64,000 nt of DNA. It comes from Nitratireductor soli (GTDB taxonomy: Bacteria; Pseudomonadota; Alphaproteobacteria; Rhizobiales; Rhizobiaceae). The stretch covers positions 124,001 to 188,000 of the forward strand of contig NZ_LFVY01000005.1 in NCBI RefSeq assembly GCF_001050155.1, in the 5' to 3' direction. The position numbers and the translations under genes were made by a program. The notes beneath the pieces are model-generated. The model did no database searches. It was not told the origin of the DNA and saw nothing but the letters and a program-made list of their open reading frames with translations. Below, piece after piece: positions 1-64,000 of the stretch (within the stretch, counting starts at the first letter, position 1; each line of letters starts with the position of its first letter).

Positions 1-947
1 GCATAGCGCTCGAACCAGTATTTGCCGATCAATCCAGCCAGGTAGGCCGTGCCGCAGGCGGAGATTGCGATGCGGTCGATCTTGGCGAAGTCGAACGGCA
101 GATCGAAATTTCCCACCGTACCGGCGCTGAAATCCAGATAATGCGCCAGCGTGTGCGAAATCACCTCCGGCTGCTCATGGATTTCCTTTTCCATGAAATG
201 GCGGTGGTTGCCCTTGTCGACCATCAGGCTGGTGCCGATGGATTGCTGCCGCTGGCGCGCGACGGGCTTGCCGTCCATGTCGAAGATCTCGATGCCGGAG
301 CGCCGCACCACCACCCAATCGCCGTCTTCCAGATAGGTGATGGCGTTGGTGAAGGGGGCCAGCGCGATGGCGTCCGAGCCCAGATACATCTCGCCGTCGC
401 CATGACCGACGGCCAGCGGCGGGCCGTTGCGCGCGCCGACGATGAGGTCGTCGTCGCCGCGGAACATGATGGCCAGAGCGAAGGCGCCGCGCAGCTGTTT
501 CAGCGCGGCGAACGCGGCGTCCCTGGGGGCGGCACCGGAGCGCAGCTCGCGGGCGATCAGATGCGCCACGACCTCGGTGTCGGTCTGCGAGGAGAAGACG
601 AAGCCCTGCCCGGTCAACTCGTCGCGCAGCTCGGAAAAATTCTCGATGATGCCGTTGTGGACGATGGCCACGTCGTCGGCGAAATGCGGATGGGCGTTGG
701 TCTCGTTGGGCACGCCATGGGTCGCCCAGCGCGTGTGTCCGATGCCGATCAGGCCGCCCAGCGGCTCCGCGCCCAGACGCCGTTCCAGATTGACCAGCTT
801 GCCCTCGGCGCGGCGGCGCGCCAGATGGCCGTGTTCGATGGTGGCGACGCCCGCCGAATCATAACCGCGATATTCGAGGCGCTTTAGCGCATCGACGATC
901 AGAGGGGCGACCGGCGTATGCCCGACAATGCCAACGATTCCACACAT
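1..947 (-). CDS. glmS: Glutamine--fructose-6-phosphate aminotransferase (isomerizing), N-terminal part
   Basis: Catalyses the first step of UDP-GlcNAc synthesis, making glucosamine-6-phosphate from fructose-6-phosphate and glutamine in the cytoplasm. About 315 residues are visible; the remaining sugar-isomerase (SIS) part runs off the left edge. The protein begins MCGIVGIVGH, so Cys2 becomes the N-terminal nucleophile of a class II glutamine amidotransferase domain after Met removal. The class II motifs GYDSAGVA, GHTRWATHG and HNGIIEN follow. The first SIS domain starts near residue 295 with ISACGTAYLAG. The start is fixed by the need for Cys2. It lies downstream of glmU on the same strand (187 bp gap), so consecutive steps of the amino-sugar pathway are paired. 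The family is certain. Confidence 0.97.
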   Translation of the reverse strand, partial: MCGIVGIVGHTPVAPLIVDALKRLEYRGYDSAGVATIEHGHLARRRAEGKLVNLERRLGAEPLGGLIGIGHTRWATHGVPNETNAHPHFADDVAIVHNGIIENFSELRDELTGQGFVFSSQTDTEVVAHLIARELRSGAAPRDAAFAALKQLRGAFALAIMFRGDDDLIVGARNGPPLAVGHGDGEMYLGSDAIALAPFTNAITYLEDGDWVVVRRSGIEIFDMDGKPVARQRQQSIGTSLMVDKGNHRHFMEKEIHEQPEVISHTLAHYLDFSAGTVGNFDLPFDFAKIDRIAISACGTAYLAGLIGKYWFERY

Positions 948-1134
948 GTGACGGCCCTAGCCTCCCACCGAATTTGCCCAAGACCCAATCCTGCCGTTCT
1001 TCTAGAGCGCCGGCGAAGCGGGTAAAAATCAACAAGTCTTTCAGTCCATTTCAGCTTCAGCGGGTAACGGACGCTATGGATATCCGTACCGCAACCGTCT
1101 TGAAACTCCGTTACGCAAATCCGCTCAAGGCGCT

Positions 1135-2514
1135 TTATTTCTTCGCCTTCAGCGCGGCCAGCCGCTCGCGCAACCGCTTGCCAAAACCTTCGCGTGTCGA
1201 CTGGCGCGCACGGCCGAAAGCCAGGGCGTCGGCGGGCACCGATTCGGTGATGACGCTGCCCGAGGCGATATAGGCGCCGGCGCCGATGGTGACCGGGGCG
1301 ACGAGCGAGGAATTGGTGCCGACAAAGGCGCCGGGCTCGACATCGGTGAAATGTTTCGAGAACCCGTCATAGTTGCAGGTGATGGTGCCGGCGCCGATAT
1401 TGGCCTTCGCGCCGATCCGCGCGTCGCCGATATAGGACAGATGCGGAACCTTGGCGCCCGGCTCTATGCGCGCCTTCTTGATCTCGACGAAATTGCCGAT
1501 CTTGGCGCCCGTCATGATTTCCGCGCCGGGCCGCAACCGGGCGAAAGGACCAATCGCGGCGCCGTCTTCCACGCGCGCCTCCTCAATGTGACAGCAGGCG
1601 TGGATGACGACATTGGCGCCGATGACGGCGCCCGGACCGAAGAAGACGTTCGGCTCCAGAACCGTATCCGCGCCGATCACCGTGTCATGGGCGAAGAATA
1701 CGGTTTCGGGGGCGATCATCGTCACGCCATCGAGCATCGCCTGCCGGCGGCGGCGGCGCTGCCAGATGGCTTCGGCCTCCGCCAGCTCGGCGCGGTTGTT
1801 GATGCCCAGCGCGCTTTCGAAATCTGCCTCGATGGCGCGCACCGTCATGCCCTGCCCGGCGGCGATCTCGACAATGTCCGTCAGATAATACTCGCCCTTG
1901 GCGTTGTCGTTGCCGACGGCGTCGAGCAGCGACAGGGCTTTTGCACCGGCAATGGCCATCGCTCCGCCGTTGCAAAAGGTGATGCGCCGCTCCTCGTCCG
2001 TGCAGTCCTTTTCCTCGCGAATGGCGGTCAGGGCGTCGCCCTTTTCGATCAGCCTTCCATAGCCGGTCGGCCGTTCGGTGCGAAAGCCCATGACGACCAC
2101 GTCGGCGCCCACTGCCAGGGCCGCGCGCATCTGGCGAAGGGCATCGCGGGCGATCAACGGCGTGTCGCCGAAGGTCACCAGAATGTCATCGTAACCACGG
2201 GCGATTGCCGCGCGGGCGGCCAGCACCGCGTGTCCGGTTCCCAGCCTCTCGGCCTGAACGAAACTTTCCACACGGGGCGCAAAAGAACCGGCGGCGGCCG
2301 TCACCGCATCGGCGCCATGGCCGACCACCAGCGCGGTGTCGCCGCCGCCGGCCTCTTGCACGGCGCGCGCCACATGGGCCAGCATTTCCAGCCCGGCGAT
2401 CTTGTGCAGGACCTTCGGCGTGGCGCTTTTCATGCGTGTGCCCTCGCCTGCGGCGAGAATGACGGAAAGGCAACTGCGTTCATTCAGCGATGGCAGCGAT
2501 GGCAAGGATGGCAT
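1135..2514 (-). CDS. glmU: Bifunctional N-acetylglucosamine-1-phosphate uridyltransferase / glucosamine-1-phosphate acetyltransferase
   Basis: Acetylates GlcN-1-P and uridylates GlcNAc-1-P to give UDP-GlcNAc for peptidoglycan and lipid A. The N-terminal Rossmann pyrophosphorylase carries [11 protein letters not shown]. The C-terminal half is a left-handed beta-helix of hexapeptide repeats (for example [32 protein letters not shown]) and ends in a basic tail. The start is uncertain. The ATG at 2514 gives [15 protein letters not shown] before the catalytic fold and best fits the usual family length (about 459 aa). In-frame ATG 2556 and GTG 2559 would add 14-15 residues. The N-terminus contains a 9-nt tandem repeat encoding repeated Leu-Pro-Ser. 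glmU lies between ccdA and glmS, all on the minus strand. Confidence 0.95.
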
Positions 2515-2565
2515 GGAGACGACCCGTCGCGGTTCAGAATCGGCCCTGTTTAGCATCACAGCGGC

Positions 2566-2631
2566 CTAGTGCAACGCTTCAGTAGAAATGAAGGCTTCGC
2601 ATTCATTTCTACTGAAGCAAAGTTGCCCTAG
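2566..2631. repeat. CTAG-bounded perfect hairpin between ccdA and glmU
   Basis: A 17-bp perfect inverted repeat (2576-2592 with 2602-2618, 9-nt loop) lies inside a second short stem, GCAAC (2571-2575) with GTTGC (2622-2626), separated from it by AAA on one side. The whole is bounded by CTAG at 2566-2569 and 2628-2631. No U-tract follows in either direction, so it is not a classical intrinsic terminator. The architecture resembles the third hairpin of the repeat at 23060-23166. Confidence 0.75.
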
Positions 2632-2664
2632 AATCAATATTTTAGCGGCACCAATGCCACGGCG

Positions 2665-3423
2665 TCAGCCGAGCCTGCCAAGGGCTGGAAAGGTTTCCAG
2701 AAGCCAGAATGCCATGGATTGCATGCCGCCGGTGAGAAACAGCACGCCGGCCAGCACCAGCAGGCCGCCCATCACCTTCTCGACGCGGCCGAGATGCATG
2801 CGGAAACGCGACAGGAAGCGCATGAAGCTGCTCGAGAACAGGGCGGCGATGAGGAACGGGATGCCGAGGCCCAGCGAATAGACCGCCAGCAGCGCCGCGC
2901 CGGCGCCGACCGTTTCGCGCCCGCCGGCCAGCGTCAGGATCGGCCCCAGCACCGGGCCGATGCAGGGCGTCCAGCCGAAAGCGAAGGCCAGGCCCATGAC
3001 ATAGGCGCCAAGCCCGGTCGCCGGCTTGCCGCCCGCTTGAAAACGCGCTTCGCGCGACAAGAACGGTATGCGCAGGATGCCGAGGAAATTCAGCCCCATC
3101 AGGATGATGACGATGCCGGCAGCGATGGCCAGTTCCTGCTGCCAGGCGCGCAGCACCGCGCCGATGCTCGAGGCGCCGGCGCCGAGCAGGACAAACACGG
3201 TGGTGAACCCCAGAACGAAGGCGAGCGAGGCGGAAAACAGCGCCATGCGCGTTTGGCTCGGCGCGGCGCGCGCGCCATCCGCCGGCGCCCGGCCCTGAAA
3301 CTCCTCGACCGAAACACCCGCCATGTAGCAGAGGTAGGGCGGCACGAGCGGCAGCACGCAGGGCGAAAGAAACGACAGGGCGCCGGCCCCCAATGCGCTC
3401 AGATAACCGACATCAACCGCCAT
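2665..3423 (-). CDS. ccdA: Cytochrome c biogenesis protein CcdA (DsbD-like thiol transporter)
   Basis: Inner-membrane protein of 252 aa that moves reducing equivalents from cytoplasmic thioredoxin to periplasmic thiol partners, supporting cytochrome c maturation. The sequence starts MAVDVGYLSALGAGALSFLSPCVLPLVPPYLCYMAG. The first membrane segment holds the conserved FLSPCVLPLVP motif with its redox Cys. The second redox Cys is in GWTPCIGPVLGPIL. About six hydrophobic segments are visible, as expected for the family. The insert between the first helices (FQGRAPADGARAAPSQ) is unusually Ala/Pro-rich. It lies upstream of glmU on the same strand. No periplasmic partner gene is adjacent. Confidence 0.95.
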   Translation of the reverse strand: MAVDVGYLSALGAGALSFLSPCVLPLVPPYLCYMAGVSVEEFQGRAPADGARAAPSQTRMALFSASLAFVLGFTTVFVLLGAGASSIGAVLRAWQQELAIAAGIVIILMGLNFLGILRIPFLSREARFQAGGKPATGLGAYVMGLAFAFGWTPCIGPVLGPILTLAGGRETVGAGAALLAVYSLGLGIPFLIAALFSSSFMRFLSRFRMHLGRVEKVMGGLLVLAGVLFLTGGMQSMAFWLLETFPALGRLG

Positions 3424-3615
3424 GCTTCATTTCCCGTGCGTTCCGTTTCGTCCGTTCGCTCACCCGCCCCGGCATCCGGCGAGCCGAGCGTGATCCCTAT
3501 ACGCACACGGATTTGCCGGCGCCAATCACCTTTGCGTGGCATGTGGTCGCGACGCGGGGAGAGGAAGCCCGGCCGACAGGCGAAAAAATGCGGCGGCACA
3601 TCGGCGGTTTTGCGG

Positions 3616-3644
3616 TTGACCGGCGATAAGCGCCTCTCTATGTT
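3616..3644 (+). promoter_or_regulatory. Sigma-70-type promoter for tRNA-Lys
   Basis: TTGACC at 3616-3621 and TATGTT at 3639-3644 are separated by exactly 17 bp. This would start transcription about 30 nt upstream of the mature tRNA 5' end at 3680. It is a good match to the rhizobial housekeeping promoter and sits where expected. Confidence 0.6.
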
Positions 3645-3679
3645 CCGCGCACTTTCCAGGCCCTGCTCGGGGCCCCCGG

Positions 3680-3755
3680 GAGCGCGTAGCTCAGTTGGTA
3701 GAGCAACTGACTTTTAATCAGTAGGTCCAGGGTTCGAGCCCCTGCGCGCTCACCA
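3680..3755 (+). tRNA. tRNA-Lys (anticodon TTT)
   Basis: A complete 76-nt cloverleaf with encoded CCA. Acceptor stem GAGCGCG pairs with CGCGCTC, followed by A and CCA. The D arm is GCTC-AGTTGGTA-GAGC, the anticodon arm ACTGA-CTTTTAA-TCAGT with anticodon TTT, and the T arm CAGGG-TTCGAGC-CCCTG. All stems pair without mismatch. It stands alone, not in a tRNA cluster, and the stop codon of the convergent transporter gene lies 11 bp past its 3' end. Confidence 0.98.
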
Positions 3756-3766
3756 GAAATCAACAA

Positions 3767-4642
3767 TCAGTTCGACGATTGCACCGGCCGCCGGTTGAGC
3801 AGCCAGACGAAGGCTGCGCAGGTCAGGTACGACATGACCCCGTAAAGGCCCGGTGGGATGGCCATTTGCGAATCGTTCAGCATGAACTCGCTGAGCGCGA
3901 TGGTGATGACCAGCGCCGCATTGTGAATGCCGATCGACATGGCAAGCGCCACCGCCTGTGGTTGGGCGACGCCGAGCATTTTTGGCACCACATATCCGAT
4001 CGCCAGGCTCAGCACGTTGAAGATCAAAACGGTCGTACCAATCGCCGGGCCCCACTTCAGCAGCAAATCCCAATGGCTGACCAGGGCGAAGACGATCACC
4101 AGTGCCAGGAACAGCGAGGCCAGCAGCTTGACCGGCCGGTCAAGGCGGCGCGCGAGTTCGGCGCGGCGGCTGCGAATGACGGCGCCGACGATCGCCGGCA
4201 CCAGGGCGATGGCAAAAATCTGCAGCACCTGCATCGCTTGAAGCCCGACCGCGCGTTGCTCGCCGAGGAAGTGCGCCACGGACAGGTTGGCGATGATCGG
4301 CAGGCTGAACATGGCGAGGACGGAGGTCACCGCTGCGAATGCGAGGCTGAGCGCGACATCGCCGCGGGCGAGATGCGTGTAGAGCGCCGCTGTCGTGCCG
4401 GCGGGACTGGCCGCCAGAAGCATCATGCCGACGGAGATGGAAACCGGCAGGCCGGAAACGGTGAGAAGGACGAAACAGAGGAGCGGCAGGAGCACGATCT
4501 GACAGCACAGGCCGATGATCAGAGGCCGCGGCTTGGCAATCACCTGCAGGAAATCTTCGATCCGAAGCGAAAGCCCCAGTCCCAGCATGATGATGACCAA
4601 AGCGACTGGCAGGCCGACATTGATGGCAAGACCGGGTTCCAT
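3767..4642 (-). CDS. Bile acid:sodium symporter (BASS) family protein
   Basis: Polytopic inner-membrane transporter of 291 aa in the BASS/SBF superfamily. Bacterial members carry organic anions such as pantoate, 2-keto acids or bile-acid-like compounds; the substrate here cannot be named. Hydrophobic segments alternate with short loops throughout. The conserved core ASPAGTTAALYTHLARGDVALSL corresponds to the ion-binding crossover region, and GIHNAALVITIA to the second crossover. The open frame extends 41 codons upstream, but the ATG at 4642 starts MEPGLAINVGLPVALVIIM, which fits the family. The gene converges on tRNA-Lys (11 bp) and is divergent from the exported protein at 4861. Confidence 0.85.
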   Translation of the reverse strand: MEPGLAINVGLPVALVIIMLGLGLSLRIEDFLQVIAKPRPLIIGLCCQIVLLPLLCFVLLTVSGLPVSISVGMMLLAASPAGTTAALYTHLARGDVALSLAFAAVTSVLAMFSLPIIANLSVAHFLGEQRAVGLQAMQVLQIFAIALVPAIVGAVIRSRRAELARRLDRPVKLLASLFLALVIVFALVSHWDLLLKWGPAIGTTVLIFNVLSLAIGYVVPKMLGVAQPQAVALAMSIGIHNAALVITIALSEFMLNDSQMAIPPGLYGVMSYLTCAAFVWLLNRRPVQSSN

Positions 4643-4860
4643 GCGTTTTCGCCCCTCGTGAATCACCCAGTTCGGACTATCCGAGCTTCCTGCGCGATGC
4701 GCAAGCAGCCGACCAAACTGATGCTGCCAGAGTTCCGGCTCATTCCTGCCAGGCGGCGCTGCCATGACGGGGAATTCGATTGCATCCGGCTTGCAGAAGC
4801 GTTTCAGTGCTGGCCATGCCTTGATTGGAGCGTGGACGGCCTGGCCATGGAAACGAAATG

Positions 4861-5289
4861 ATGACGATCCGCTTCGGTTCTTGCCTTTTCAGTTTGAGCC
4901 TTGCGCTCGCTCTGGCCGTCAACGCGTCGCTGCCGGCCATGGCGGACGACAATCCGACAATCTCCGCCTGGTACGCGGCATTGATCGACAGTGATCGCGC
5001 GGGGTTCGGCGAATTGCTGGCCGTCGATGCGGTGATCGTGCTGCAGGATCTCGGCATCACGCAGACGAAGGCCGAGTTCATCGCCGCGCTCGACGCGTGG
5101 GAAACGGCCGCCGAAGGCGTCCGGATCAGGCATCGCGTCGATGGCGGCGAGAACGGCCTCATCGCGGTGGCGGTGTGTTACGATTTTCCCGACAATCAGC
5201 TCCTGACGCGGGAATTGTCCGCGATCGAGGCCAACCGGATCACGAAAAGCGTCCAGGCCGGCGTGTCGGACGATTGCGGCGATCTGTGA
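4861..5289 (+). CDS. Small exported NTF2/SnoaL-like protein
   Basis: A 142-aa protein of unknown function. Residues 1 to about 28 form a clear Sec signal peptide (hydrophobic core SLSLALALAV, Ala-rich cleavage region ending near AMAD). The mature part, beginning DDNPTISAWYAALIDSDRAG, resembles the SnoaL/NTF2 fold: an amphipathic helix followed by strands, as in small periplasmic nuclear-transport-factor-like proteins. Two Cys in the mature part could form a disulfide. The start could also be the ATG at 4858. It is divergent from the BASS transporter and converges on glpK with a 16-bp gap. The fold assignment is by pattern only. Confidence 0.6.
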   Translation: MTIRFGSCLFSLSLALALAVNASLPAMADDNPTISAWYAALIDSDRAGFGELLAVDAVIVLQDLGITQTKAEFIAALDAWETAAEGVRIRHRVDGGENGLIAVAVCYDFPDNQLLTRELSAIEANRITKSVQAGVSDDCGDL

Positions 5290-5305
5290 AACCTGGCGCC
5301 GCTGG

Positions 5306-6799
5306 CTAAGACGAAGACAGCGTGCGGCGCACCGCGTCGCGCCAGCCTTTCAGCCGCTCTTTGCGCTCTGCTTCACCCATTTGCGGCGTGAACTGCCGGT
5401 CGAGCGCCCAGGCCCTGGCGAATGTCGCCGCATCGGGCCACACACCTGCCCGCGATCCGGCCAGCCACGCGGCGCCCAGCGCCGTGGTTTCCAGCATGGT
5501 CGGCCGGTCGACGGGCGCGTCGAGCATGTCGGCCACGCATTGCATCGTCCAGTCGCTCGCCACCATGCCGCCATCGACACGCAGAACTGTACTGCCGGCG
5601 CCGCCCTTCCAATCCTTGCGCATGGCGTCGAGCAGGTCGCGCGTCTGGTAGGCAACGGATTCCAAGGTCGCGCGGGCAAACTCCGCCGGGCCGGTGTTGC
5701 GCGTCAGGCCGAAGATCGCGCCGCGCGCCTCGGCGTCCCAATAGGGCGCGCCCAGGCCGACAAAGGCCGGCACGAGATAGACATGCTGCGTCGGATCGGC
5801 CTTCGCGGCAAGCGCCCCGGAATCGGCCGCCCTGCCGATCACCTTCAGCCCGTCGCGCAGCCATTGCACGGCCGCGCCCGCGACGAAAATCGACCCTTCC
5901 AGCGCATAGGTGGTCTTGCCGCCGAGCCGATAGGCGATGGTGGTGAGCAGCCGGTTCTTCGAGCGCACCAGCGTCTCGCCGGTGTTGAGCACGGCGAAGC
6001 AGCCTGTTCCGTAAGTGGCCTTCAGCATGCCCGGTTCGAAACAGGCCTGGCCGATGACCGCCGCCTGCTGGTCGCCGGCAACGCCGAGAATGGGGATTTC
6101 GGCGCCGAACAGTTTCTTGTCGGTGACGCCGAAATCGTCTGCGCAGTCCTTCACCTGCGGCAGCATCACCCTCGGAATGTCGAGGATTTTCAGCAGCGTG
6201 TCGTCCCAGGCATTGGTCTTGATGTTGTAAAGCAGCGTGCGCGAGGCGTTGGTGGCGTCGGTGACGTGCGAGCGGCCGCCGGTCAGGCGCCAGATGAGAA
6301 AGCTGTCGATGGTGCCGGCCATCAGCTCGCCGTTTTCGGCGCGCTGGCGCGCGCCCTTCACGCGTTCGAGGATCCAGGCAAGCTTGGTGCCGGAGAAATA
6401 GGGATCGAGCAACAGGCCGGTCCTGGCGGTGAAGGTCTTTTCCAGACCCTGCTTCTTGAGCTTTTCGCACAGCGGCGCGGTGCGGCGATCCTGCCAGACG
6501 ATGGCGTTGTGGATCGGGCGGCCTGTATCGCGCTCCCAGACGACCACGGTCTCGCGCTGGTTGGTGATGCCGATCGCGGCGATGTCGCCGCCCGTGAGCT
6601 TCGCCTTGCGCAGCGCGGCGCGGACGGTGGCGACGACGCTCTTCCAGATGTCTTCCGGATCATGTTCGACCCAGCCGGAATCGGGATAATGCTGCGGAAA
6701 CTCCTTCTGCCCGGTGGCGATGGCCCGCATCTTGCCGTCGAAGACGATCGCCCGGCTCGATGTCGTGCCCTGGTCGATCGCCAATATGTGGCGGTTCAT
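5306..6799 (-). CDS. glpK: Glycerol kinase
   Basis: Phosphorylates cytoplasmic glycerol to sn-glycerol-3-phosphate with ATP. This traps glycerol brought in by the GlpSTPQ transporter encoded upstream. At 497 aa it has standard FGGY-kinase length. Motifs visible are [15 protein letters not shown] (phosphate-binding, residues 6-20), [37 protein letters not shown] and, in the C-terminal half, [21 protein letters not shown]. It is the last gene of the glycerol block, separated from glpV by 264 bp that hold palindromic repeats and a strong hairpin. It may therefore be expressed at a different level from the transporter. Confidence 0.98.
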
Positions 6800-6851
6800 G
6801 CTTCCTCCCGTCCTGGGCTCTTTCGGCGTCGAGGATATGGTGATGCTCAGG

Positions 6852-6973
6852 CATGGATCCTCGGGTCAAGCCCGAGGATGACGAAACAATGTGTTTGCTC
6901 AGATTGCCAAGGTTGGCGATTGGTCGCAATGCCTCTGCCATCGTCATCCTCGGGCTTGACCCGAGGATCCATG
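6852..6973. repeat. Pair of 33-bp inverted palindromic repeats
   Basis: The 33 bp at 6852-6884 and at 6941-6973 are exact reverse complements. Each copy is itself a hairpin (CCTCGGG, loop TCAA or TTGA, CCCGAGG). This is the intergenic palindrome core very common in rhizobial genomes. The pair lies in the glpV-glpK spacer, so the glp transcript can fold either into two small hairpins or one long one. Confidence 0.9.
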
Positions 6974-7016
6974 CCGGAACGATCCCGCTCCGCAGGCTCG
7001 CCGGTCTTGTTCGCTC

Positions 7017-7043
7017 GTGGAGGCGGACCTGCGCCGCCTCCAC
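7017..7043 (-). other. Hairpin downstream of glpV
   Basis: A perfect 10-bp stem (GTGGAGGCGG at 7017-7026 with CCGCCTCCAC at 7034-7043, 7-nt loop) lies about 20 nt past the glpV stop in the direction of transcription. No U-tract follows. It is more likely an mRNA 3'-end stabiliser or partial attenuator before glpK than a full intrinsic terminator. Confidence 0.6.
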
Positions 7044-7063
7044 GGATCGTGGCTCGAAAAGCC

Positions 7064-8794
<1,731 letters not shown>

Positions 8795-8931
8795 TTCAAA
8801 CTCCTCCTCCTGTTTCCGCATGCTTTACGCGAATGCGGTTGTGGCGATTTTCCCCTGCCGTTCCTGATGCAGAGACAAGCGCCTGTTTCGCCGGAACGCC
8901 GTTTGGCATTCCCGCGTTTCACTGCCGATGG

Positions 8932-9216
8932 CTAAACCCAGCGGAAAACCGCAAAGGCATAAGCCAGCGACAAGACCGTGCCGCCCCAAAGCGACAAGTC
9001 CGTAAACCCAAGCCATCCGAGATGGATGAACGCGCTGCCCAGAAGCGAGATGAACAGCCGGTCGCCGCGCGTCGTGTCGAGACCGAGGATGCCGTGGCGC
9101 GGACCGCCGCCGGGGCTCGCCCATTCCCAGACCGTCATGGCGCAGAGCAGCGCCAGGATGACGGCGAAGAAGGTCGCCGTCTGCCAGGTCCAGGCCATCC
9201 AGGTGAGATCAAGCAT
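8932..9216 (-). CDS. glpU: Small membrane protein of the glycerol ABC transporter operon (DUF2160)
   Basis: A 94-aa integral membrane protein with two or three hydrophobic segments (about residues 11-31, 53-70 and 76-92). It matches the DUF2160 family found only beside glycerol/polyol ABC transporters of this type. Its biochemical role is not known; a role in transporter assembly or stability is an inference from strict synteny. It starts 26 bp after glpQ and is followed by 137 bp before glpV. The ATG at 9216 is preceded by GGGAGGAACC, a good ribosome-binding site. Confidence 0.85.
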   Translation of the reverse strand: MLDLTWMAWTWQTATFFAVILALLCAMTVWEWASPGGGPRHGILGLDTTRGDRLFISLLGSAFIHLGWLGFTDLSLWGGTVLSLAYAFAVFRWV

Positions 9217-9242
9217 ATGGTTCCTCCCTGTCCGAACCGGGC

Positions 9243-10043
9243 CTACACCCGCCCGAGGGCGAAGCCCTTGGCGATGTAGTTGCGGACGAAATAGATGACG
9301 ATGGCGCCTGGAATGATGGTCAGCACGCCGGCGGCGGCCAGCAGGCCAAGCTCGTATCCGGACGTGCTGGCCGTGCGCGTCATGACGGCGGCGATGGGCT
9401 TGGCGGCGACCGAGGTCAGCGTCTTGGCCAGAAGCAGCTCCACCCATGAGAACATGAAGCAGAAGAAGGCCGTGACACCGATGCCCGAGGCGATCAGCGG
9501 CATGAAGATCTTGACGAAGAAGCGCGGGAACGAATAGCCGTCGATATAGGCCGTCTCGTCGATCTCCTTCGGCACGCCCGACATGAAGCCTTCGAGGATC
9601 CAGACGGCCAGCGGAATGTTGAACAGGCAATGGGCCAGCGCCACGGCCCAGGGCGTGTCGAACAGGCCGATCGCCGAATAGAGTTGGTAGAAGGGCAAGG
9701 CAAAAACCGCCGGCGGCGCCATGCGGTTGGTCAGGAGCCAGAAGAACAGATGCTTGTCGCCAAGGAAGCGGTAGCGCGAGAAGGCATAGGCCGCCGGCAG
9801 AGCGAATGAAACGGAAATCACCGTGTTTATAAGCACATAGCTGATCGAGCTGATGTATCCATTATACCAGACCGGATTGGTCAGGATCTCCACATAACTG
9901 GCCGTGGTGAAATTCTTCGGCCACGGGCTGAAGCCGCCGAGGATCTCGTTGGTGGTCTTGAACGACATGTTGACCAGCCAGTAGATCGGCAGGAGCAGGA
10001 AGGTGATGTAGAGCGTCGGCACGAGCCACTTCGTCAGTCTCAT
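9243..10043 (-). CDS. glpQ: Glycerol ABC transporter permease (second subunit)
   Basis: Inner-membrane permease of 266 aa of the MalG/UgpE type. It forms half of the translocation pore with GlpP. About six membrane segments are present. The cytoplasmic EAA loop that contacts the ATPase appears as KEIDETAYIDGYSFPRFFVKI. The start ATG overlaps the stop codon of glpP by the ATGA tetranucleotide (10040-10043), indicating translational coupling. The sequence ends VRNYIAKGFALGRV, typical of MalG-type permeases. Confidence 0.94.
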   Translation of the reverse strand: MRLTKWLVPTLYITFLLLPIYWLVNMSFKTTNEILGGFSPWPKNFTTASYVEILTNPVWYNGYISSISYVLINTVISVSFALPAAYAFSRYRFLGDKHLFFWLLTNRMAPPAVFALPFYQLYSAIGLFDTPWAVALAHCLFNIPLAVWILEGFMSGVPKEIDETAYIDGYSFPRFFVKIFMPLIASGIGVTAFFCFMFSWVELLLAKTLTSVAAKPIAAVMTRTASTSGYELGLLAAAGVLTIIPGAIVIYFVRNYIAKGFALGRV

Positions 10044-10903
10044 TGCTCGTCTCCCCGCATCATCAGCGTGTAGAAGATCCAGCTCACCAGCAGCGTTATC
10101 AGGAAGTAGATGATGCTCATGGCGGCGGCGATGCCGAGGTTGAACTCGCCGAGCGCGGCCTTGACCAGATCGATCGACAGGAAGGTGGTGGCGTTGCCCG
10201 GGCCGCCGCCGGTGAGCACGAACGGCTCGGTGTAGATCATGAAGGAATCCATGAAGCGCAGGAGCACGGCGATGGTCAGCACGCGGTTCATCTTCGGCAG
10301 CTGGATGAAGCGGAAGACGGACCAACGCGAGGCGCCGTCGATCTTGGCCGCCTGATAATAGGCTTCGGGGATCGAGCGCAGGCCGGCATAGGCGAGCAGC
10401 ACCACCAGCGAGGTCCAGTGCCAGACATCCATCAGGACGACGGTGAACCAGGCTGCGAAGGGCTGGCGGGTGAAATTATACGGAATGCCGAGCTTGTTCA
10501 GGCCGTAGCCGAGCAGGCCGATATCGGGCAGCGCCATGATGTTCCACATAGCGCCGACGACGTTCCACGGGATCAGCAGCGGCAGCGCCATCAGCACCAG
10601 GCAGACGGACACCCAGGGGCCGGAGCGCGGCATGGTCAGGGCGATCGCGACGCCGAGCGGCACCTCGATCGCCAGGATGATGAAGGTGAACATGAACTGG
10701 CGCAGCAAAGACGCATGGAAGCGCGGCGAGGCCAGCACGTCCTGGTACCATTTCGTGCCCTCGAAGAAGAACAGATTGTTGCCGAAGGTTTCCTGCACCG
10801 AGTAGTTGACCACCGTCATCAGCGGAATGATGGCGTTGAAGGCCACCAGCAGCAGCACCGGCAGGACGAGGAACCAGGCGCGGTTGTTCCAGGTCTTGGT
10901 CAT
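10040..10903 (-). CDS. glpP: Glycerol ABC transporter permease (first subunit)
   Basis: Inner-membrane permease of 287 aa of the MalF/UgpA type, partner of GlpQ. It starts MTKTWNNRAWFLVLPVLLLVAF with a first membrane helix at residues 10-30. The EAA coupling loop reads IPEAYYQAAKIDGASRWSVFRFI. A run of proteins of this size (6 TM) between ATPases and a binding protein is diagnostic of a CUT1-like importer. Both ends are coupled by ATGA overlaps, to glpT upstream (10900-10903) and glpQ downstream. Confidence 0.94.
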   Translation of the reverse strand: MTKTWNNRAWFLVLPVLLLVAFNAIIPLMTVVNYSVQETFGNNLFFFEGTKWYQDVLASPRFHASLLRQFMFTFIILAIEVPLGVAIALTMPRSGPWVSVCLVLMALPLLIPWNVVGAMWNIMALPDIGLLGYGLNKLGIPYNFTRQPFAAWFTVVLMDVWHWTSLVVLLAYAGLRSIPEAYYQAAKIDGASRWSVFRFIQLPKMNRVLTIAVLLRFMDSFMIYTEPFVLTGGGPGNATTFLSIDLVKAALGEFNLGIAAAMSIIYFLITLLVSWIFYTLMMRGDEQ

Positions 10904-11991
10904 GCGCCCGCCCCCCTGCCCGGCTGAGCCAGATCGACCCGCCAGGAATTGGCGTAAAGGTTGATGCCGGCAGGATCGAACGTCACATGCGGCTCTGCCG
11001 GCACGGTCATGTCCTCGGGCATGACGGCGGCGATTATCCGTCCGTCGAGCGCCGCGCGGACGATCTTGCGCCGGCCCGTATCCTCGACGCGGTCGATGCG
11101 GACCGGAATGCCCTCGGCGCCGATGCGGACATATTCGGGCCGCACGCCGAGTTCGGTGCGGGCCGCGCCGTCGAGCGCGGCAATGCCCGGCAGTGCGACG
11201 CGATGCGCGCCGATGTGAGCGGCGGCGCCCTCGACCCGAACCGGAATGACATTCATGCCGGGCGAGCCGATGAAATAGCCGACGAAAGTGTGGTTCGGCC
11301 GCTCGAACAATTCCTCGGGCGTGCCGATCTGGACGATCTCGCCCTCGTTCATCACCACCACCTGGTCGGCGAAGGTCAGGGCCTCGGTCTGGTCGTGCGT
11401 CACATAGACCATGGTGAAGGCGAAGCGGCGGTGTAGTTCCTTCAATTGCGAGCGCAGCACCCATTTCATATGCGGGTCGATCACCGTCAGCGGCTCGTCG
11501 AACAGGATGGCGCTGACATCGGAGCGCACCAGGCCGCGGCCAAGGGCGATCTTCTGCTTGTCGTCGGCGGTCAGGCCCCTGGCCTTCTGCCCGGCGCGGT
11601 CGGCCAGGCCGATCATCTCCAGGATCTCGTTCACCCGGCGCTCGATCTCGCCGGCGGCAACGCCGCGATTGCGCAGGGGAAAGGCCAGATTGTCGCGGAC
11701 GCTCATCGTGTCGTAGACCACCGGAAACTGGAACACCTGGGCGATGTTGCGCTCTTCCGTCGACAGGCCCGTGACATCGCGCCCGTCGAACAGGATTTCG
11801 CCTTCGGTCGGCCGCAACAGACCCGACATGATGTTGAGCAGCGTGGTCTTGCCGCAGCCCGACGGCCCGAGCAGCGCATAGGCGCCGCCATCGTCGAATG
11901 TGTGATGAACCCGCTTCAGGGCGAAATCATCGTCGCCCTTGGGCGCTGCCATGTAGGCGTGGCGGATGTTGTTGAGGTCGATGCGCGCCAT
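10900..11991 (-). CDS. glpT: Glycerol ABC transporter ATPase with degenerate signature motif
   Basis: ATP-binding subunit, 363 aa, one of two ATPases for the GlpPQ permease. It has a normal Walker A GPSGCGKT (residues 42-49), Walker B AILFDEP (161-167) and switch histidine H199 in YVTHDQ. The ABC signature expected as LSGGQ is LTADD (140-144), so the C-motif is lost. The D-loop (LTVID) is also atypical. The C-terminal third is a MalK-like regulatory/OB domain. It is complementary to GlpS, which keeps the signature but has changed Walker A and H-loop. It is coupled to glpP by ATGA and separated from glpS by 9 bp. The name follows the rhizobial glycerol operon and is not the GlpT antiporter of E. 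coli. Confidence 0.92.
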   Translation of the reverse strand: MARIDLNNIRHAYMAAPKGDDDFALKRVHHTFDDGGAYALLGPSGCGKTTLLNIMSGLLRPTEGEILFDGRDVTGLSTEERNIAQVFQFPVVYDTMSVRDNLAFPLRNRGVAAGEIERRVNEILEMIGLADRAGQKARGLTADDKQKIALGRGLVRSDVSAILFDEPLTVIDPHMKWVLRSQLKELHRRFAFTMVYVTHDQTEALTFADQVVVMNEGEIVQIGTPEELFERPNHTFVGYFIGSPGMNVIPVRVEGAAAHIGAHRVALPGIAALDGAARTELGVRPEYVRIGAEGIPVRIDRVEDTGRRKIVRAALDGRIIAAVMPEDMTVPAEPHVTFDPAGINLYANSWRVDLAQPGRGAGA

Positions 11992-12000
11992 CCGCTCCCC

Positions 12001-13083
12001 CTATGCCGCCAAAGCCGCGGCGGTGGAAATGCGCCGGCCGCTTGTGTCGAAGACGAGCATGTGGCGCGTGTCGATGAAGGCGCGCACGCTTTCCCCGACA
12101 TCGAGCCGGTGGATGCCCTCCTCGAGCATGACCCAGCGCCGGCCGGCGAAATCCAGATGGACAAAACTCTCGGAGCCGGTGATCTCGGTCACCGAGACGC
12201 GCGCCTCGACGGCAACGGCGTCTGAGGCGCGCGGCTGAAAAGAAAGATGGTGTGGCTGAAAGCCGAGCGTGTACGCGCCGTCGGCTATGCCGCTCAAGCG
12301 AGCCGGCACCTGGAGGTTCAGCCCACCATCAAGCTGGAAATTCGATCCCCTCTTGTCGACCGCAACAATGTTCAGGGGCGGATCGGCGAAGGTTTGCGCC
12401 GTGATGAGGTCGGCGGGTTCGCGGAACAATTCGATGGTCGGACCGAACTGCGTCACACGACCCTCGCTGAGCGCTGCCGTATGACCGCCCAGAAGCAGGG
12501 CCTCGCTGGGCTCGGTCGTCGCATAGACGAAGATGGCACCGGAGGCGGCGAAGATTCTCGGCAGTTCGGCGCGCAGTTCCTCGCGCAGCTTGTAGTCGAG
12601 ATTGGCGAGCGGCTCGTCAAGCAGGACAAGGCGGGCCTCCTTGACCATGGCGCGTGCCAGGGCCGTGCGCTGCTGCTGGCCGCCCGACAGTTCCAGCGGC
12701 GTGCGGCGCAGATGCGGCGTCAGATGCAGCAGATCGGCGGCATGCGTTACCCGCTCCTCGATCACCGCCTTGGCGACGCCAGCCACGCGCAGCGGCGAGG
12801 CGATGTTTTCATACACGGTCATGGCCGGGTAGTTGATGAATTGCTGGTAGACCATGGCGACGCTGCGCTTCTGCACCGGCACGCCGGTGACATCCTGGCC
12901 CTCCATCCAGATGCTGCCTTCCGTCGGCCGGTCGAGCCCGGCCATCAGCCGCATCAGGCTGGTCTTGCCGGCCAGCGTCGGGCCGAGCAGCACGTTCAAA
13001 GAGCCTGGCGCGAAGGTCAGCGACACATGGCTGATATGCGGCTGGCCGGATGTGGTCTTCGACACATCACGCAGTTCCAGCAT
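12001..13083 (-). CDS. glpS: Glycerol ABC transporter ATPase with intact signature but altered Walker A and H-loop
   Basis: ATP-binding subunit, 360 aa, predicted to form a heterodimer with GlpT. Walker A is GPTLAGKT (34-41). It keeps the minimal G-x4-GKT but lacks the usual inner GxGK glycine pattern. The Q-loop is in VYQQF (79-83), the signature LSGGQ (132-136) is intact, and Walker B is LVLLDEP (152-158). The switch histidine position is Thr190 in YATTEP instead of THD. The start ATG at 13083 lies inside the 3' end of glpD (17-bp overlap), implying coupled translation. An upstream in-frame ATG (13119) would deepen the overlap. The C-terminal domain is MalK-like. Confidence 0.92.
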   Translation of the reverse strand: MLELRDVSKTTSGQPHISHVSLTFAPGSLNVLLGPTLAGKTSLMRLMAGLDRPTEGSIWMEGQDVTGVPVQKRSVAMVYQQFINYPAMTVYENIASPLRVAGVAKAVIEERVTHAADLLHLTPHLRRTPLELSGGQQQRTALARAMVKEARLVLLDEPLANLDYKLREELRAELPRIFAASGAIFVYATTEPSEALLLGGHTAALSEGRVTQFGPTIELFREPADLITAQTFADPPLNIVAVDKRGSNFQLDGGLNLQVPARLSGIADGAYTLGFQPHHLSFQPRASDAVAVEARVSVTEITGSESFVHLDFAGRRWVMLEEGIHRLDVGESVRAFIDTRHMLVFDTSGRRISTAAALAA

Positions 13084-14704
13084 GGCGTCCCCCTCCCTCG
13101 TGGCCGATCCGTGCCGCATCCCGGCTCGCGCTGACCAGGCCGCGCATGAAGGCGTCGACCACGGCCGCTTCCTCCACCGTCATGTGCAGGCCGCGCTTGG
13201 TGCGCCGCCACAGGACGTCCTCGCCGGTCACCGCCCATTCCTCGCGGGCGAGATAATGCAGTTCCGCCTCGTAGAGATCGGAGCCGAAATGGCGGCCAAG
13301 ATCGGCCCGGCTCTTCGCCCCGCCGAGCAGCCGGCGCGCCTTGGTGCCGTAAAGCCGCACCAGGCGCCGGGCGTGGGCCGCTTCGAGGAACGGATGGTCG
13401 CGCTGCAACGCATCGACTTGGGCTGCGTATCCATCGGCCGGGAAGTCGCCGCCCGGCAGCGTCGCCGCGCCGGTCCATGGCGCGCCGCCGGCGCCCAGCG
13501 TATCGCCGATCTTGTCGAGCGCGGCCTCGGCCAGCTTGCGGTAGGTGGTGATCTTGCCGCCGAAGACATGCAGCATCGGCGCGCCGTCGCCGGTCGTCTC
13601 CGTCTTCAGGACATAGTCGCGGGTTGCTTCCTGCGCCTTGGACGCACCGTCGTCGAACAGTGGGCGGACGCCGGAATAGGTCCAGACGATGTCGTCGCTT
13701 GTGACCGGCCGGGTAAAATATTCGCTGGCGGCGGCACAGAGATAATCGATCTCCTCGCCGCTGATGGCCACGTCCTTCGGGTCGCCGTCATAATCCTGGT
13801 CGGTGGTGCCGATCAGGGTGAAATCCTCCTCATAGGGGATGGCGAAGATGATGCGGCCATCGGCATTCTGGAAGAAATAGGCGCGCGGATCGTCGGATAT
13901 GCGCCGGGTGACGATGTGGCTGCCCTTGACCAGGCGCACATTGTCGACGTCGTTCTGGCCGAGCACACCGGCGATCACATGATCGACCCAGGGGCCGGCC
14001 GCATTGACCAGGTAGCGGGCCTGCACCGTCTCGACGGCGCCCGACGTCAGGTCCTGCATGCGGATGGTCCAGATGCCGTCCGCGCTCGATGCCGACACGA
14101 CTTTCGTGCGCGTGCGCAGATCGGCGCCCCGGTCGGCGGCGTCACGGGCGTTGAGGATGACGAAGCGCGCGTCGTTGACCCAGCAGTCGGAATATTCGAA
14201 GGCGCGCCGATAGGCATTCTTCAGCGGTTTGCCGGCGGGGTCGCTGCGCATGTCGAGCGTGCGTGTCTTGGGCAGCAGCCGGCGGCCGCCGATGTGATCG
14301 TAGAGAAACAGGCCGAGCCGGATCAGCCAGGCCGGCCGCAGCCCCTTGTGCAGGGGCAGGACGAAACGCATCGGCCAGATGATGTGCGGCGCGTTGTGCC
14401 ACAGCACCTCGCGCTCCATCAGCGCTTCGCGCACCAGGCGGAACTCGTAATGCTCGAGGTAGCGCAGGCCGCCATGGATCAGTTTTGTCGAACCGGAGGA
14501 GGTGCCGCTGGCCAGATCGTTCATTTCGGCCAGGCAGACCGAATAGCCGCGCCCGACCGCGTCGCGGGCGATGCCGCACCCGTTGATGCCGCCGCCGATG
14601 ACGAACACATCAAGGATTTCAGAAGCGCGAACGGCTGAAGCCGGCAATCGATCCTCCCTCGTCTCCGGCCCAGTTCTTGGCCTAGTTCTCGGCTCAGTCG
14701 GCAT
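13067..14704 (-). CDS. glpD: Glycerol-3-phosphate dehydrogenase, aerobic FAD-dependent
   Basis: Oxidises sn-glycerol-3-phosphate to dihydroxyacetone phosphate at the inner face of the membrane, passing electrons to ubiquinone. At 545 aa it is slightly longer than usual because of about 28 extra N-terminal residues before the FAD motif DVFVIGGGINGCGIARDAVGRG. No in-frame ATG lies nearer the fold, so the ATG at 14704 is kept. Further family motifs are SSGSTKLIHGGLRYLEHYEF and YLVNAAGPWVD. It is the first gene of the transport operon, behind its own promoter (14741-14768), and the product feeds glycerol carbon into glycolysis. Confidence 0.96.
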   Translation of the reverse strand: MPTEPRTRPRTGPETREDRLPASAVRASEILDVFVIGGGINGCGIARDAVGRGYSVCLAEMNDLASGTSSGSTKLIHGGLRYLEHYEFRLVREALMEREVLWHNAPHIIWPMRFVLPLHKGLRPAWLIRLGLFLYDHIGGRRLLPKTRTLDMRSDPAGKPLKNAYRRAFEYSDCWVNDARFVILNARDAADRGADLRTRTKVVSASSADGIWTIRMQDLTSGAVETVQARYLVNAAGPWVDHVIAGVLGQNDVDNVRLVKGSHIVTRRISDDPRAYFFQNADGRIIFAIPYEEDFTLIGTTDQDYDGDPKDVAISGEEIDYLCAAASEYFTRPVTSDDIVWTYSGVRPLFDDGASKAQEATRDYVLKTETTGDGAPMLHVFGGKITTYRKLAEAALDKIGDTLGAGGAPWTGAATLPGGDFPADGYAAQVDALQRDHPFLEAAHARRLVRLYGTKARRLLGGAKSRADLGRHFGSDLYEAELHYLAREEWAVTGEDVLWRRTKRGLHMTVEEAAVVDAFMRGLVSASRDAARIGHEGGGRHAGTA

Positions 14705-14740
14705 TGCTTGCCGTTCCCATCGCCAATGGAGACAAAGTGA

Positions 14741-14768
14741 ATTATTTAGAAACCATAACGAATGTCAA
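14741..14768 (-). promoter_or_regulatory. Probable glpD promoter with overlapping TTCGTT direct repeats
   Basis: On the minus strand TTGACA (14763-14768) is followed after 16 bp by AATAAT (14741-14746). TTCGTT occurs twice, directly repeated and flanking/overlapping the -35 box (TTTTCGTTTGACATTCGTTATGG on the minus strand, in part). TTCGTT matches the core of a GlpR half-site, so the DeoR-type repressor encoded just upstream is the likely regulator. Confidence 0.6.
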
Positions 14769-14786
14769 ACGAAAATATGTCGGCGA

Positions 14787-15560
14787 TTACCCCGCCGTCT
14801 CGATCAGCCGCACGCCGGCTTCCTCGCACAGGTCGCGCACGGCCCGCACGGGACAGGCATCGGTGATGAACGTGTCGACCTGCGAGATGTGGCCGATGCG
14901 CACCGGCGCGCCGCGGTCGAACTTGGTGGAATCGGACACCAGGATCACGTGGCGCGCATTGGCGATGATCGCCTGGGCCACCTTCACTTCGCGAAAATCG
15001 AAATCGTAGAGCGCACCGTCATGATCGATGGCGGAAACGCCGATCACCGCGTAATCGACCTTGAACTGGCGAATGAAATCAACCGCCGCCTCGCCGACAA
15101 TGCCGCCGTCCGAACCGCGCACCACGCCGCCCGCGATGATCACCTCCAACGAGGGATAGACGCGCATCCTGTTGGCGACATTGATGTTGTTGGTGATCAC
15201 CATCAGGCCTTCATGGTCGAGAAGCGCATCGCTGACGGCTTCCGTCGTCGTGCCGATGTTGACGAAGAGGGAGGCGCGGTCGGGGATCAATCGGGCGGCG
15301 GCGCGGCCGATCGCCTGCTTTTCGCCGGCGGCGATCTTGCGGCGCGCCTCGTATTCCATGTTCTCGATGCCCGACGGCAGCAATGCACCGCCATGGATGC
15401 GCGACAACAGGCGGCGGTCGCACAATTCGTTCAGGTCGCGGCGGATGGTCTGCGGCGTGACGTCGAAATGCACGGCGAGATCGTCGACCAGGACCCGCCC
15501 ATGCTCCTTGGCGAGCGACAGAATTTCGGCGTGGCGCGGCATCAGGAGAGGTGTGTTCAT
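14787..15560 (-). CDS. glpR: DeoR-family transcriptional repressor of glycerol genes
   Basis: A 257-aa DeoR/GlpR-type repressor. The N-terminal winged helix-turn-helix (about residues 8-60) contains DDLAVHFDVTPQTIRRDLNEL and the DeoR hallmark RIHGGAL. The C-terminal DeoRC sugar-phosphate sensor domain has FVNIGTTTEAVSDAL and GSDGGIVGEAAVDFIRQF. The family normally senses a phosphorylated intermediate; here glycerol-3-phosphate is likely by context. It is separated from glpD by 82 bp with a promoter. An inverted repeat with E. coli-type GlpR half-sites lies just upstream, suggesting autoregulation. Confidence 0.93.
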   Translation of the reverse strand: MNTPLLMPRHAEILSLAKEHGRVLVDDLAVHFDVTPQTIRRDLNELCDRRLLSRIHGGALLPSGIENMEYEARRKIAAGEKQAIGRAAARLIPDRASLFVNIGTTTEAVSDALLDHEGLMVITNNINVANRMRVYPSLEVIIAGGVVRGSDGGIVGEAAVDFIRQFKVDYAVIGVSAIDHDGALYDFDFREVKVAQAIIANARHVILVSDSTKFDRGAPVRIGHISQVDTFITDACPVRAVRDLCEEAGVRLIETAG

Positions 15561-15570
15561 GCGATCGTCC

Positions 15571-15609
15571 GATGTTCGTTTTTTCTATTTATAGGCGAAA
15601 ACGAACATT
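15571..15609 (-). promoter_or_regulatory. GlpR-like operator inverted repeat upstream of glpR
   Basis: ATGTTCGTTTT (15572-15582) and AAAACGAACAT (15598-15608) are a perfect 11-bp inverted repeat with a 15-bp spacer. AACGAACATT (15600-15609) fits the known E. coli GlpR half-site AWCGAACATW exactly, and GATGTTCGTT fits WATGTTCGWT at all but the first base. It begins 11 bp upstream of the glpR start codon. Confidence 0.75.
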
Positions 15610-15708
15610 CGGCAAGGATTCTCCGTCCGCCACTGCACGGCGGGCGCCGATACGATGCCTATCCCATCATCGGCGTCAGCCTGAAGGAAGCGGCCGGAAA
15701 CAGCCGCG

Positions 15709-16437
15709 TCAGCGCGAAAAATCGGGCAGGCTCTTGAAGGCGGTTTTCAGCGCGATCGACCAGCCATCGGAAATCGCCTTGAAATAAACGTCGTCGGCAT
15801 CGATGCGCTTTTCGTAGCCGACGCTGAAACTGTCGCGCGCGTAAAACAGAAGATCGAGCGGCAGGCCGACGGACAGGTTCGATTTCAGCGTCGAATCGAA
15901 GGAAACCAGCAGCAGCTTGACCGTTTCCTCAAAACTCATCGCCGCATCGTGGGCGCGCACGAGGATCGGCTTGCCGTATTTCGTCTCGCCGATCTGGAAA
16001 AACGGCGTGTCCTCGCCCGCCTCGATGAAATTGCCTTCCGGATAGATGAGGAACAGCCGCGGCTCCATGCCGCGGATCTGCCCGCCGAGAATGAAGGACG
16101 CGCCGAAGGCGTCGGCGTTCTGGCCGACCGGCGCCGACTGGCGGATCACCTCCTTCACCGTCTCGCCGACCAGCCGCGCGGCCTGGTACATGGACGGTGT
16201 TTCCAGCATCGAGGACGTGCGCTCGTCGGGCGCCTTGGTGCGCTCCTCGAGCAGGCTGACGACGGCCTGCGTGGTGGCCAGGTTGCCGGCCGACAGCAGG
16301 ACCAGCACGCGCTCGTCGGGTGCTGCCCAACAACGCATCTTGCGGAACGTCGAGATATTGTCGACGCCGGCATTGGTCCGCGTGTCGGACATGAACACCA
16401 GGCCGCTATCGATCTTCAGTCCGACGCAATAGGTCAT
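15709..16437 (-). CDS. Anbu-type proteasome-like peptidase (ancestral beta subunit)
   Basis: A 242-aa N-terminal-nucleophile hydrolase of the Anbu/HslV/20S beta-subunit superfamily. After Met removal Thr1 is the predicted nucleophile (MTYCVGLKIDSGLVFMSDTR). Asp17 (in MSDTR) and a Lys at position 32 (in STFRKM) occupy the expected active-site positions. No propeptide is present, so the enzyme would be active on translation. The open frame extends upstream, but only the ATG at 16437 puts Thr next to Met. It is the last gene of the ATP-grasp/alpha-E/transglutaminase unit; the gap to the transglutaminase gene is 35 bp. Published Anbu structures show large rings, but the physiological substrate is unknown. 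Confidence 0.9.
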   Translation of the reverse strand: MTYCVGLKIDSGLVFMSDTRTNAGVDNISTFRKMRCWAAPDERVLVLLSAGNLATTQAVVSLLEERTKAPDERTSSMLETPSMYQAARLVGETVKEVIRQSAPVGQNADAFGASFILGGQIRGMEPRLFLIYPEGNFIEAGEDTPFFQIGETKYGKPILVRAHDAAMSFEETVKLLLVSFDSTLKSNLSVGLPLDLLFYARDSFSVGYEKRIDADDVYFKAISDGWSIALKTAFKSLPDFSR

Positions 16438-16472
16438 GCGGACGGCGCCTCTTGCAGATTCGTCATTGCGGA

Positions 16473-17267
16473 TTACTGCTCGACCGTGATCTGAACCGCA
16501 AGCTGTTCTTGCGCCTGTCCGAGCCTGATGCCGATCACCGGCATGGCGTCGCGATAGTCGCGGCCGGTGGCGATGCGCACATAGCGCGCGTCGGCGGATA
16601 TGCCGTTGGAGCAATCGAAGGCGACCCAGCCCAGCCCCTCCACATGAACCTCGGCCCAGGCGTGGCTCGCCACCTGCTCGTCCACGTCGTCAATGCGCAG
16701 ATAGCCGCTGACATAGCGGCCGGGAAAGCCCATCAGGCGCGCGCCGGTGAGAAAGATGTGCGCGTGGTCCTGGCAAACGCCCTGGCCATTGGCCAGCGCC
16801 TCCTCGGCGGTGGTGGCCGCATCGGTGGTGCCGATGACGTAGGCGACCCGTTCGCGCACCAGTGCCATCAAGCCATGCAGGCGCTCGACATCGGCGCCGT
16901 CGGGAATAGCCCTGACGAGACCCGCAATGCCGCGCCCGGCGGTGCACAGTTTCGTCTGCTGGCAAAACAGCCACAGAGGCGCCAGGCCTTCGTGCTTGCC
17001 GGTCACGCCGGCCGTATCGCGCGTCTCGACAGTGCCCGCCGCCTCGATGACGATCGCCCGCTGGGCCCCGTCGATGCTCATCAGCCGCGTGTCGTTGCCG
17101 AAGCCATCGACAAAGCGCGCCTGGTCCTGCGCGCCCTTAGCCGTCAGCGACCATTCGAGCACCGTCTGGCTTGGTCCGCTGCGGGGAAACAGCCTGAGCC
17201 GCTGCAGCGCGTAGGACACCGGCGCGTCGTAGCGGTATTCCGTGCGGTGCGAAATCTTCAGGCGCAT
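16473..17267 (-). CDS. Transglutaminase-like cysteine peptidase/ligase domain protein
   Basis: A 264-aa protein with an N-terminal bacterial transglutaminase-associated domain (MRLKISHRTEYRYDAPVSYALQ...) and a papain-like transglutaminase core. The predicted triad is Cys165 (NGQGVCQDHAHIF), His202 (SHAWAEVHV) and Asp218 (GWVAFD). Members next to alpha-E and ATP-grasp proteins are thought to act on peptides or isopeptide links; the real substrate is unknown. No good ribosome-binding site precedes the ATG at 17267, because the MITE-like element ends only 4 bp upstream. The native leader may have been displaced. Confidence 0.88.
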   Translation of the reverse strand: MRLKISHRTEYRYDAPVSYALQRLRLFPRSGPSQTVLEWSLTAKGAQDQARFVDGFGNDTRLMSIDGAQRAIVIEAAGTVETRDTAGVTGKHEGLAPLWLFCQQTKLCTAGRGIAGLVRAIPDGADVERLHGLMALVRERVAYVIGTTDAATTAEEALANGQGVCQDHAHIFLTGARLMGFPGRYVSGYLRIDDVDEQVASHAWAEVHVEGLGWVAFDCSNGISADARYVRIATGRDYRDAMPVIGIRLGQAQEQLAVQITVEQ

Positions 17268-17271
17268 GCGC

Positions 17272-17620
17272 TAGGGCCTGTGGACAGTTATGGTTGTGGT
17301 GCTGGCGCGGCATGCAAGGCCAATGGCTAGGCGCGAAAACCGCCGCAGTGCGGGCCACTTCAAGGTTTTTGCAACGACGTCCATTGGCCTTGCATGCCGC
17401 GTCCCCCCGAACCCGGCTATCGCCGGGTTCGGCACTCCGGGATGCACAAGTCGGGCAAGCCCGACTTGTGTGGGATTTGGCCAGAATGGCCGCCCTGTCG
17501 ACTTTAGGGGGCCGCAGCCTTCGTCGTCGAATATGCGCTGCATGTCCTTCCTCCTCAGGCTACGACCCTGAACCATTCTGACCAAACCAGTACCGCAACC
17601 ATAACTGTCCACAGGCCCTA
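17272..17620. mobile_element. 345-bp MITE-like element with about 31-bp terminal inverted repeats and TA flanks
   Basis: The left end (from 17274) and the reverse complement of the right end (from 17618) match over about 31 bp with two differences, starting GGGCCTGTGGACAGTTATGG. TA, within CTAG, flanks both sides (17272-17273 and 17619-17620), as for IS630/Tc1-like or IS427-type insertions. Inside are nested palindromes: a 21-bp pair (17306-17326 with 17381-17401), a hairpin around CCGAACCCGGC/GCCGGGTTCGG and another around ACAAGTCGGGC/GCCCGACTTGT. No transposase frame exists. It fills nearly all of the 357-bp gap between the alpha-E and transglutaminase genes. Confidence 0.85.
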
Positions 17621-17624
17621 GTCC

Positions 17625-18566
17625 TCAATAGAAGCGGAAATCGGCCGCGACCTGGTCGCCGAGCGCGCCATTGTCGTGGATGAACTCCTTCAGGAACTCG
17701 TGCAGCCCCTCTTCGAATATATCGTCAACCGTGGCGGATTTGAGTTTTTGGAACTTTGCCGCCGCCAGATCGTGGCAGGGATGGCGCACGCCGTAAGCAT
17801 CGGCCAGATAGTCGAGCGAATCGCAAATGCCCCGGTAGCAGAACGCCAGCGAGCGCGGCATGCGCCGGTCGAGGATCAGATAGTCGGCGACATTGGTCGG
17901 CTTGTAGTCGCCCTCATAGGTCCAGCGATAGGAGCGCAGCGCCGACACCGAGCGCAGGATGGTCTGCCATTGGTGATTGTCGAGCGACGAGCCGACCCAG
18001 GCGACCGACGGGAGCAGCACGTAGTATTTCACGTCGAGGATGCGCGACGTGTTGTCGGCGCGCTCGATCAGCGTGCCGATCTGGGCGAAGTCGAAAATCT
18101 CGTTGCGCAGCATGGTGCCCTGAAAGGCGCCACGGATCAGCGCCGTCTCGCGCTTCACCGCGTCGAGCACGGCCGGCAGGTCCGGCTCGTCGATGCGCCG
18201 CTTGAGCATGCGCGTCAGCGCCATCCAGGCCTCGTTGACGCTTTCCCAGGTCTCGCGGGTCAGGGCGGTGCGCACCATGCGGGCGTTCGTGCGCGCCGTT
18301 TCCATCGACGACATGACGCTCGACGGGTTTTTCAGGTCGCGCAGCAGGAAATTCGATACGGTGGCCGTGTCGTAGTCGCTGTTTTCCTCTTCGAACACGT
18401 CGCGCACGCCGGCGCTGGTCAGCACGGACGCCCATTCGTCGGAGGCCGTTCCCGCCTGGGTCAGCGACAGGCGCAGGCCCGTATCGACCAGGCGCGCCAT
18501 GTTCTCGGCCCGCTCGATGTAGCGGTGCATCCAGTAGATACCGTTCGCCGAGCGTCCCAGAAGCAT
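17625..18566 (-). CDS. Alpha-E domain protein (DUF403)
   Basis: A 313-aa, mainly helical protein beginning MLLGRSANGIYWMHRYIERAENMARLVDTGLRL, the signature start of the alpha-E family. These proteins have no demonstrated activity. Comparative genomics links them to circularly permuted ATP-grasp ligases, transglutaminases and Anbu, and a role as partner or scaffold in peptide synthesis has been proposed. The gene starts 17 bp after the ATP-grasp stop with a GGAGGA ribosome-binding site. It ends 4 bp from the MITE-like element, which separates it from the rest of the unit. Confidence 0.9.
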   Translation of the reverse strand: MLLGRSANGIYWMHRYIERAENMARLVDTGLRLSLTQAGTASDEWASVLTSAGVRDVFEEENSDYDTATVSNFLLRDLKNPSSVMSSMETARTNARMVRTALTRETWESVNEAWMALTRMLKRRIDEPDLPAVLDAVKRETALIRGAFQGTMLRNEIFDFAQIGTLIERADNTSRILDVKYYVLLPSVAWVGSSLDNHQWQTILRSVSALRSYRWTYEGDYKPTNVADYLILDRRMPRSLAFCYRGICDSLDYLADAYGVRHPCHDLAAAKFQKLKSATVDDIFEEGLHEFLKEFIHDNGALGDQVAADFRFY

Positions 18567-18583
18567 GTCAGGCCGTCCTCCGC

Positions 18584-19993
18584 TCAGTCATCCAAAACCC
18601 ATGTGTCCTTGGTGCCGCCGCCCTGCGAGGAATTGACCACCAGCGATCCCTTCTTCAGGGCGACCCGCGTCAGGCCGCCGGGAACGATGCGGATGCGGTC
18701 CGACACCAGCACGAACGGGCGCAGATCCACATGGCGCGGCGCCAGGCCCTTGGCGGTCAGGATCGGACAGGTGGACAGCGCCAGCGTCGGCTGGGCGATG
18801 TAGTTGCCTGGCCTGGCGGCGAGCTTCTTGGCGAAGGCCGCCCTCTCCTTCTTCGACGCCGCCGGCCCGACCAGCATGCCGTAGCCACCGGAGCCGTGCA
18901 CCTCCTTCACCACCAGTTCGGCCAGATGCTCCTGCACATAGGCGAGGCTGTCTGGCTCCGAGCAGCGCCAGGTGGGCACGTTCTGCAGGATCGCCTTGCG
19001 GCCCGTATAGAATTCGACGATTTCCGGCATGTAGGAGTAGATCGCCTTGTCGTCGGCAATGCCGGTGCCGGGCGCGTTGGCGATGGCGATCTTGCCGGCA
19101 CGATACACATCCATGATGCCGGGCACGCCAAGCACGGAATCGGGGTTGAAGGTCAGCGGATCGAGATAATCGTCGTCGACGCGGCGGTAGAGCACGTCGA
19201 TCTTCTTGTAGCCCTGCGTCGTGCGCATCGCCACATGGCCGTCGACGACGCGCAGATCGGGTCCCTCGACCAGTTCGACGCCCATCTGGTCGGCGAGGAA
19301 GGCATGCTCGAAATAGGCGGAGTTGAAACTGCCGGGCGTCAGGACGGCGATGGTCGGCGAACCGTCGCAGCCTTGCGGGGTGACGGCAGTCAGCGATTCG
19401 CGCAGAAGCTGCGGGTAGTTCTCCACCGGCAGCACCTTCACCTGCTGAAACAGCTCTGGAAAAAGCTGCATCATCGTCTCGCGGTTCTCCAGCATGTAGG
19501 AGACGCCCGAGGGGGTGCGCGCATTGTCTTCCAGCACGAAGAACTCGTCTTCGCCGGTGCGGACGATGTCGACGCCGATGATGTGGGTGTAGACGCCGCC
19601 GGGCGGGCGGACACCGATCATCTCCGGCAGGAAGGCGGCGTTGCCGGCGACGATCTCCTTCGGGATGCGGCCGGCGCGCAGGATTTCCTGCCGATGGTAG
19701 ATGTCGTCGAGGAAGGCGTTGAGCGCCTGGACGCGCTGCTCGATGCCCTGCACCAGCCGGCGCCATTCCTTGCCGGATATGATGCGCGGAACGATGTCGA
19801 AGGGGATGAGGCGTTCGGCGGCTTCCGTGTCGCCATAGACGGCGAAGGTGATGCCGGTCCTGCGGAACACGCGCTCGGCGTCTCCCGATTTCTGGCTCAG
19901 GCGCTTCGGGTCCTGCCGGCCGAACCAGCTCTGGTAATCTTCATAGGGTGGTCTGGCCTGGCCCCCCAGGCGCATCTCGTCGAAGTGCGTCAA
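18584..19993 (-). CDS. Circularly permuted ATP-grasp type 2 ligase (COG2308)
   Basis: A 469-aa predicted amide- or peptide-forming ligase that would use ATP to activate a carboxylate. Visible family features are HIIGVDIVRTGEDEFFVLEDNARTPSG near residue 140-165 (metal/ATP-binding acidic residues), PEIVEFYTGRKAILQNVPTW and the C-terminal VVKEVHGSGGYGMLVGP and QGGGTKDTWVL. The start is TTG at 19993, chosen because GAGAGGAG lies 6 nt upstream; an ATG at 19975 would drop six residues. It is the first gene of the alpha-E/transglutaminase/Anbu unit. The amino donor and acceptor are unknown. Confidence 0.9.
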   Translation of the reverse strand: MTHFDEMRLGGQARPPYEDYQSWFGRQDPKRLSQKSGDAERVFRRTGITFAVYGDTEAAERLIPFDIVPRIISGKEWRRLVQGIEQRVQALNAFLDDIYHRQEILRAGRIPKEIVAGNAAFLPEMIGVRPPGGVYTHIIGVDIVRTGEDEFFVLEDNARTPSGVSYMLENRETMMQLFPELFQQVKVLPVENYPQLLRESLTAVTPQGCDGSPTIAVLTPGSFNSAYFEHAFLADQMGVELVEGPDLRVVDGHVAMRTTQGYKKIDVLYRRVDDDYLDPLTFNPDSVLGVPGIMDVYRAGKIAIANAPGTGIADDKAIYSYMPEIVEFYTGRKAILQNVPTWRCSEPDSLAYVQEHLAELVVKEVHGSGGYGMLVGPAASKKERAAFAKKLAARPGNYIAQPTLALSTCPILTAKGLAPRHVDLRPFVLVSDRIRIVPGGLTRVALKKGSLVVNSSQGGGTKDTWVLDD

Positions 19994-20147
19994 GAAATGC
20001 TCCTCTCACGCGCATTTCAACGGGGAAGTTTGCGAAAGGCAAGCGGTTTCTGTAGCTTACGTGCAATTCGGCGGATGGTGGCGGCGCCCTGCCCATGTCC
20101 TGGGCACAACCGGGAGCTGTTCGTGCCGTTTGTTTGGGCAAGGCGCA

Positions 20148-21278
20148 TCAGAGCGCCGGAACATCGCCCTTTTCCCACGCCGCCGAGATTTCCATGGAGC
20201 GCTCGTTGAAGCGTCCGGCCTCGATGGCGTCGCGAATCTCCTGCATCAGGGATTGGTAGTAGGCAAGGTTGTTCCAGGTCAAAAGCATGCCGCCGAGCGA
20301 TTCACCCGACTTCACCAGATGATGCAGATAGGCGCGCGAATAATCGCGCGCGGCCGGGCAATCGCTCTCTTCGTCCAGCGGACGCATATCCTCGGCGTGG
20401 CGGGCGTTCTTCAGGTTGATCTTGCCGCGCCGCGTGTAGGCCAGGCCGTGCCGCCCTGCCCTGGTCGGCATCACGCAATCGAACATGTCGATGCCGCGCG
20501 CCACCGATTTGAGGATATCGTCGGGCGTGCCGACACCCATCAAATAGCGTGGCTTGCCGGCCGGCAGCACCGGGCATGTCGCCTCCAGCATCTCCAGCAT
20601 CACCGCCTGCGGCTCGCCGACGGCCAGCCCGCCGACCGCGTAACCCTTGAGGCCCATGGCGGCGAGCGCCTCCGCCGACCGCTGGCGCAGATGCGCCTTG
20701 TCGCCCCCCTGGACGATGCCGAACATGGCTTTTCCCGGCTGGTCGCCGAACGCCGTCTTGCAGCGCTCGGCCCAGCGCAGCGACATTTCCATGGCGCGCT
20801 CGATCTCCGCCTCGTCGGCCGGCAGCGCCACGCATTCGTCGAGCTGCATCTGAATGTCGGAACCGAGCAGGCCCTGGATCTCGATCGACCGCTCGGGTGG
20901 CATCTCGAACACCTGCCCGTCCACATGCGAGCGAAAGGTGACGCCCTTTTCGGTGATCTTGCGCAGATCAGCGAGCGACATCACCTGGAAGCCGCCGGAA
21001 TCGGTCAGGATCGGGTGCGGCCAGCGGGCGAATGCGTGCAGGCCGCCAAGGCGCGCCATGCGTTCGGCGCCGGGCCTGAGCATGAGATGATAGGTGTTGC
21101 CCAGGATGATGTCGCTGCCCAGCGCGCGCACCTGGTCCATATACATGGCCTTGACGGTGCCGCCGGTGCCGACCGGCATGAAGGCAGGCGTGCGGATCGT
21201 GCCGCGCGGCATGGAGATCGCGCCGCGTCTGGCATCGCCGTCCTTGGCGAGCAGGCGGAAGGTGAAGTGATCGCTCAC
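20148..21278 (-). CDS. tgt: Queuine tRNA-ribosyltransferase (guanine transglycosylase)
   Basis: Exchanges G34 of tRNAs with GUN anticodons for preQ1, the step before QueA. It is 376 aa. Catalytic Asp residues lie in [12 protein letters not shown] and in [17 protein letters not shown]. The zinc ligands expected in the C-terminal part differ in the visible text: the usual CxCxxC appears as [17 protein letters not shown], so only one Cys is obvious. The start is GTG at 21278, because it overlaps the queA stop as GTGA (21275-21278), showing translational coupling. The longer open frame is out of register with queA and rejected. Confidence 0.95.
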
Positions 21279-22351
21279 GCGGGGTCGTCCCTGAAAAGCA
21301 GGCTGGCATCGCCATAGGAGTAGAAGCGGTAGCCACCGTCGATTGCGTGTCCGTATGCCTGCCGCATGCGCTGCGTGCCGCTGAAGGCAGAAACCAGCAT
21401 GAACAATGTCGAACGCGGCAGGTGGAAATTGGTCATCAGGATGTCGGCGGTGCGGAAACGGTAGCCCGGCGTGATGAAGATGTCGGTCGCGCCGGACCAG
21501 GCAGCAAGCCTGCCCGTCTCGCGCGCCGCACTCTCCAGCAGCCTGAGCGATGTCGTGCCGACCGAGACGATCCGCCCGCCGCGCGCCCGGACCGCGTTGA
21601 GCGCGGCGGCGGTCTCTTCGCTCACCTCGCCCCATTCGGCGTGCATCTTGTGGTCGTCGGTGTCGTCGGCCTTGACCGGCAGGAACGTGCCGGCGCCGAC
21701 ATGCAGCGTCACGAAATGCCGTTCGATGCCGGCGGCGTCGAGCGCGGCCAGCAGTTCGGGCGTGAAATGCAGGCCGGCGGTCGGTGCTGCCACCGCCCCG
21801 TCTTCCCTGGCGTAGACGGTCTGGTAATCGGTCTCGTCGCGTTCGTCTTCCGCACGCTTGCCGGCGATGTAGGGCGGCAGCGGCATGTGGCCGGCGGCGG
21901 CGATGGCCTCGTCGAGCACGGGGCCGGAAAAATCGAAGACGAGCAAAGCCTCGCCGCCCTCGCCCTTCTCGGCGACTGTCGCATCCAGCGTGCCCAGGAA
22001 ACAGCTTGTCCCGTCATGGCCGAAGCTGATGCGTTCGCCGGCATTGACCCGCTTGGCGGGCTTCAGAAACGCCTTCCAGCGGTCGGGGCCGGTGCGCATG
22101 TGCAGCGTCGCCTCGAGGCGCGCCTCGGTTTCGCCGCGCCGGCGCATTCCGTTGAGGCGCGCGGGGATGACGCGGGTGTCGTTGAAGACCAGCGCATCGC
22201 CGGGCCTCAGGAGGTCCGGCAGGTCGCTTACGATGCGGTCTTCCATCCCCGCACGGCCAACCACCAGAAGCCGTGCGCTGTCACGCGGACTGGCCGGGCG
22301 CAGCGCAATCCGCTCTTCCGGTAGATCGAAATCGAACAGATCAACGCGCAT
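21275..22351 (-). CDS. queA: S-adenosylmethionine:tRNA ribosyltransferase-isomerase
   Basis: Transfers and isomerises the ribosyl group of SAM onto preQ1-modified tRNA, giving epoxyqueuosine. It is 358 aa and starts [30 protein letters not shown], the standard N-terminus. [15 protein letters not shown]-like ([16 protein letters not shown]) and [12 protein letters not shown] are family motifs. An in-frame extension to 22477 is open but runs into the intergenic RIME-like repeat, so it is not coding. It is coupled to tgt by GTGA. It follows coaD and two cyclophilin genes, a common rhizobial order. Confidence 0.97.
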
Positions 22352-22379
22352 GACGCACAGGAAGGCCGAGCGCTTCAGC

Positions 22380-22536
22380 ACCCCCCTCTGGCCTGCCGGC
22401 CATCTCCCCCTCAAGAGGAGAGATCGGCAATCTTCCACGGGTCGCAAGTTTTGCAACGCCGGCGACTTGCAAAGCATATGCGGCTATCCAATCTCCCCCC
22501 TTGAGGGGGAGATGGCCGGCAGGCCAGAGGGGGGTA
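22380..22536. repeat. RIME-like inverted repeat pair
   Basis: Two arms of about 45 bp (22380-22424 and 22489-22536) are imperfect inverted copies of the CCCCTCTGGCCTGCCGGCC / ATCTCCCCCTCAAG motif known from rhizobial intergenic mosaic elements. The space between them holds a second smaller palindrome around CGCAAGT/ACTTGC. The pair fills the ppiB-queA spacer. Confidence 0.85.
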
Positions 22537-22569
22537 GATGAGCGCACAGGCATCTAACGCGCTATCCGG

Positions 22570-23046
22570 CTACGCCAAATCCGCGGCAACCCGCATGGTG
22601 ACGATCTTGTCGGGATCGGAGACCGGTTCACCGCGCTTGATCTGGTCGATGGCGTCCATGCCCTCGATCACCTGGCCCCAGGCCGAATACTGGCGGTCGA
22701 GCCATGGTGCCTTGTCGAAGCAGATGAAGAACTGCGAGTTGGCCGAATTCGGGTTCTGCGAGCGGGCCATCGAGCAGGTGCCGCGGCCGTGCGACGTGTT
22801 GGAGAACTCGGCCTTCAGGTCCGGCTTGTCGGACCCGCCCATGCCGGTGCCGGTCGGATCGCCGGTCTGCGCCATGAACCCGTCGATCACGCGGTGAAAG
22901 ACGATGCCGTCATAGAAATTCTCGCGCGCCAGCTCCTTGATGCGGCCGACATGGCCCGGTGCAACATCCGGGAAAAGCTGGATCACGACCTTGCCCTTGG
23001 TCGTCTCCATGAGAATCGTGTTTTCGGGGTCCTTGATGTCAGCCAT
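22570..23046 (-). CDS. ppiB: Cytoplasmic peptidyl-prolyl cis-trans isomerase (cyclophilin)
   Basis: A 158-aa single-domain cyclophilin without signal peptide. It catalyses proline isomerisation during protein folding in the cytoplasm. The conserved core includes FHRVIDGFMAQTGDPTGTG (catalytic Arg in FHRV), MARSQNPNSANSQFFI (Gln/Phe of the active site) and WGQVIEGMDAIDQI. It lies directly after the exported cyclophilin at 23167, with a palindromic repeat between them, and before queA. Confidence 0.96.
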   Translation of the reverse strand: MADIKDPENTILMETTKGKVVIQLFPDVAPGHVGRIKELARENFYDGIVFHRVIDGFMAQTGDPTGTGMGGSDKPDLKAEFSNTSHGRGTCSMARSQNPNSANSQFFICFDKAPWLDRQYSAWGQVIEGMDAIDQIKRGEPVSDPDKIVTMRVAADLA

Positions 23047-23059
23047 GACTTGTTCCTTT

Positions 23060-23166
23060 CTAGAGTATTTTGCAGTCAGGTGGTTTCACCTGACGTCCGC
23101 ATAAATGCGGAAAAACAAAGATATAGAGCGTCCTTTATGCGTCCGAATGGACGCATGGCGCTCTAG
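23060..23166. repeat. Modular three-hairpin intergenic repeat, copy 1
   Basis: Bounded by CTAG at both ends. Three hairpins follow each other: TCAGGTG-GTTT-CACCTGA, CCGCAT-AA-ATGCGG, and a larger one from about 23125 with ATGCGTCC-GAAT-GGACGCAT inside an AGAGCG/CGCTCT outer stem. The first 65 bp are nearly identical (reverse orientation) to 53155-53219. The third hairpin has a different sequence in that copy but is again a perfect stem. It sits directly against the stop codon of the exported cyclophilin. Confidence 0.85.
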
Positions 23167-23757
23167 CTATTGCTTCGCGTCGGACGCCAGGCGCACGTCG
23201 ACAATGGTGTCGGGGTTCTGCACCATGCCGTTCTGGGCCGGGTCCCCGCGCTTGATCTGGTCGACCAGTTCCATGCCCGCTTCGACCTGGCCGACGACCG
23301 TGTACTGGCCGTTGAGGTGCGTCGCCGGGGCGAACATGATGAAAAACTGCGAATTGGCCGAATCCGGGTTGGCCGAGCGCGCCATGCCGACCGTGCCGCG
23401 CTCAAAGGCGGCGTCGGAAAACTCGGCCGGCAGGTCCGGCTTGTCGGAACCGCCGGTGCCGACCTGGCGCGCGTCGAACCCGTCTTCCACGTCGCCATAC
23501 TGCACGTCGCCGGTCTGCGCCATGAATCCTTCGATGACCCGATGGAAGGCGACGTTCTTGTAGGCGCCCTCAGCCACCAGCGCCTTGATCTGGGCGACAT
23601 GCTTCGGCGCCAGATCGGGCCTGAGCGCTATGGTCACCTCGCCGCTCTTCAGCTTGACGATCATCGTGTCCTCGGGCTCGGCGGCAATCGCTGCACCAAG
23701 TCCGCTCATCAGGATACCCGCCACAATGACGGACGAGGCAAGCTTACGAAGCTGCAT
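23167..23757 (-). CDS. Exported peptidyl-prolyl cis-trans isomerase (cyclophilin)
   Basis: A 196-aa cyclophilin with a signal peptide (MQLRKLASSVIVAGILMSGLGAAIAAEPED, cleavage likely after AIA or AAA). It acts in the periplasm. The core repeats the family motifs FHRVIEGFMAQTGD and MARSANPDSANSQFFIMF. A small insertion (VQYGDVEDGFDARQVGTG) after the first motif is typical of the exported alphaproteobacterial form. It is 19 bp downstream of coaD. Its stop TAG is directly adjacent to the CTAG end of a palindromic repeat. Confidence 0.95.
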   Translation of the reverse strand: MQLRKLASSVIVAGILMSGLGAAIAAEPEDTMIVKLKSGEVTIALRPDLAPKHVAQIKALVAEGAYKNVAFHRVIEGFMAQTGDVQYGDVEDGFDARQVGTGGSDKPDLPAEFSDAAFERGTVGMARSANPDSANSQFFIMFAPATHLNGQYTVVGQVEAGMELVDQIKRGDPAQNGMVQNPDTIVDVRLASDAKQ

Positions 23758-23776
23758 AAAACTCTCCTATGGTTCT

Positions 23777-24277
23777 TCAGGCGGGGAATTTTTTCCTCAA
23801 TGCCGCCAGGACGACGGACGGCACGAAAGGCTCGACGTTTCCGCCCATGGACGCGATCTGGCGCACAAGTGTGGCGGTAATGGTGCGCACGGACGGGCTG
23901 GCGGGCAAAAACACCGTCTGCAGGTCGGCGGCCATGGTCTCGTTCATGCCGGCCATCTGCATTTCGTAATCGAGATCCGTGCCATCGCGCAGGCCGCGAA
24001 TCATGATCGAGGCGGCGTGCTTGCGCGCGGCGTCGATGACCAGCTTGTCGAATGCGACCACCTTGATGCGGCCCGCATCGCCGCCAAGCTCGTCGGCCGC
24101 CGATTGCTCGATCAGGCGGACCCGTTCCTCATAGGTGAAAAGCGGCGTCTTGCCGGGATGGAGGCCGATGCCGACAACCACGGTGTCGGCGACCGTCAGC
24201 GCGCCCTTCAGCACGTCGAGATGGCCGTTGGTCAGCGGGTCGAAGGAACCGGCGTAAAAGGCTGTGCGCTCAGTCAT
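23777..24277 (-). CDS. coaD: Phosphopantetheine adenylyltransferase
   Basis: Catalyses the penultimate step of coenzyme A synthesis, joining 4'-phosphopantetheine and ATP. It is 166 aa, normal for the family. The nucleotidyltransferase motif T/HxGH is in [19 protein letters not shown]. The second signature [21 protein letters not shown] and the C-terminal [20 protein letters not shown] are clear. It leads the coaD-cyclophilin-cyclophilin-queA-tgt group. Confidence 0.97.
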
Positions 24278-24348
24278 GGCGTGCTTCTATCCATCTTGGC
24301 CGTGGAAGGCAATTCGCCGATGCGGGCAATCGGACCAGCAAGCGATTG

Positions 24349-24966
24349 TCAGCGACGCGCCAGGGCGAGCCAGAGGCCACCGCCGATCAGAAATGTACCG
24401 GAAATACGCTCCGTCAGGCGGATGCGGCTTTGCGAAAGCCGCGTGCCCGCGCCGCCGGCAACCACCGCATAAAGCCCGTCACCGATGGTCGCCACGGCCA
24501 TGAAGACCAGGCCGAGCAGAACCGTCTGCATGGCCGGGCTGCCGAGCGCCGGATCGATGAATTGCGGAATGAACGCGCCGAAAAACAGCAGCGCCTTGGG
24601 GTTCGACCAGACCACGATCAGCCCCTGCAGCACGAAGGAGCCGCCGGGCCTGGCGGCGCGTTCCTCCGTCGCCAGTTGGCCGTTGGAGCGCCACAGCTTG
24701 ACGCCCAGCCAGATCAGGTAGGCGGCGCCTAGAATGCGCAGCACCTCGAACAGGCTGCCCATCACGCCGACCACCGCCGAGAGGCCGAGCGCCAGAACCA
24801 GCATCATCGTGAACAGGCCGATCTGCGTGCCCAGAACGTTGAGCAGCCCCGCGCGGGTGCCGTGCTTCAGCGAATTGGCGATGATCACGGTAACGGTCGG
24901 TCCTGGCACGATGATGATGAGAAAACAGGCGGCCACATAGGACAGGAAAAGAGCGGTCTCAGGCAT
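24349..24966 (-). CDS. LysE/RhtB-family amino acid exporter
   Basis: A 205-aa inner-membrane protein with about six hydrophobic segments. The family exports amino acids or related small molecules; the substrate cannot be read from sequence. The N-terminus MPETALFLSYVAACFLIIIVPGPTVTVIIANSLKHGTRAG carries the LysE hallmark PGP near residue 21, and KALLFFGAFIPQFIDP is a second family signature. The ATG at 24966 is used because the upstream extension is Arg/Pro-rich and not membrane-like. It sits between gyrA and coaD with no obvious functional link. Confidence 0.9.
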   Translation of the reverse strand: MPETALFLSYVAACFLIIIVPGPTVTVIIANSLKHGTRAGLLNVLGTQIGLFTMMLVLALGLSAVVGVMGSLFEVLRILGAAYLIWLGVKLWRSNGQLATEERAARPGGSFVLQGLIVVWSNPKALLFFGAFIPQFIDPALGSPAMQTVLLGLVFMAVATIGDGLYAVVAGGAGTRLSQSRIRLTERISGTFLIGGGLWLALARR

Positions 24967-25207
24967 CGCGTTCGTCTTTGCTCCGTTGCTCGCCCATGGT
25001 TTCGGCGATGATCGTATCAAATCCACGAAACGCCGAGGCGCGCAAGGCCCGCCGTGCCAGCCTTTGCGATGAACCGCAGATGAACGGCTCATTCAACATC
25101 GGTTCGAACCAAAACGGCTATTCAACGCACACAGGCTTACGGGGCGCCTTCACGAGCATTGAAACCAAACGGCGTCCTTCCTCGTTATGAGACAAAGGAG
25201 ACAAGCC

Positions 25208-25342
25208 ATGCTCATCTTTACCCTCGCCGCAGCCATGACCCTCGCCATGCTGATCGCCACGGCCATCAGCCTGCATGACGAAGCCAATCGCGTGAAGCTG
25301 GAAAATCCCCCGCGCGGCGGTTTCGGCGCTCATCGTCGCTGA
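25208..25342 (+). CDS. Small 44-aa single-pass membrane protein
   Basis: An ATG at 25208 is preceded by AAAGGAGACAAGCC, an excellent ribosome-binding site. It opens a 44-codon frame ending in TGA at 25340-25342. Residues 1-22 are a hydrophobic helix (MLIFTLAAAMTLAMLIATAI), followed by a short polar tail rich in Arg, Pro and Gly. No family is recognised. It is convergent with gyrA, whose stop codon is 35 bp further on. It could be one of the small membrane proteins common in rhizobia. Coding potential rests on the ribosome-binding site and the composition. Confidence 0.55.
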   Translation: MLIFTLAAAMTLAMLIATAISLHDEANRVKLENPPRGGFGAHRR

Positions 25343-25376
25343 TCTGTCGCGATTTCGCGCCGGGGGGGCAGACGGC

Positions 25377-28214
<2,838 letters not shown>

Positions 28215-28251
28215 AACTTGTCACATTCAAAATGAGGAATCACTGACTTCT

Positions 28252-28279
28252 TATATAGGAGTTGGTCGCGATTCTCCAA
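28252..28279 (-). promoter_or_regulatory. Probable gyrA promoter
   Basis: On the minus strand TTGGAG (28274-28279) and TATATA (28252-28257) are spaced by 16 bp, in the 230-bp gap between divergent gyrA and the MarC-type gene. This leaves a short leader of about 30 nt before the gyrA start. Confidence 0.5.
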
Positions 28280-28444
28280 TTGCACGGCGAAATGCGGTCT
28301 TGGAAATCCAACGCAATTTCAGGCGGATACGATGGGCGTGTGGACGGCTGCACCGACATATTGCCGCAGTTGGCGGCGGCGCGGCGCAATCGCCGCCGTT
28401 TCCCTTTGCCGAAGCCTGCGCTAAACAGGTGTCGGGAGAACGCC

Positions 28445-29077
28445 ATGCCGGGCTATGATGCTGTTTTCAATGCCTTCGTCACGCTGCTGGTGACCGTCGA
28501 TCCGCCGGGCCTGGCGCCGCTGTTCCTGGCGCTGACGGCCGGCATGAACCGCGCCGAGCGCAACCAGGTCGGCGTGCGCGCGGCGGTCATCGGCTTCGCC
28601 GTGCTGGCGCTGTTCGGCGTGGCGGGAAGCGCCATCCTCTCGGTCTTCGGCATCACCCTCCCCGCCTTTCGCGTCGCGGGCGGCCTGCTCCTGTTCTTCA
28701 TCGCCTTCGAGATGATCTTCGAGCGGCGTCAGGAGCGCCATGAGAAAAGTGCCGAGCGGGCCATCACCCGCGACATGATCCGCAACATCGCCGCCTTTCC
28801 GCTGGCGATCCCACTGATCGCCGGACCGGGCGCGATTTCGGCGACCGTGCTCCTGTCGGATTCGTTCCGTTCGCCGGCCGGCATTGCCACGCTGCTGGCG
28901 ATCCTCCTGGCGACCCTCCTCATCACCTATGCGGTGTTCGTCCTGGCCGAGCGCGTCGATCGCTTCCTCGGCGAGACGGGCCGCTCCATCCTGACGCGCC
29001 TGCTCGGCGTCATCCTGGCGGCGCTGGCGGTCCAGTTCGTCGCCGATGGCGCCAAGGCGCTTTTCGCCGCGCCCTGA
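28445..29077 (+). CDS. MarC-family (UPF0056) integral membrane protein
   Basis: A 210-aa protein with six predicted membrane segments. It begins MPGYDAVFNAFVTLLVTVDPPGLAPLFLALTAGM; the VDPPGLAPLF stretch is characteristic of the family. A second signature, FPLAIPLIAGPGAISATVLL, lies mid-protein. Despite the name, MarC proteins are not established drug-resistance factors and their function is unknown. The ATG at 28445 follows GGGAGAACGCC, a good ribosome-binding site. It is divergent from gyrA and just upstream of lexA. Confidence 0.9.
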   Translation: MPGYDAVFNAFVTLLVTVDPPGLAPLFLALTAGMNRAERNQVGVRAAVIGFAVLALFGVAGSAILSVFGITLPAFRVAGGLLLFFIAFEMIFERRQERHEKSAERAITRDMIRNIAAFPLAIPLIAGPGAISATVLLSDSFRSPAGIATLLAILLATLLITYAVFVLAERVDRFLGETGRSILTRLLGVILAALAVQFVADGAKALFAAP

Positions 29078-29101
29078 ATGGCAAAAATCGGGACTGTTGC
29101 A

Positions 29102-29142
29102 GAACACAACTGGAACATATAGAGTATGTTCTGGTTTTGTTT
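29102..29142 (+). promoter_or_regulatory. LexA boxes upstream of lexA (SOS operator)
   Basis: GAAC-N7-GAAC at 29102-29116 is the reverse complement of the alphaproteobacterial LexA box GTTC-N7-GTTC and matches it exactly. A second, near-perfect box GTTC-N7-GTTT is at 29128-29142. Both lie within 65 bp of the lexA start, which indicates autorepression. Confidence 0.85.
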
Positions 29143-29165
29143 TTAACTGATTCTCGGTGAAGCCC

Positions 29166-29870
29166 ATGCTGACGCGCAAGCAGCACGAACTCCTTCTGTT
29201 CATCCACGAACGGCTGAAGGAGACCGGCATACCGCCCTCCTTCGACGAAATGAAGGAGGCGCTGGATCTCGCCTCCAAGTCGGGCATCCACCGGCTGATC
29301 ACCGCGCTCGAGGAGCGCGGCTTCATCCGACGTCTGCCCAACCGGGCACGGGCGCTGGAGGTTCTGCGGCTGCCCGATTCGATCGCTCCGGGTCTCAACG
29401 CGGCGCGAAAGTTCTCGCCCAGCGTCATCGAAGGCAGCCTGGGGCGCACGCCGCCGAAGCCGGCCGCCAGCAATGACGATCTGGCGGGGGTCGTGTCGAT
29501 TCCGGTCATGGGGCGGATTGCCGCCGGCGTGCCCATCGATGCGATCCAGCACCAGACCCATTCCATCGTCGTGCCGCCGGACATGCTGACGGGTGGCGAG
29601 CATTTCGCCCTTGAAGTGAAAGGCGATTCGATGATCGAAGCCGGCATATTCGACGGCGATACGGTGATCATCCGCGAAACGCAGACGGCCAGTCCCGGCG
29701 AAATCGTCGTCGCCCTGGTCGATGATGAAGAGGCGACCTTGAAGCGCTTCCGCCGCAAGGGGGCGTCGATCGCTCTGGAAGCGGCCAATCCGGCTTACGA
29801 GACACGCATTTTCGGCCCCGACAGGGTCAAGGTCCAGGGTCGGCTGGTCGGGCTCATGCGTCGTTATTGA
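29166..29870 (+). CDS. lexA: SOS repressor LexA
   Basis: A 234-aa repressor-protease that controls the DNA-damage response. The N-terminal winged helix binds the SOS box ([29 protein letters not shown]...). The C-terminal S24 peptidase domain holds the Ala-Gly self-cleavage bond in GRIAAGVPI, the catalytic Ser in [10 protein letters not shown] and the Lys in EEATLKRF. The linker is long (about residues 70-110), as in other rhizobial LexA proteins. ATG 29166 is preferred; GTG 29157 would add MKP. Two LexA boxes precede it and an intrinsic terminator follows. Confidence 0.97.
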
Positions 29871-29904
29871 TCGCCGCAGGCCCGCCTGCCCTATGGTCTT
29901 TTGC

Positions 29905-29939
29905 AACCGCCAGCCTCATCGGCTGGCGGTTTCTTTTTT
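29905..29939 (+). terminator. Intrinsic terminator after lexA
   Basis: An 11-bp stem AACCGCCAGCC / GGCTGGCGGTT with a 5-nt loop is followed directly by TTTCTTTTTT. It ends the lexA transcript; the comEC-like gene converges from the other side. Confidence 0.9.
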
Positions 29940-29977
29940 CAGGGCATGATTCCGCAAGCACGGGCACAATGGCGCGA

Positions 29978-32362
29978 TCAGCCGCCGGAGCGGTTGCGGT
30001 ATGCGGCAAGCCCCCTCGCCTGGCGCGAGTATTGCCGATGCGCGTGCCAAGGCCGCCACGGCTCGCGGATGGCGAAAACCACCGATGTGTCATAACGACC
30101 GTCGGCGGTCCGCGTGAAACGGATCTGCCCGCTGCCGTGGCGCGCCAGATCGCGGCTGCTGATGACGGTCGCTTCACCCGCCGCGCACGGCGCGCCGATC
30201 GTCGGATCGTCGACCACCAACAATTGCGCGCGCCGGCAAAGCTTCTTCAGCAGCTTTCCATCGATGCTGCCATCCCTCGGCTTCGCCACATGGGCGACAA
30301 GCGCGCCGCTTTCATGCCGCGCGATGCAGATCAGGGCATCGCAGGCGAATTCCGACCTGTGGGTCTGCGCCACGTCAACCGACGCGGACGGGGATGAGGG
30401 GCGCGGCTTGACGATGTCCTGCGTGCGCATGACGCGCAGCCAGTTCTCCATGGTAAAGCCGTTCGGGCGGGCGCGGTTCACCGCCAGCCGGCCGTCGGCG
30501 GTGCGCATGGCGACCAGCCGGCCATCCTCGGCGACCAGCACATCCGGCAGGTCGCGGGACAGCAACAGGCCGGCCCCGGCGATGAGCAATGGAATGGCGG
30601 CAAGCCGAATGCGGGTGGTCGTCAATGTCAGCACCACCAGGGCGGCCGTCAGCAGCAGCGTTGCCGGCAGCGGCACCAGGCCGGTCGCGTCGAACGGTGT
30701 GCGCTCCGAGAACCAGCGCGCCACATCGACGACGCGGCCTATTCCCCATCCCATCAGCGCCAGCGGCCCGCCATCGAGGTTGAAAGGCATGGCCAACACC
30801 GAGACAACGGCAGAGGGCATGACGATCAGCGAGACCAGAGGCATGGCAACGAGATTGGTGCCAAGCGCCAATGGCGAGGCACGCTGAAAATGCCAGGCTC
30901 CGTAAAGGGCCGTGGCGCTGCCGGCGATCAGCGATGTCAGCGCCAGCCCGCCGACATACAGAAGTGCAAGGCGCGTCGCGCGGCGCAGCCGGGACGTCTC
31001 CTGCGGCGGCATGCGCCGGCCCAGCCGACGCTCGCGCCAGTTGTTCCAGGCGGCGTAGCCGGCGATCAACGCCACGGTTGCGGCAAACGACATTTGGAAG
31101 CCAGGCCCGACCACTTCATGCGGCGAGAATGCGATCACGACGAGTGCGGCGATTGCCAGATTGCGCATGGTCAGCGCCGCCCGGTCGATCAACTGGGCAG
31201 CCAGCATGACCGCCAGCATGATGAAGCTGCGCTGGGCGGCGACCGCGGCGCCCGAGATGAACAGGTACAGCAGGCAGACAAGCAATGCGGCGGCGGCGGC
31301 GTATTTCTTCACCGGATATCGCGCGCAAACCCCGGGAAAAAACGCAAAGCCCAGCCGCACCGCGCCGATGATGGTGAAGGCGACCAGCGCCATGTGCAGG
31401 CCGGAAATGGCCAGCACGTGGGCCAGGCCGGCGCGCCTGAGAATTTCGCTGGTCTCTTCGGGAATGCCGGCGCGCATGCCGGTGATCAGGGCTGCGGCAA
31501 TCTCCCCGTCCGGGCCGGCGATCCGTTCGCGCAGGCGGGTGGCGAAGGCTTCACGCAGCGCCTGGAGACGGGCGGCCAGGCGCACCTTGAACGATGCCGG
31601 ATCCGGCATCGCCACCCGTTCGGGATCGCGCATGAAGAAGCCCACGGCGCCAATGCCGTCGAAAAAGCTTTCAAACGAGAAATCATAGGCTTGCGGGCGC
31701 ACCGGGCCGGATGGCGGCATCAGCCGCACCAGCCCCTTCACGCCGTCGCCCGGCGCCAGGCCTGCCGACACGGCGCGCGCCGTAAGGCGGGCACGATCGG
31801 GCGCGTAGCGCAGTTCCGGCCGCTCGGTTTGCGTGATCGCCACCGTCAATCGATGACGGCCGTCGGCGCGGCGCTCGACGCTCAACACGCGCCCGGTGAC
31901 GCGCGTGGTGATCTCGCCGCCCAGCATCGGCGTCGATTTCCGCCAGGCCTCGAACTGCCCGGCTGCCAGGCCCAGCAGGACCATCAGCGCAGCGAGAATG
32001 GCGTGCTTGCGCCAGAAATGCCCGGACGCCAGCGCCAGGGCGATGGCGCACACGGTGATGGACGAGAGTATGGCATATGCGGGCGGCTCGACGGGAAGCG
32101 TGAAGTAAATCAACGCGCCGCACCCAAGCAGAACGGGAACCCAGAGGAAGCCCGTTCCACGCGCTTCTTCGCGGGCCGCCGCCTTTGCCAGTGCGGCGGA
32201 CATGGTGGACCAGGCGACAGTTGCTGGAGCGGCGGTGTGAACCGATGCAGCGGGCAAATTGCCGCCTGGCGCCGGCACGCCGGCCGGCACCAAAGCAGCT
32301 TCATTGCCAATGCCGAACTGAATGCGTTCGTCACGTTCCGCGGTTGCCGCCTGGGCCCCCAT
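29978..32362 (-). CDS. ComEC/Rec2-family membrane protein lacking the metallo-hydrolase domain
   Basis: A large polytopic protein (about 794 aa from the ATG at 32362). It contains an N-terminal DUF4131-like region, then the competence domain with LAHVLAISGLHMALVAF and FISGAAVAAQRSF (family hallmarks), with about ten membrane helices in total. ComEC forms the inner-membrane DNA channel in transformable bacteria. Here the C-terminal tail of about 200 residues shows no HxHxDH motif, so the metallo-beta-lactamase-like nuclease domain is absent. Starts are uncertain: 32407 (an extra HIGGHIGG stretch over G-rich sequence) and 32203 are also possible. It is divergent from gltX and convergent with lexA. 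Confidence 0.85.
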   Translation of the reverse strand: MGAQAATAERDERIQFGIGNEAALVPAGVPAPGGNLPAASVHTAAPATVAWSTMSAALAKAAAREEARGTGFLWVPVLLGCGALIYFTLPVEPPAYAILSSITVCAIALALASGHFWRKHAILAALMVLLGLAAGQFEAWRKSTPMLGGEITTRVTGRVLSVERRADGRHRLTVAITQTERPELRYAPDRARLTARAVSAGLAPGDGVKGLVRLMPPSGPVRPQAYDFSFESFFDGIGAVGFFMRDPERVAMPDPASFKVRLAARLQALREAFATRLRERIAGPDGEIAAALITGMRAGIPEETSEILRRAGLAHVLAISGLHMALVAFTIIGAVRLGFAFFPGVCARYPVKKYAAAAALLVCLLYLFISGAAVAAQRSFIMLAVMLAAQLIDRAALTMRNLAIAALVVIAFSPHEVVGPGFQMSFAATVALIAGYAAWNNWRERRLGRRMPPQETSRLRRATRLALLYVGGLALTSLIAGSATALYGAWHFQRASPLALGTNLVAMPLVSLIVMPSAVVSVLAMPFNLDGGPLALMGWGIGRVVDVARWFSERTPFDATGLVPLPATLLLTAALVVLTLTTTRIRLAAIPLLIAGAGLLLSRDLPDVLVAEDGRLVAMRTADGRLAVNRARPNGFTMENWLRVMRTQDIVKPRPSSPSASVDVAQTHRSEFACDALICIARHESGALVAHVAKPRDGSIDGKLLKKLCRRAQLLVVDDPTIGAPCAAGEATVISSRDLARHGSGQIRFTRTADGRYDTSVVFAIREPWRPWHAHRQYSRQARGLAAYRNRSGG

Positions 32363-32525
32363 GACGCGCTGTCCCCCGATATGCCCCCCGATGTGCCCGC
32401 ATGGCATGCGGTCCTGCGGGATGCTTGCACCCCGATTGTTCTATGCTACATGACAGCCGACCGATTGCCACCTGCGGTTTCGCGCCCTTTTTGCGGCGGA
32501 CCGCGCCAATTCCTGGAACACATCC

Positions 32526-33959
32526 ATGTCCAAACCCGTCGTCACCCGCTTCGCGCCCTCGCCCACCGGATATCTGCATATCGGCGGGGCGCGCACGGCG
32601 CTGTTCAACTGGCTCTATGCGCGCCACACCGGCGGCCAGATGCTGCTGCGCATCGAGGATACCGACCGGCAGCGCTCGAGCGATGAAGCGACGGCGGCCA
32701 TTCTCGAGGGGCTTTCCTGGCTTGGCCTTGCCTGCGACGGCGAGCCGGTGTCGCAATTTGCCCGCACGGCACGCCACCGCGAGGTGGCGGAGGCACTCGT
32801 CCAGAGCGGCGAGGCCTATTATTGCTACTCCTCGCCGGAGGAACTCACCGCCATGCGCGAGAAGGCGCGCGCCGCGGGTCTGCCGCCGCGCTATGACGGC
32901 ACCTGGCGCGACCGCAACCCGGCAGAGGCGCCGGCGGGCGTCAAGCCGGTCATCCGCATCAAGGCGCCGCTGGACGGCGAGACCGTCGTCGAGGATCGCG
33001 TCCAGGGCACGGTGCGCTTTCCCAACAAGGATCTCGACGATTTCATCATCCTGCGCTCGGATGGTTCGCCGACCTACATGCACGCCGTTGTCGTCGACGA
33101 CCATGATATGGGCGTCACGCACATCATCCGCGGCGACGACCACCTGACCAATGCGGCGCGCCAGACCATCATCTACAAGGCGATGGGCTGGGACGTGCCG
33201 GTGATGGCGCACATCCCGCTGATCCATGGCGCGGACGGGGCAAAACTGTCCAAGCGGCACGGCGCGCTGGGCGTCGATGCCTACCGCGCGATGGGCTATC
33301 TGCCCTCGGCGCTGCGCAATTATCTGGCGCGGCTCGGCTGGAGCCATGGCGACGACGAGATCATGTCGGACGAGGACATGATTCGCTGGTTCGACATCGC
33401 CGACGTCAACAAAGGCGCCGCGCGCTTCGATTTCCAGAAGCTGGAAGCCTTGAACGGCGTGCATATGCGCCAGATGGGCGATGCCGAATTGTTCGACACG
33501 CTGCTGCGGACGCTGCCGTTTCTCGACGGCGGACCGGCACTGCTCGAAAAACTCGACGATCATCGAAAAAATCAGCTTCTTGCGGCGCTGCCGGGCCTTA
33601 AAGAACGCGCCAAGACACTCGTAGAACTTATTGATAACGCACATTTTCTCTTCGATGCGCGCCCCCTGTCGCCTGACGAGAAGGCCGCAGCCCTGCTCGA
33701 CGACGATGCGCGCCAACTGCTTGCGGAACTCCTCGCCATATTGCAGAATGTCGGCGATTGGACCCTTGCGAACATCGAGGAAGCCGTCCGCGTTTTTGCA
33801 CAGCAGACGGATCGCAAGCTTGGCAAAGTCGCCCAACCCTTGCGGGCAGCGCTCACCGGGCGCACCACGTCGCCAGGCATCTTCGATGTTCTTTCCGTAC
33901 TTGGACGCGAGGAGAGTTTGGCGCGCATTCGCGACCAGGCGGCCTCACCGCGCTGCTGA
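32526..33959 (+). CDS. gltX: Glutamate--tRNA ligase
   Basis: Charges tRNA-Glu with glutamate. It is 477 aa, normal for a class I GluRS. The HIGH-type motif is HIGG at residues 18-21 ([20 protein letters not shown]) and the KMSKS-type loop is KLSKR at 240-244. The C-terminal anticodon-binding domain is helical. Rhizobia often carry two GluRS paralogs and make Gln-tRNA by transamidation, so this copy may be discriminating or not; sequence alone does not decide. It is upstream of gltA, with a 229-bp gap that shows a short direct repeat (CTGACAGGATC twice) but no clear terminator. Confidence 0.97.
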
Positions 33960-34188
33960 CAGGATCTGGCCTGACAGGATCCGCCCCGCGGGATTGTGGC
34001 CCGCGCATTCGGGGCATGCGGCATCGGTCCACGAGCGCCGGCACGTTGTTGCACCGCACTATTGCGTGCTGCACGTGCTTGGCACCGAACGGCAAATGCG
34101 CTAGCTAATTCGCGCGCGCGACGCCCGACGACATCTTGTGGCGACAGACGACCGGCGCCAGGTTCTTTAAAAGTGAGAGGTGATTGCG

Positions 34189-35478
34189 ATGACCAAATCG
34201 ACTGCGAAACTGGAAGTTGGCGGACAGGACCACGAACTCGACATATTGACGGGCAGCATCGGGCCGGACGTTGTCAACATCGCCTCGCTCTACAAGGATG
34301 CCGGCGTTTTCACTTACGATCCAGGCTTCACCTCGACGGCGAGCTGTGAATCGAAAATCACCTATATCGACGGCGACGAAGGCATTCTGCTGCATCGCGG
34401 CTATCCGATCGAACAGCTGGCCGAGCACGGCGATTTCCTCGAGACCTGCTATCTGCTGCTCTACGGCGAATTGCCGACCAAGACGCAGAAGCAGGATTTC
34501 GACTACCGCGTGACGCATCACACCATGGTGCATGAGCAGATGACGCGGTTCTTCACCGGCTTCCGCCGCGACGCGCATCCGATGGCCGTGATGTGCGGTG
34601 TGGTCGGCGCCATGTCGGCCTTCTATCACGACTCGACCGACATCTCCGACCCGCACCAGCGCATGGTGGCCAGCCTGCGCATGATCGCCAAGATGCCGAC
34701 CATCGCCGCCATGGCGTTCAAGTACCACATCGGCCAGCCCTTCGTTTACCCGCGCAACGAGCTGAGCTACGCGGCCAACTTCCTGCATATGTGCTTTGCC
34801 GTGCCGTGCGAGGAATACAAGGTGAACCCGGTTCTGGCACGCGCCATGGAGCGGATCTTCATCCTGCACGCCGATCACGAGCAGAACGCCTCGACCTCGA
34901 CCGTGCGCCTGGCCGGTTCGTCTGGCGCCAATCCGTTTGCCTGCATCGCCGCCGGCATTGCCTGCCTGTGGGGCCCGGCGCATGGCGGCGCCAACGAGGC
35001 GGCGCTCAACATGCTCGACGAGATCGGTTCCGTCGATCGCATCCCCGAATTCATCGAACGGGCCAAGGACAAGAACGATCCGTTCCGCCTGATGGGTTTC
35101 GGCCATCGCGTCTACAAGAACTACGATCCGCGCGCCAAGATCATGGAGAAGACCTGCCACGAGGTCTTAAGCGAGCTCGGCATCAAGGACGATCCGCAGC
35201 TCGACATCGCCATGGAGCTGGAGCGCATCGCGCTGACGGACGCGTATTTCATCGAGAAGAAGCTCTATCCGAACATCGATTTCTATTCCGGCATCACGCT
35301 GAAGGCGCTCGGCTTCCCGACCACCATGTTCACCGTGCTGTTCGCCGTGGCGCGCACCGTCGGCTGGATCGCCCAGTGGAAGGAAATGATCGAGGACCCG
35401 AAGCAGAAGATCGGCCGCCCGCGGCAGCTCTATACCGGCGCAGAGCACCGCGACTACGTGCCGATCGCCAAGCGCTGA
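34189..35478 (+). CDS. gltA: Citrate synthase (type II, hexameric form)
   Basis: Condenses oxaloacetate and acetyl-CoA at the entry of the TCA cycle. It is 429 aa, with catalytic residues in [35 protein letters not shown] and [18 protein letters not shown]. The length and N-terminal beta-rich extension ([13 protein letters not shown]...) indicate the NADH-sensitive type II family. The ATG at 34189 is preceded by GAGAGG; a GTG at 34180 would overlap that site. The gene ends in a strong terminator, which isolates it from the convergent lpxB. Confidence 0.97.
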
Positions 35479-35493
35479 TCGCCGCGTCTTTCA

Positions 35494-35533
35494 AAAAACC
35501 CCGGAAGCCATTGGTTTCCGGGGTTTCTTTTTG
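35494..35533 (+). terminator. Intrinsic terminator after gltA
   Basis: AAACCCCGGAAGCCA and TGGTTTCCGGGGTTT form a near-perfect 15-bp stem with a G-U pair and are followed by CTTTTTG. In the other direction AAAAAA precedes the stem, giving a U-run after it, so it could also stop transcription of the convergent lpx operon. Confidence 0.9.
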
Positions 35534-35547
35534 TGCGCTGAATGCGC

Positions 35548-36723
35548 TCAGGCGCGGCCCGCCATGCGCCGGAGCACCACTTGCGCGGCGATCTCGCCGG
35601 AGGGGCGCGCTGTCTCCAGCGCCCGCGCCACATCGGCGAAGCCCGCCATCTGGGCGGCGCGCGATGGCGTTTCGTCCCACAATTGGGCGATCTGGCGCGC
35701 CAGATAGTTCGGCCGGACGAACTGGTTGAAGTGTTCGGGCACGACGGGCCATCCGGCAATCAGGTTCGGAAGTGCCGCCGACCAGACGGTGATCAGCGGG
35801 ATCAGCGCCCGTGCCGCCAGATCGGTCTTGTAGCAGATGACCGACGGCACGCGCGCCAGGGCAAGCTCGAGCGACACGGTCCCGGAACAGGCAAGGGCCG
35901 CATCGGCCTCGGCGAAGGCCCGCCATTTGCGCTCCGTGTCGAGAATGATTTCCGGCTGTACCGGCCACGCATGGGAAGCCTCCTCCACCATCGCCGCCAC
36001 ATGCGGCACGGTGGGAATCAGGATGTGGAAATCATGGCCGGCTTCCACCAGGTGTCGTGCGGTCTTGCCGAACGGTTCCATCAGCCGGCTGACCTCGCCC
36101 TTGCGCGATCCAGGCAGCATCAGAAGCGTGCGGGGTCTCGATTCTGCCGGCTTGCCGCCCGCCAGATGCGCCCGGGCGGCGGCAAGGATGTTCTCGTCGG
36201 ACGCCAGGCGATGGCCGACGAAGGTTCCGGGGGGGCCGCCGAGCCTTTGCAACGCGTCCGGCTCGAAGGGAAGCAGGCAGAGGATCTCGTCGACATGCGG
36301 CCGCATGGCAGGCGCGCGGGCCGGCCGCCATGCCCAGACGCTCGGGCAGACATAGTGAACGATGGGAATATCAGGCGCCAGCGCACGCACCTTGCGCGCA
36401 ACGCGCAGGCTGAACTCAGGACTGTCGATGGTGACGAGACAATCGGGCCGCGCCGCGACGATGGCCCTGGCGGTCTGGCCGATGCGGGCCATCAGCCGCG
36501 GCAGGTCGCGAATGATCGCCGTGATGCCCATCAGGGCAATGTCGTCGGCGTTGAACAGAGGTTTTAGCCCAAGCGCCTGCAAGCCGCGCCCGCCGACCCC
36601 GGTCAACTCCACCGGCGCGCCACTGGCGGCGCCGAGCGCGACGATCAGGTCGGCGCCCAGCAGATCGCCGGATTCCTCGCCGGCGATGACAGCCAGTCGC
36701 AATGGTTTTGCCGCCGGCTTCAT
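35548..36723 (-). CDS. lpxB: Lipid-A-disaccharide synthase
   Basis: Glycosyltransferase (GT19) of 391 aa that joins UDP-2,3-diacyl-GlcN and lipid X to form the lipid A disaccharide at the inner membrane. Motifs include AVIAGEESGDLLGADLI at the N-terminus, VTIDSPEFSLRVA, YVCPSVWAWRP and LPGSRKGEVSRLM. The ATG at 36723 overlaps the lpxI stop as ATGA (36720-36723). The gene uses the product of LpxI, so the two enzymes act consecutively. It is the last gene of the rpsB-to-lpxB block. Confidence 0.97.
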   Translation of the reverse strand: MKPAAKPLRLAVIAGEESGDLLGADLIVALGAASGAPVELTGVGGRGLQALGLKPLFNADDIALMGITAIIRDLPRLMARIGQTARAIVAARPDCLVTIDSPEFSLRVARKVRALAPDIPIVHYVCPSVWAWRPARAPAMRPHVDEILCLLPFEPDALQRLGGPPGTFVGHRLASDENILAAARAHLAGGKPAESRPRTLLMLPGSRKGEVSRLMEPFGKTARHLVEAGHDFHILIPTVPHVAAMVEEASHAWPVQPEIILDTERKWRAFAEADAALACSGTVSLELALARVPSVICYKTDLAARALIPLITVWSAALPNLIAGWPVVPEHFNQFVRPNYLARQIAQLWDETPSRAAQMAGFADVARALETARPSGEIAAQVVLRRMAGRA

Positions 36724-37604
36724 GCATCCCCCTCGATGCCCAGAATATACAGGCCGCAGGCATCGGCGCGGGCCACCGTCTCGGCGTAGTCGACGATCAG
36801 CGCCCTGCCCGCCTCCACCGCGACGCCGGCGAGGCCCGCCGCATGGGCCGCCTCGATGGTCTGCGCGCCGATGGTCGGCAGGTCGGCACGCAATTCCTGC
36901 CGCGGCTTGGCGCATTTGACGAGGGCACCGCGCTTCTTGCCGGCCAGCCGGCCATGCCCGCGCATGCCGCGCATGCGCTCCAGAAGGCCCGCCGTGCCTT
37001 CGATCCCTTCCAGCGCGACGGCGCGGCCGCCGATGGCGATCGCCGCCTGGCCGATGTCGAGCGCCCCGATGGCGCGCGCCGCCTGGTGGGCCGCGGCAAT
37101 GTCCTTGCGGTCGGCGGCGGTCGGCTTGGCGCGCGACAGCACGCCCGACGGCGCCAGGAGATCGGGAGCGATTTCATGGGCGCCCAGAACGGTGATGCCA
37201 TTGTCCTCGATGTAGCCGATCACCGCGCGCAGCAATCCGTCATCGCCCTTGGCATAGGCGGCGATCAGTCTTGGCAGCACTTTGAAGATGTCGAGGCCGA
37301 AGCGGATCTTGAGGAGCGGCGGGCGGCCGCCGACACCGCCAGCCAGCACCAGATGCGTGATGCCGGCCTTTTTCAGCTTGGGCAGGGCCAGGCCCAGCCG
37401 CTCGAGCGGGGTCGGCAGGAGATCGAAGGGCGGCGATGCCTCGCCGATCCAGTCGGCCTCGCCTTCGATGGCGACGACCAGCGGTCTGTGCCCATCGCGG
37501 ACCAGCGCGTTGACCACGTCTCTGGGCAATCCGCCGCTGCCGGCCACGACGGCAATGCGCGCGCCGGGGGGGAGCGTGCGGCGCGGGCGCTCAGCCCTCG
37601 TCAT
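36720..37604 (-). CDS. lpxI: UDP-2,3-diacylglucosamine pyrophosphatase LpxI (DUF1009)
   Basis: Hydrolyses UDP-2,3-diacylglucosamine to lipid X and UMP. LpxI replaces LpxH in alphaproteobacteria and attacks a different phosphorus. About 294 aa. The conserved core includes IAVVAGSGGLPRDVV, HLVLAGGVGGRPPL, RAVIGYIEDNGITVLGAHEI and the C-terminal DLPTIGAQTIEAAHAAGLAGVAVEAG. The start is at ATG 37604 (or the adjacent ATG 37607), inside the 3' end of lpxA by 14-17 bp. The longer frame from 37670 overlaps lpxA too far. It is coupled to lpxB downstream. Confidence 0.94.
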   Translation of the reverse strand: MTRAERPRRTLPPGARIAVVAGSGGLPRDVVNALVRDGHRPLVVAIEGEADWIGEASPPFDLLPTPLERLGLALPKLKKAGITHLVLAGGVGGRPPLLKIRFGLDIFKVLPRLIAAYAKGDDGLLRAVIGYIEDNGITVLGAHEIAPDLLAPSGVLSRAKPTAADRKDIAAAHQAARAIGALDIGQAAIAIGGRAVALEGIEGTAGLLERMRGMRGHGRLAGKKRGALVKCAKPRQELRADLPTIGAQTIEAAHAAGLAGVAVEAGRALIVDYAETVARADACGLYILGIEGDA

Positions 37605-38421
37605 CATCCTCGGCGGTGCTTCCGCCGCGAGCCGGTATGGTGAAATGGCGCTTGTCGCGGCCGCCGACAAAGGCGACCATGTCGGCCACCAGCGCGGAAT
37701 CGGGAAAGGCCTGCGCTATGGCTGCCGCATTGTGTTCCAGAGACTGGCCCTCGGCGAACAATTGCCGATAGGCCTGGCGCAGCACCGTCAGGTCCGTGCG
37801 CGACATGCCCGAGCGCTTCAGCCCGATCGTGTTCAGGCCACGCAGGCGCGCCCGGTCGCCGACCGCCATGCCATAGGGGATGACGTCGCCGACCACGGCT
37901 GCGAAACCGCCGAGAAAGGCGTGATGCCCGACACGGACGAACTGGTGCACGGCGGCATAGCCCGACAGGATCACATAATCGCCGATGTCGACATGACCGG
38001 CGAGGCCGGAATAGTTCGCCATGGTGACGTGGTCGCCGACGGCGCAATCATGCGCCACGTGCGAATAGGCCATGAACAGGCCATGCGATCCGACCGTGGT
38101 GCGACCGCGACTTGTATCGGTGCCGGCGTGGAAGGTGACGCCTTCGCGGATGATGCAAGCGGCACCGACTTCCAGCGTGCTTGGCCCGCCCTTGTGCTTG
38201 AAGTTCTGCGGCGGCGCACCCAGCACCGCCTGCGGGTAGACCTGGCAGCCGGCGCCCAGCGTGGTGTCGCCCATGATGGTGACATTGCCGATCAGTTCCA
38301 CGTCGTCATGCAATTTCGCAGCGGCGGACACGTGGCAGAAAGGGCCGATCCGGACACCGGCGCCGAGTTCGGCGCCGGTTTCGATAACGGCGGATGGATG
38401 AATGGTGGTCGGACGTGCCAT
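37591..38421 (-). CDS. lpxA: Acyl-ACP--UDP-N-acetylglucosamine O-acyltransferase
   Basis: First enzyme of lipid A synthesis, transferring an R-3-hydroxyacyl chain from ACP to UDP-GlcNAc. It is 276 aa. Left-handed beta-helix with hexapeptide repeats (IHPSAVIETGAELGAGVRIGPFCHV...). The catalytic His lies in the YSHVAHDCAVGDHV segment. The C-terminal helical part ends with an acidic tail (AEDDDEG). It is 11 bp after fabZ and overlaps lpxI. Confidence 0.97.
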   Translation of the reverse strand: MARPTTIHPSAVIETGAELGAGVRIGPFCHVSAAAKLHDDVELIGNVTIMGDTTLGAGCQVYPQAVLGAPPQNFKHKGGPSTLEVGAACIIREGVTFHAGTDTSRGRTTVGSHGLFMAYSHVAHDCAVGDHVTMANYSGLAGHVDIGDYVILSGYAAVHQFVRVGHHAFLGGFAAVVGDVIPYGMAVGDRARLRGLNTIGLKRSGMSRTDLTVLRQAYRQLFAEGQSLEHNAAAIAQAFPDSALVADMVAFVGGRDKRHFTIPARGGSTAEDDDEG

Positions 38422-38432
38422 GCTATTCCCTG

Positions 38433-38903
38433 TCAGCCTGCTTCACCGACCGACATCATGGCGGAAATCGTCGCCTCGGCAACTTTACCGCCATCGACCT
38501 TGGCTTCGCAGTCGAATTTCCAGATGTTGCCGCGCTGCTTGACCTTGATGACGTGCATTTCGAGCCGGTCTCCAGGAACCACGGGCTTGCGGAACTTTGC
38601 CCCGTCAATGGTCATGAAATAGACCAGCGAGGGTCCGTCGGCGCCGGCATTGTTGATGCATATGGCGCCGGCGGTCTGCGCCATCGCTTCGATGATCAAC
38701 ACGCCGGGCATGACGGGTTGGGTCGGGAAATGGCCGGTGAAATGCGGCTCGTTGGCCGTCACGTTCTTGATGCCGATGGCCGATCTGTCGCCATCGATCT
38801 CGATGATCTTGTCGACCAGCAGGAACGGGTAGCGGTGCGGCAGAAGCCGCATCAGATCATGAATATCGAGACTTCCCAGCGTGTTCGCAGGCGTTTCACT
38901 CAT
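38433..38903 (-). CDS. fabZ: 3-hydroxyacyl-ACP dehydratase
   Basis: Dehydrates 3-hydroxyacyl-ACP in fatty acid elongation and competes with LpxA/LpxD for the same substrate, which explains its place in the lipid A operon. It is 156 aa with hot-dog fold. The catalytic His is in [20 protein letters not shown], and [14 protein letters not shown] is the N-terminal signature. The ATG at 38903 overlaps the lpxD stop by 8 bp. Confidence 0.97.
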
Positions 38904-39954
38904 CCCCGTCCCTCTTCTTCCTTTTCCTGTCCGCCAGGCCGCGCAGTGTGGCGAGCTCACGGAATGCGTCGCGCATCGGCTGCGCCGGCGAACCGGCCCA
39001 GCGTTCGCCGGCCGGCACGTCGTTCATCACACCGCTGGAGGCGGCGAGTTGCGCGCCCGTGCCAATCTTGATGTGGTCGGCGATGCCGACCCGGCCGCCG
39101 AGCATGACGAAATCGCCGAGCGTGACGGAACCCGACAGGCCGCAATTGCCGGCAATGACGCAGCCGCGGCCGATCCGCACGTTGTGGGCGACCTGAACGA
39201 GGTTGTCGATCTTGGTCCCCTCGCCGATCACCGTGTCGGTCAACGCGCCGCGATCGACGGTCGTGTTGGCGCCGATCTCCACATCGTCCTGAATGACGAC
39301 CCGGCCGATCTGCGGGATCTTCTCAAGCCCCTTGGCGCCCGGCAGGTAGCCGAAGCCGTCCTGGCCGATGGACACGCCGGCGTGGATGATGACGCGGTCG
39401 CCGATCATGGCGCACTGAACGGAGGCTCCGGGGCCGATATAGCTGTCGCGGCCGATCCGCGTCAGGGCGCCGATCACGGCATTGGGGGCGATGACCGTGC
39501 CGCGGCCAATCATGGCGCCGGCGCCGATCACGGCGCCCGGCTCGACGGTCACGTCATCCTCGAGGATCGCGTCGGCGGCGATGCTGGCATGCGCCGAACG
39601 TCCGGTTTCACCGGTCAGCGAGCCGGGCCGCATGGCGCCTGGAAAGAGAAGCCTGGTGATGACGGCAAAGGCTGCCTGTGGCTTGGCCGAAACGAGGGTC
39701 GCAACGCCGGCCGGCGCCTGGCTGGCGAGTTCCGCCGGGCACAGGACGGCGGATGCCTTCGTCGTCTTGAGGATTTCCGCGTTGCGCTTGCCGTCGATGA
39801 AGACGAGCGCGCCGGCGCGCCCTTCGGAGGCTGCCGCCACGCTGTCGATGACGATATCGGTGTGTGCTGGATCAACGAGGCTCGCGCCCGTCAGCGAGGC
39901 GATCTCGCCTGCCAGAATGCGGCGTGCGGGGGCGAAAAAGTCCGGGTCCTTCAT
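38896..39954 (-). CDS. lpxD: UDP-3-O-acylglucosamine N-acyltransferase
   Basis: Adds the second R-3-hydroxyacyl chain in lipid A synthesis. It is 352 aa with an N-terminal UDP-binding domain and a long left-handed beta-helix. The catalytic His is in [24 protein letters not shown]. The C-terminus ends in the basic stretch [11 protein letters not shown]. It follows bamA by 67 bp; an 8-bp G/C stem lies 13 nt upstream of its ATG. Confidence 0.97.
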
Positions 39955-39967
39955 GGAAACCTTCCGC

Positions 39968-39986
39968 CCGGGCCCATGGGGCCCGG
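39968..39986 (-). other. G/C hairpin just upstream of lpxD
   Basis: CCGGGCCC (39968-39975) and GGGCCCGG (39979-39986) form an 8-bp perfect stem with a 3-nt loop. It lies between the bamA stop and the lpxD start, 13 nt from the ATG and without a U-tract. It could be a processing or translation-control structure inside the operon. Confidence 0.5.
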
Positions 39987-40021
39987 ACCAAACAGGATTG
40001 CGCCCGAGAACGGCAGGGTTG

Positions 40022-42385
40022 CTAGAACCGTGTCGAGATGCCGAAGTTGAAGTTCTGCACCGTGTCGGAATCTTCCTTCACGACGGGAACAGCGTAATCG
40101 ACACGCAGCGGTCCGAAGGGCGATGCCCAGATCAGGCCCGCGCCGACCGAGGCACGCCACTCCATGCTGGTGCCGCTGGTGCCGGCGATGTCGCTGGCGT
40201 ACAGCGTCGCCGCATCGGCAAAGACGGCGCCGCGCAGACCGAAGCTTTCAGGCAGGAGCGGGAACGGGAACTGCGCTTCCGCCGAGGCGTTGAAATAGGT
40301 CTTGCCGCCCAGATGGTCGGTGCGCCCGTTGGTCACCTGATAAGGCCCGATGCCGTTGTACTTGAAGCCGCGGATGATGCGGTCGCTGCTCGAGAAATGG
40401 TCGAACACGCGCAGGTCGCCCGACAAAGCCTGGATATGGCCGCCGCCGACGCTGAACATGCCGATCAGATCCAGTTCCTCCGACAGCGGCTGGTAATAGG
40501 TGCCGCGCGCCGTTGCCTTGACGAATTTGGCGTCGCCGCCAAGACCGGCAACCTCCAGCGTCAGATTGGCGTAGATGCCCTCGCGCGGGTTCTGCAAATT
40601 GTCGATCGTGTTGTAGATCAACGAACCGCTGACGGAGGATTTCTTCCAAGTGCCCTGATTGATCGCCTCGACGAGTGCCGGCGCCAAATTACAGTTGCCC
40701 CCGGAACTGGGAACGGAGCAATTGCCGGTGCCCGAATATTCTTCCTGCGCGTAATTGTAGGCGAGCTGCGTCGACAGGGCCTCGGTGATCGGCAGGCCGA
40801 AACGCACCGTGGCACCCATAATGTCGCGATCATACTTGTCGTCGAACTTGCGCGTGCGGCGATAGACGTCGAAGCCGGCCGAGATGCGCCGTCCGAGGAA
40901 ATACGGCTCGGTGAACGAGAAGGAATAGTCGCGCGAATCCTTGCCGCCACCGGCCGCAACGCGGATGAATTGGCCACGGCCGAGGAAGTTGCGCTCGGTG
41001 ACGGAACCCTCGACGGAGAAGCCGCCGCCGCTCGATTCCGATTGACCGGTCGAATAGCCGGCGCCGATCGAGAACTCGCCGGTGGATTTCTCCACCACGT
41101 CGACGACGAGAACCACCTGGTCGGGCTGCGAACCGGGAACGGTCGAGATGTTGACCGTCTGGAAGAAATTCAGCGCTTCGAGGCGGCGCTTGGCGCGCTG
41201 CACGAGCACCTGGTTGAAGGCGTCGCCCTCGCTCAAATCGAACTCGCGGCGGATGACGTAGTCGCGGGTGCGCTGGTTGCCGCGGATCTCGATGCGCTGG
41301 ATGTAGGCGCGCGGACCTTCGTCGATCGAGTAGACGACGTCGATCTCGCGGGTCTCGAAATTGCGGTCGCCGCGCGGCGTGACCTGGGCGAAGGCATAGC
41401 CGTTGCCGGCCACTTCCTCGGTCAGCGCGATGATCGTGTCCTCGACGTCCTTGGCGCTGTAGACACCGCCCTGGCGCGTTTCGAGGCGCGACCTGAGCGC
41501 TTCGGAATCGACGCCGGTGATGGTGCTTTCAATGCCGATATTGCCGAAGCGGTAGCGCTCGCCCTCTTCCACGGTGAAGGTCAGCGTGTAGGCGTTTTCG
41601 GCCTCGTCCAGCTCGGCGGTTGCCGAGATGACGCGGAAATCGGCATAGCCGCGATTGTAGTAGAAGCGGCGCAGCGTTTCCTCATCGGCGCGCAGACGAT
41701 TGTCGTCATAGATATCGTTGCGCAGCAGGAAGGAGAGGAAATTCGACTGCTTGGTGGCGATGATGTCCTTCAGGCGACCATTGCCGAAAGCGCTGTTGCC
41801 GACGAAATTGATCGCGGCGATCTTGGTGCGTCCGCCTTCCTGGATGTCGAAGATGACGTTGACACGGCCGTCTTCGAGTTCCTGGGTGCGGCCTGTCACG
41901 GTGGCATCGTCGCGGCCGATGCGCCGGTAGGATTCGCGAATCGTCTCTGCATCGGCCTCGAGAGCCTGATTGGAGAAGGATTTGCGCGGCTGCAGCTGGA
42001 CCGCCTGCGAAAGGTTGCTGTCCTTGATCTTCTTGTTGCCCTGGAACAGCACCTGATTGACCACCGCGTATTCGTCAACGGTGACGACAAGCGCACCGCC
42101 CGACTGGGTGATCGAAACGTCGGAGAAAAGACCGGTGGCGAACAGGCGCTTCACCGCGTCGTTGACGTCGTCGTTGGAAAAGGAGCGCCCCGGACGAATT
42201 CCGATATAGTTGCGGACGGTCTCGGCATCGACGCGCCGGTTGCCCCGCACATCGATACGGCTGACGGTTGCAGCCTCGGCGGCCTGCGTGGCCGCAAGCT
42301 GGATGGCGATTGTCCCCGTCATCGCCACGCCCGCCGAAAGAGCGACTGCCGAAACGGCGTTCATGAACCTGGAAGTTGCCTTCAT
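40022..42385 (-). CDS. bamA: Outer membrane protein assembly factor BamA
   Basis: Central component of the BAM complex that folds beta-barrels into the outer membrane. It is 787 aa. A signal peptide (residues 1 to about 38, ending QAAEAA) is followed by five POTRA domains (from [22 protein letters not shown] to about residue 430). A C-terminal 16-strand barrel ends in Phe (FNFGISTRF), the terminal beta-signal. The conserved lid-lock motif RGF is in [11 protein letters not shown]. The gene sits between rseP and lpxD, tying outer-membrane assembly to lipid A synthesis. Confidence 0.98.
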
Positions 42386-42602
42386 TGGGCTTGAAAACCT
42401 TCTATTCTCTTTGTCCCCGCGGCGGAAATCGGAACATCCTACAAAAATCAGCTATCGTAATAGCCGTATTTTCCCTACACGCAAGCCTTCTGGTTAATTT
42501 GCGTTTACGAACGCACGCACCGTGGCTTTCACGTCACGCCAATTTCAAAGCCATGGTAAATATCGTCTCAATTTTTACCAAATTACCTTTTCCCGCGTCT
42601 CC

Positions 42603-43742
42603 TCAACAGCCGAACAGGTCATTCCAGAAAACAAACCCCATGAATGCCAGCACCGCAAAAAGACCGACGCGATAAACCGCATCCATGACCCTCTCGGATA
42701 CAGGACGCCGCATCACGGCCTCTATGGCGTAGAACACCAGGTGCCCGCCATCAAGGGGGGGGATGGGTAAAAGATTGAGAATGCCGATGCCGACCGACAA
42801 TAATGCAACAAGCTGCACCAGCCATTCGAAGCCGAGCTGCGCCGCTTTGCCCGCCATGTCGGCGATCTTGACCGGGCCGCCGAGCTGGCAGCGGTCTTCG
42901 CGGCCAGCGACGAATCGCTTCAGGAACTGGCCCGTCCGGTAAATCGCGTAGCCGGTCTCGCGGACTGCCTCGCCGACCGATTCCAGCGGACCGTACTCGA
43001 TCAGGCGCGGCTGCCCCATCGTCTCGTCGTTGACCACGCCGATGACGCCGAGCTTGACTGTGTTGCCCAGCGCATCCGTCTGCTCGCTCACCTTGGGCCG
43101 CGCGACGAGCTCGATCTCGTTATCGCCACGGCGCACGACAAAGGTCAGTTCGTCGCCGGCGCGGCCTGAAACGAGCCGCTGCACGTCGCCGAATGTGCGC
43201 ACCGTGGTCCCGTCGACGGAGACGAAGCGGTCGCCCGGCTCGAAACCGGCCATGGCGGCCGGGCTGTCGGGCTGCACGTCGGCGACCGTCGGCTCCATGA
43301 CGTAACGGCCGAAACCGGCGAACATGACGGCGAAAACGGCAATCGTCAGAAGGAAGTTGAACAACGGACCGGCGAAGACGGTCGCCGCGCGCTTCCAGAC
43401 GGGCTGGGTGTGGAAGGCGACCTTGCGCTCATCGTCGGTGAGATGCTCCGTCGCTTCGGGATCGGGCTTGCTCGATGCCGACATGTCGCCGGTGAACTTG
43501 ACATAGCCGCCGAGCGGTATCGCCGACAGTTTCCAGCGCGTGCCGTGCCGGTCGTTGAAGCCGATCAGCTCCGGGCCGAAACCGATGGAGAACGCCTTGA
43601 CGCCGATGCCGCACCAGCGGCCGACCAGGTAATGGCCCATCTCGTGGACGAAGACGACCACCGTCAAGACGAACAGAAACGGTATGATCGTCCCGACCAG
43701 CAGGCTGTCAGTGTTGAAAAAGGACGTGAAGAATTCGATCAC
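42603..43742 (-). CDS. rseP: RIP zinc metalloprotease RseP
   Basis: Site-2 protease of 379 aa in the inner membrane that cleaves anti-sigma factors and remnant signal peptides. The zinc motif HEMGH is at residues 33-37 within the first helix. A single PDZ domain follows (about residues 110-200; AMAGFEPGDRFVSVDGTTV). The third zinc ligand lies in NLLPIPPLDGGHLVFY. The start codon is GTG at 43742. It lies downstream of cdsA (100 bp) and upstream of bamA (217 bp gap without a gene). Confidence 0.96.
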   Translation of the reverse strand: MIEFFTSFFNTDSLLVGTIIPFLFVLTVVVFVHEMGHYLVGRWCGIGVKAFSIGFGPELIGFNDRHGTRWKLSAIPLGGYVKFTGDMSASSKPDPEATEHLTDDERKVAFHTQPVWKRAATVFAGPLFNFLLTIAVFAVMFAGFGRYVMEPTVADVQPDSPAAMAGFEPGDRFVSVDGTTVRTFGDVQRLVSGRAGDELTFVVRRGDNEIELVARPKVSEQTDALGNTVKLGVIGVVNDETMGQPRLIEYGPLESVGEAVRETGYAIYRTGQFLKRFVAGREDRCQLGGPVKIADMAGKAAQLGFEWLVQLVALLSVGIGILNLLPIPPLDGGHLVFYAIEAVMRRPVSERVMDAVYRVGLFAVLAFMGFVFWNDLFGC

Positions 43743-43842
43743 TGACGTCTCACTTGCTCGCTGCCACCACCGGGTGGTCGAATCTGCCCGCTATCGCCAC
43801 CCTCCATGCCATCGCGGCAAATGCATGGCAAATCCCGACTGG

Positions 43843-44700
43843 TCAAAAGGTGAAAAATGCGTGCGCCGGCGTTTCCGGACCGGCGAGAAGCGCTGCCAGA
43901 AGATAAAAGACCAGGGCTGCCGCCATCAGCCCATCGACGCGGTCCATCACACCGCCATGGCCGGGAATGAGATTGCCTGAATCCTTTACGCCCTGGCGCC
44001 GTTTGACAGCCGATTCGAACAGGTCGCCGAGTTCGGAAACGATCGCCAGGACCAGGGCGACGGCGGCGACGAGCGCCACGCCATGGACGGCGCTGTCGTG
44101 GAAGGCGAAGATCACGCCGGCCACCACCGCGAAGATGGCGCCGCCAATGGCGCCGCTCCAGGTCTTGCCGGGCGAAATGGAGGGCGCCAGCTTCGCGCCG
44201 CCCAGCGTGCGTCCGATGAAATAGGCCATGACGTCAGTGGTCCAGACCACGGCGAACAGGAACAGGATGGCAATCAGGCCGGACTGGTCGTCGCCGCGCA
44301 GATGGACCAGCGCCAGGGCGGGCGCCGCCGCATAGGCCAGCCCGGCCATGGCGGTCAGGCCGCGCCCGGCGATCAATCCCGACAAACCGGCCAGAAGCAG
44401 CGCGCCGGCAAGTGCGGCAAACACGGTGACGGCCGCCTGTCCGGCGATCGTCAGCACCAGGACGATCGCCAGCAACGCCGCAGAAAGGACGACATGCCAG
44501 CGCGGCAGCGGCGTGCGCCGCATCGCCACCCACTCGTAGAAGATGGCGGCGGCGATAGCGGCGCTCATCAGGCGAAACGGCAGGCCGCCGAGCCAGGTGA
44601 CAGCCAGCACGGCTGCGCCAAGCACCAGCGCCGACATCACGCGCAGCTGCAGATTGCTGCGCGGCGGCTTTCCCCCGTTCTGATCGGGGGCTGTGCTCAT
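43843..44700 (-). CDS. cdsA: Phosphatidate cytidylyltransferase
   Basis: Makes CDP-diacylglycerol, the precursor of all major phospholipids, at the inner membrane. It is 285 aa with about eight membrane segments. The CDS signature appears as [12 protein letters not shown] and later [13 protein letters not shown]-like [30 protein letters not shown]. The ATG at 44700 overlaps the uppS stop as ATGA (44697-44700), so translation is coupled. Confidence 0.97.
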
Positions 44701-45413
44701 AGGGCGGCTTCTCGCGCCGTCACGCCGCCAAAGCGACGCTCCCGCCCGGAAAAGGTGGCGATGGCGGCGGCCAGGTCTTCACGGCTGAAATCGGGCCAAT
44801 GGCCCTGGACGAAGACGAATTCCGCGTAAGCCGCCTGCCACAGGAGAAAATTGGACAGGCGCTGTTCGCCGCTGGTGCGGATGATCAGATCCGGATCGGG
44901 AATGCCGGCGGTGTCGAGATAGGCGCCGAACCGTTCGATGGTCAGCGCGTCGGCATCGACCTTGCCGGCCTGAATGTCATGCAGCAAGGCTGCGGCGGCG
45001 CGGACGATCTCGTCGCGCGATCCGTAGTTGAAGGCGATCACCAGGTTCATCGACGTGTTGCCGGCGGTCAGGTTTTCCGCCTCCTGCAGCAGCGCCTTGA
45101 TGTCCGGCTCGAGGGTCACCCGGTCGCCGACGATGCGCACCCGCACGCCGTTCTGGTGCAATTCGGCCAGGTCGCGGCGGATGAACAGGCGCAGAAGCCC
45201 CATCAGGTCGTTGACCTCGGAACGCGGTCGCGACCAGTTCTCCGAGGAGAACGCATAGACGGTCAGCCAGGAGACGCCGAGCTCGCCGGCATTGCGCACC
45301 GTGCGGCGCAAGGCTTCCACACCGGCGCGATGGCCGGCGCGGCGCGGCAGGCCGCGCGCCTCGGCCCAGCGGCCATTGCCATCCATGATGATCGCCACAT
45401 GCGCGGGCTTCAC
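44697..45413 (-). CDS. uppS: Undecaprenyl diphosphate synthase (isoprenyl transferase)
   Basis: Cis-prenyltransferase that makes the C55 carrier lipid for peptidoglycan and O-antigen. It is 238 aa. Motifs are [20 protein letters not shown] (catalytic Asp), [10 protein letters not shown] and [25 protein letters not shown]. The start is taken as GTG at 45413, with GAGGAGG 7 nt upstream; TTG at 45416 is possible. It is preceded by a palindromic element that fills the frr-uppS gap and coupled to cdsA. Confidence 0.96.
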
Positions 45414-45471
45414 CAAACTGCCTCCTCTTCCGCAGCGGCCACAACGCCACCGCGACTGCCAGGTTCTGACC

Positions 45472-45593
45472 CTAGTGGTGCGATCCTAACAGATGGTACC
45501 CATCTGTTAGGAAAAATCGCCCCACCAGATCAACAGCTTGTGGGCTGACTTATCGAGACAGACGGGTACCATCTGTCCCGGTCAGACCACTAG
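45472..45593. repeat. About 120-bp two-hairpin repeat, copy 1
   Basis: Bounded by an 8-bp inverted repeat, CTAGTGGT (45472-45479) and ACCACTAG (45586-45593). It contains a 12-bp hairpin (45485-45496 with 45500-45511) and a second hairpin near GACAGACGG/CCATCTGTC. The reverse complement aligns end-to-end with 57341-57455. Its right end contains the frr stop codon TAG. Confidence 0.85.
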
Positions 45594-46150
45594 ACCTGCA
45601 TGATCTCTGCTTCTTTGCCGACCAGCATCTTGTCGATGGCGGCGATGGTCTCGTCCGTCATCTTCTGCACGCGGTCGGATTGGACATGCAGATCGTCCTG
45701 GCTGATCACGCTGTCCTTCTCGGCCTTCTTCAGATGCTCCATGCCGTCGCGGCGCACGTGGCGCGCGGCGACACGGGCGCTTTCGGCATATTGGTGGGCG
45801 ATCTTGACCAGTTCCTTGCGTCGCTCTTCGTTGAGCTCCGGCAGGGGAATGCGCAAGCTCGTGCCATCGACGATCGGGTTGAAGCCGAGATTCGATTCGC
45901 GGATCGCCTTGTCGACCGCCGACACCATGCTCTTGTCCCACACGGAGACCGAGATCATGCGCGGCTCGGGCACCGAGACGGTCGCCACCTGGTTGATCGG
46001 CATCGCAGCGCCATAGGCCTCGACCTGGATCGGATCGAGAAGGTTTGCCGACGCCCGGCCGGTTCGCAACGATGCGAGATCATGCTGGAAGGCCGTCACC
46101 GCCCCTTCCATGCGCCGGTTCAAATCCTGGAAATCAACGCCATCGGCCAT
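45590..46150 (-). CDS. frr: Ribosome recycling factor
   Basis: Splits post-termination ribosomes with EF-G. It is 186 aa, normal length. It starts [48 protein letters not shown] and ends [11 protein letters not shown], both family signatures. It lies 11 bp downstream of pyrH. Its stop codon TAG is part of the CTAG end of the repeat at 45472-45593. Confidence 0.98.
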
Positions 46151-46161
46151 ATCAGGTCTCC

Positions 46162-46911
46162 TTACGCACCCACACGCTGTTCTGCGTCGGCGTCATCGGC
46201 CACGATGGTGCAGTGGCCGCCGCCCCTCAAGATGGCGTTGAAACCGCCCTCTTCATGAATCGAGAAAACGATTATCGGAATGTGGTTCTCGCGCGCAAGG
46301 GCAATCGCCGCCGTATCCATGATCGCCAGCCCGTCGCGCATCACCTGCGCGTGGGATATGCGTTCGTAGCGCACCGCGCTCGGGTCGCGCCGCGGATCGG
46401 CCGTGTAAACGCCATCGACCAGCGTGCCCTTGAACAGCGCGTCGGCGCCGATTTCCGCCGCGCGCAGCGCGGCTGCCGAATCGGTCGTGAAGAAGGGATT
46501 GCCCGTGCCGCCGGCGAAAATCACCACCTTGCCGGCATTCATGTAGCTCATCGCCTGGCGCTGGGAGAAGCTTTCGCAAAGCTCCGGCATGGCGATTGCC
46601 GACATGACCACGGCGTCGACGCCGATCTTGACCAGCGAGGTGCGCAGCGCCAGCGAGTTGATGACCGTGGCGAGCATGCCCATATGATCGCCCGTCACCC
46701 GGTCGCCGCCCTTGGAGGCGACGGCGACGCCGCGAAAGATGTTGCCGCCGCCGATGACGACACCCACTTCGACACCCAGATCGCGCGCCGCGCGAATGTC
46801 GGAGGCGATGCGGTCGACCACGGAAACGTCGATGCCGAACCCCTGCTCGCCCATCAGGGCCTCACCGGATGCCTTTAGCACAACGCGCCGGTAACGGGGT
46901 TTTTCAGTCAT
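46162..46911 (-). CDS. pyrH: UMP kinase
   Basis: Phosphorylates UMP to UDP; bacterial members are hexameric and regulated by GTP/UTP. It is 249 aa. Motifs are [24 protein letters not shown] and the uridine-binding [23 protein letters not shown] 46911 is used; the TTG two codons upstream is also open. It is between tsf and frr, as in most bacteria. Confidence 0.98.
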
Positions 46912-47001
46912 TTCCAAGTCTCCAATATGCGTCCTGCGTTACACGAAGGGCGCCGCGTTGTCACGCGACGCCCTCCTTTATCAAACGGCAATCGAAGACC
47001 G

Positions 47002-47925
47002 TTACTTCTTGACGGCGGCAGCCACTTCGGCGGCGAAATCCGTTTCCTCGCGCTCGATGCCATCGCCCAGTGCGAAGCGCACGAAGGCGACGATCTTGGC
47101 CGGCGCGCCGATGTCCTTCTCGGCCTCGGCAAGCGCCTTCTCGACCGTCAGGTCGGGGTTGATGACGAAAGCCTGCTTGAGGAGGACGACCTCCTCGAAG
47201 AACTTGCGCAGCCGGCCCTCGACCATCTTCTCGATGATGTTCTCCGGCTTGCCCGACTGACGCGCCTGGTCGGAGAAGATCTCCTTTTCGCGTGCCACGG
47301 CGGCCGGATCGACCTCCGCCTCGTTCAGCGCCAGCGGGTTGGTCGCCGCCACATGCATGGCCACCTGGCGGGCGAAGGCACGCGCCGCATCCGCATCGCC
47401 GGCGGTCTCGATCGCCACCAGGACGCCGAGCTTGCCGAGGCCGTCGGTGACCGCGTTGTGCACGTAGCTGGCAACGGCGCCGTTGGCGACCGACAGCTTG
47501 GCCGAGCGACGCAGCGTCATGTTCTCGCCGATCGTGCCGATGGCGTCCTTGATCGTGTCGGCAACGGATTTGCCGGTCGCCGGATAGGTCGCCGCCGAAA
47601 CCGCCTCGAGGCTGCCATCGGTGCCGAGCGCGATGCCGGCGATGTTGCCGACCAGTGCCTGGAAGGCGTCGTTGCGGGCAACGAAATCGGTCTCCGAGTT
47701 GACCTCGACCACAACCGCGCTCGACGCATCCGCCGCCACGCCGATCAGGCCCTCGGCCGCCGTGCGGCCAGCCTTCTTGTCGGCCTTGGCGATGCCCTTC
47801 TTGCGCAGCCAGTCCATGGCCGCTTCCATGTCGCCGTTGGTTTCGGTCAGGGCCGTCTTGCAATCCATCATGCCCGCGCCGCTCTTCTCGCGCAGTTCCT
47901 TGACCTGTGCTGCTGAAATGCTCAT
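47002..47925 (-). CDS. tsf: Translation elongation factor Ts
   Basis: Guanine nucleotide exchange factor for EF-Tu. It is 307 aa. It starts [44 protein letters not shown], the canonical N-terminal UBA-like module, followed by the dimerisation core containing [15 protein letters not shown]. The 90-bp gap to pyrH holds a G/C hairpin around GGGCG...CGCCC. The gene follows rpsB. Confidence 0.98.
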
Positions 47926-48031
47926 CGTTGCCTCTTCATCAAATCTCTAACAAAACGGCCGCGAAGCCATTGTCCTGCCGCGCGGCCGTCGCGGAGCTCA
48001 CCGCTCCACAATTTCCTACGAACAGCGCCTG

Positions 48032-48895
48032 TCAGGCGTCCTTGTTCTCATCCGCTGCCGGGGCGGCGGCCGGAGATTCGGCCGGAGCCTCAACCGGAGC
48101 TTCCGCCGGCGTTTCCACGGCTGCTTCCACTGGCGCCGGCGCATCTTCGAGAACCGGTTCGACCGGCGCTTCGATGGATGCGCCGATGTCCATGCCCATG
48201 GCGCCCTGCTGGCGCTCGATGCCGTCGATGGCGGCGCGGGCGATCAGGTCGCAATAAAGTGCCAGCGCGCGCGCCGCATCGTCATTGCCGGGGATCGGGT
48301 AATCGATCGCGTCGGGATCGCAGTTCGAATCGACGATCGCCACCACCGGAATGCCGAGGCGCTTGGCCTCCTGCACGGCGATCGCTTCCTTGTTGGTGTC
48401 GATGACGAACATCAGGTCCGGCGTCGAGCCCATGTCGCGGATGCCGCCCAGTGCGCGGTCGAGCTTCTCGCGCTCGCGCTCGAGGTTCAGGCGCTCCTTC
48501 TTGGTGAAGCCCTGGGCGTCGGAGGCGAGCAGTTCGTCAAGCTTGCGCAGGCGCTGGATCGAATTGGAGATCGTCTTCCAGTTGGTCAGCATGCCGCCGA
48601 GCCAGCGCGCATTGACATAATACTGCGCCGAACGCTTCGCCGCGTCGGCAACGATGTCCGACCCCTGGCGCTTGGTGCCGACGAACAGGATGCGGCCGCC
48701 CTTGGCGACGGTGTCGGAGACCATCTTCAGCGCCTGGTGCATGAGCGGCACCGTCTGGCTCAAGTCGATGATGTGGACGTTGTTGCGCGCGCCGAAGATG
48801 TAATTCGCCATCTTCGGGTTCCAGCGGTGCGTCTGGTGGCCGAAGTGAACACCAGCCTCGAGAAGCTGGCGCATGCTGATATCAGGCAGAGCCAT
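48032..48895 (-). CDS. rpsB: 30S ribosomal protein S2 with acidic/Ala-Pro-rich C-terminal tail
   Basis: Small-subunit protein of 287 aa. It starts [29 protein letters not shown], and [29 protein letters not shown] is well conserved. Residues from about 242 to the end form a low-complexity tail of Ala, Pro, Glu and Val. E. coli S2 (241 aa) ends before it. Its leader can fold into a stem-enclosed pair of hairpins (48923-48997), and the 106-bp gap to tsf has another G/C hairpin. Confidence 0.98.
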
Positions 48896-48997
48896 TCAAA
48901 AATTCCTTTCCGGTTGAACCTCCACGGGCCGTCAGGCGGAAAACCGCCACCGGAGGCGCCGGTCGGATTTCTCCCGACCGAGACCTATTGGCCCGTG
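48896..48997 (-). promoter_or_regulatory. Structured 5' leader of rpsB
   Basis: CACGGGCC (48923-48930) pairs perfectly with GGCCCGTG (48990-48997). The stem encloses two hairpins, GGCGG-AAAA-CCGCC (48935-48948) and GGTCGG/CCGACC (48961-48966 with 48974-48979). The whole lies 28 to 102 nt upstream of the rpsB start. In E. coli, S2 controls its own operon through a conserved leader, so a similar role is possible. Confidence 0.55.
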
Positions 48998-49066
48998 TGT
49001 GGAATGGGCGCGCATATAGAGGGTTATTTCGATGAATGCAAGCGCGGCGCGGCGCGCGCTTGCCGT

Positions 49067-49900
49067 TCAGCGCTTGCACGCCTTGTCGGCGGCGGGCTCG
49101 AAAAGCGTCAGATCGACCAGTTTTCCCTGGATGGAAAATTCGCCGTAGTTCATCTTCAGGTCACGCGTGACGCCGCTTTCATGCAGAAGGAAACTGATGT
49201 CGTAGTCGGGCGTTTCCTCGCCCTTGTCCTTCGACCGGTCGAAATAGGCGATGGTCACAGGCCAGAAATCCTTGCCGTCCAGCGGCTCCGCCGCCTTGCG
49301 CTCGGCATCGCCATCGACGATGGCACGCGGCTTGCCGATGGCGACCGAGGTCAGCATGACGCGGTCTCCATCCTCCGAGCTGTCGAACAGGGTCGTTTGA
49401 TAGAAGCCGCCGCCCGATTTCGCCTTCTCCAGCGCTTCCTTCATATGCGCGACGGGAAACTGCGTCGGCTCGAGCGTGTGCGACTGTTTTTGCGGCTTGC
49501 TGAGATCGACCTTCGTGCCCTTCGAATCGGTATGTGCAACGCCCCTCACCTCGCGGTCCAGCGCGTTGTCCAGATAGGTCTTGTTGACGAACTGGAAAGT
49601 CTCGCCCTTGCCGTCCTCGAAGGTCGTCGTCTGCTGGTCCGACAGCCTGGTCGCCTCATCCGTCTCAAGGCGCATGACGAAACGGAACGTGGTCGTGTAA
49701 CCCTCGCAATCGGAGCCGGCGAACTCATACACCATGCGACCGTTGATCGCGTTGATTCCCGATCGGTCGCTCGCCTCGCCCAACGACAGATCGTAGACCG
49801 CCCGATGCGCCAGGAGCTCTGCCTCGTCGGCCATGGCATTGGTCAAGCCCGGTCCGCTAAAGGCAAGCAAGCTCAACAAGACAGGGCGCAAGCAGCGCAT
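49067..49900 (-). CDS. eipB: Cell envelope integrity protein EipB (DUF1849)
   Basis: A 277-aa periplasmic protein with a signal peptide (MRCLRPVLLSLLAFSGPGLTNAMAD). The mature part starts ELLAHRAVYDLSLGEAS, the DUF1849/EipB signature. In Brucella EipB forms a beta-spiral fold that supports envelope stability in the periplasm, with a conserved disulfide. Here two Cys remain in the mature form, in SDCEGY and at the very C-terminus (ACKR), consistent with that disulfide. The long open frame upstream is not coding; ATG 49900 starts the signal peptide. Confidence 0.9.
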   Translation of the reverse strand: MRCLRPVLLSLLAFSGPGLTNAMADEAELLAHRAVYDLSLGEASDRSGINAINGRMVYEFAGSDCEGYTTTFRFVMRLETDEATRLSDQQTTTFEDGKGETFQFVNKTYLDNALDREVRGVAHTDSKGTKVDLSKPQKQSHTLEPTQFPVAHMKEALEKAKSGGGFYQTTLFDSSEDGDRVMLTSVAIGKPRAIVDGDAERKAAEPLDGKDFWPVTIAYFDRSKDKGEETPDYDISFLLHESGVTRDLKMNYGEFSIQGKLVDLTLFEPAADKACKR

Positions 49901-50159
49901 GGACGACCTCCCGAAATACGGCTTTGTCGCGGCCAGGAATTCGCTTCGGCCGCATGAATGCTTCATCAATTGACCGAGAGTCGTGGCGGAAGCGAGGCAA
50001 ATATGCAACCTCTGCCGCAGGCGTGGATGACGGGCGACGATTGGGATTCGATTTTCGTCCCGGACCATGTCTAAAATCGACAGACGGGCTGTCCTTTTGC
50101 AACACCGGCCGATCACACCGGCGGCATGTTGTCCGCAGCCCCAGAGGCAGGAGATGAGA

Positions 50160-50624
50160 ATGGCCAGCGCGATCGAGAAAAAGCTGTTGGAATTGGGCGT
50201 GGAACTGCCGGATGCGGCCGCTCCCGTGGCGAACTACGTGCCGTTCGTCCAGTCGGGCTCCCTTTTGATGACGTCGGGCCAGCTTCCGTTGAAAGACGGC
50301 AAGCTGATGGCCATGGGCCTGCTCGGCCGCGAACTGGGAACCGAGGCGGGCAAACTGGCGGCGAAATGGTGCTCCGTGAACATCCTTGCCCAGACGCGCA
50401 CGGCGCTCGGCGATCTCGAGCGGATCAAGCGGATCGTCAAGATCACCGTCTACGTCGCCTCGACCCCAGATTTCACCGACCAGCATCTGGTGGCCAATGG
50501 CGCTTCCGATTTCCTCGTTGCAGCGCTTGGCGATCGCGGCCGCCACGCCCGCGCCGCCGTCGGCATGGCCTCCCTGCCGATGAACGCCCCGGTCGAGATC
50601 GACGCGGTCATCGAGGTCGCCTGA
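50160..50624 (+). CDS. RidA/YjgF-family protein
   Basis: A 154-aa member of the RidA superfamily (chorismate-mutase-like fold), whose archetype hydrolyses reactive enamine/imine intermediates. It starts MASAIEKKLLELGVELPDAAAPVANYVPFVQSG, the subgroup with an extended N-terminal helix. The archetypal catalytic Arg (IGPYS...R) is not obvious, so deaminase activity is uncertain. ATG 50160 has AGGAG 6 nt upstream; the ATG at 50154 touches that site. It is separated by 2 bp from the phosphodiesterase gene. Confidence 0.88.
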   Translation: MASAIEKKLLELGVELPDAAAPVANYVPFVQSGSLLMTSGQLPLKDGKLMAMGLLGRELGTEAGKLAAKWCSVNILAQTRTALGDLERIKRIVKITVYVASTPDFTDQHLVANGASDFLVAALGDRGRHARAAVGMASLPMNAPVEIDAVIEVA

Positions 50625-50626
50625 TC

Positions 50627-51337
50627 ATGAGCGATGTGTCGTGGCTGACGGCACGGCCGATCGCTCATCGCGGCCTGCATGACATGAACCGCGCCTGCTG
50701 GGAGAACACGCTGCCCGCCTTCGCGGCGGCGGCTGAGGCCGGTTACGCGATCGAATGCGACGTGCATCTTTCTGCCGACGGCGTGCCGATGGTGTTTCAC
50801 GACGAGGCGCTGAAGCGGCTGACCGGTGCGGACGGCAACATCTGGGAAAGGCGCGCTGCCGATCTTGGCCGCCTGCGCATCGGCGGCACCGCCGAGCCCG
50901 TACCGACACTGGGCGAAATGCTGGCGCTGGTTGCCGGCCGGGTGCCGGTCGTCATCGAACTGAAAGGATCAGAGGGGCATGACGCCGATCTGGTGGAACG
51001 CGTTGTGCAGGTCCTGGCCGGCTACGACGGAGCGGTGGCGCTGATGTCGTTCGAGCACCGCCTCCTGCGTGATCTGGCCGCGCAAGCGTCAGGCAGACCG
51101 CGCGGATTGACGGCCGAGGGATCGTCGCCGGCGGCGATGGAGGCGCACTTTTCGATGCTGGCCCACGACCTCTCCTTTGTCTCCTATTCGGTCCTGCAAC
51201 TGCCCAACGCCTTCGTCTCCTTCGTGCGCGACCGGCTGTCGATGCCGGTCATCACCTGGACGGTGCGCGATGTGGCAACGGTCGATGCGACGGCCCGCCA
51301 CGCCGACCAGATGACGTTCGAGGGTTTTTTGCCCTGA
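50627..51337 (+). CDS. Glycerophosphodiester phosphodiesterase family protein
   Basis: A 236-aa TIM-barrel phosphodiesterase of the GDPD/UgpQ family. It hydrolyses glycerophosphodiesters to glycerol-3-phosphate and alcohol. Catalytic/metal residues are in PIAHRGLHDMNRACWENTLPAF (HR), AIECDVHLSADGVPMVFHD (E, D, H). No signal peptide, so it acts in the cytoplasm. It starts 2 bp after the RidA-like stop and is probably co-translated. Its product could feed glpD at 13-14.7 kb. Confidence 0.93.
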   Translation: MSDVSWLTARPIAHRGLHDMNRACWENTLPAFAAAAEAGYAIECDVHLSADGVPMVFHDEALKRLTGADGNIWERRAADLGRLRIGGTAEPVPTLGEMLALVAGRVPVVIELKGSEGHDADLVERVVQVLAGYDGAVALMSFEHRLLRDLAAQASGRPRGLTAEGSSPAAMEAHFSMLAHDLSFVSYSVLQLPNAFVSFVRDRLSMPVITWTVRDVATVDATARHADQMTFEGFLP

Positions 51338-51408
51338 TCCAACCAAAGCCTGCCACTGGCAGCATAGCGCGAACTTGAATTGCCCCCGCCGCAGCTTAGG
51401 TTTCCAGC

Positions 51409-52608
51409 ATGAGTTCAGCCAACACGCCCGACCCTGCCATCGGCGAGGCGACCCTGACGGTCTCGCCGCATTTCGCCGACATGCCGGCAGCCGAGTGGGC
51501 GACCCTGTCCGGCGCTTCGCGACATGAATCCGGTTCTCCATACAACCCCTTCCTTTCACACGCGTTCTTGTCGTCGGTCGAGGAAAGCGGCTGCGCCACG
51601 CGGGAGAGCGGTTGGCTCGGTCAGCATCTGTGGCTGCGCGCGGCCGACGGCACATTGCTCGGCGCCGTGCCCTGCTACCTGAAGGCGCACAGCCAGGGCG
51701 AATACGTCTTCGACCATGGCTGGGCGGACGCTTTCGAGCGGGCCGGCGGGCGCTATTATCCAAAATTGCAGGCGTCGGTTCCATTCACGCCGGCACGCGG
51801 GCCACGGCTCCTCACCCGCCGCGGCACCGACGAGCGCGTGGTGCGGGGCGCCTTGGCCGAGGGCCTGAAAACCCTGACCGAACGGCTCGGCGTTTCCTCC
51901 GCGCATGTGACCTTTGCCATGGACGAGGACATCGAAGCGTTGCAGGCCTCCGGTTTCCTGATGCGCATCGACCAGCAGTTCCATTTTTTCAATCGCGGCT
52001 ATGGCACCTATGAGGATTTTCTCGCCACGCTCGCCTCGCGCAAGCGCAAGGCGCTGAAGAAGGAACGCCGTGCCGCGCTTGAAAACGGCATCCAGATCGA
52101 TTGGCTGACCGGCAGCGACCTGTCCGAGGCGGTCTGGGACGACTTCTTCGCCTTCTATTCGGACACGGGCAGCCGCAAATGGGGCCGACCCTATCTCAAC
52201 AGGCGCTTCTTCTCGCTCATCGGCGAGCGGATGGCCGACGACATCCTGCTGGTGATGGCACGGCGCGCGGGGCGCTACATTGCCGGCGCCATCAACTTTA
52301 TTGGTTCGGACACGCTTTATGGCCGCAACTGGGGCTGCATCGAGCATCACCCCTTCCTGCATTTCGAGGTCTGCTACCATCAGGCGATCGCGTTTGCCAT
52401 CGAGCGCGGCCTGTCGACCGTCGAAGCCGGCGCCCAGGGCGAGCACAAGCTGGCGCGCGGCTACGAGCCCGTCATCACGCGCTCGGCGCATCACATCCCG
52501 CATCCGGGCCTGAGACATGCCGTGGCGCAGTATCTCGAAGGCGAGCGCCAGGATGTGGCGGAGATCAACAGCCTGCTCGGCGCGCACACACCTTTCCGCA
52601 AGGGGTGA
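51409..52608 (+). CDS. GNAT-superfamily/FemAB-like acyltransferase (COG3146, DUF482)
   Basis: A 399-aa protein of the DUF482 family, related in fold to FemAB and GNAT enzymes. The family is annotated as a predicted peptidoglycan or cell-wall N-acyltransferase, without a demonstrated reaction. Characteristic stretches are SPYNPFLSHAFLSSVEESG near residue 45, RKRKALKKERRAAL (about 215), GRNWGCIEHHPFLHFEVCYHQ (about 305) and GAQGEHKLARGYEP (about 343). It lies 71 bp after the phosphodiesterase. Confidence 0.88.
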   Translation: MSSANTPDPAIGEATLTVSPHFADMPAAEWATLSGASRHESGSPYNPFLSHAFLSSVEESGCATRESGWLGQHLWLRAADGTLLGAVPCYLKAHSQGEYVFDHGWADAFERAGGRYYPKLQASVPFTPARGPRLLTRRGTDERVVRGALAEGLKTLTERLGVSSAHVTFAMDEDIEALQASGFLMRIDQQFHFFNRGYGTYEDFLATLASRKRKALKKERRAALENGIQIDWLTGSDLSEAVWDDFFAFYSDTGSRKWGRPYLNRRFFSLIGERMADDILLVMARRAGRYIAGAINFIGSDTLYGRNWGCIEHHPFLHFEVCYHQAIAFAIERGLSTVEAGAQGEHKLARGYEPVITRSAHHIPHPGLRHAVAQYLEGERQDVAEINSLLGAHTPFRKG

Positions 52609-52691
52609 CCATATGGCAATGCCCTCTTGGCGCGCCGATTTCCTTGCTGTAATCAGGTCCGTAGAAACTTGCTCGATAAGAAGAGGCGCAC

Positions 52692-53117
52692 ATGAACGAT
52701 CACGCATATGAGGACAGCAATGTTTTCGCCAAGATTTTGCGCGGTGATTTGCCGGCGCATAAACTCTACGAGGATGACGAGACCTTTGCCTTCATGGATA
52801 TCATGCCGCGCGGCGATGGGCATTGCTTGGTTATCCCGAAAAAACCGTCACGCAACATCTTCGACGTCGAGCAGGACAGCCTGGCCGCGGTGATGCGCAC
52901 GGTGCAAAGGATTTCACGCGCAGCCGCGGCGGCGTTTAACGCGGACGGGCTGACCATCCAGCAATTCAACGAGCCGGCCGGCGGTCAGGTGGTGTTCCAC
53001 CTGCATGTGCACGTGATTCCGCGCTTCGACGGGGTGGCGCTGCGCCCGCATACGGGCGAAATGGCCGACCAGGCGGTGCTGGCCGCCCAGGCGGAAAAAA
53101 TCCGCGCCGCGCTATAG
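52692..53117 (+). CDS. HIT-family nucleotide hydrolase
   Basis: A 141-aa histidine-triad protein, likely a Hint-type nucleoside phosphoramidase. The active-site motif HLHVHVIPRF is near residues 99-108. N-terminal EDSNVFAKILRGDLPAHKLYEDD is the typical start. The last codons are CTA TAG, the left end of the repeat at 53112-53219, so the stop codon coincides with the repeat boundary. Confidence 0.95.
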   Translation: MNDHAYEDSNVFAKILRGDLPAHKLYEDDETFAFMDIMPRGDGHCLVIPKKPSRNIFDVEQDSLAAVMRTVQRISRAAAAAFNADGLTIQQFNEPAGGQVVFHLHVHVIPRFDGVALRPHTGEMADQAVLAAQAEKIRAAL

Positions 53118-53219
53118 ACCGGTTCAGCGTTTCATAGAAACGCTGAACCGGTCTATCTCTTTGTTTTTCCGCATTTATGCGGACGTCAGGTGATTCCACC
53201 TGACTGCAAAATTCTATAG
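53112..53219. repeat. Modular three-hairpin intergenic repeat, copy 2
   Basis: Reverse-oriented relative of 23060-23166. It has a 17-bp perfect hairpin (53117-53133 with 53137-53153), then CCGCAT-TT-ATGCGG and TCAGGTG-ATTC-CACCTGA. Both ends read CTATAG. It fills the gap between the convergent HIT and azlD genes and supplies both stop codons (53115-53117 and 53214-53216). Confidence 0.85.
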
Positions 53220-53561
53220 AAGATAAAGCCCGGCCAACAACACCGCTTCGGCGCTGACGATGCCGACGATCATCCGTTTCCCCGCCGCAAGATAGGCAGC
53301 AAAGCCGATGGCTGCCGCGCCGATGCGCAAGGCGAGCGGCGAACCGGCAAGCGCGCCGCCGGGGAACACCACGAGATTGGCGATGACGGCGGCGACGAGC
53401 GCCGTGGCGACACAGCGGACGAAGACCAGGATATCGGAATCCTCCGACATCTTGCCGCCGAGATAGACACCGAGGAAGCGCCAGGAATCGGTGGCCAGCC
53501 AACCGGCGGCGAGAATGAAGACATAGGGCCACCACCAGGCGTCGAGCGCGCCGAAACTCAT
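53214..53561 (-). CDS. azlD: AzlD-family branched-chain amino acid exporter small subunit
   Basis: A 115-aa protein with about four membrane helices, partner of AzlC. Together they export branched-chain amino acids in characterised relatives (AzlCD, BrnFE). The ATG at 53561 overlaps the azlC stop as ATGA (53558-53561). It starts MSFGALDAWWWPYVFILAAGW and ends in ...GLYLL, with the last Leu and stop provided by CTATAG at the repeat end. Confidence 0.9.
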   Translation of the reverse strand: MSFGALDAWWWPYVFILAAGWLATDSWRFLGVYLGGKMSEDSDILVFVRCVATALVAAVIANLVVFPGGALAGSPLALRIGAAAIGFAAYLAAGKRMIVGIVSAEAVLLAGLYLL

Positions 53562-54352
53562 TCGGCGCGCTCCCTGTCGTTGCGCATCGTGCCGCCCGGG
53601 TCCCTTCGCTTGCGCAGTCGATGCCAGCCGTAGGAAAGCCCGCCGGCGACGACACCGGCGGCCAACAGGTCGAAGCCCGGCACCAGGAGATGAAAGACCG
53701 GGCCGCTCAACAGGCCCAGAACCATCGCCACATGCCCCGCCCGCTCGCGCGCCGACCCCCATAGCGAGGTCAGGAAATAGATCGGCGTCAGGAAGAAAAG
53801 GGCGGCTGCCAGCGGCGGCGGCAGCCGCGAGGCAAGCAGGAAGACCAGCGCCACGACGCACATATTGCCAAGCACGAGGGTCGAGCCCAGGCCTGCGTAA
53901 TAGGCGGTGCGCATGTCGCGCGGCACGTGGCGGAAGCTCTCCATGGCAAGCACCCACGACGTCACCGCAACGAAATGCGACAGCAGGTAGAGCACCCAGG
54001 GCCGGGTTTTCTCGGCGCGCATTTCCGGCATCAGGGCAACCACCATCGGCGCCAGGCGCACGGAGGACAAGGCAACGGCGAAGGCTGCCGCCGGCAGGCT
54101 GTTGCCGGCAAGCACCGCGCCGACGAGCACCACTTGCGCAGGCAGCGCCCAGACGATGCCGGTCATGAAAACCGATTGCTCCAGCGTCAGCCCCGCCTCG
54201 CGGGCAAGACCGGCAAAGCCGATGAAGGCGCTGACCAGAACCAGGCCCGGCACCGAAAAGCAGCGCCGCACGCCGCGCAGGTACCAGGTCAGGCGGGTTT
54301 CACTCGGGGGCTGTTTAGCCTGAACCGGTCGGGCTGATCCATTTTCGCTCAT
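53558..54352 (-). CDS. azlC: AzlC-family branched-chain amino acid exporter large subunit
   Basis: A 264-aa integral membrane protein with about six to seven helices. Family residues include SAFIGFAGLAREAGLTLEQSVFMTGIVWALPAQVVLVG. It forms the exporter with AzlD. ATG 54352 is used; an upstream ATG at 54364 adds four residues. The C-terminus is basic (WHRLRKRRDPGG). Substrate is assigned by family only. Confidence 0.92.
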   Translation of the reverse strand: MSENGSARPVQAKQPPSETRLTWYLRGVRRCFSVPGLVLVSAFIGFAGLAREAGLTLEQSVFMTGIVWALPAQVVLVGAVLAGNSLPAAAFAVALSSVRLAPMVVALMPEMRAEKTRPWVLYLLSHFVAVTSWVLAMESFRHVPRDMRTAYYAGLGSTLVLGNMCVVALVFLLASRLPPPLAAALFFLTPIYFLTSLWGSARERAGHVAMVLGLLSGPVFHLLVPGFDLLAAGVVAGGLSYGWHRLRKRRDPGGTMRNDRERAE

Positions 54353-54397
54353 GCGAATAAGCAACTAACACAGCCTTCCCGGCCGCGCGATATGATG

Positions 54398-54428
54398 AAG
54401 GCGCGAGTGCTTGGGACACTCGCGCCTT
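54398..54428 (-). terminator. Probable clpA terminator hairpin
   Basis: A 12-bp perfect stem (AAGGCGCGAGTG at 54398-54409 with CACTCGCGCCTT at 54417-54428, 7-nt loop) lies 28 nt past the clpA stop. In that direction it is followed by only a short T-poor stretch (CATCATAT), so it is weaker than the gltA one. Confidence 0.55.
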
Positions 54429-54456
54429 CGAATTGGGCCAAAATGAAAGCAGCCAA

Positions 54457-56928
<2,472 letters not shown>

Positions 56929-56936
56929 TCAATACC

Positions 56937-57287
56937 TCACTTCTTTTCCATCACGCATTGTAGCGGATGCTGATGCTGACGGGCAAAATCCATCACCTGG
57001 GTCACTTTGGTCTCGGCCACTTCGAATGTGAAAACGCCGCATTCGCCAACGCCGTGATTGTGCACATGCAGCATGATTCTCGTGGCAGCTTCGCGGTCTT
57101 TCTTGAAAAACCGCTCCAGCACGTGGATCACGAACTCCATCGGCGTGTAGTCATCATTCAACAATAGCACACGGTACAGGCTCGGCTTCTTGGTCTTGAT
57201 TTTCGTGCGCGTGATAACCGACGTGCCGCGACCCGGATTGTCGTCGTCACCCTCGCCATCCTGCATCCGCAAATCGTAACGCCGCAT
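56937..57287 (-). CDS. clpS: ATP-dependent Clp protease adaptor ClpS
   Basis: Adaptor of about 116 aa that delivers N-degron substrates to ClpAP. The core [47 protein letters not shown] and CVMEKK at the end are family signatures. The start is uncertain: ATG 57287 ([11 protein letters not shown]) gives the length usual in rhizobia and has GGTGAAG upstream; ATG 57317 and 57266 are also in frame. The Asn-Asp-Asp substrate pocket (NDDYTPMEF) is intact. It is co-directional with clpA. Confidence 0.95.
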
Positions 57288-57737
57288 GGCTTCACCGCCG
57301 ATGTTCAAGAATTCCATTCCCTATGCCAAGCCCTTGCCTTGTGGTCCGACCAACACAGATGGCCACCATCCGTTTCGAGAAGCCAGCCCACAAGCTATTG
57401 ATCCGGTGGGTCGATCTTCCCTGGTAGATGGCACCATCCATCAGGATCGCACCACGAGGACATGTAGGTACCCTTCCGTCAATTTTAAGACCTTCTCGGT
57501 TTCTGACAATATGGCGCGTCCGCTTTTGCGATCAAATTACCGCAATCGGGCCGGCAACGGCGCCCCTGCCCGCCACCAAGCCTGTCGCCCGGCCACCATT
57601 GGTTCGAATTTGACTCAACGTTAAGGATTTCCGTCAATTCCGCGCTCACCATAAACGGATTGGTAACGTCGCCCCGTCTAGGCTGCTTGCAAAGGGGCCA
57701 GGCGGTGCGGAAGCCGAAGGCTCGTGGTTTGGATTTT
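57288..57737. other. Intergenic region between divergent clpS and carboxypeptidase genes
   Basis: About 450 bp without a supported gene. It holds the diverged repeat copy at 57341-57455 and, right of it, AT-richer sequence (for example TTTTAAGACC and GATCAAATTACC) that probably contains the promoters for the two divergent genes. Several short open frames pass through, but none has a ribosome-binding site or recognisable product. Confidence 0.6.
57341..57455. repeat. About 115-bp two-hairpin repeat, diverged copy 2
   Basis: Aligns over its whole length with the reverse complement of 45476-45591, sharing GTGGTC at one end, AGCCCACAAGCT in the middle and ATCGCACCAC at the other end. The second stem (57420-57431 with 57434-57445) differs from copy 1, but two base pairs changed on both sides (A-T to G-C, C-G to T-A), so the pairing is kept. 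The first hairpin is degraded. Confidence 0.75.
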
Positions 57738-59099
57738 ATGGGTGCGACTGTGCGTCAAGCGTTGATGGGTAGAGCGAATCATGTGCGTTTCTCGGGCAGG
57801 ATCGCAGCGACATTCTTATTCTCGGTTCTCCTGGTGATCGGCGGTGCCGCCCAAGCCTCGGCCAATTCCAAATATGCCGGCCTGGTGATGGACGCCAAGA
57901 CCGGCAAGGTCCTTTACGAATCGAACGCCGACGCGGCGCGCTATCCCGCATCGCTGACCAAGATGATGACGCTCTATCTCGTCTTCGACGCCCTTTCGAG
58001 CGGCCGCATCTCGACCGGCACCCGCATACCCGTATCACGCAATGCCGCCGCCGAGCCCCCGACCAATCTGGCCCTCAAGCCCGGACAGAGCATCACCGTC
58101 GAACAGGTGATCTACGGCCTGGTGACCCGTTCCGCCAATGACGCGGCGACAGCCATCGCTGAGTATCTCGGCGGCTCGGAAGCCAAGTTCGCTTCGATGA
58201 TGACCGCCAAGGCGCGCCAGCTCGGCATGTCGCGCACCACGTTCAAGAATGCGCATGGCTTGCCCAACAGCGAGCAGAAGTCCACGGCGCGCGACATGGC
58301 GCGCCTCGGCATCGCGCTGCGCGAGCATCATGCGCGCTACTACAAATATTTCTCGACGCGCTCCTTCACCTACAACAAGCGACGCTATGGCAACCACAAC
58401 AACCTGCTGGGCCGGGTCGAGGGCGTCGACGGCATCAAGACCGGCTACACACGCGCTTCCGGCTTCAATCTGGTCAGCTCGGTCAACGCCAATGGCCGCA
58501 GCATCGTTGCCGTGGTGATGGGCGGACGGACCTCGCGCAGCCGCGATGCGCAGATGGCGAAGCTGATCAAGACCTATATGGACGGCGCTTCAACGGGCCG
58601 CGACCGCATGCTGATCGCCAAGGCGCCCGGCGGCGCCAGCTCAGCCTTCGCCGCGATGATCCCGGGAAGCCGCGTTCCGCTGCCGACCGACCGCCCGGAG
58701 GTCGAAACGCTGACCGCCTACGCGCCGGAACAGCCTGTCCGTGCGGCGGCGTCCGTCATGCCGGTCTCCGCCCCTCGCCCGCAGGAGCCCGTTCGCCAGG
58801 TCGCCTCCGCCATTGATCCGATGCCGACCGCCTCGACCGGGGGCGCCGCTGTCGGTGGCTGGCTGATCCAGGTCGCCTCGATGCCGAGCGAGGATGAAGC
58901 GTTGCTGTTCCTCGCCGAGATCGAGAAGAAGGCGCCCACAGTTCTGGCCAGCGTCGTGCCGATCACCGAGACCTTCGAAAAGGGCGGCGTGACCTATCAT
59001 CGCGCCCGCTTCGTCGGCTTCGACAGCAAGTCCGACGCTTGGGGCGCTTGCGCCACGCTGAAGAAGAAGAGCGTGTCGTGCTACGCGGTGCAGCAGTGA
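57738..59099 (+). CDS. D-alanyl-D-alanine carboxypeptidase with C-terminal SPOR domain
   Basis: Low-molecular-weight penicillin-binding protein that trims peptidoglycan pentapeptides in the periplasm. About 453 aa. A signal/anchor segment (TFLFSVLLVIGGAAQASAN) is followed by the S11 peptidase domain with SLTK (nucleophile Ser), SAND and KTG (GIKTGYTRASGF). A Pro-rich linker then leads to a SPOR domain (last about 75 residues: GGWLIQVASMPSEDEALLFL...) that binds denuded septal glycan. Together these suggest a septum-targeted enzyme. ATG 57738 is preferred; 57660 and 57765 are in frame. Confidence 0.94.
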   Translation: MGATVRQALMGRANHVRFSGRIAATFLFSVLLVIGGAAQASANSKYAGLVMDAKTGKVLYESNADAARYPASLTKMMTLYLVFDALSSGRISTGTRIPVSRNAAAEPPTNLALKPGQSITVEQVIYGLVTRSANDAATAIAEYLGGSEAKFASMMTAKARQLGMSRTTFKNAHGLPNSEQKSTARDMARLGIALREHHARYYKYFSTRSFTYNKRRYGNHNNLLGRVEGVDGIKTGYTRASGFNLVSSVNANGRSIVAVVMGGRTSRSRDAQMAKLIKTYMDGASTGRDRMLIAKAPGGASSAFAAMIPGSRVPLPTDRPEVETLTAYAPEQPVRAAASVMPVSAPRPQEPVRQVASAIDPMPTASTGGAAVGGWLIQVASMPSEDEALLFLAEIEKKAPTVLASVVPITETFEKGGVTYHRARFVGFDSKSDAWGACATLKKKSVSCYAVQQ

Positions 59100-59145
59100 C
59101 CGCAGCCCGCGTCGCCTGTCAGAATCAATTCCGGGTTTGGGGAGT

Positions 59146-59841
59146 TCAATGGTGAGCGGAGAGCAGAACGTCGCGCGCCTCGTTGATCCGCGCAGCCAGA
59201 AAAGACGTCCCTCCGCGGTCGGGGTGCAGGCGCTGCATCAGGCGGCGGTGAGCCTGGCGGATCTGCGCCACGGTCGCGCCACGTTCAAGACCAAGGACCT
59301 CATAGGCCTCCTGCTCGGTCATGGGGCCCGTGCCCGCCGCTGTTCCCTGCCGGTGGCCCTCATCCGCCTGCGCGCTGTCGCGCCAGACGGGAAACTCGCC
59401 GTCAAGATAGGCTTCAAGTAGCCGCAGGCTTTCCTCGTCGCTGGCCAGTTCCGCATACAATTCGAGCAGCTCGGGGAGTTTCATCTCGCCGAGCTGTTTT
59501 CCTTCGTAACGTCCGGCAAGCACGATGCCGGACAGACGCCCGCTGTCGTGATCGAGCTCCATTTCAAGGGCTGCGGACCGGACGCCTGATTTTTTCCCGG
59601 GCGTCGGCGTTCCCAGGCCTTTCAGCCGGCCCATGCCATACCAGGCGACGGCCATCGACAAGAGCATCCCGCCAAGCCCGGCGCGGCCGGTCAGCAGAAA
59701 AACCGTACCCGCCAGCCCGACCAGAACCGGACCGACAAGGCGCAGCGTGCCGGCCAGGCGCCTGGCGTCGGCTCTGAGGAACGCGAACGCCGCCAGGGCG
59801 ATCAGCAGCAAAAGCGCGAAGAAGAAGAACGGGAAAGCCAT
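59146..59841 (-). CDS. Membrane-anchored J-domain protein
   Basis: A 231-aa protein with two N-terminal membrane segments (about residues 3-20 and 35-68). A central soluble part (ALEMELDHDSGRLSGIVLAGRYEGKQL) is followed by a C-terminal J-domain containing HPD (MQRLHPDRGG) for contact with DnaK. The C-terminal placement of the J-domain resembles DjlA/TIM14-like proteins. It starts either at ATG 59841 or at GTG 59847, which overlaps the VWA gene stop (GTGA). The client is unknown. Confidence 0.9.
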   Translation of the reverse strand: MAFPFFFFALLLLIALAAFAFLRADARRLAGTLRLVGPVLVGLAGTVFLLTGRAGLGGMLLSMAVAWYGMGRLKGLGTPTPGKKSGVRSAALEMELDHDSGRLSGIVLAGRYEGKQLGEMKLPELLELYAELASDEESLRLLEAYLDGEFPVWRDSAQADEGHRQGTAAGTGPMTEQEAYEVLGLERGATVAQIRQAHRRLMQRLHPDRGGTSFLAARINEARDVLLSAHH

Positions 59842-59843
59842 CG

Positions 59844-60581
59844 TCACTTGCCGCCGCGCAGATGTTCCAGCATCAGGCGGTCTTCCGGCCGGTTGCGCGC
59901 CGTCAGCGCCTTCAGGCCGCCCGTGGCGTAGACCGCGACCGCCGACAGCAATCTGCCGAGCTCGGCCGCCGAGCGCGAATCGAAGCGGAACCAGGCGCCG
60001 CGCGACAGGCGGGCGATTTCATGAAAGGCGCGTTCGGCGAGCGGATCATGCCCCTCCTGGAAGACGAACACGGGCGTGCCGGCGAGGCCGAGCCGCCCCG
60101 CCTTGTCGGCGAGATCGTCGACCTCCTCTTCCATCGCGTCACCGATATAGACCAGCGCGCTGACCTTTTGGCGCGCTGTCTCCGCGATGGCATGGGACAG
60201 GACCTTGCCGATCTGCGTCCGTCCGCCACGGCAGTCGATCTTGGTCATCAGGGTCTTCAACGCGTCGGTGTCGGTAACAAACCGCGACGCGCGGCATTCG
60301 CCGAAGCCGCGAAAATAGACCAGCTGCACGGTGAGCCCGCCTGCCTTGCCGACCGCGTCGAACATCTCCGCCTGCAGGCGGCAGGCCAGATCCCAGGTCG
60401 GCTGACGGCTCATGGTCGCGTCCAGCGCCAGCACCAGCCGGCCGCCGCTTTCACCGGCGGGTTTCATCGCCGTCATCGCGCGCACCTGATCGACGAACGC
60501 GTCTATGGCGCCGCGCGGCGATTTCCGCTGCGCGACCTCCTTGGGCCGGCTCTTGGGGACCGGGGTCTTGCTATCGCTCAT
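59844..60581 (-). CDS. VWA-domain protein
   Basis: A 245-aa cytoplasmic protein with a von Willebrand A fold. The metal-ion site (DxSxS) appears as LALDATMSRQ, with Thr replacing the first Ser. SALVYIGDAMEEEVDDLADKA and VFVFQEGHDP follow as later strands. The short basic N-terminus (KTPVPKSRPKEVAQRKSPRG) is disordered. Function is unknown; the family is usually a protein-interaction module. It lies between DUF1489 and the J-domain gene, coupled to the latter. Confidence 0.85.
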   Translation of the reverse strand: MSDSKTPVPKSRPKEVAQRKSPRGAIDAFVDQVRAMTAMKPAGESGGRLVLALDATMSRQPTWDLACRLQAEMFDAVGKAGGLTVQLVYFRGFGECRASRFVTDTDALKTLMTKIDCRGGRTQIGKVLSHAIAETARQKVSALVYIGDAMEEEVDDLADKAGRLGLAGTPVFVFQEGHDPLAERAFHEIARLSRGAWFRFDSRSAAELGRLLSAVAVYATGGLKALTARNRPEDRLMLEHLRGGK

Positions 60582-60646
60582 AGGGAGAAGATGTGGCGCA
60601 TGCAGCCGGCTTGCAAGTCCGTTGTGCAAACCGGGCTGCTGCTGTG

Positions 60647-61087
60647 TCAAAGCAAGCCGAGTTCGGTCAGTTCGCGGCGCAGTTCCGGCGGCATCCGCGC
60701 GCTCTCGGAACCCGACGCCATGTCGGCCGGCGCGTCCTTCCGCTCCAGATAGCGCCAGCCCTGAAACGGCCGGCGCGGCTGGAACTCGGTGCGCACCACT
60801 TTCGGCTCCAGAACCAGGTGGCAGCGCGAAATTCCTTCGCCATCGCGGAAGGGACGGATTTCCAGCAGCCGCTGGCGGCATTGCACGATGCCCTTGATGA
60901 CCCAGTAGAGCGAGCCCTCGCCCGTCAGGTCCTCGACGCGCTTGGGCACCATGCGCGTGGTGTGGAAATGCTCCGGCGGCTCGCCGCGCGCTTCCTTCTC
61001 GCGCAGGCGGCGGCCGATCCATTCCTCCAGATGCTCGACGCTTTCGCAGCCGACGCAGAGTTTTATCAGGTTCAGGGCCATGGCCAT
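60647..61087 (-). CDS. DUF1489 family protein
   Basis: A 146-aa protein of a conserved alphaproteobacterial family without known function. It begins MAMALNLIKLCVGCESVEHLEEWI, with VPKRVEDLTGEGSLYWVIKG and EPKVVRTEFQPRRPFQGWRYLERKDAP as family blocks. No signal peptide or membrane segment. The first ATG (61087) or the second (61081) may be used. It is 73 bp downstream of sdaA and 65 bp upstream of the VWA gene, all on one strand. Confidence 0.85.
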   Translation of the reverse strand: MAMALNLIKLCVGCESVEHLEEWIGRRLREKEARGEPPEHFHTTRMVPKRVEDLTGEGSLYWVIKGIVQCRQRLLEIRPFRDGEGISRCHLVLEPKVVRTEFQPRRPFQGWRYLERKDAPADMASGSESARMPPELRRELTELGLL

Positions 61088-61160
61088 GGCCGAATGTCCG
61101 ACGAGCGGCGGCGCGGGTCAAGCATGCCGTGCTGTTCTCTCCACAGGCCGGGTGCCGCGG

Positions 61161-62561
61161 TCAGCACTCCACCACATTGACCGCCAGGCCGCCAAGGCTC
61201 GTTTCCTTGTAGCGCTCGTTCATGTCGGCGCCGGTCTGGCGCATGGTCTCGATCGCCGCGTCGAGGGAGACGAAATGCTTGCCGTCGCCCTTGACCGCCA
61301 GCGAGGCGGCGGTGACCGCCTTGACCGAGCCCAGCGCGTTGCGCTCGATGCACGGCACCTGCACCAGGCCGGCGACCGGGTCGCAGGTCATGCCGAGATG
61401 ATGTTCCAGGGCGATCTCGGCGGCGTTCTCCACCTGTTCGGGGTTGCCGCCCATGACGGCGGCAAGGCCGGCGGCGGCCATCGCCGAGGCGGAACCGACC
61501 TCGCCCTGGCAGCCGACTTCGGCGCCGGAGATGGAGGCATTGTGCTTGACGATGCCGCCGATGGCCGCCGCCGTCAGCAGGAAATCGTGAATGCCGCGCC
61601 GGTCGGCGTCGACATGGAATTTCTGCCAGTATTTCAACACGGCCGGCACGACGCCCGCCGCGCCGTTGGTCGGCGCCGTGACGACGCGGCCGCCGCCGGC
61701 ATTCTCCTCGTTGACGGCCATGGCGTAGACGGCAAGCCAGTCATTGGCGGCCAGCGGATTGGGGCGGTTCTGCCGCCAGTCCTCGTCGAGCCGTTCATGC
61801 AGATGGCGGGCGCGGCGGCGCACTTTCAGGCCGCCCGGCATGATGCCGTCCTGCGACAGCCCACGCTCGATGCAATTGTTCATCGCCTCCCAGATGCGGT
61901 CGAGCCCGGCATCAAGCTCGCCGCGCGTCATGTGCGCCTCTTCGTTGGCGCGCTTCATCTCGGCGATGGACAGGCCGCTTTCAGCCGCCATGGCGAGCAT
62001 GGAAGCCGCATTGTTGAAGGGATAGGGAACATCGCTGGGCGCCTGCTCTTTGCCCTTGGCCTTGAGGCTCTGCAATTCCTCCTCGGAGACGACGAAGCCG
62101 CCGCCGACCGAATAATAGATGCGCCGCAGCAGCAAGCGGTCGTCCGCGTCGAAGGCGTTGAAGGCCATGCCGTTGGCGTGACCCGGCAGCGGCGTCTTCT
62201 TGTCGAGCACCAGATCCTTGTCGGGATCGAAGGCATAGGCCGGATGGCCGTCCGGGTGGACTTTCCGCTCATTGCGGATCGTCTCGATCAACGCGTCCAT
62301 ACGGTCGGGGTCGACGGTCAGCGGGTTGAAGCCGGCCAGGCCCAGAATGACCGCCCGGTCGGTTCCGTGGCCGATGCCGGTGTAGGCGAGCGAACCGTGC
62401 AGGCTGACCGCGAGCCGCGCCACACGGGCACCCGCCGGGCGCGGCCAGTCATCGCCGGCGATCTCGGCCAGGAAGCGCTCGCCGGCCGTCATCGGCCCCA
62501 TCGTGTGGGAACTCGACGGACCGATGCCGATCTTGAACAGGTCGAATACGGACAGAAACAT
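61161..62561 (-). CDS. sdaA: L-serine ammonia-lyase (iron-sulfur type)
   Basis: Deaminates L-serine to pyruvate and ammonia with a [4Fe-4S] cluster. It is 466 aa, with the beta-domain at the N-terminus ([23 protein letters not shown]) fused to the alpha-domain. Candidate cluster Cys are in [14 protein letters not shown] and [21 protein letters not shown] 62561 starts [12 protein letters not shown]; a longer frame to 62660 has a non-conserved N-terminus. It leads the DUF1489-VWA-J group but has no obvious functional link. Confidence 0.97.
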
Positions 62562-62702
62562 CAGCGAAGGCCCCAAATACGTGGAGAAGTCGTGCGCAGA
62601 AGGCATCAGATCGGCGATCGGCCCCGCAGGCGGGCTGCCCGGCGGCGGTTCACGGCGCAATCGCGACAGGCAGTGATTTAGGTCATTTCACCGCATAAGC
62701 AA

Positions 62703-62731
62703 AGGGGCGCGGCACAGGCGCCACGCCCCTT
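62703..62731 (-). terminator. Hairpin downstream of the 43-aa gene
   Basis: AGGGGCG-C-GGC and GCC-A-CGCCCCT form a long G/C stem with one mismatch around an ACAGG-type loop. In the minus direction it is followed by TTGCTTA, a weak U-rich end. It sits between the small ORF at 62769 and the sdaA start region. Confidence 0.5.
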
Positions 62732-62768
62732 CCAATAGATGAAACCGATGTCTCGCGGTCTTGGCCGG

Positions 62769-62900
62769 TCAACCCGCCGCCGCGACGACCGCAGCCGTCT
62801 CGGCGCCAATAAAAAGCCATGCCAGAAAGATGATTCCCGCAAGCCCGATCGCTGCTTTGGCGGCAACGCCCCAGCAGGATCTCTCAACGCTATCGTCCAT
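62769..62900 (-). CDS. Small 43-aa single-pass membrane protein
   Basis: ATG at 62900 opens a 43-codon frame with stop at 62769-62771. The protein is MDDSVERSCWGVAAKAAIGL, then a hydrophobic helix (AGIIFLAWLFIGA) and a small Ala/Val-rich end. A GACGGGAT-type ribosome-binding site lies 4-5 nt upstream. No family is recognised. It is flanked by sdaA and the YdcF gene in a 607-bp space (62562-63168) that otherwise shows only a hairpin terminator and no other supported gene; a longer 131-codon frame in another register looks spurious. Confidence 0.5.
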   Translation of the reverse strand: MDDSVERSCWGVAAKAAIGLAGIIFLAWLFIGAETAAVVAAAG

Positions 62901-63168
62901 GCATATCCCGTCTTTTTATCAAGTCGCTTGTGATTCGGGTTGATCCCGAACGCTTGACCCGTGACGGCGGGAGATACTCCCTGGGCACGCGTTCCGCAAG
63001 TCAAAAACGGCAAAATGACGACCGGATAACCGTTACGAAACAGCACAAAACAAGGGTTTTTCCATGTTATCAAGCACTTGCCGAGGGAAAGGAATTATCA
63101 ACAGATGTGGCGAAAATGGGAACCAGTTTGCTGCAATGCAGCATCACCGGCATCCCACCTGCCGAGAC

Positions 63169-63978
63169 TCACCTGTCGGCCTGCTCGGGCAGTGGCAGGA
63201 AAGCATCGGTGCGGCCGGCGAAGTAATAAGCGGCGAGACCGATCCATTCGCGAATCCCGACCGACACATTGCGCAGGGAATCGAGCGCGTTGTCCTCGGC
63301 CAGGCCCGGCCGCTCCGTGCCCGCCGTCTTGTAGTCGACCGGCCAGGCGATGGCTGGGAAGCCCGCCTTGCGAAACGCGCCCATGGCACGCGGCATGTGA
63401 AAGGCCGAGGTGACGAGCAGCCAGGTTTCACCGGCCTGCGGCTTGATCATCCGCGTTGAAAAGACCGCATTCTCGAACGTGTCGCGCGAACGGTTCTCTA
63501 GAATCAGGCGGGCCGGATCGACGCCGAGCGCCGCGAGAAGGCGCGGTGCGGTGTCGGCGTCGCCCTCGCCTGCCAGGAAGACCGCTCCCTGCCCGCCGGA
63601 AATCAGGATTCGGGCATCGGGGTAGCGGCGCGCCAGGATCGCCGTCTCGACGAAACGGTCGCCGCTGGCGTTCAACTCATGGCCGCCGCGCGCCAAATTG
63701 ATCGAGCCTTCCAGTCCACCGCCCAGCACGACGATGCCGTCGATGCTCTGCGGCGCGGGGTCCGGCTTCTGGAACCGCTCCTCGAGCGGCACCAACAGCA
63801 GGGCGCCGAGCGTCGTCCAACCCGACAGGAACAGGACGAGGAAGGACAGGCCGCCCGCCGTCAGCGACAGGCGGCGCCATCCGACGAAGGCGAGCAGAAG
63901 GGAGATGGCGATAAGCAACATCGCCAGTCCGAGCGGCTGCAGGAAAAGCCAGCCGACGGCGGAAACCAGATGGAACAT
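63169..63978 (-). CDS. YdcF-family (DUF218) membrane protein
   Basis: A 269-aa protein with two N-terminal membrane helices (about residues 5-30 and 37-63) and a periplasm-facing or cytoplasmic DUF218 domain. The domain has IVVLGGGLEGSINLARGG at its start, LISGGQGAVFL and WLLVTSAFHMPRAMGAFRKAG as family signatures. Members such as SanA/ElyC act in envelope polysaccharide or peptidoglycan homeostasis; the exact role here is unknown. The start at 63978 is followed by 22 bp before the window edge. Confidence 0.9.
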   Translation of the reverse strand: MFHLVSAVGWLFLQPLGLAMLLIAISLLLAFVGWRRLSLTAGGLSFLVLFLSGWTTLGALLLVPLEERFQKPDPAPQSIDGIVVLGGGLEGSINLARGGHELNASGDRFVETAILARRYPDARILISGGQGAVFLAGEGDADTAPRLLAALGVDPARLILENRSRDTFENAVFSTRMIKPQAGETWLLVTSAFHMPRAMGAFRKAGFPAIAWPVDYKTAGTERPGLAEDNALDSLRNVSVGIREWIGLAAYYFAGRTDAFLPLPEQADR

Positions 63979-64000
63979 TGCGCGGCTACCTCCATTTGCG

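Follow-up and report, generated by a model that had tools for sequence, protein, structure and literature searches.

Complementary motif losses in GlpS and GlpT point to one consensus and one degenerate ATP site in a predicted glycerol importer

Do the two ATPases of a putative glycerol importer, each of which departs from the ABC consensus at different motifs, leave one complete ATP site between them? Their genes lie in the window, as we call the whole 64,000-nucleotide stretch of DNA analyzed. The operon, all on the minus strand, contains the following genes.

5306..6799, minus strand: glpK, glycerol kinase (NCBIfam GlpK, above cut-off)
7064..8821, minus strand: glpV, substrate-binding protein, 585 aa (Pfam SBP_bac_1; our ortholog bait)
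8932..9216, minus strand: glpU, small protein, 94 aa (S. meliloti counterpart annotated DUF2160)
9243..10043, minus strand: glpQ, permease, 266 aa (from locus comparison)
10040..10903, minus strand: glpP, permease, 287 aa (matched in 19/19 loci compared)
10900..11991, minus strand: glpT, MalK-type ABC ATPase subunit, 363 aa (Pfam ABC_tran and OB_MalK; AlphaFold2)
12001..13083, minus strand: glpS, MalK-type ABC ATPase subunit, 360 aa (Pfam ABC_tran and TOBE_2; AlphaFold2)
13067..14704, minus strand: glpD, glycerol-3-phosphate dehydrogenase (NCBIfam PRK12266, above cut-off)
14787..15560, minus strand: glpR-like DeoR family regulator (NCBIfam PRK10906, below its cut-off)

Thus, glpSTPQUV lies between glpD and glpK with glpR upstream, the identity of glpR coming from a below-cut-off match. 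This is the layout of glpSTPQUV with glpR, glpD and glpK described in passages of PMC7912956. R. leguminosarum VF39 likewise has glpSTPQUV surrounded by glpR, glpD and glpK, and glycerol uptake has been attributed to this operon (excerpt of PMC7912956, citing Ding et al. 2012). From this operon content, we infer that the GlpSTPQUV system of the window transports glycerol. The excerpt also describes the transporter of C. metallidurans as dispensable for growth on glycerol, so the substrate or the need for it may vary.

Both ATPases combine an ABC_tran domain, a C-terminal TOBE/OB regulatory domain and a predicted MalK-like fold, which places them among the MalK/CUT1-type ABC ATPases, with the scores for TOBE_2 (GlpS) and OB_MalK (GlpT) each just over cut-off. 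The AlphaFold2 monomer models had mean pLDDT values of 89.4 for GlpS and 90.7 for GlpT, and the best Foldseek matches of both were MalK-type chains. Neither protein qualified as UgpC (NCBIfam NF008653), scoring 258.1 bits (GlpS) and 278.2 bits (GlpT) against a curated cut-off of 432. In a tree with canonical paralogues, GlpS and GlpT each grouped into a single clade, set apart by a long stem. They have their fold, C-terminal regulatory domain and motif layout in common with MalK2 of the E. coli type I importer MalFGK2. However, E. coli MalK is a homodimer with two identical sites, according to part of PMC7756565, whereas GlpS and GlpT are encoded by two genes and would have one intact site between them. 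The motifs that bear on this difference are listed below.

11953..11955, minus strand: GlpT A-loop Tyr13, intact
11845..11868, minus strand: GlpT Walker A, GPSGCGKT (42-49), intact
11560..11574, minus strand: GlpT degenerate signature, LTADD (140-144; LTADDKQK 140-147), predicted to face the GlpS nucleotide site
11494..11499, minus strand: GlpT Walker B, Asp165-Glu166 (FDEP ends at 167), intact
11476..11487, minus strand: GlpT D-loop, TVID (169-172), non-canonical
11395..11397, minus strand: GlpT switch His199 (YVTHDQ 196-201), intact
13051..13053, minus strand: GlpS A-loop position, Thr11, aromatic lost
12961..12984, minus strand: GlpS Walker A, GPTLAGKT (34-41), canonical but for position 4, which varies freely
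12676..12690, minus strand: GlpS signature, LSGGQ (132-136; LSGGQQQR 132-139), intact, predicted to face the GlpT nucleotide site
12613..12618, minus strand: GlpS Walker B, Asp156-Glu157 (LLDEP ends at 158), intact
12514..12516, minus strand: GlpS H-loop, Thr190 (YATTEP 187-192) instead of the switch His, as compared across ortholog rows

In alignments to solved MalK-type chains, LTADD of GlpT fell on LSGGQ and Thr190 of GlpS on the switch His, which indicates that the motif register of both proteins is right. Thr11 of GlpS fell on the Phe of 1g29 and 1v43. We gathered orthologs using GlpV, and not the ATPases, as bait, so that the ATPase motifs were not selected for. After rows with less than 240 bits or fewer than 200 aligned query residues had been left out, 151 distinct GlpS rows and 130 GlpT rows were available. 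Ten rows that read through a stop codon were cut there, after which L006 and L071 no longer showed aberrant gap lengths. Apparent natural fusions of GlpS with GlpT (L071) and of GlpT with GlpP (L006 and L033) were rejected, as a stop codon separates the genes in each.

The earlier note on this DNA had proposed that GlpT combines normal Walker A, Walker B and His199 motifs with LTADD in place of LSGGQ, and the orthologs bear this out. Walker A was canonical, and Asp-Glu and the switch His were present, in 130/130 rows. The A-loop Tyr was found in 129/130, the remaining row having a gap. None of the 130 rows had SGG: both signature glycines are gone, and position 143, that of the second glycine, is Asp in 128. 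The Lys145-Gln146 pair that follows was kept in all 130 rows, as was the TVID D-loop, which in paralogues from the same genome is mostly SNLD, SALD or GALD. We take position 143 to be the place of Gly551 in CFTR. Asp at CFTR Gly551 impairs ATP-driven gating.

For GlpS, the proposal of an intact signature with Thr190 at the switch position also held: LSGGQQQR was present in 151/151 rows, and the H-loop residue was Thr in 99, Ser in 51, Ala in one and His in none. Gln80 of the Q-loop and the Walker B Asp-Glu were likewise found in 151/151. The A-loop position was aromatic in 2/151 and Val in 138/151. His16, present in 124/151 rows and otherwise mostly replaced by Tyr or Trp, might substitute for the missing aromatic. 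The GlpS D-loop, expected at the consensus site, is ANLD or VNLD and not the usual SNLD, which would be a minor departure there. The GlpS Walker A, which the earlier note had counted as a conserved defect, did not stand. Its sole mismatch to GxxGxGKT is Leu for Gly at position 4, and this position varies freely (Leu in 97 rows, Gly in 36, Gln in 9 and other residues in 9). GK[ST] was present in 151/151 rows and the canonical GxxGxGK[ST] in 36/151, and we therefore rejected this motif as part of the degeneration. The alignment check that the note had suggested thus found exceptionless change at the signature and H-loop and free variation at Walker A position 4.

We collected 31 distinct MalK-type proteins from the same genome (E up to 1e-30) and read the loci of 29. 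An SGG signature and a canonical GxxGxGK[ST] Walker A were present in 29/29 and the H-loop His in 28/29, the exception being L249. Because these paralogues are nearly all canonical, the losses in GlpS and GlpT are not due to chance.

The two half-losses, of the GlpT signature and of the GlpS H-loop His, occurred together in 128/128 distinct pairs (the window plus 127 loci), and a plasmid operon of R. leguminosarum and another of S. meliloti had the same GlpS and GlpT motifs. Mean pairwise identity was 53% for GlpS and 59% for GlpT (2000 sampled pairs each), and despite that divergence no row reverted at either position. In a sample of 200 genomes, the same 35 genomes carried both genes, no genome passed the cut-offs with only one of them, and the scores stood apart from those of the paralogues (GlpT at least 374 versus at most 233 bits; GlpS at least 305 versus at most 227 bits). 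In 128/128 loci where both were readable, the gene immediately upstream of GlpT was GlpS, in the same orientation and with a gap of -11 to 280 bases. We also hunted for exceptions in 140 long-flank loci (L001-L080 and L160-L219), 12 of which gave no usable row for at least one of the ATPases. In L011, L023 and L046, the contig stops at the permease genes, just before GlpS and GlpT would be expected; L078 and L018 begin within GlpT, and L022 and L073 stop within it. In L039, GlpS can be followed as far as residue 342 and then gives way to unrelated sequence, and GlpT was not found in the 1.1 kb left, which suggests a disrupted operon or an assembly joint. L160-L163 have a diverged GlpV (51-59%), and the other operon proteins were not found there. 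No ORF with both a Walker A and a signature pattern was detected in L160-L163, L011, L023, L046 or L078. With flanks of about 1.5 kb, the short loci L081-L159 contributed some rows for GlpS, and none of them yielded a complete pair.

When the proteins are placed head to tail, their non-canonical residues fall together in a single composite site, to which the A-loop loss of GlpS and the TVID D-loop of GlpT also map, and the other site retains canonical catalytic motifs. The consensus and degenerate split proposed in the earlier note is thus upheld for the GlpT signature and the GlpS His, and not for the GlpS Walker A. We therefore consider it likely that GlpS and GlpT form the obligate heterodimer of a MalK-type (type I) glycerol importer, in which a consensus site is paired with a degenerate one. 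Only this heterodimer would give a complete site, because two GlpS subunits would have no switch His between them and two GlpT subunits no signature.

Dimerization, nucleotide occupancy, one-site hydrolysis and stoichiometry are here read from sequence. As non-interchangeable ATPase subunits of GlpSTPQUV, the two proteins would form site 1, the consensus site, from Tyr13, Walker A, the Q-loop, Glu166 and His199 of GlpT together with LSGGQ of GlpS, and this site would bind and hydrolyze ATP. Site 2, the degenerate site, would comprise Walker A, the Q-loop and Glu157 of GlpS, which lacks the A-loop aromatic and has Thr or Ser for the switch His, together with the LT-A-D-x-KQK signature and TVID D-loop of GlpT. 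Since GK[ST], Asp156 and Glu157 are invariant in GlpS, site 2 can probably still bind nucleotide, but hydrolysis there would be slow or absent, leaving a holding or allosteric role, and one ATP would be spent per transport cycle.

There is a small but real chance that ATP does not bind at site 2, or that a different ligand does, and that GlpT alone drives the cycle with GlpS in a structural or regulatory role. The loss of the A-loop aromatic, the switch His and the opposing signature from one site fits this account, although the invariant GK[ST], Gln80 and Asp-Glu of GlpS (151/151) would be superfluous in a purely structural role. Because it differs from the heterodimer reading above only in nucleotide binding at site 2, the odds of the two overlap. 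It is rather unlikely that both composite sites hydrolyze ATP, with the GlpT signature and GlpS H-loop as working, tuned substitutes, Glu157 as sole catalytic base and two ATP spent. The invariance of the GlpS Walker B Asp-Glu and GK[ST] would suit such a scheme, as would Lys145-Gln146, whose retention in every GlpT row indicates that the replacement signature is under strong constraint; however, that signature has lost its glycines in all 130 rows, with Asp at the second in 128, and the same site also lacks the switch His. We regard it as very improbable that GlpS and GlpT are not partners and that each pairs with another cellular ATPase: the genome does encode at least 29 MalK-type paralogues, and 28 of these are canonical at the signature glycines, Walker A and H-loop His, but the co-occurrence, adjacency and complementary defects of GlpS and GlpT argue against it. 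Neutral decay, meaning functionless drift after the ATPases had paired, is disfavored and the least credible account, given that Walker A position 4 of GlpS does drift but the signature and H-loop never revert in 151 and 130 rows at 53% and 59% mean identity, and several replacement residues are themselves nearly fixed.

An asymmetric GlpS-GlpT heterodimer would resemble the exporters TM287/288, TmrAB, ABCB2/B3, ABCG5/G8 and Pdr5, in each of which a canonical composite site is paired with a degenerate one. Some degenerate-site exporters depart from consensus at the signature and the H-loop, and Glu and H-loop changes often go together (both from passages of PMC7756269). The same passages report that Pdr5 lost ATPase activity and transport once it had been made fully canonical. 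Loss of the Walker B glutamate, called a hallmark of exporter degenerate sites in a portion of PMC7544095, was absent from GlpS (Asp-Glu in 151/151). Thus, such exporters usually lack this glutamate, whereas it is invariant in GlpS, part of a MalK-type importer; since it is intact, site 2 could still hydrolyze ATP. Such asymmetry had been called unusual for an importer, which agrees with the literature we searched for MalK-type (type I) systems and fails for type II importers, as one ATP site of B. subtilis RbsA and NupO has been called degenerate from sequence (excerpt of PMC11466899). Unlike GlpST, RbsA and NupO have two nucleotide-binding domains (NBDs) fused in one chain and a second Walker A without Lys, and belong to the other importer class. 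The importer DppDF of E. coli also has two different NBD subunits, with asymmetric nucleotide binding in structures, but both are said to have functional motifs and hydrolysis of two ATP is proposed (parts of PMC12136057). We found no report of ATPase asymmetry for VF39 GlpSTPQUV in the literature searched, and none of a degenerate site in GlpST or another MalK-type importer in a search that covered few subscription papers.

More tentatively, and with some doubt, GlpST could be a natural single-stroke type I importer that spends one ATP per glycerol, fixed across the sampled proteobacterial operons by the GlpT signature Asp, with the catalytic Glu at the silent site in a non-hydrolytic role. 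A one-ATP design may have been selected since glycerol is cheap and membrane-permeable, and two ATP would not pay. Half-mutant dimers of MalK and HisP, attributed to Davidson and Sharma in 1997 and Nikaido and Ames in 1999, reportedly gave conflicting results on one versus two ATP. GlpST looks like a natural half-site version whose halves lie in two genes, so that each site could be altered separately. It would also uncouple the loss of the signature and switch His from the loss of the catalytic glutamate, and would let the choice between one and two ATP per cycle be tested in a naturally occurring type I importer.

The glycerol operon, which houses both ATPase genes, lies on the minus strand of the window:

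14787-15560, minus strand, glpR-like regulator
13067-14704, minus strand, glpD
12001-13083, minus strand, glpS (MalK-type ABC ATPase)
10900-11991, minus strand, glpT (MalK-type ABC ATPase)
10040-10903, minus strand, glpP (permease)
9243-10043, minus strand, glpQ (permease)
8932-9216, minus strand, glpU (small protein)
7064-8821, minus strand, glpV (substrate-binding protein)
5306-6799, minus strand, glpK

With its start at 13083, glpS shares 17 bases with the 3' end of glpD, and there is another in-frame ATG further upstream, at 13119.

An earlier note had read LSGGQ in GlpS together with an altered Walker A and Thr190 at the switch His, and LTADD at the signature of GlpT with His199 kept; the translated genes confirmed these motifs. 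HMMER alignment to solved MalK-type chains placed LTADD of GlpT on LSGGQ, Thr190 of GlpS on the switch His, and Thr11 of GlpS on the Phe that 1g29 and 1v43 have in the A-loop. The GlpS Walker A (GPTLAGKT) departs from GxxGxGKT at position 4 alone. As a same-genome control, we collected 31 distinct MalK-type paralogues (E up to 1e-30) and read the motifs of the 29 that had loci. All 29 carry an SGG signature and a canonical Walker A, and 28 carry the H-loop His; the exception (L249, C23:254774-255592) has HVTGSE there and an intact ISGGQ signature. Either loss by itself is thus rare in this genome, and here both occur in adjoining genes.

We collected orthologs using GlpV as bait, so that the ATPase motifs were not selected for. 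From a scan of named genomes we used the best 80 loci of 589 relatives, with alpha- and gammaproteobacteria, Desulfobacterales, Desulfobulbaceae and SAR324 among the names in their record titles. Whole-genome searches matched 31 out of 40 genomes of relatives at E 1e-3, weak paralogues included, and 25 out of 240 genomes of the class and 87 out of 398 of the phylum at E 1e-60; 60 of the diverged matches were re-taken with longer flanking stretches. The 219 loci and the window yielded 151 distinct GlpS and 130 distinct GlpT rows, with mean pairwise identities of 53% and 59% and minima of 36% and 44%, respectively (2000 sampled pairs each).

The ortholog alignment that the note had called for upheld its two central losses: the switch His was present in 0 out of 151 GlpS rows (Thr in 99, Ser in 51, Ala in 1), and SGG in 0 out of 130 GlpT rows, with Gly at neither glycine position in any row. 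The GlpS Walker A change was not fixed in the same way: GK[ST] was found in 151/151 rows, and the full canonical motif in 36/151. GlpS retained LSGGQQQR and the Walker B Asp-Glu in all 151 rows, with an A-loop aromatic in two. All 130 GlpT rows had Walker A, Walker B, His199, Lys145-Gln146 and a TVID D-loop; position 143 was Asp in 128, and A-loop Tyr13 was present in 129, the remaining row having a gap. An LSGGQ-bearing GlpS without the His accompanied a signature-less GlpT with the His in all 128 distinct pairs (the window and 127 loci). Adding the A-loop and Asp143 left 125 pairs, the others being L007 (GlpS A-loop Phe), L200 (GlpT 143 Ala) and L217 (GlpT 143 Glu).

In 12 of the 140 long-flank loci, at least one of the two ATPases gave no countable row. 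In seven of these, a contig boundary falls within GlpT or ahead of it. In another, L039 (9889-12259), GlpS breaks after residue 342 into unrelated sequence, which points to a disrupted operon or a joint in the assembly; by its translation, a CoA-transferase-like frame fills the remainder. The other four (L160, L161, L162 and L163) are solitary genes for diverged GlpV-like proteins (51-59% identical); no further protein of the operon turned up within some 7 kb. The genomes of L160 and L161 also hold a full operon.

Several observations suggest that the pairing is obligate. The switch His would be missing from both sites of a GlpS homodimer, and the signature from both sites of a GlpT homodimer. 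When each protein was searched in a 200-genome phylum sample (E 1e-62 for GlpS, 1e-68 for GlpT; 10 candidates scored per genome), both genes were present in one and the same set of 35 genomes, that of the window among them, and no genome had either alone at these thresholds. Orthologs were well separated from the next paralogue (at least 374 versus at most 233 bits for GlpT; at least 305 versus at most 227 for GlpS). Moreover, in all 128 loci where both genes are readable, glpT follows glpS directly on the same strand, the gap ranging from -11 to 280 bases.

The GlpT D-loop presumably belongs to the GlpS-Walker-A site. In GlpS, the D-loop reads ANLD or VNLD instead of SNLD, which counts against a clean split between the sites. 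Each site of an NBD dimer combines Walker A, Walker B and the A-, Q- and H-loops of one subunit with the signature of its partner (PMC7756269). Because of this geometry, the canonical catalytic motifs would gather in the GlpT-Walker-A site, and the lost signature, H-loop His and A-loop aromatic, with the odd GlpT D-loop, in the GlpS-Walker-A site.

In a midpoint-rooted tree of 21 GlpS, 21 GlpT and 29 paralogues, whose bootstrap had not fully settled, GlpS and GlpT each formed one fully supported clade on a long stem (1.27 changes per column, cut by the root, and 1.15, respectively). GlpT fell among canonical paralogues with weak support (84/64), and the two were not shown as sisters. We infer that both losses are older than the sampled diversity and were never reversed in it. 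Monomer models (mean pLDDT 89.4 for GlpS and 90.7 for GlpT) match MalK-type chains along their length. Of the 25 best-ranking NCBIfam models listed for each protein, none reached its cut-off; the best match, UgpC, scored 258 bits for GlpS and 278 for GlpT, below 432.

Gene order is of two kinds: glpD-S-T-P-Q-U-V (the window and L001) and V-S-T-P-Q-U, with GlpV first (L006 and similar loci). GlpV of the window shares 79-85% identity with those of the GlpV-first operons L006, L013, L020 and L077, where GlpS is only 56-58% identical; in four Rhizobium-type operons (L178, L181, L194 and L282), GlpV is 61-62% and GlpS 65-71% identical. One possibility is that the operon types have traded GlpV, perhaps along with the permeases.

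The same GlpS and GlpT motifs occur in two plasmid operons, one from R. leguminosarum and one from S. meliloti. In PMC7912956, the R. leguminosarum VF39 operon is cited as mediating glycerol uptake, and the C. metallidurans homologue is described as dispensable for growth on glycerol. Degenerate sites are a familiar feature of exporters (PMC7756269), in which a missing Walker B Glu has been termed a hallmark (PMC7544095). Among importers, a degenerate site has been described in the fused NBDs of RbsA and NupO of B. subtilis (PMC11466899), and E. coli DppDF, whose motifs are functional, binds nucleotide asymmetrically (PMC12136057). No report of a degenerate site in GlpST or another MalK-type importer turned up in the literature searched, which is no proof of absence. 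The asymmetry between GlpS and GlpT is real, fixed and complementary, and this makes the pair a strong candidate for an importer of the MalK type that is one-sited by nature.
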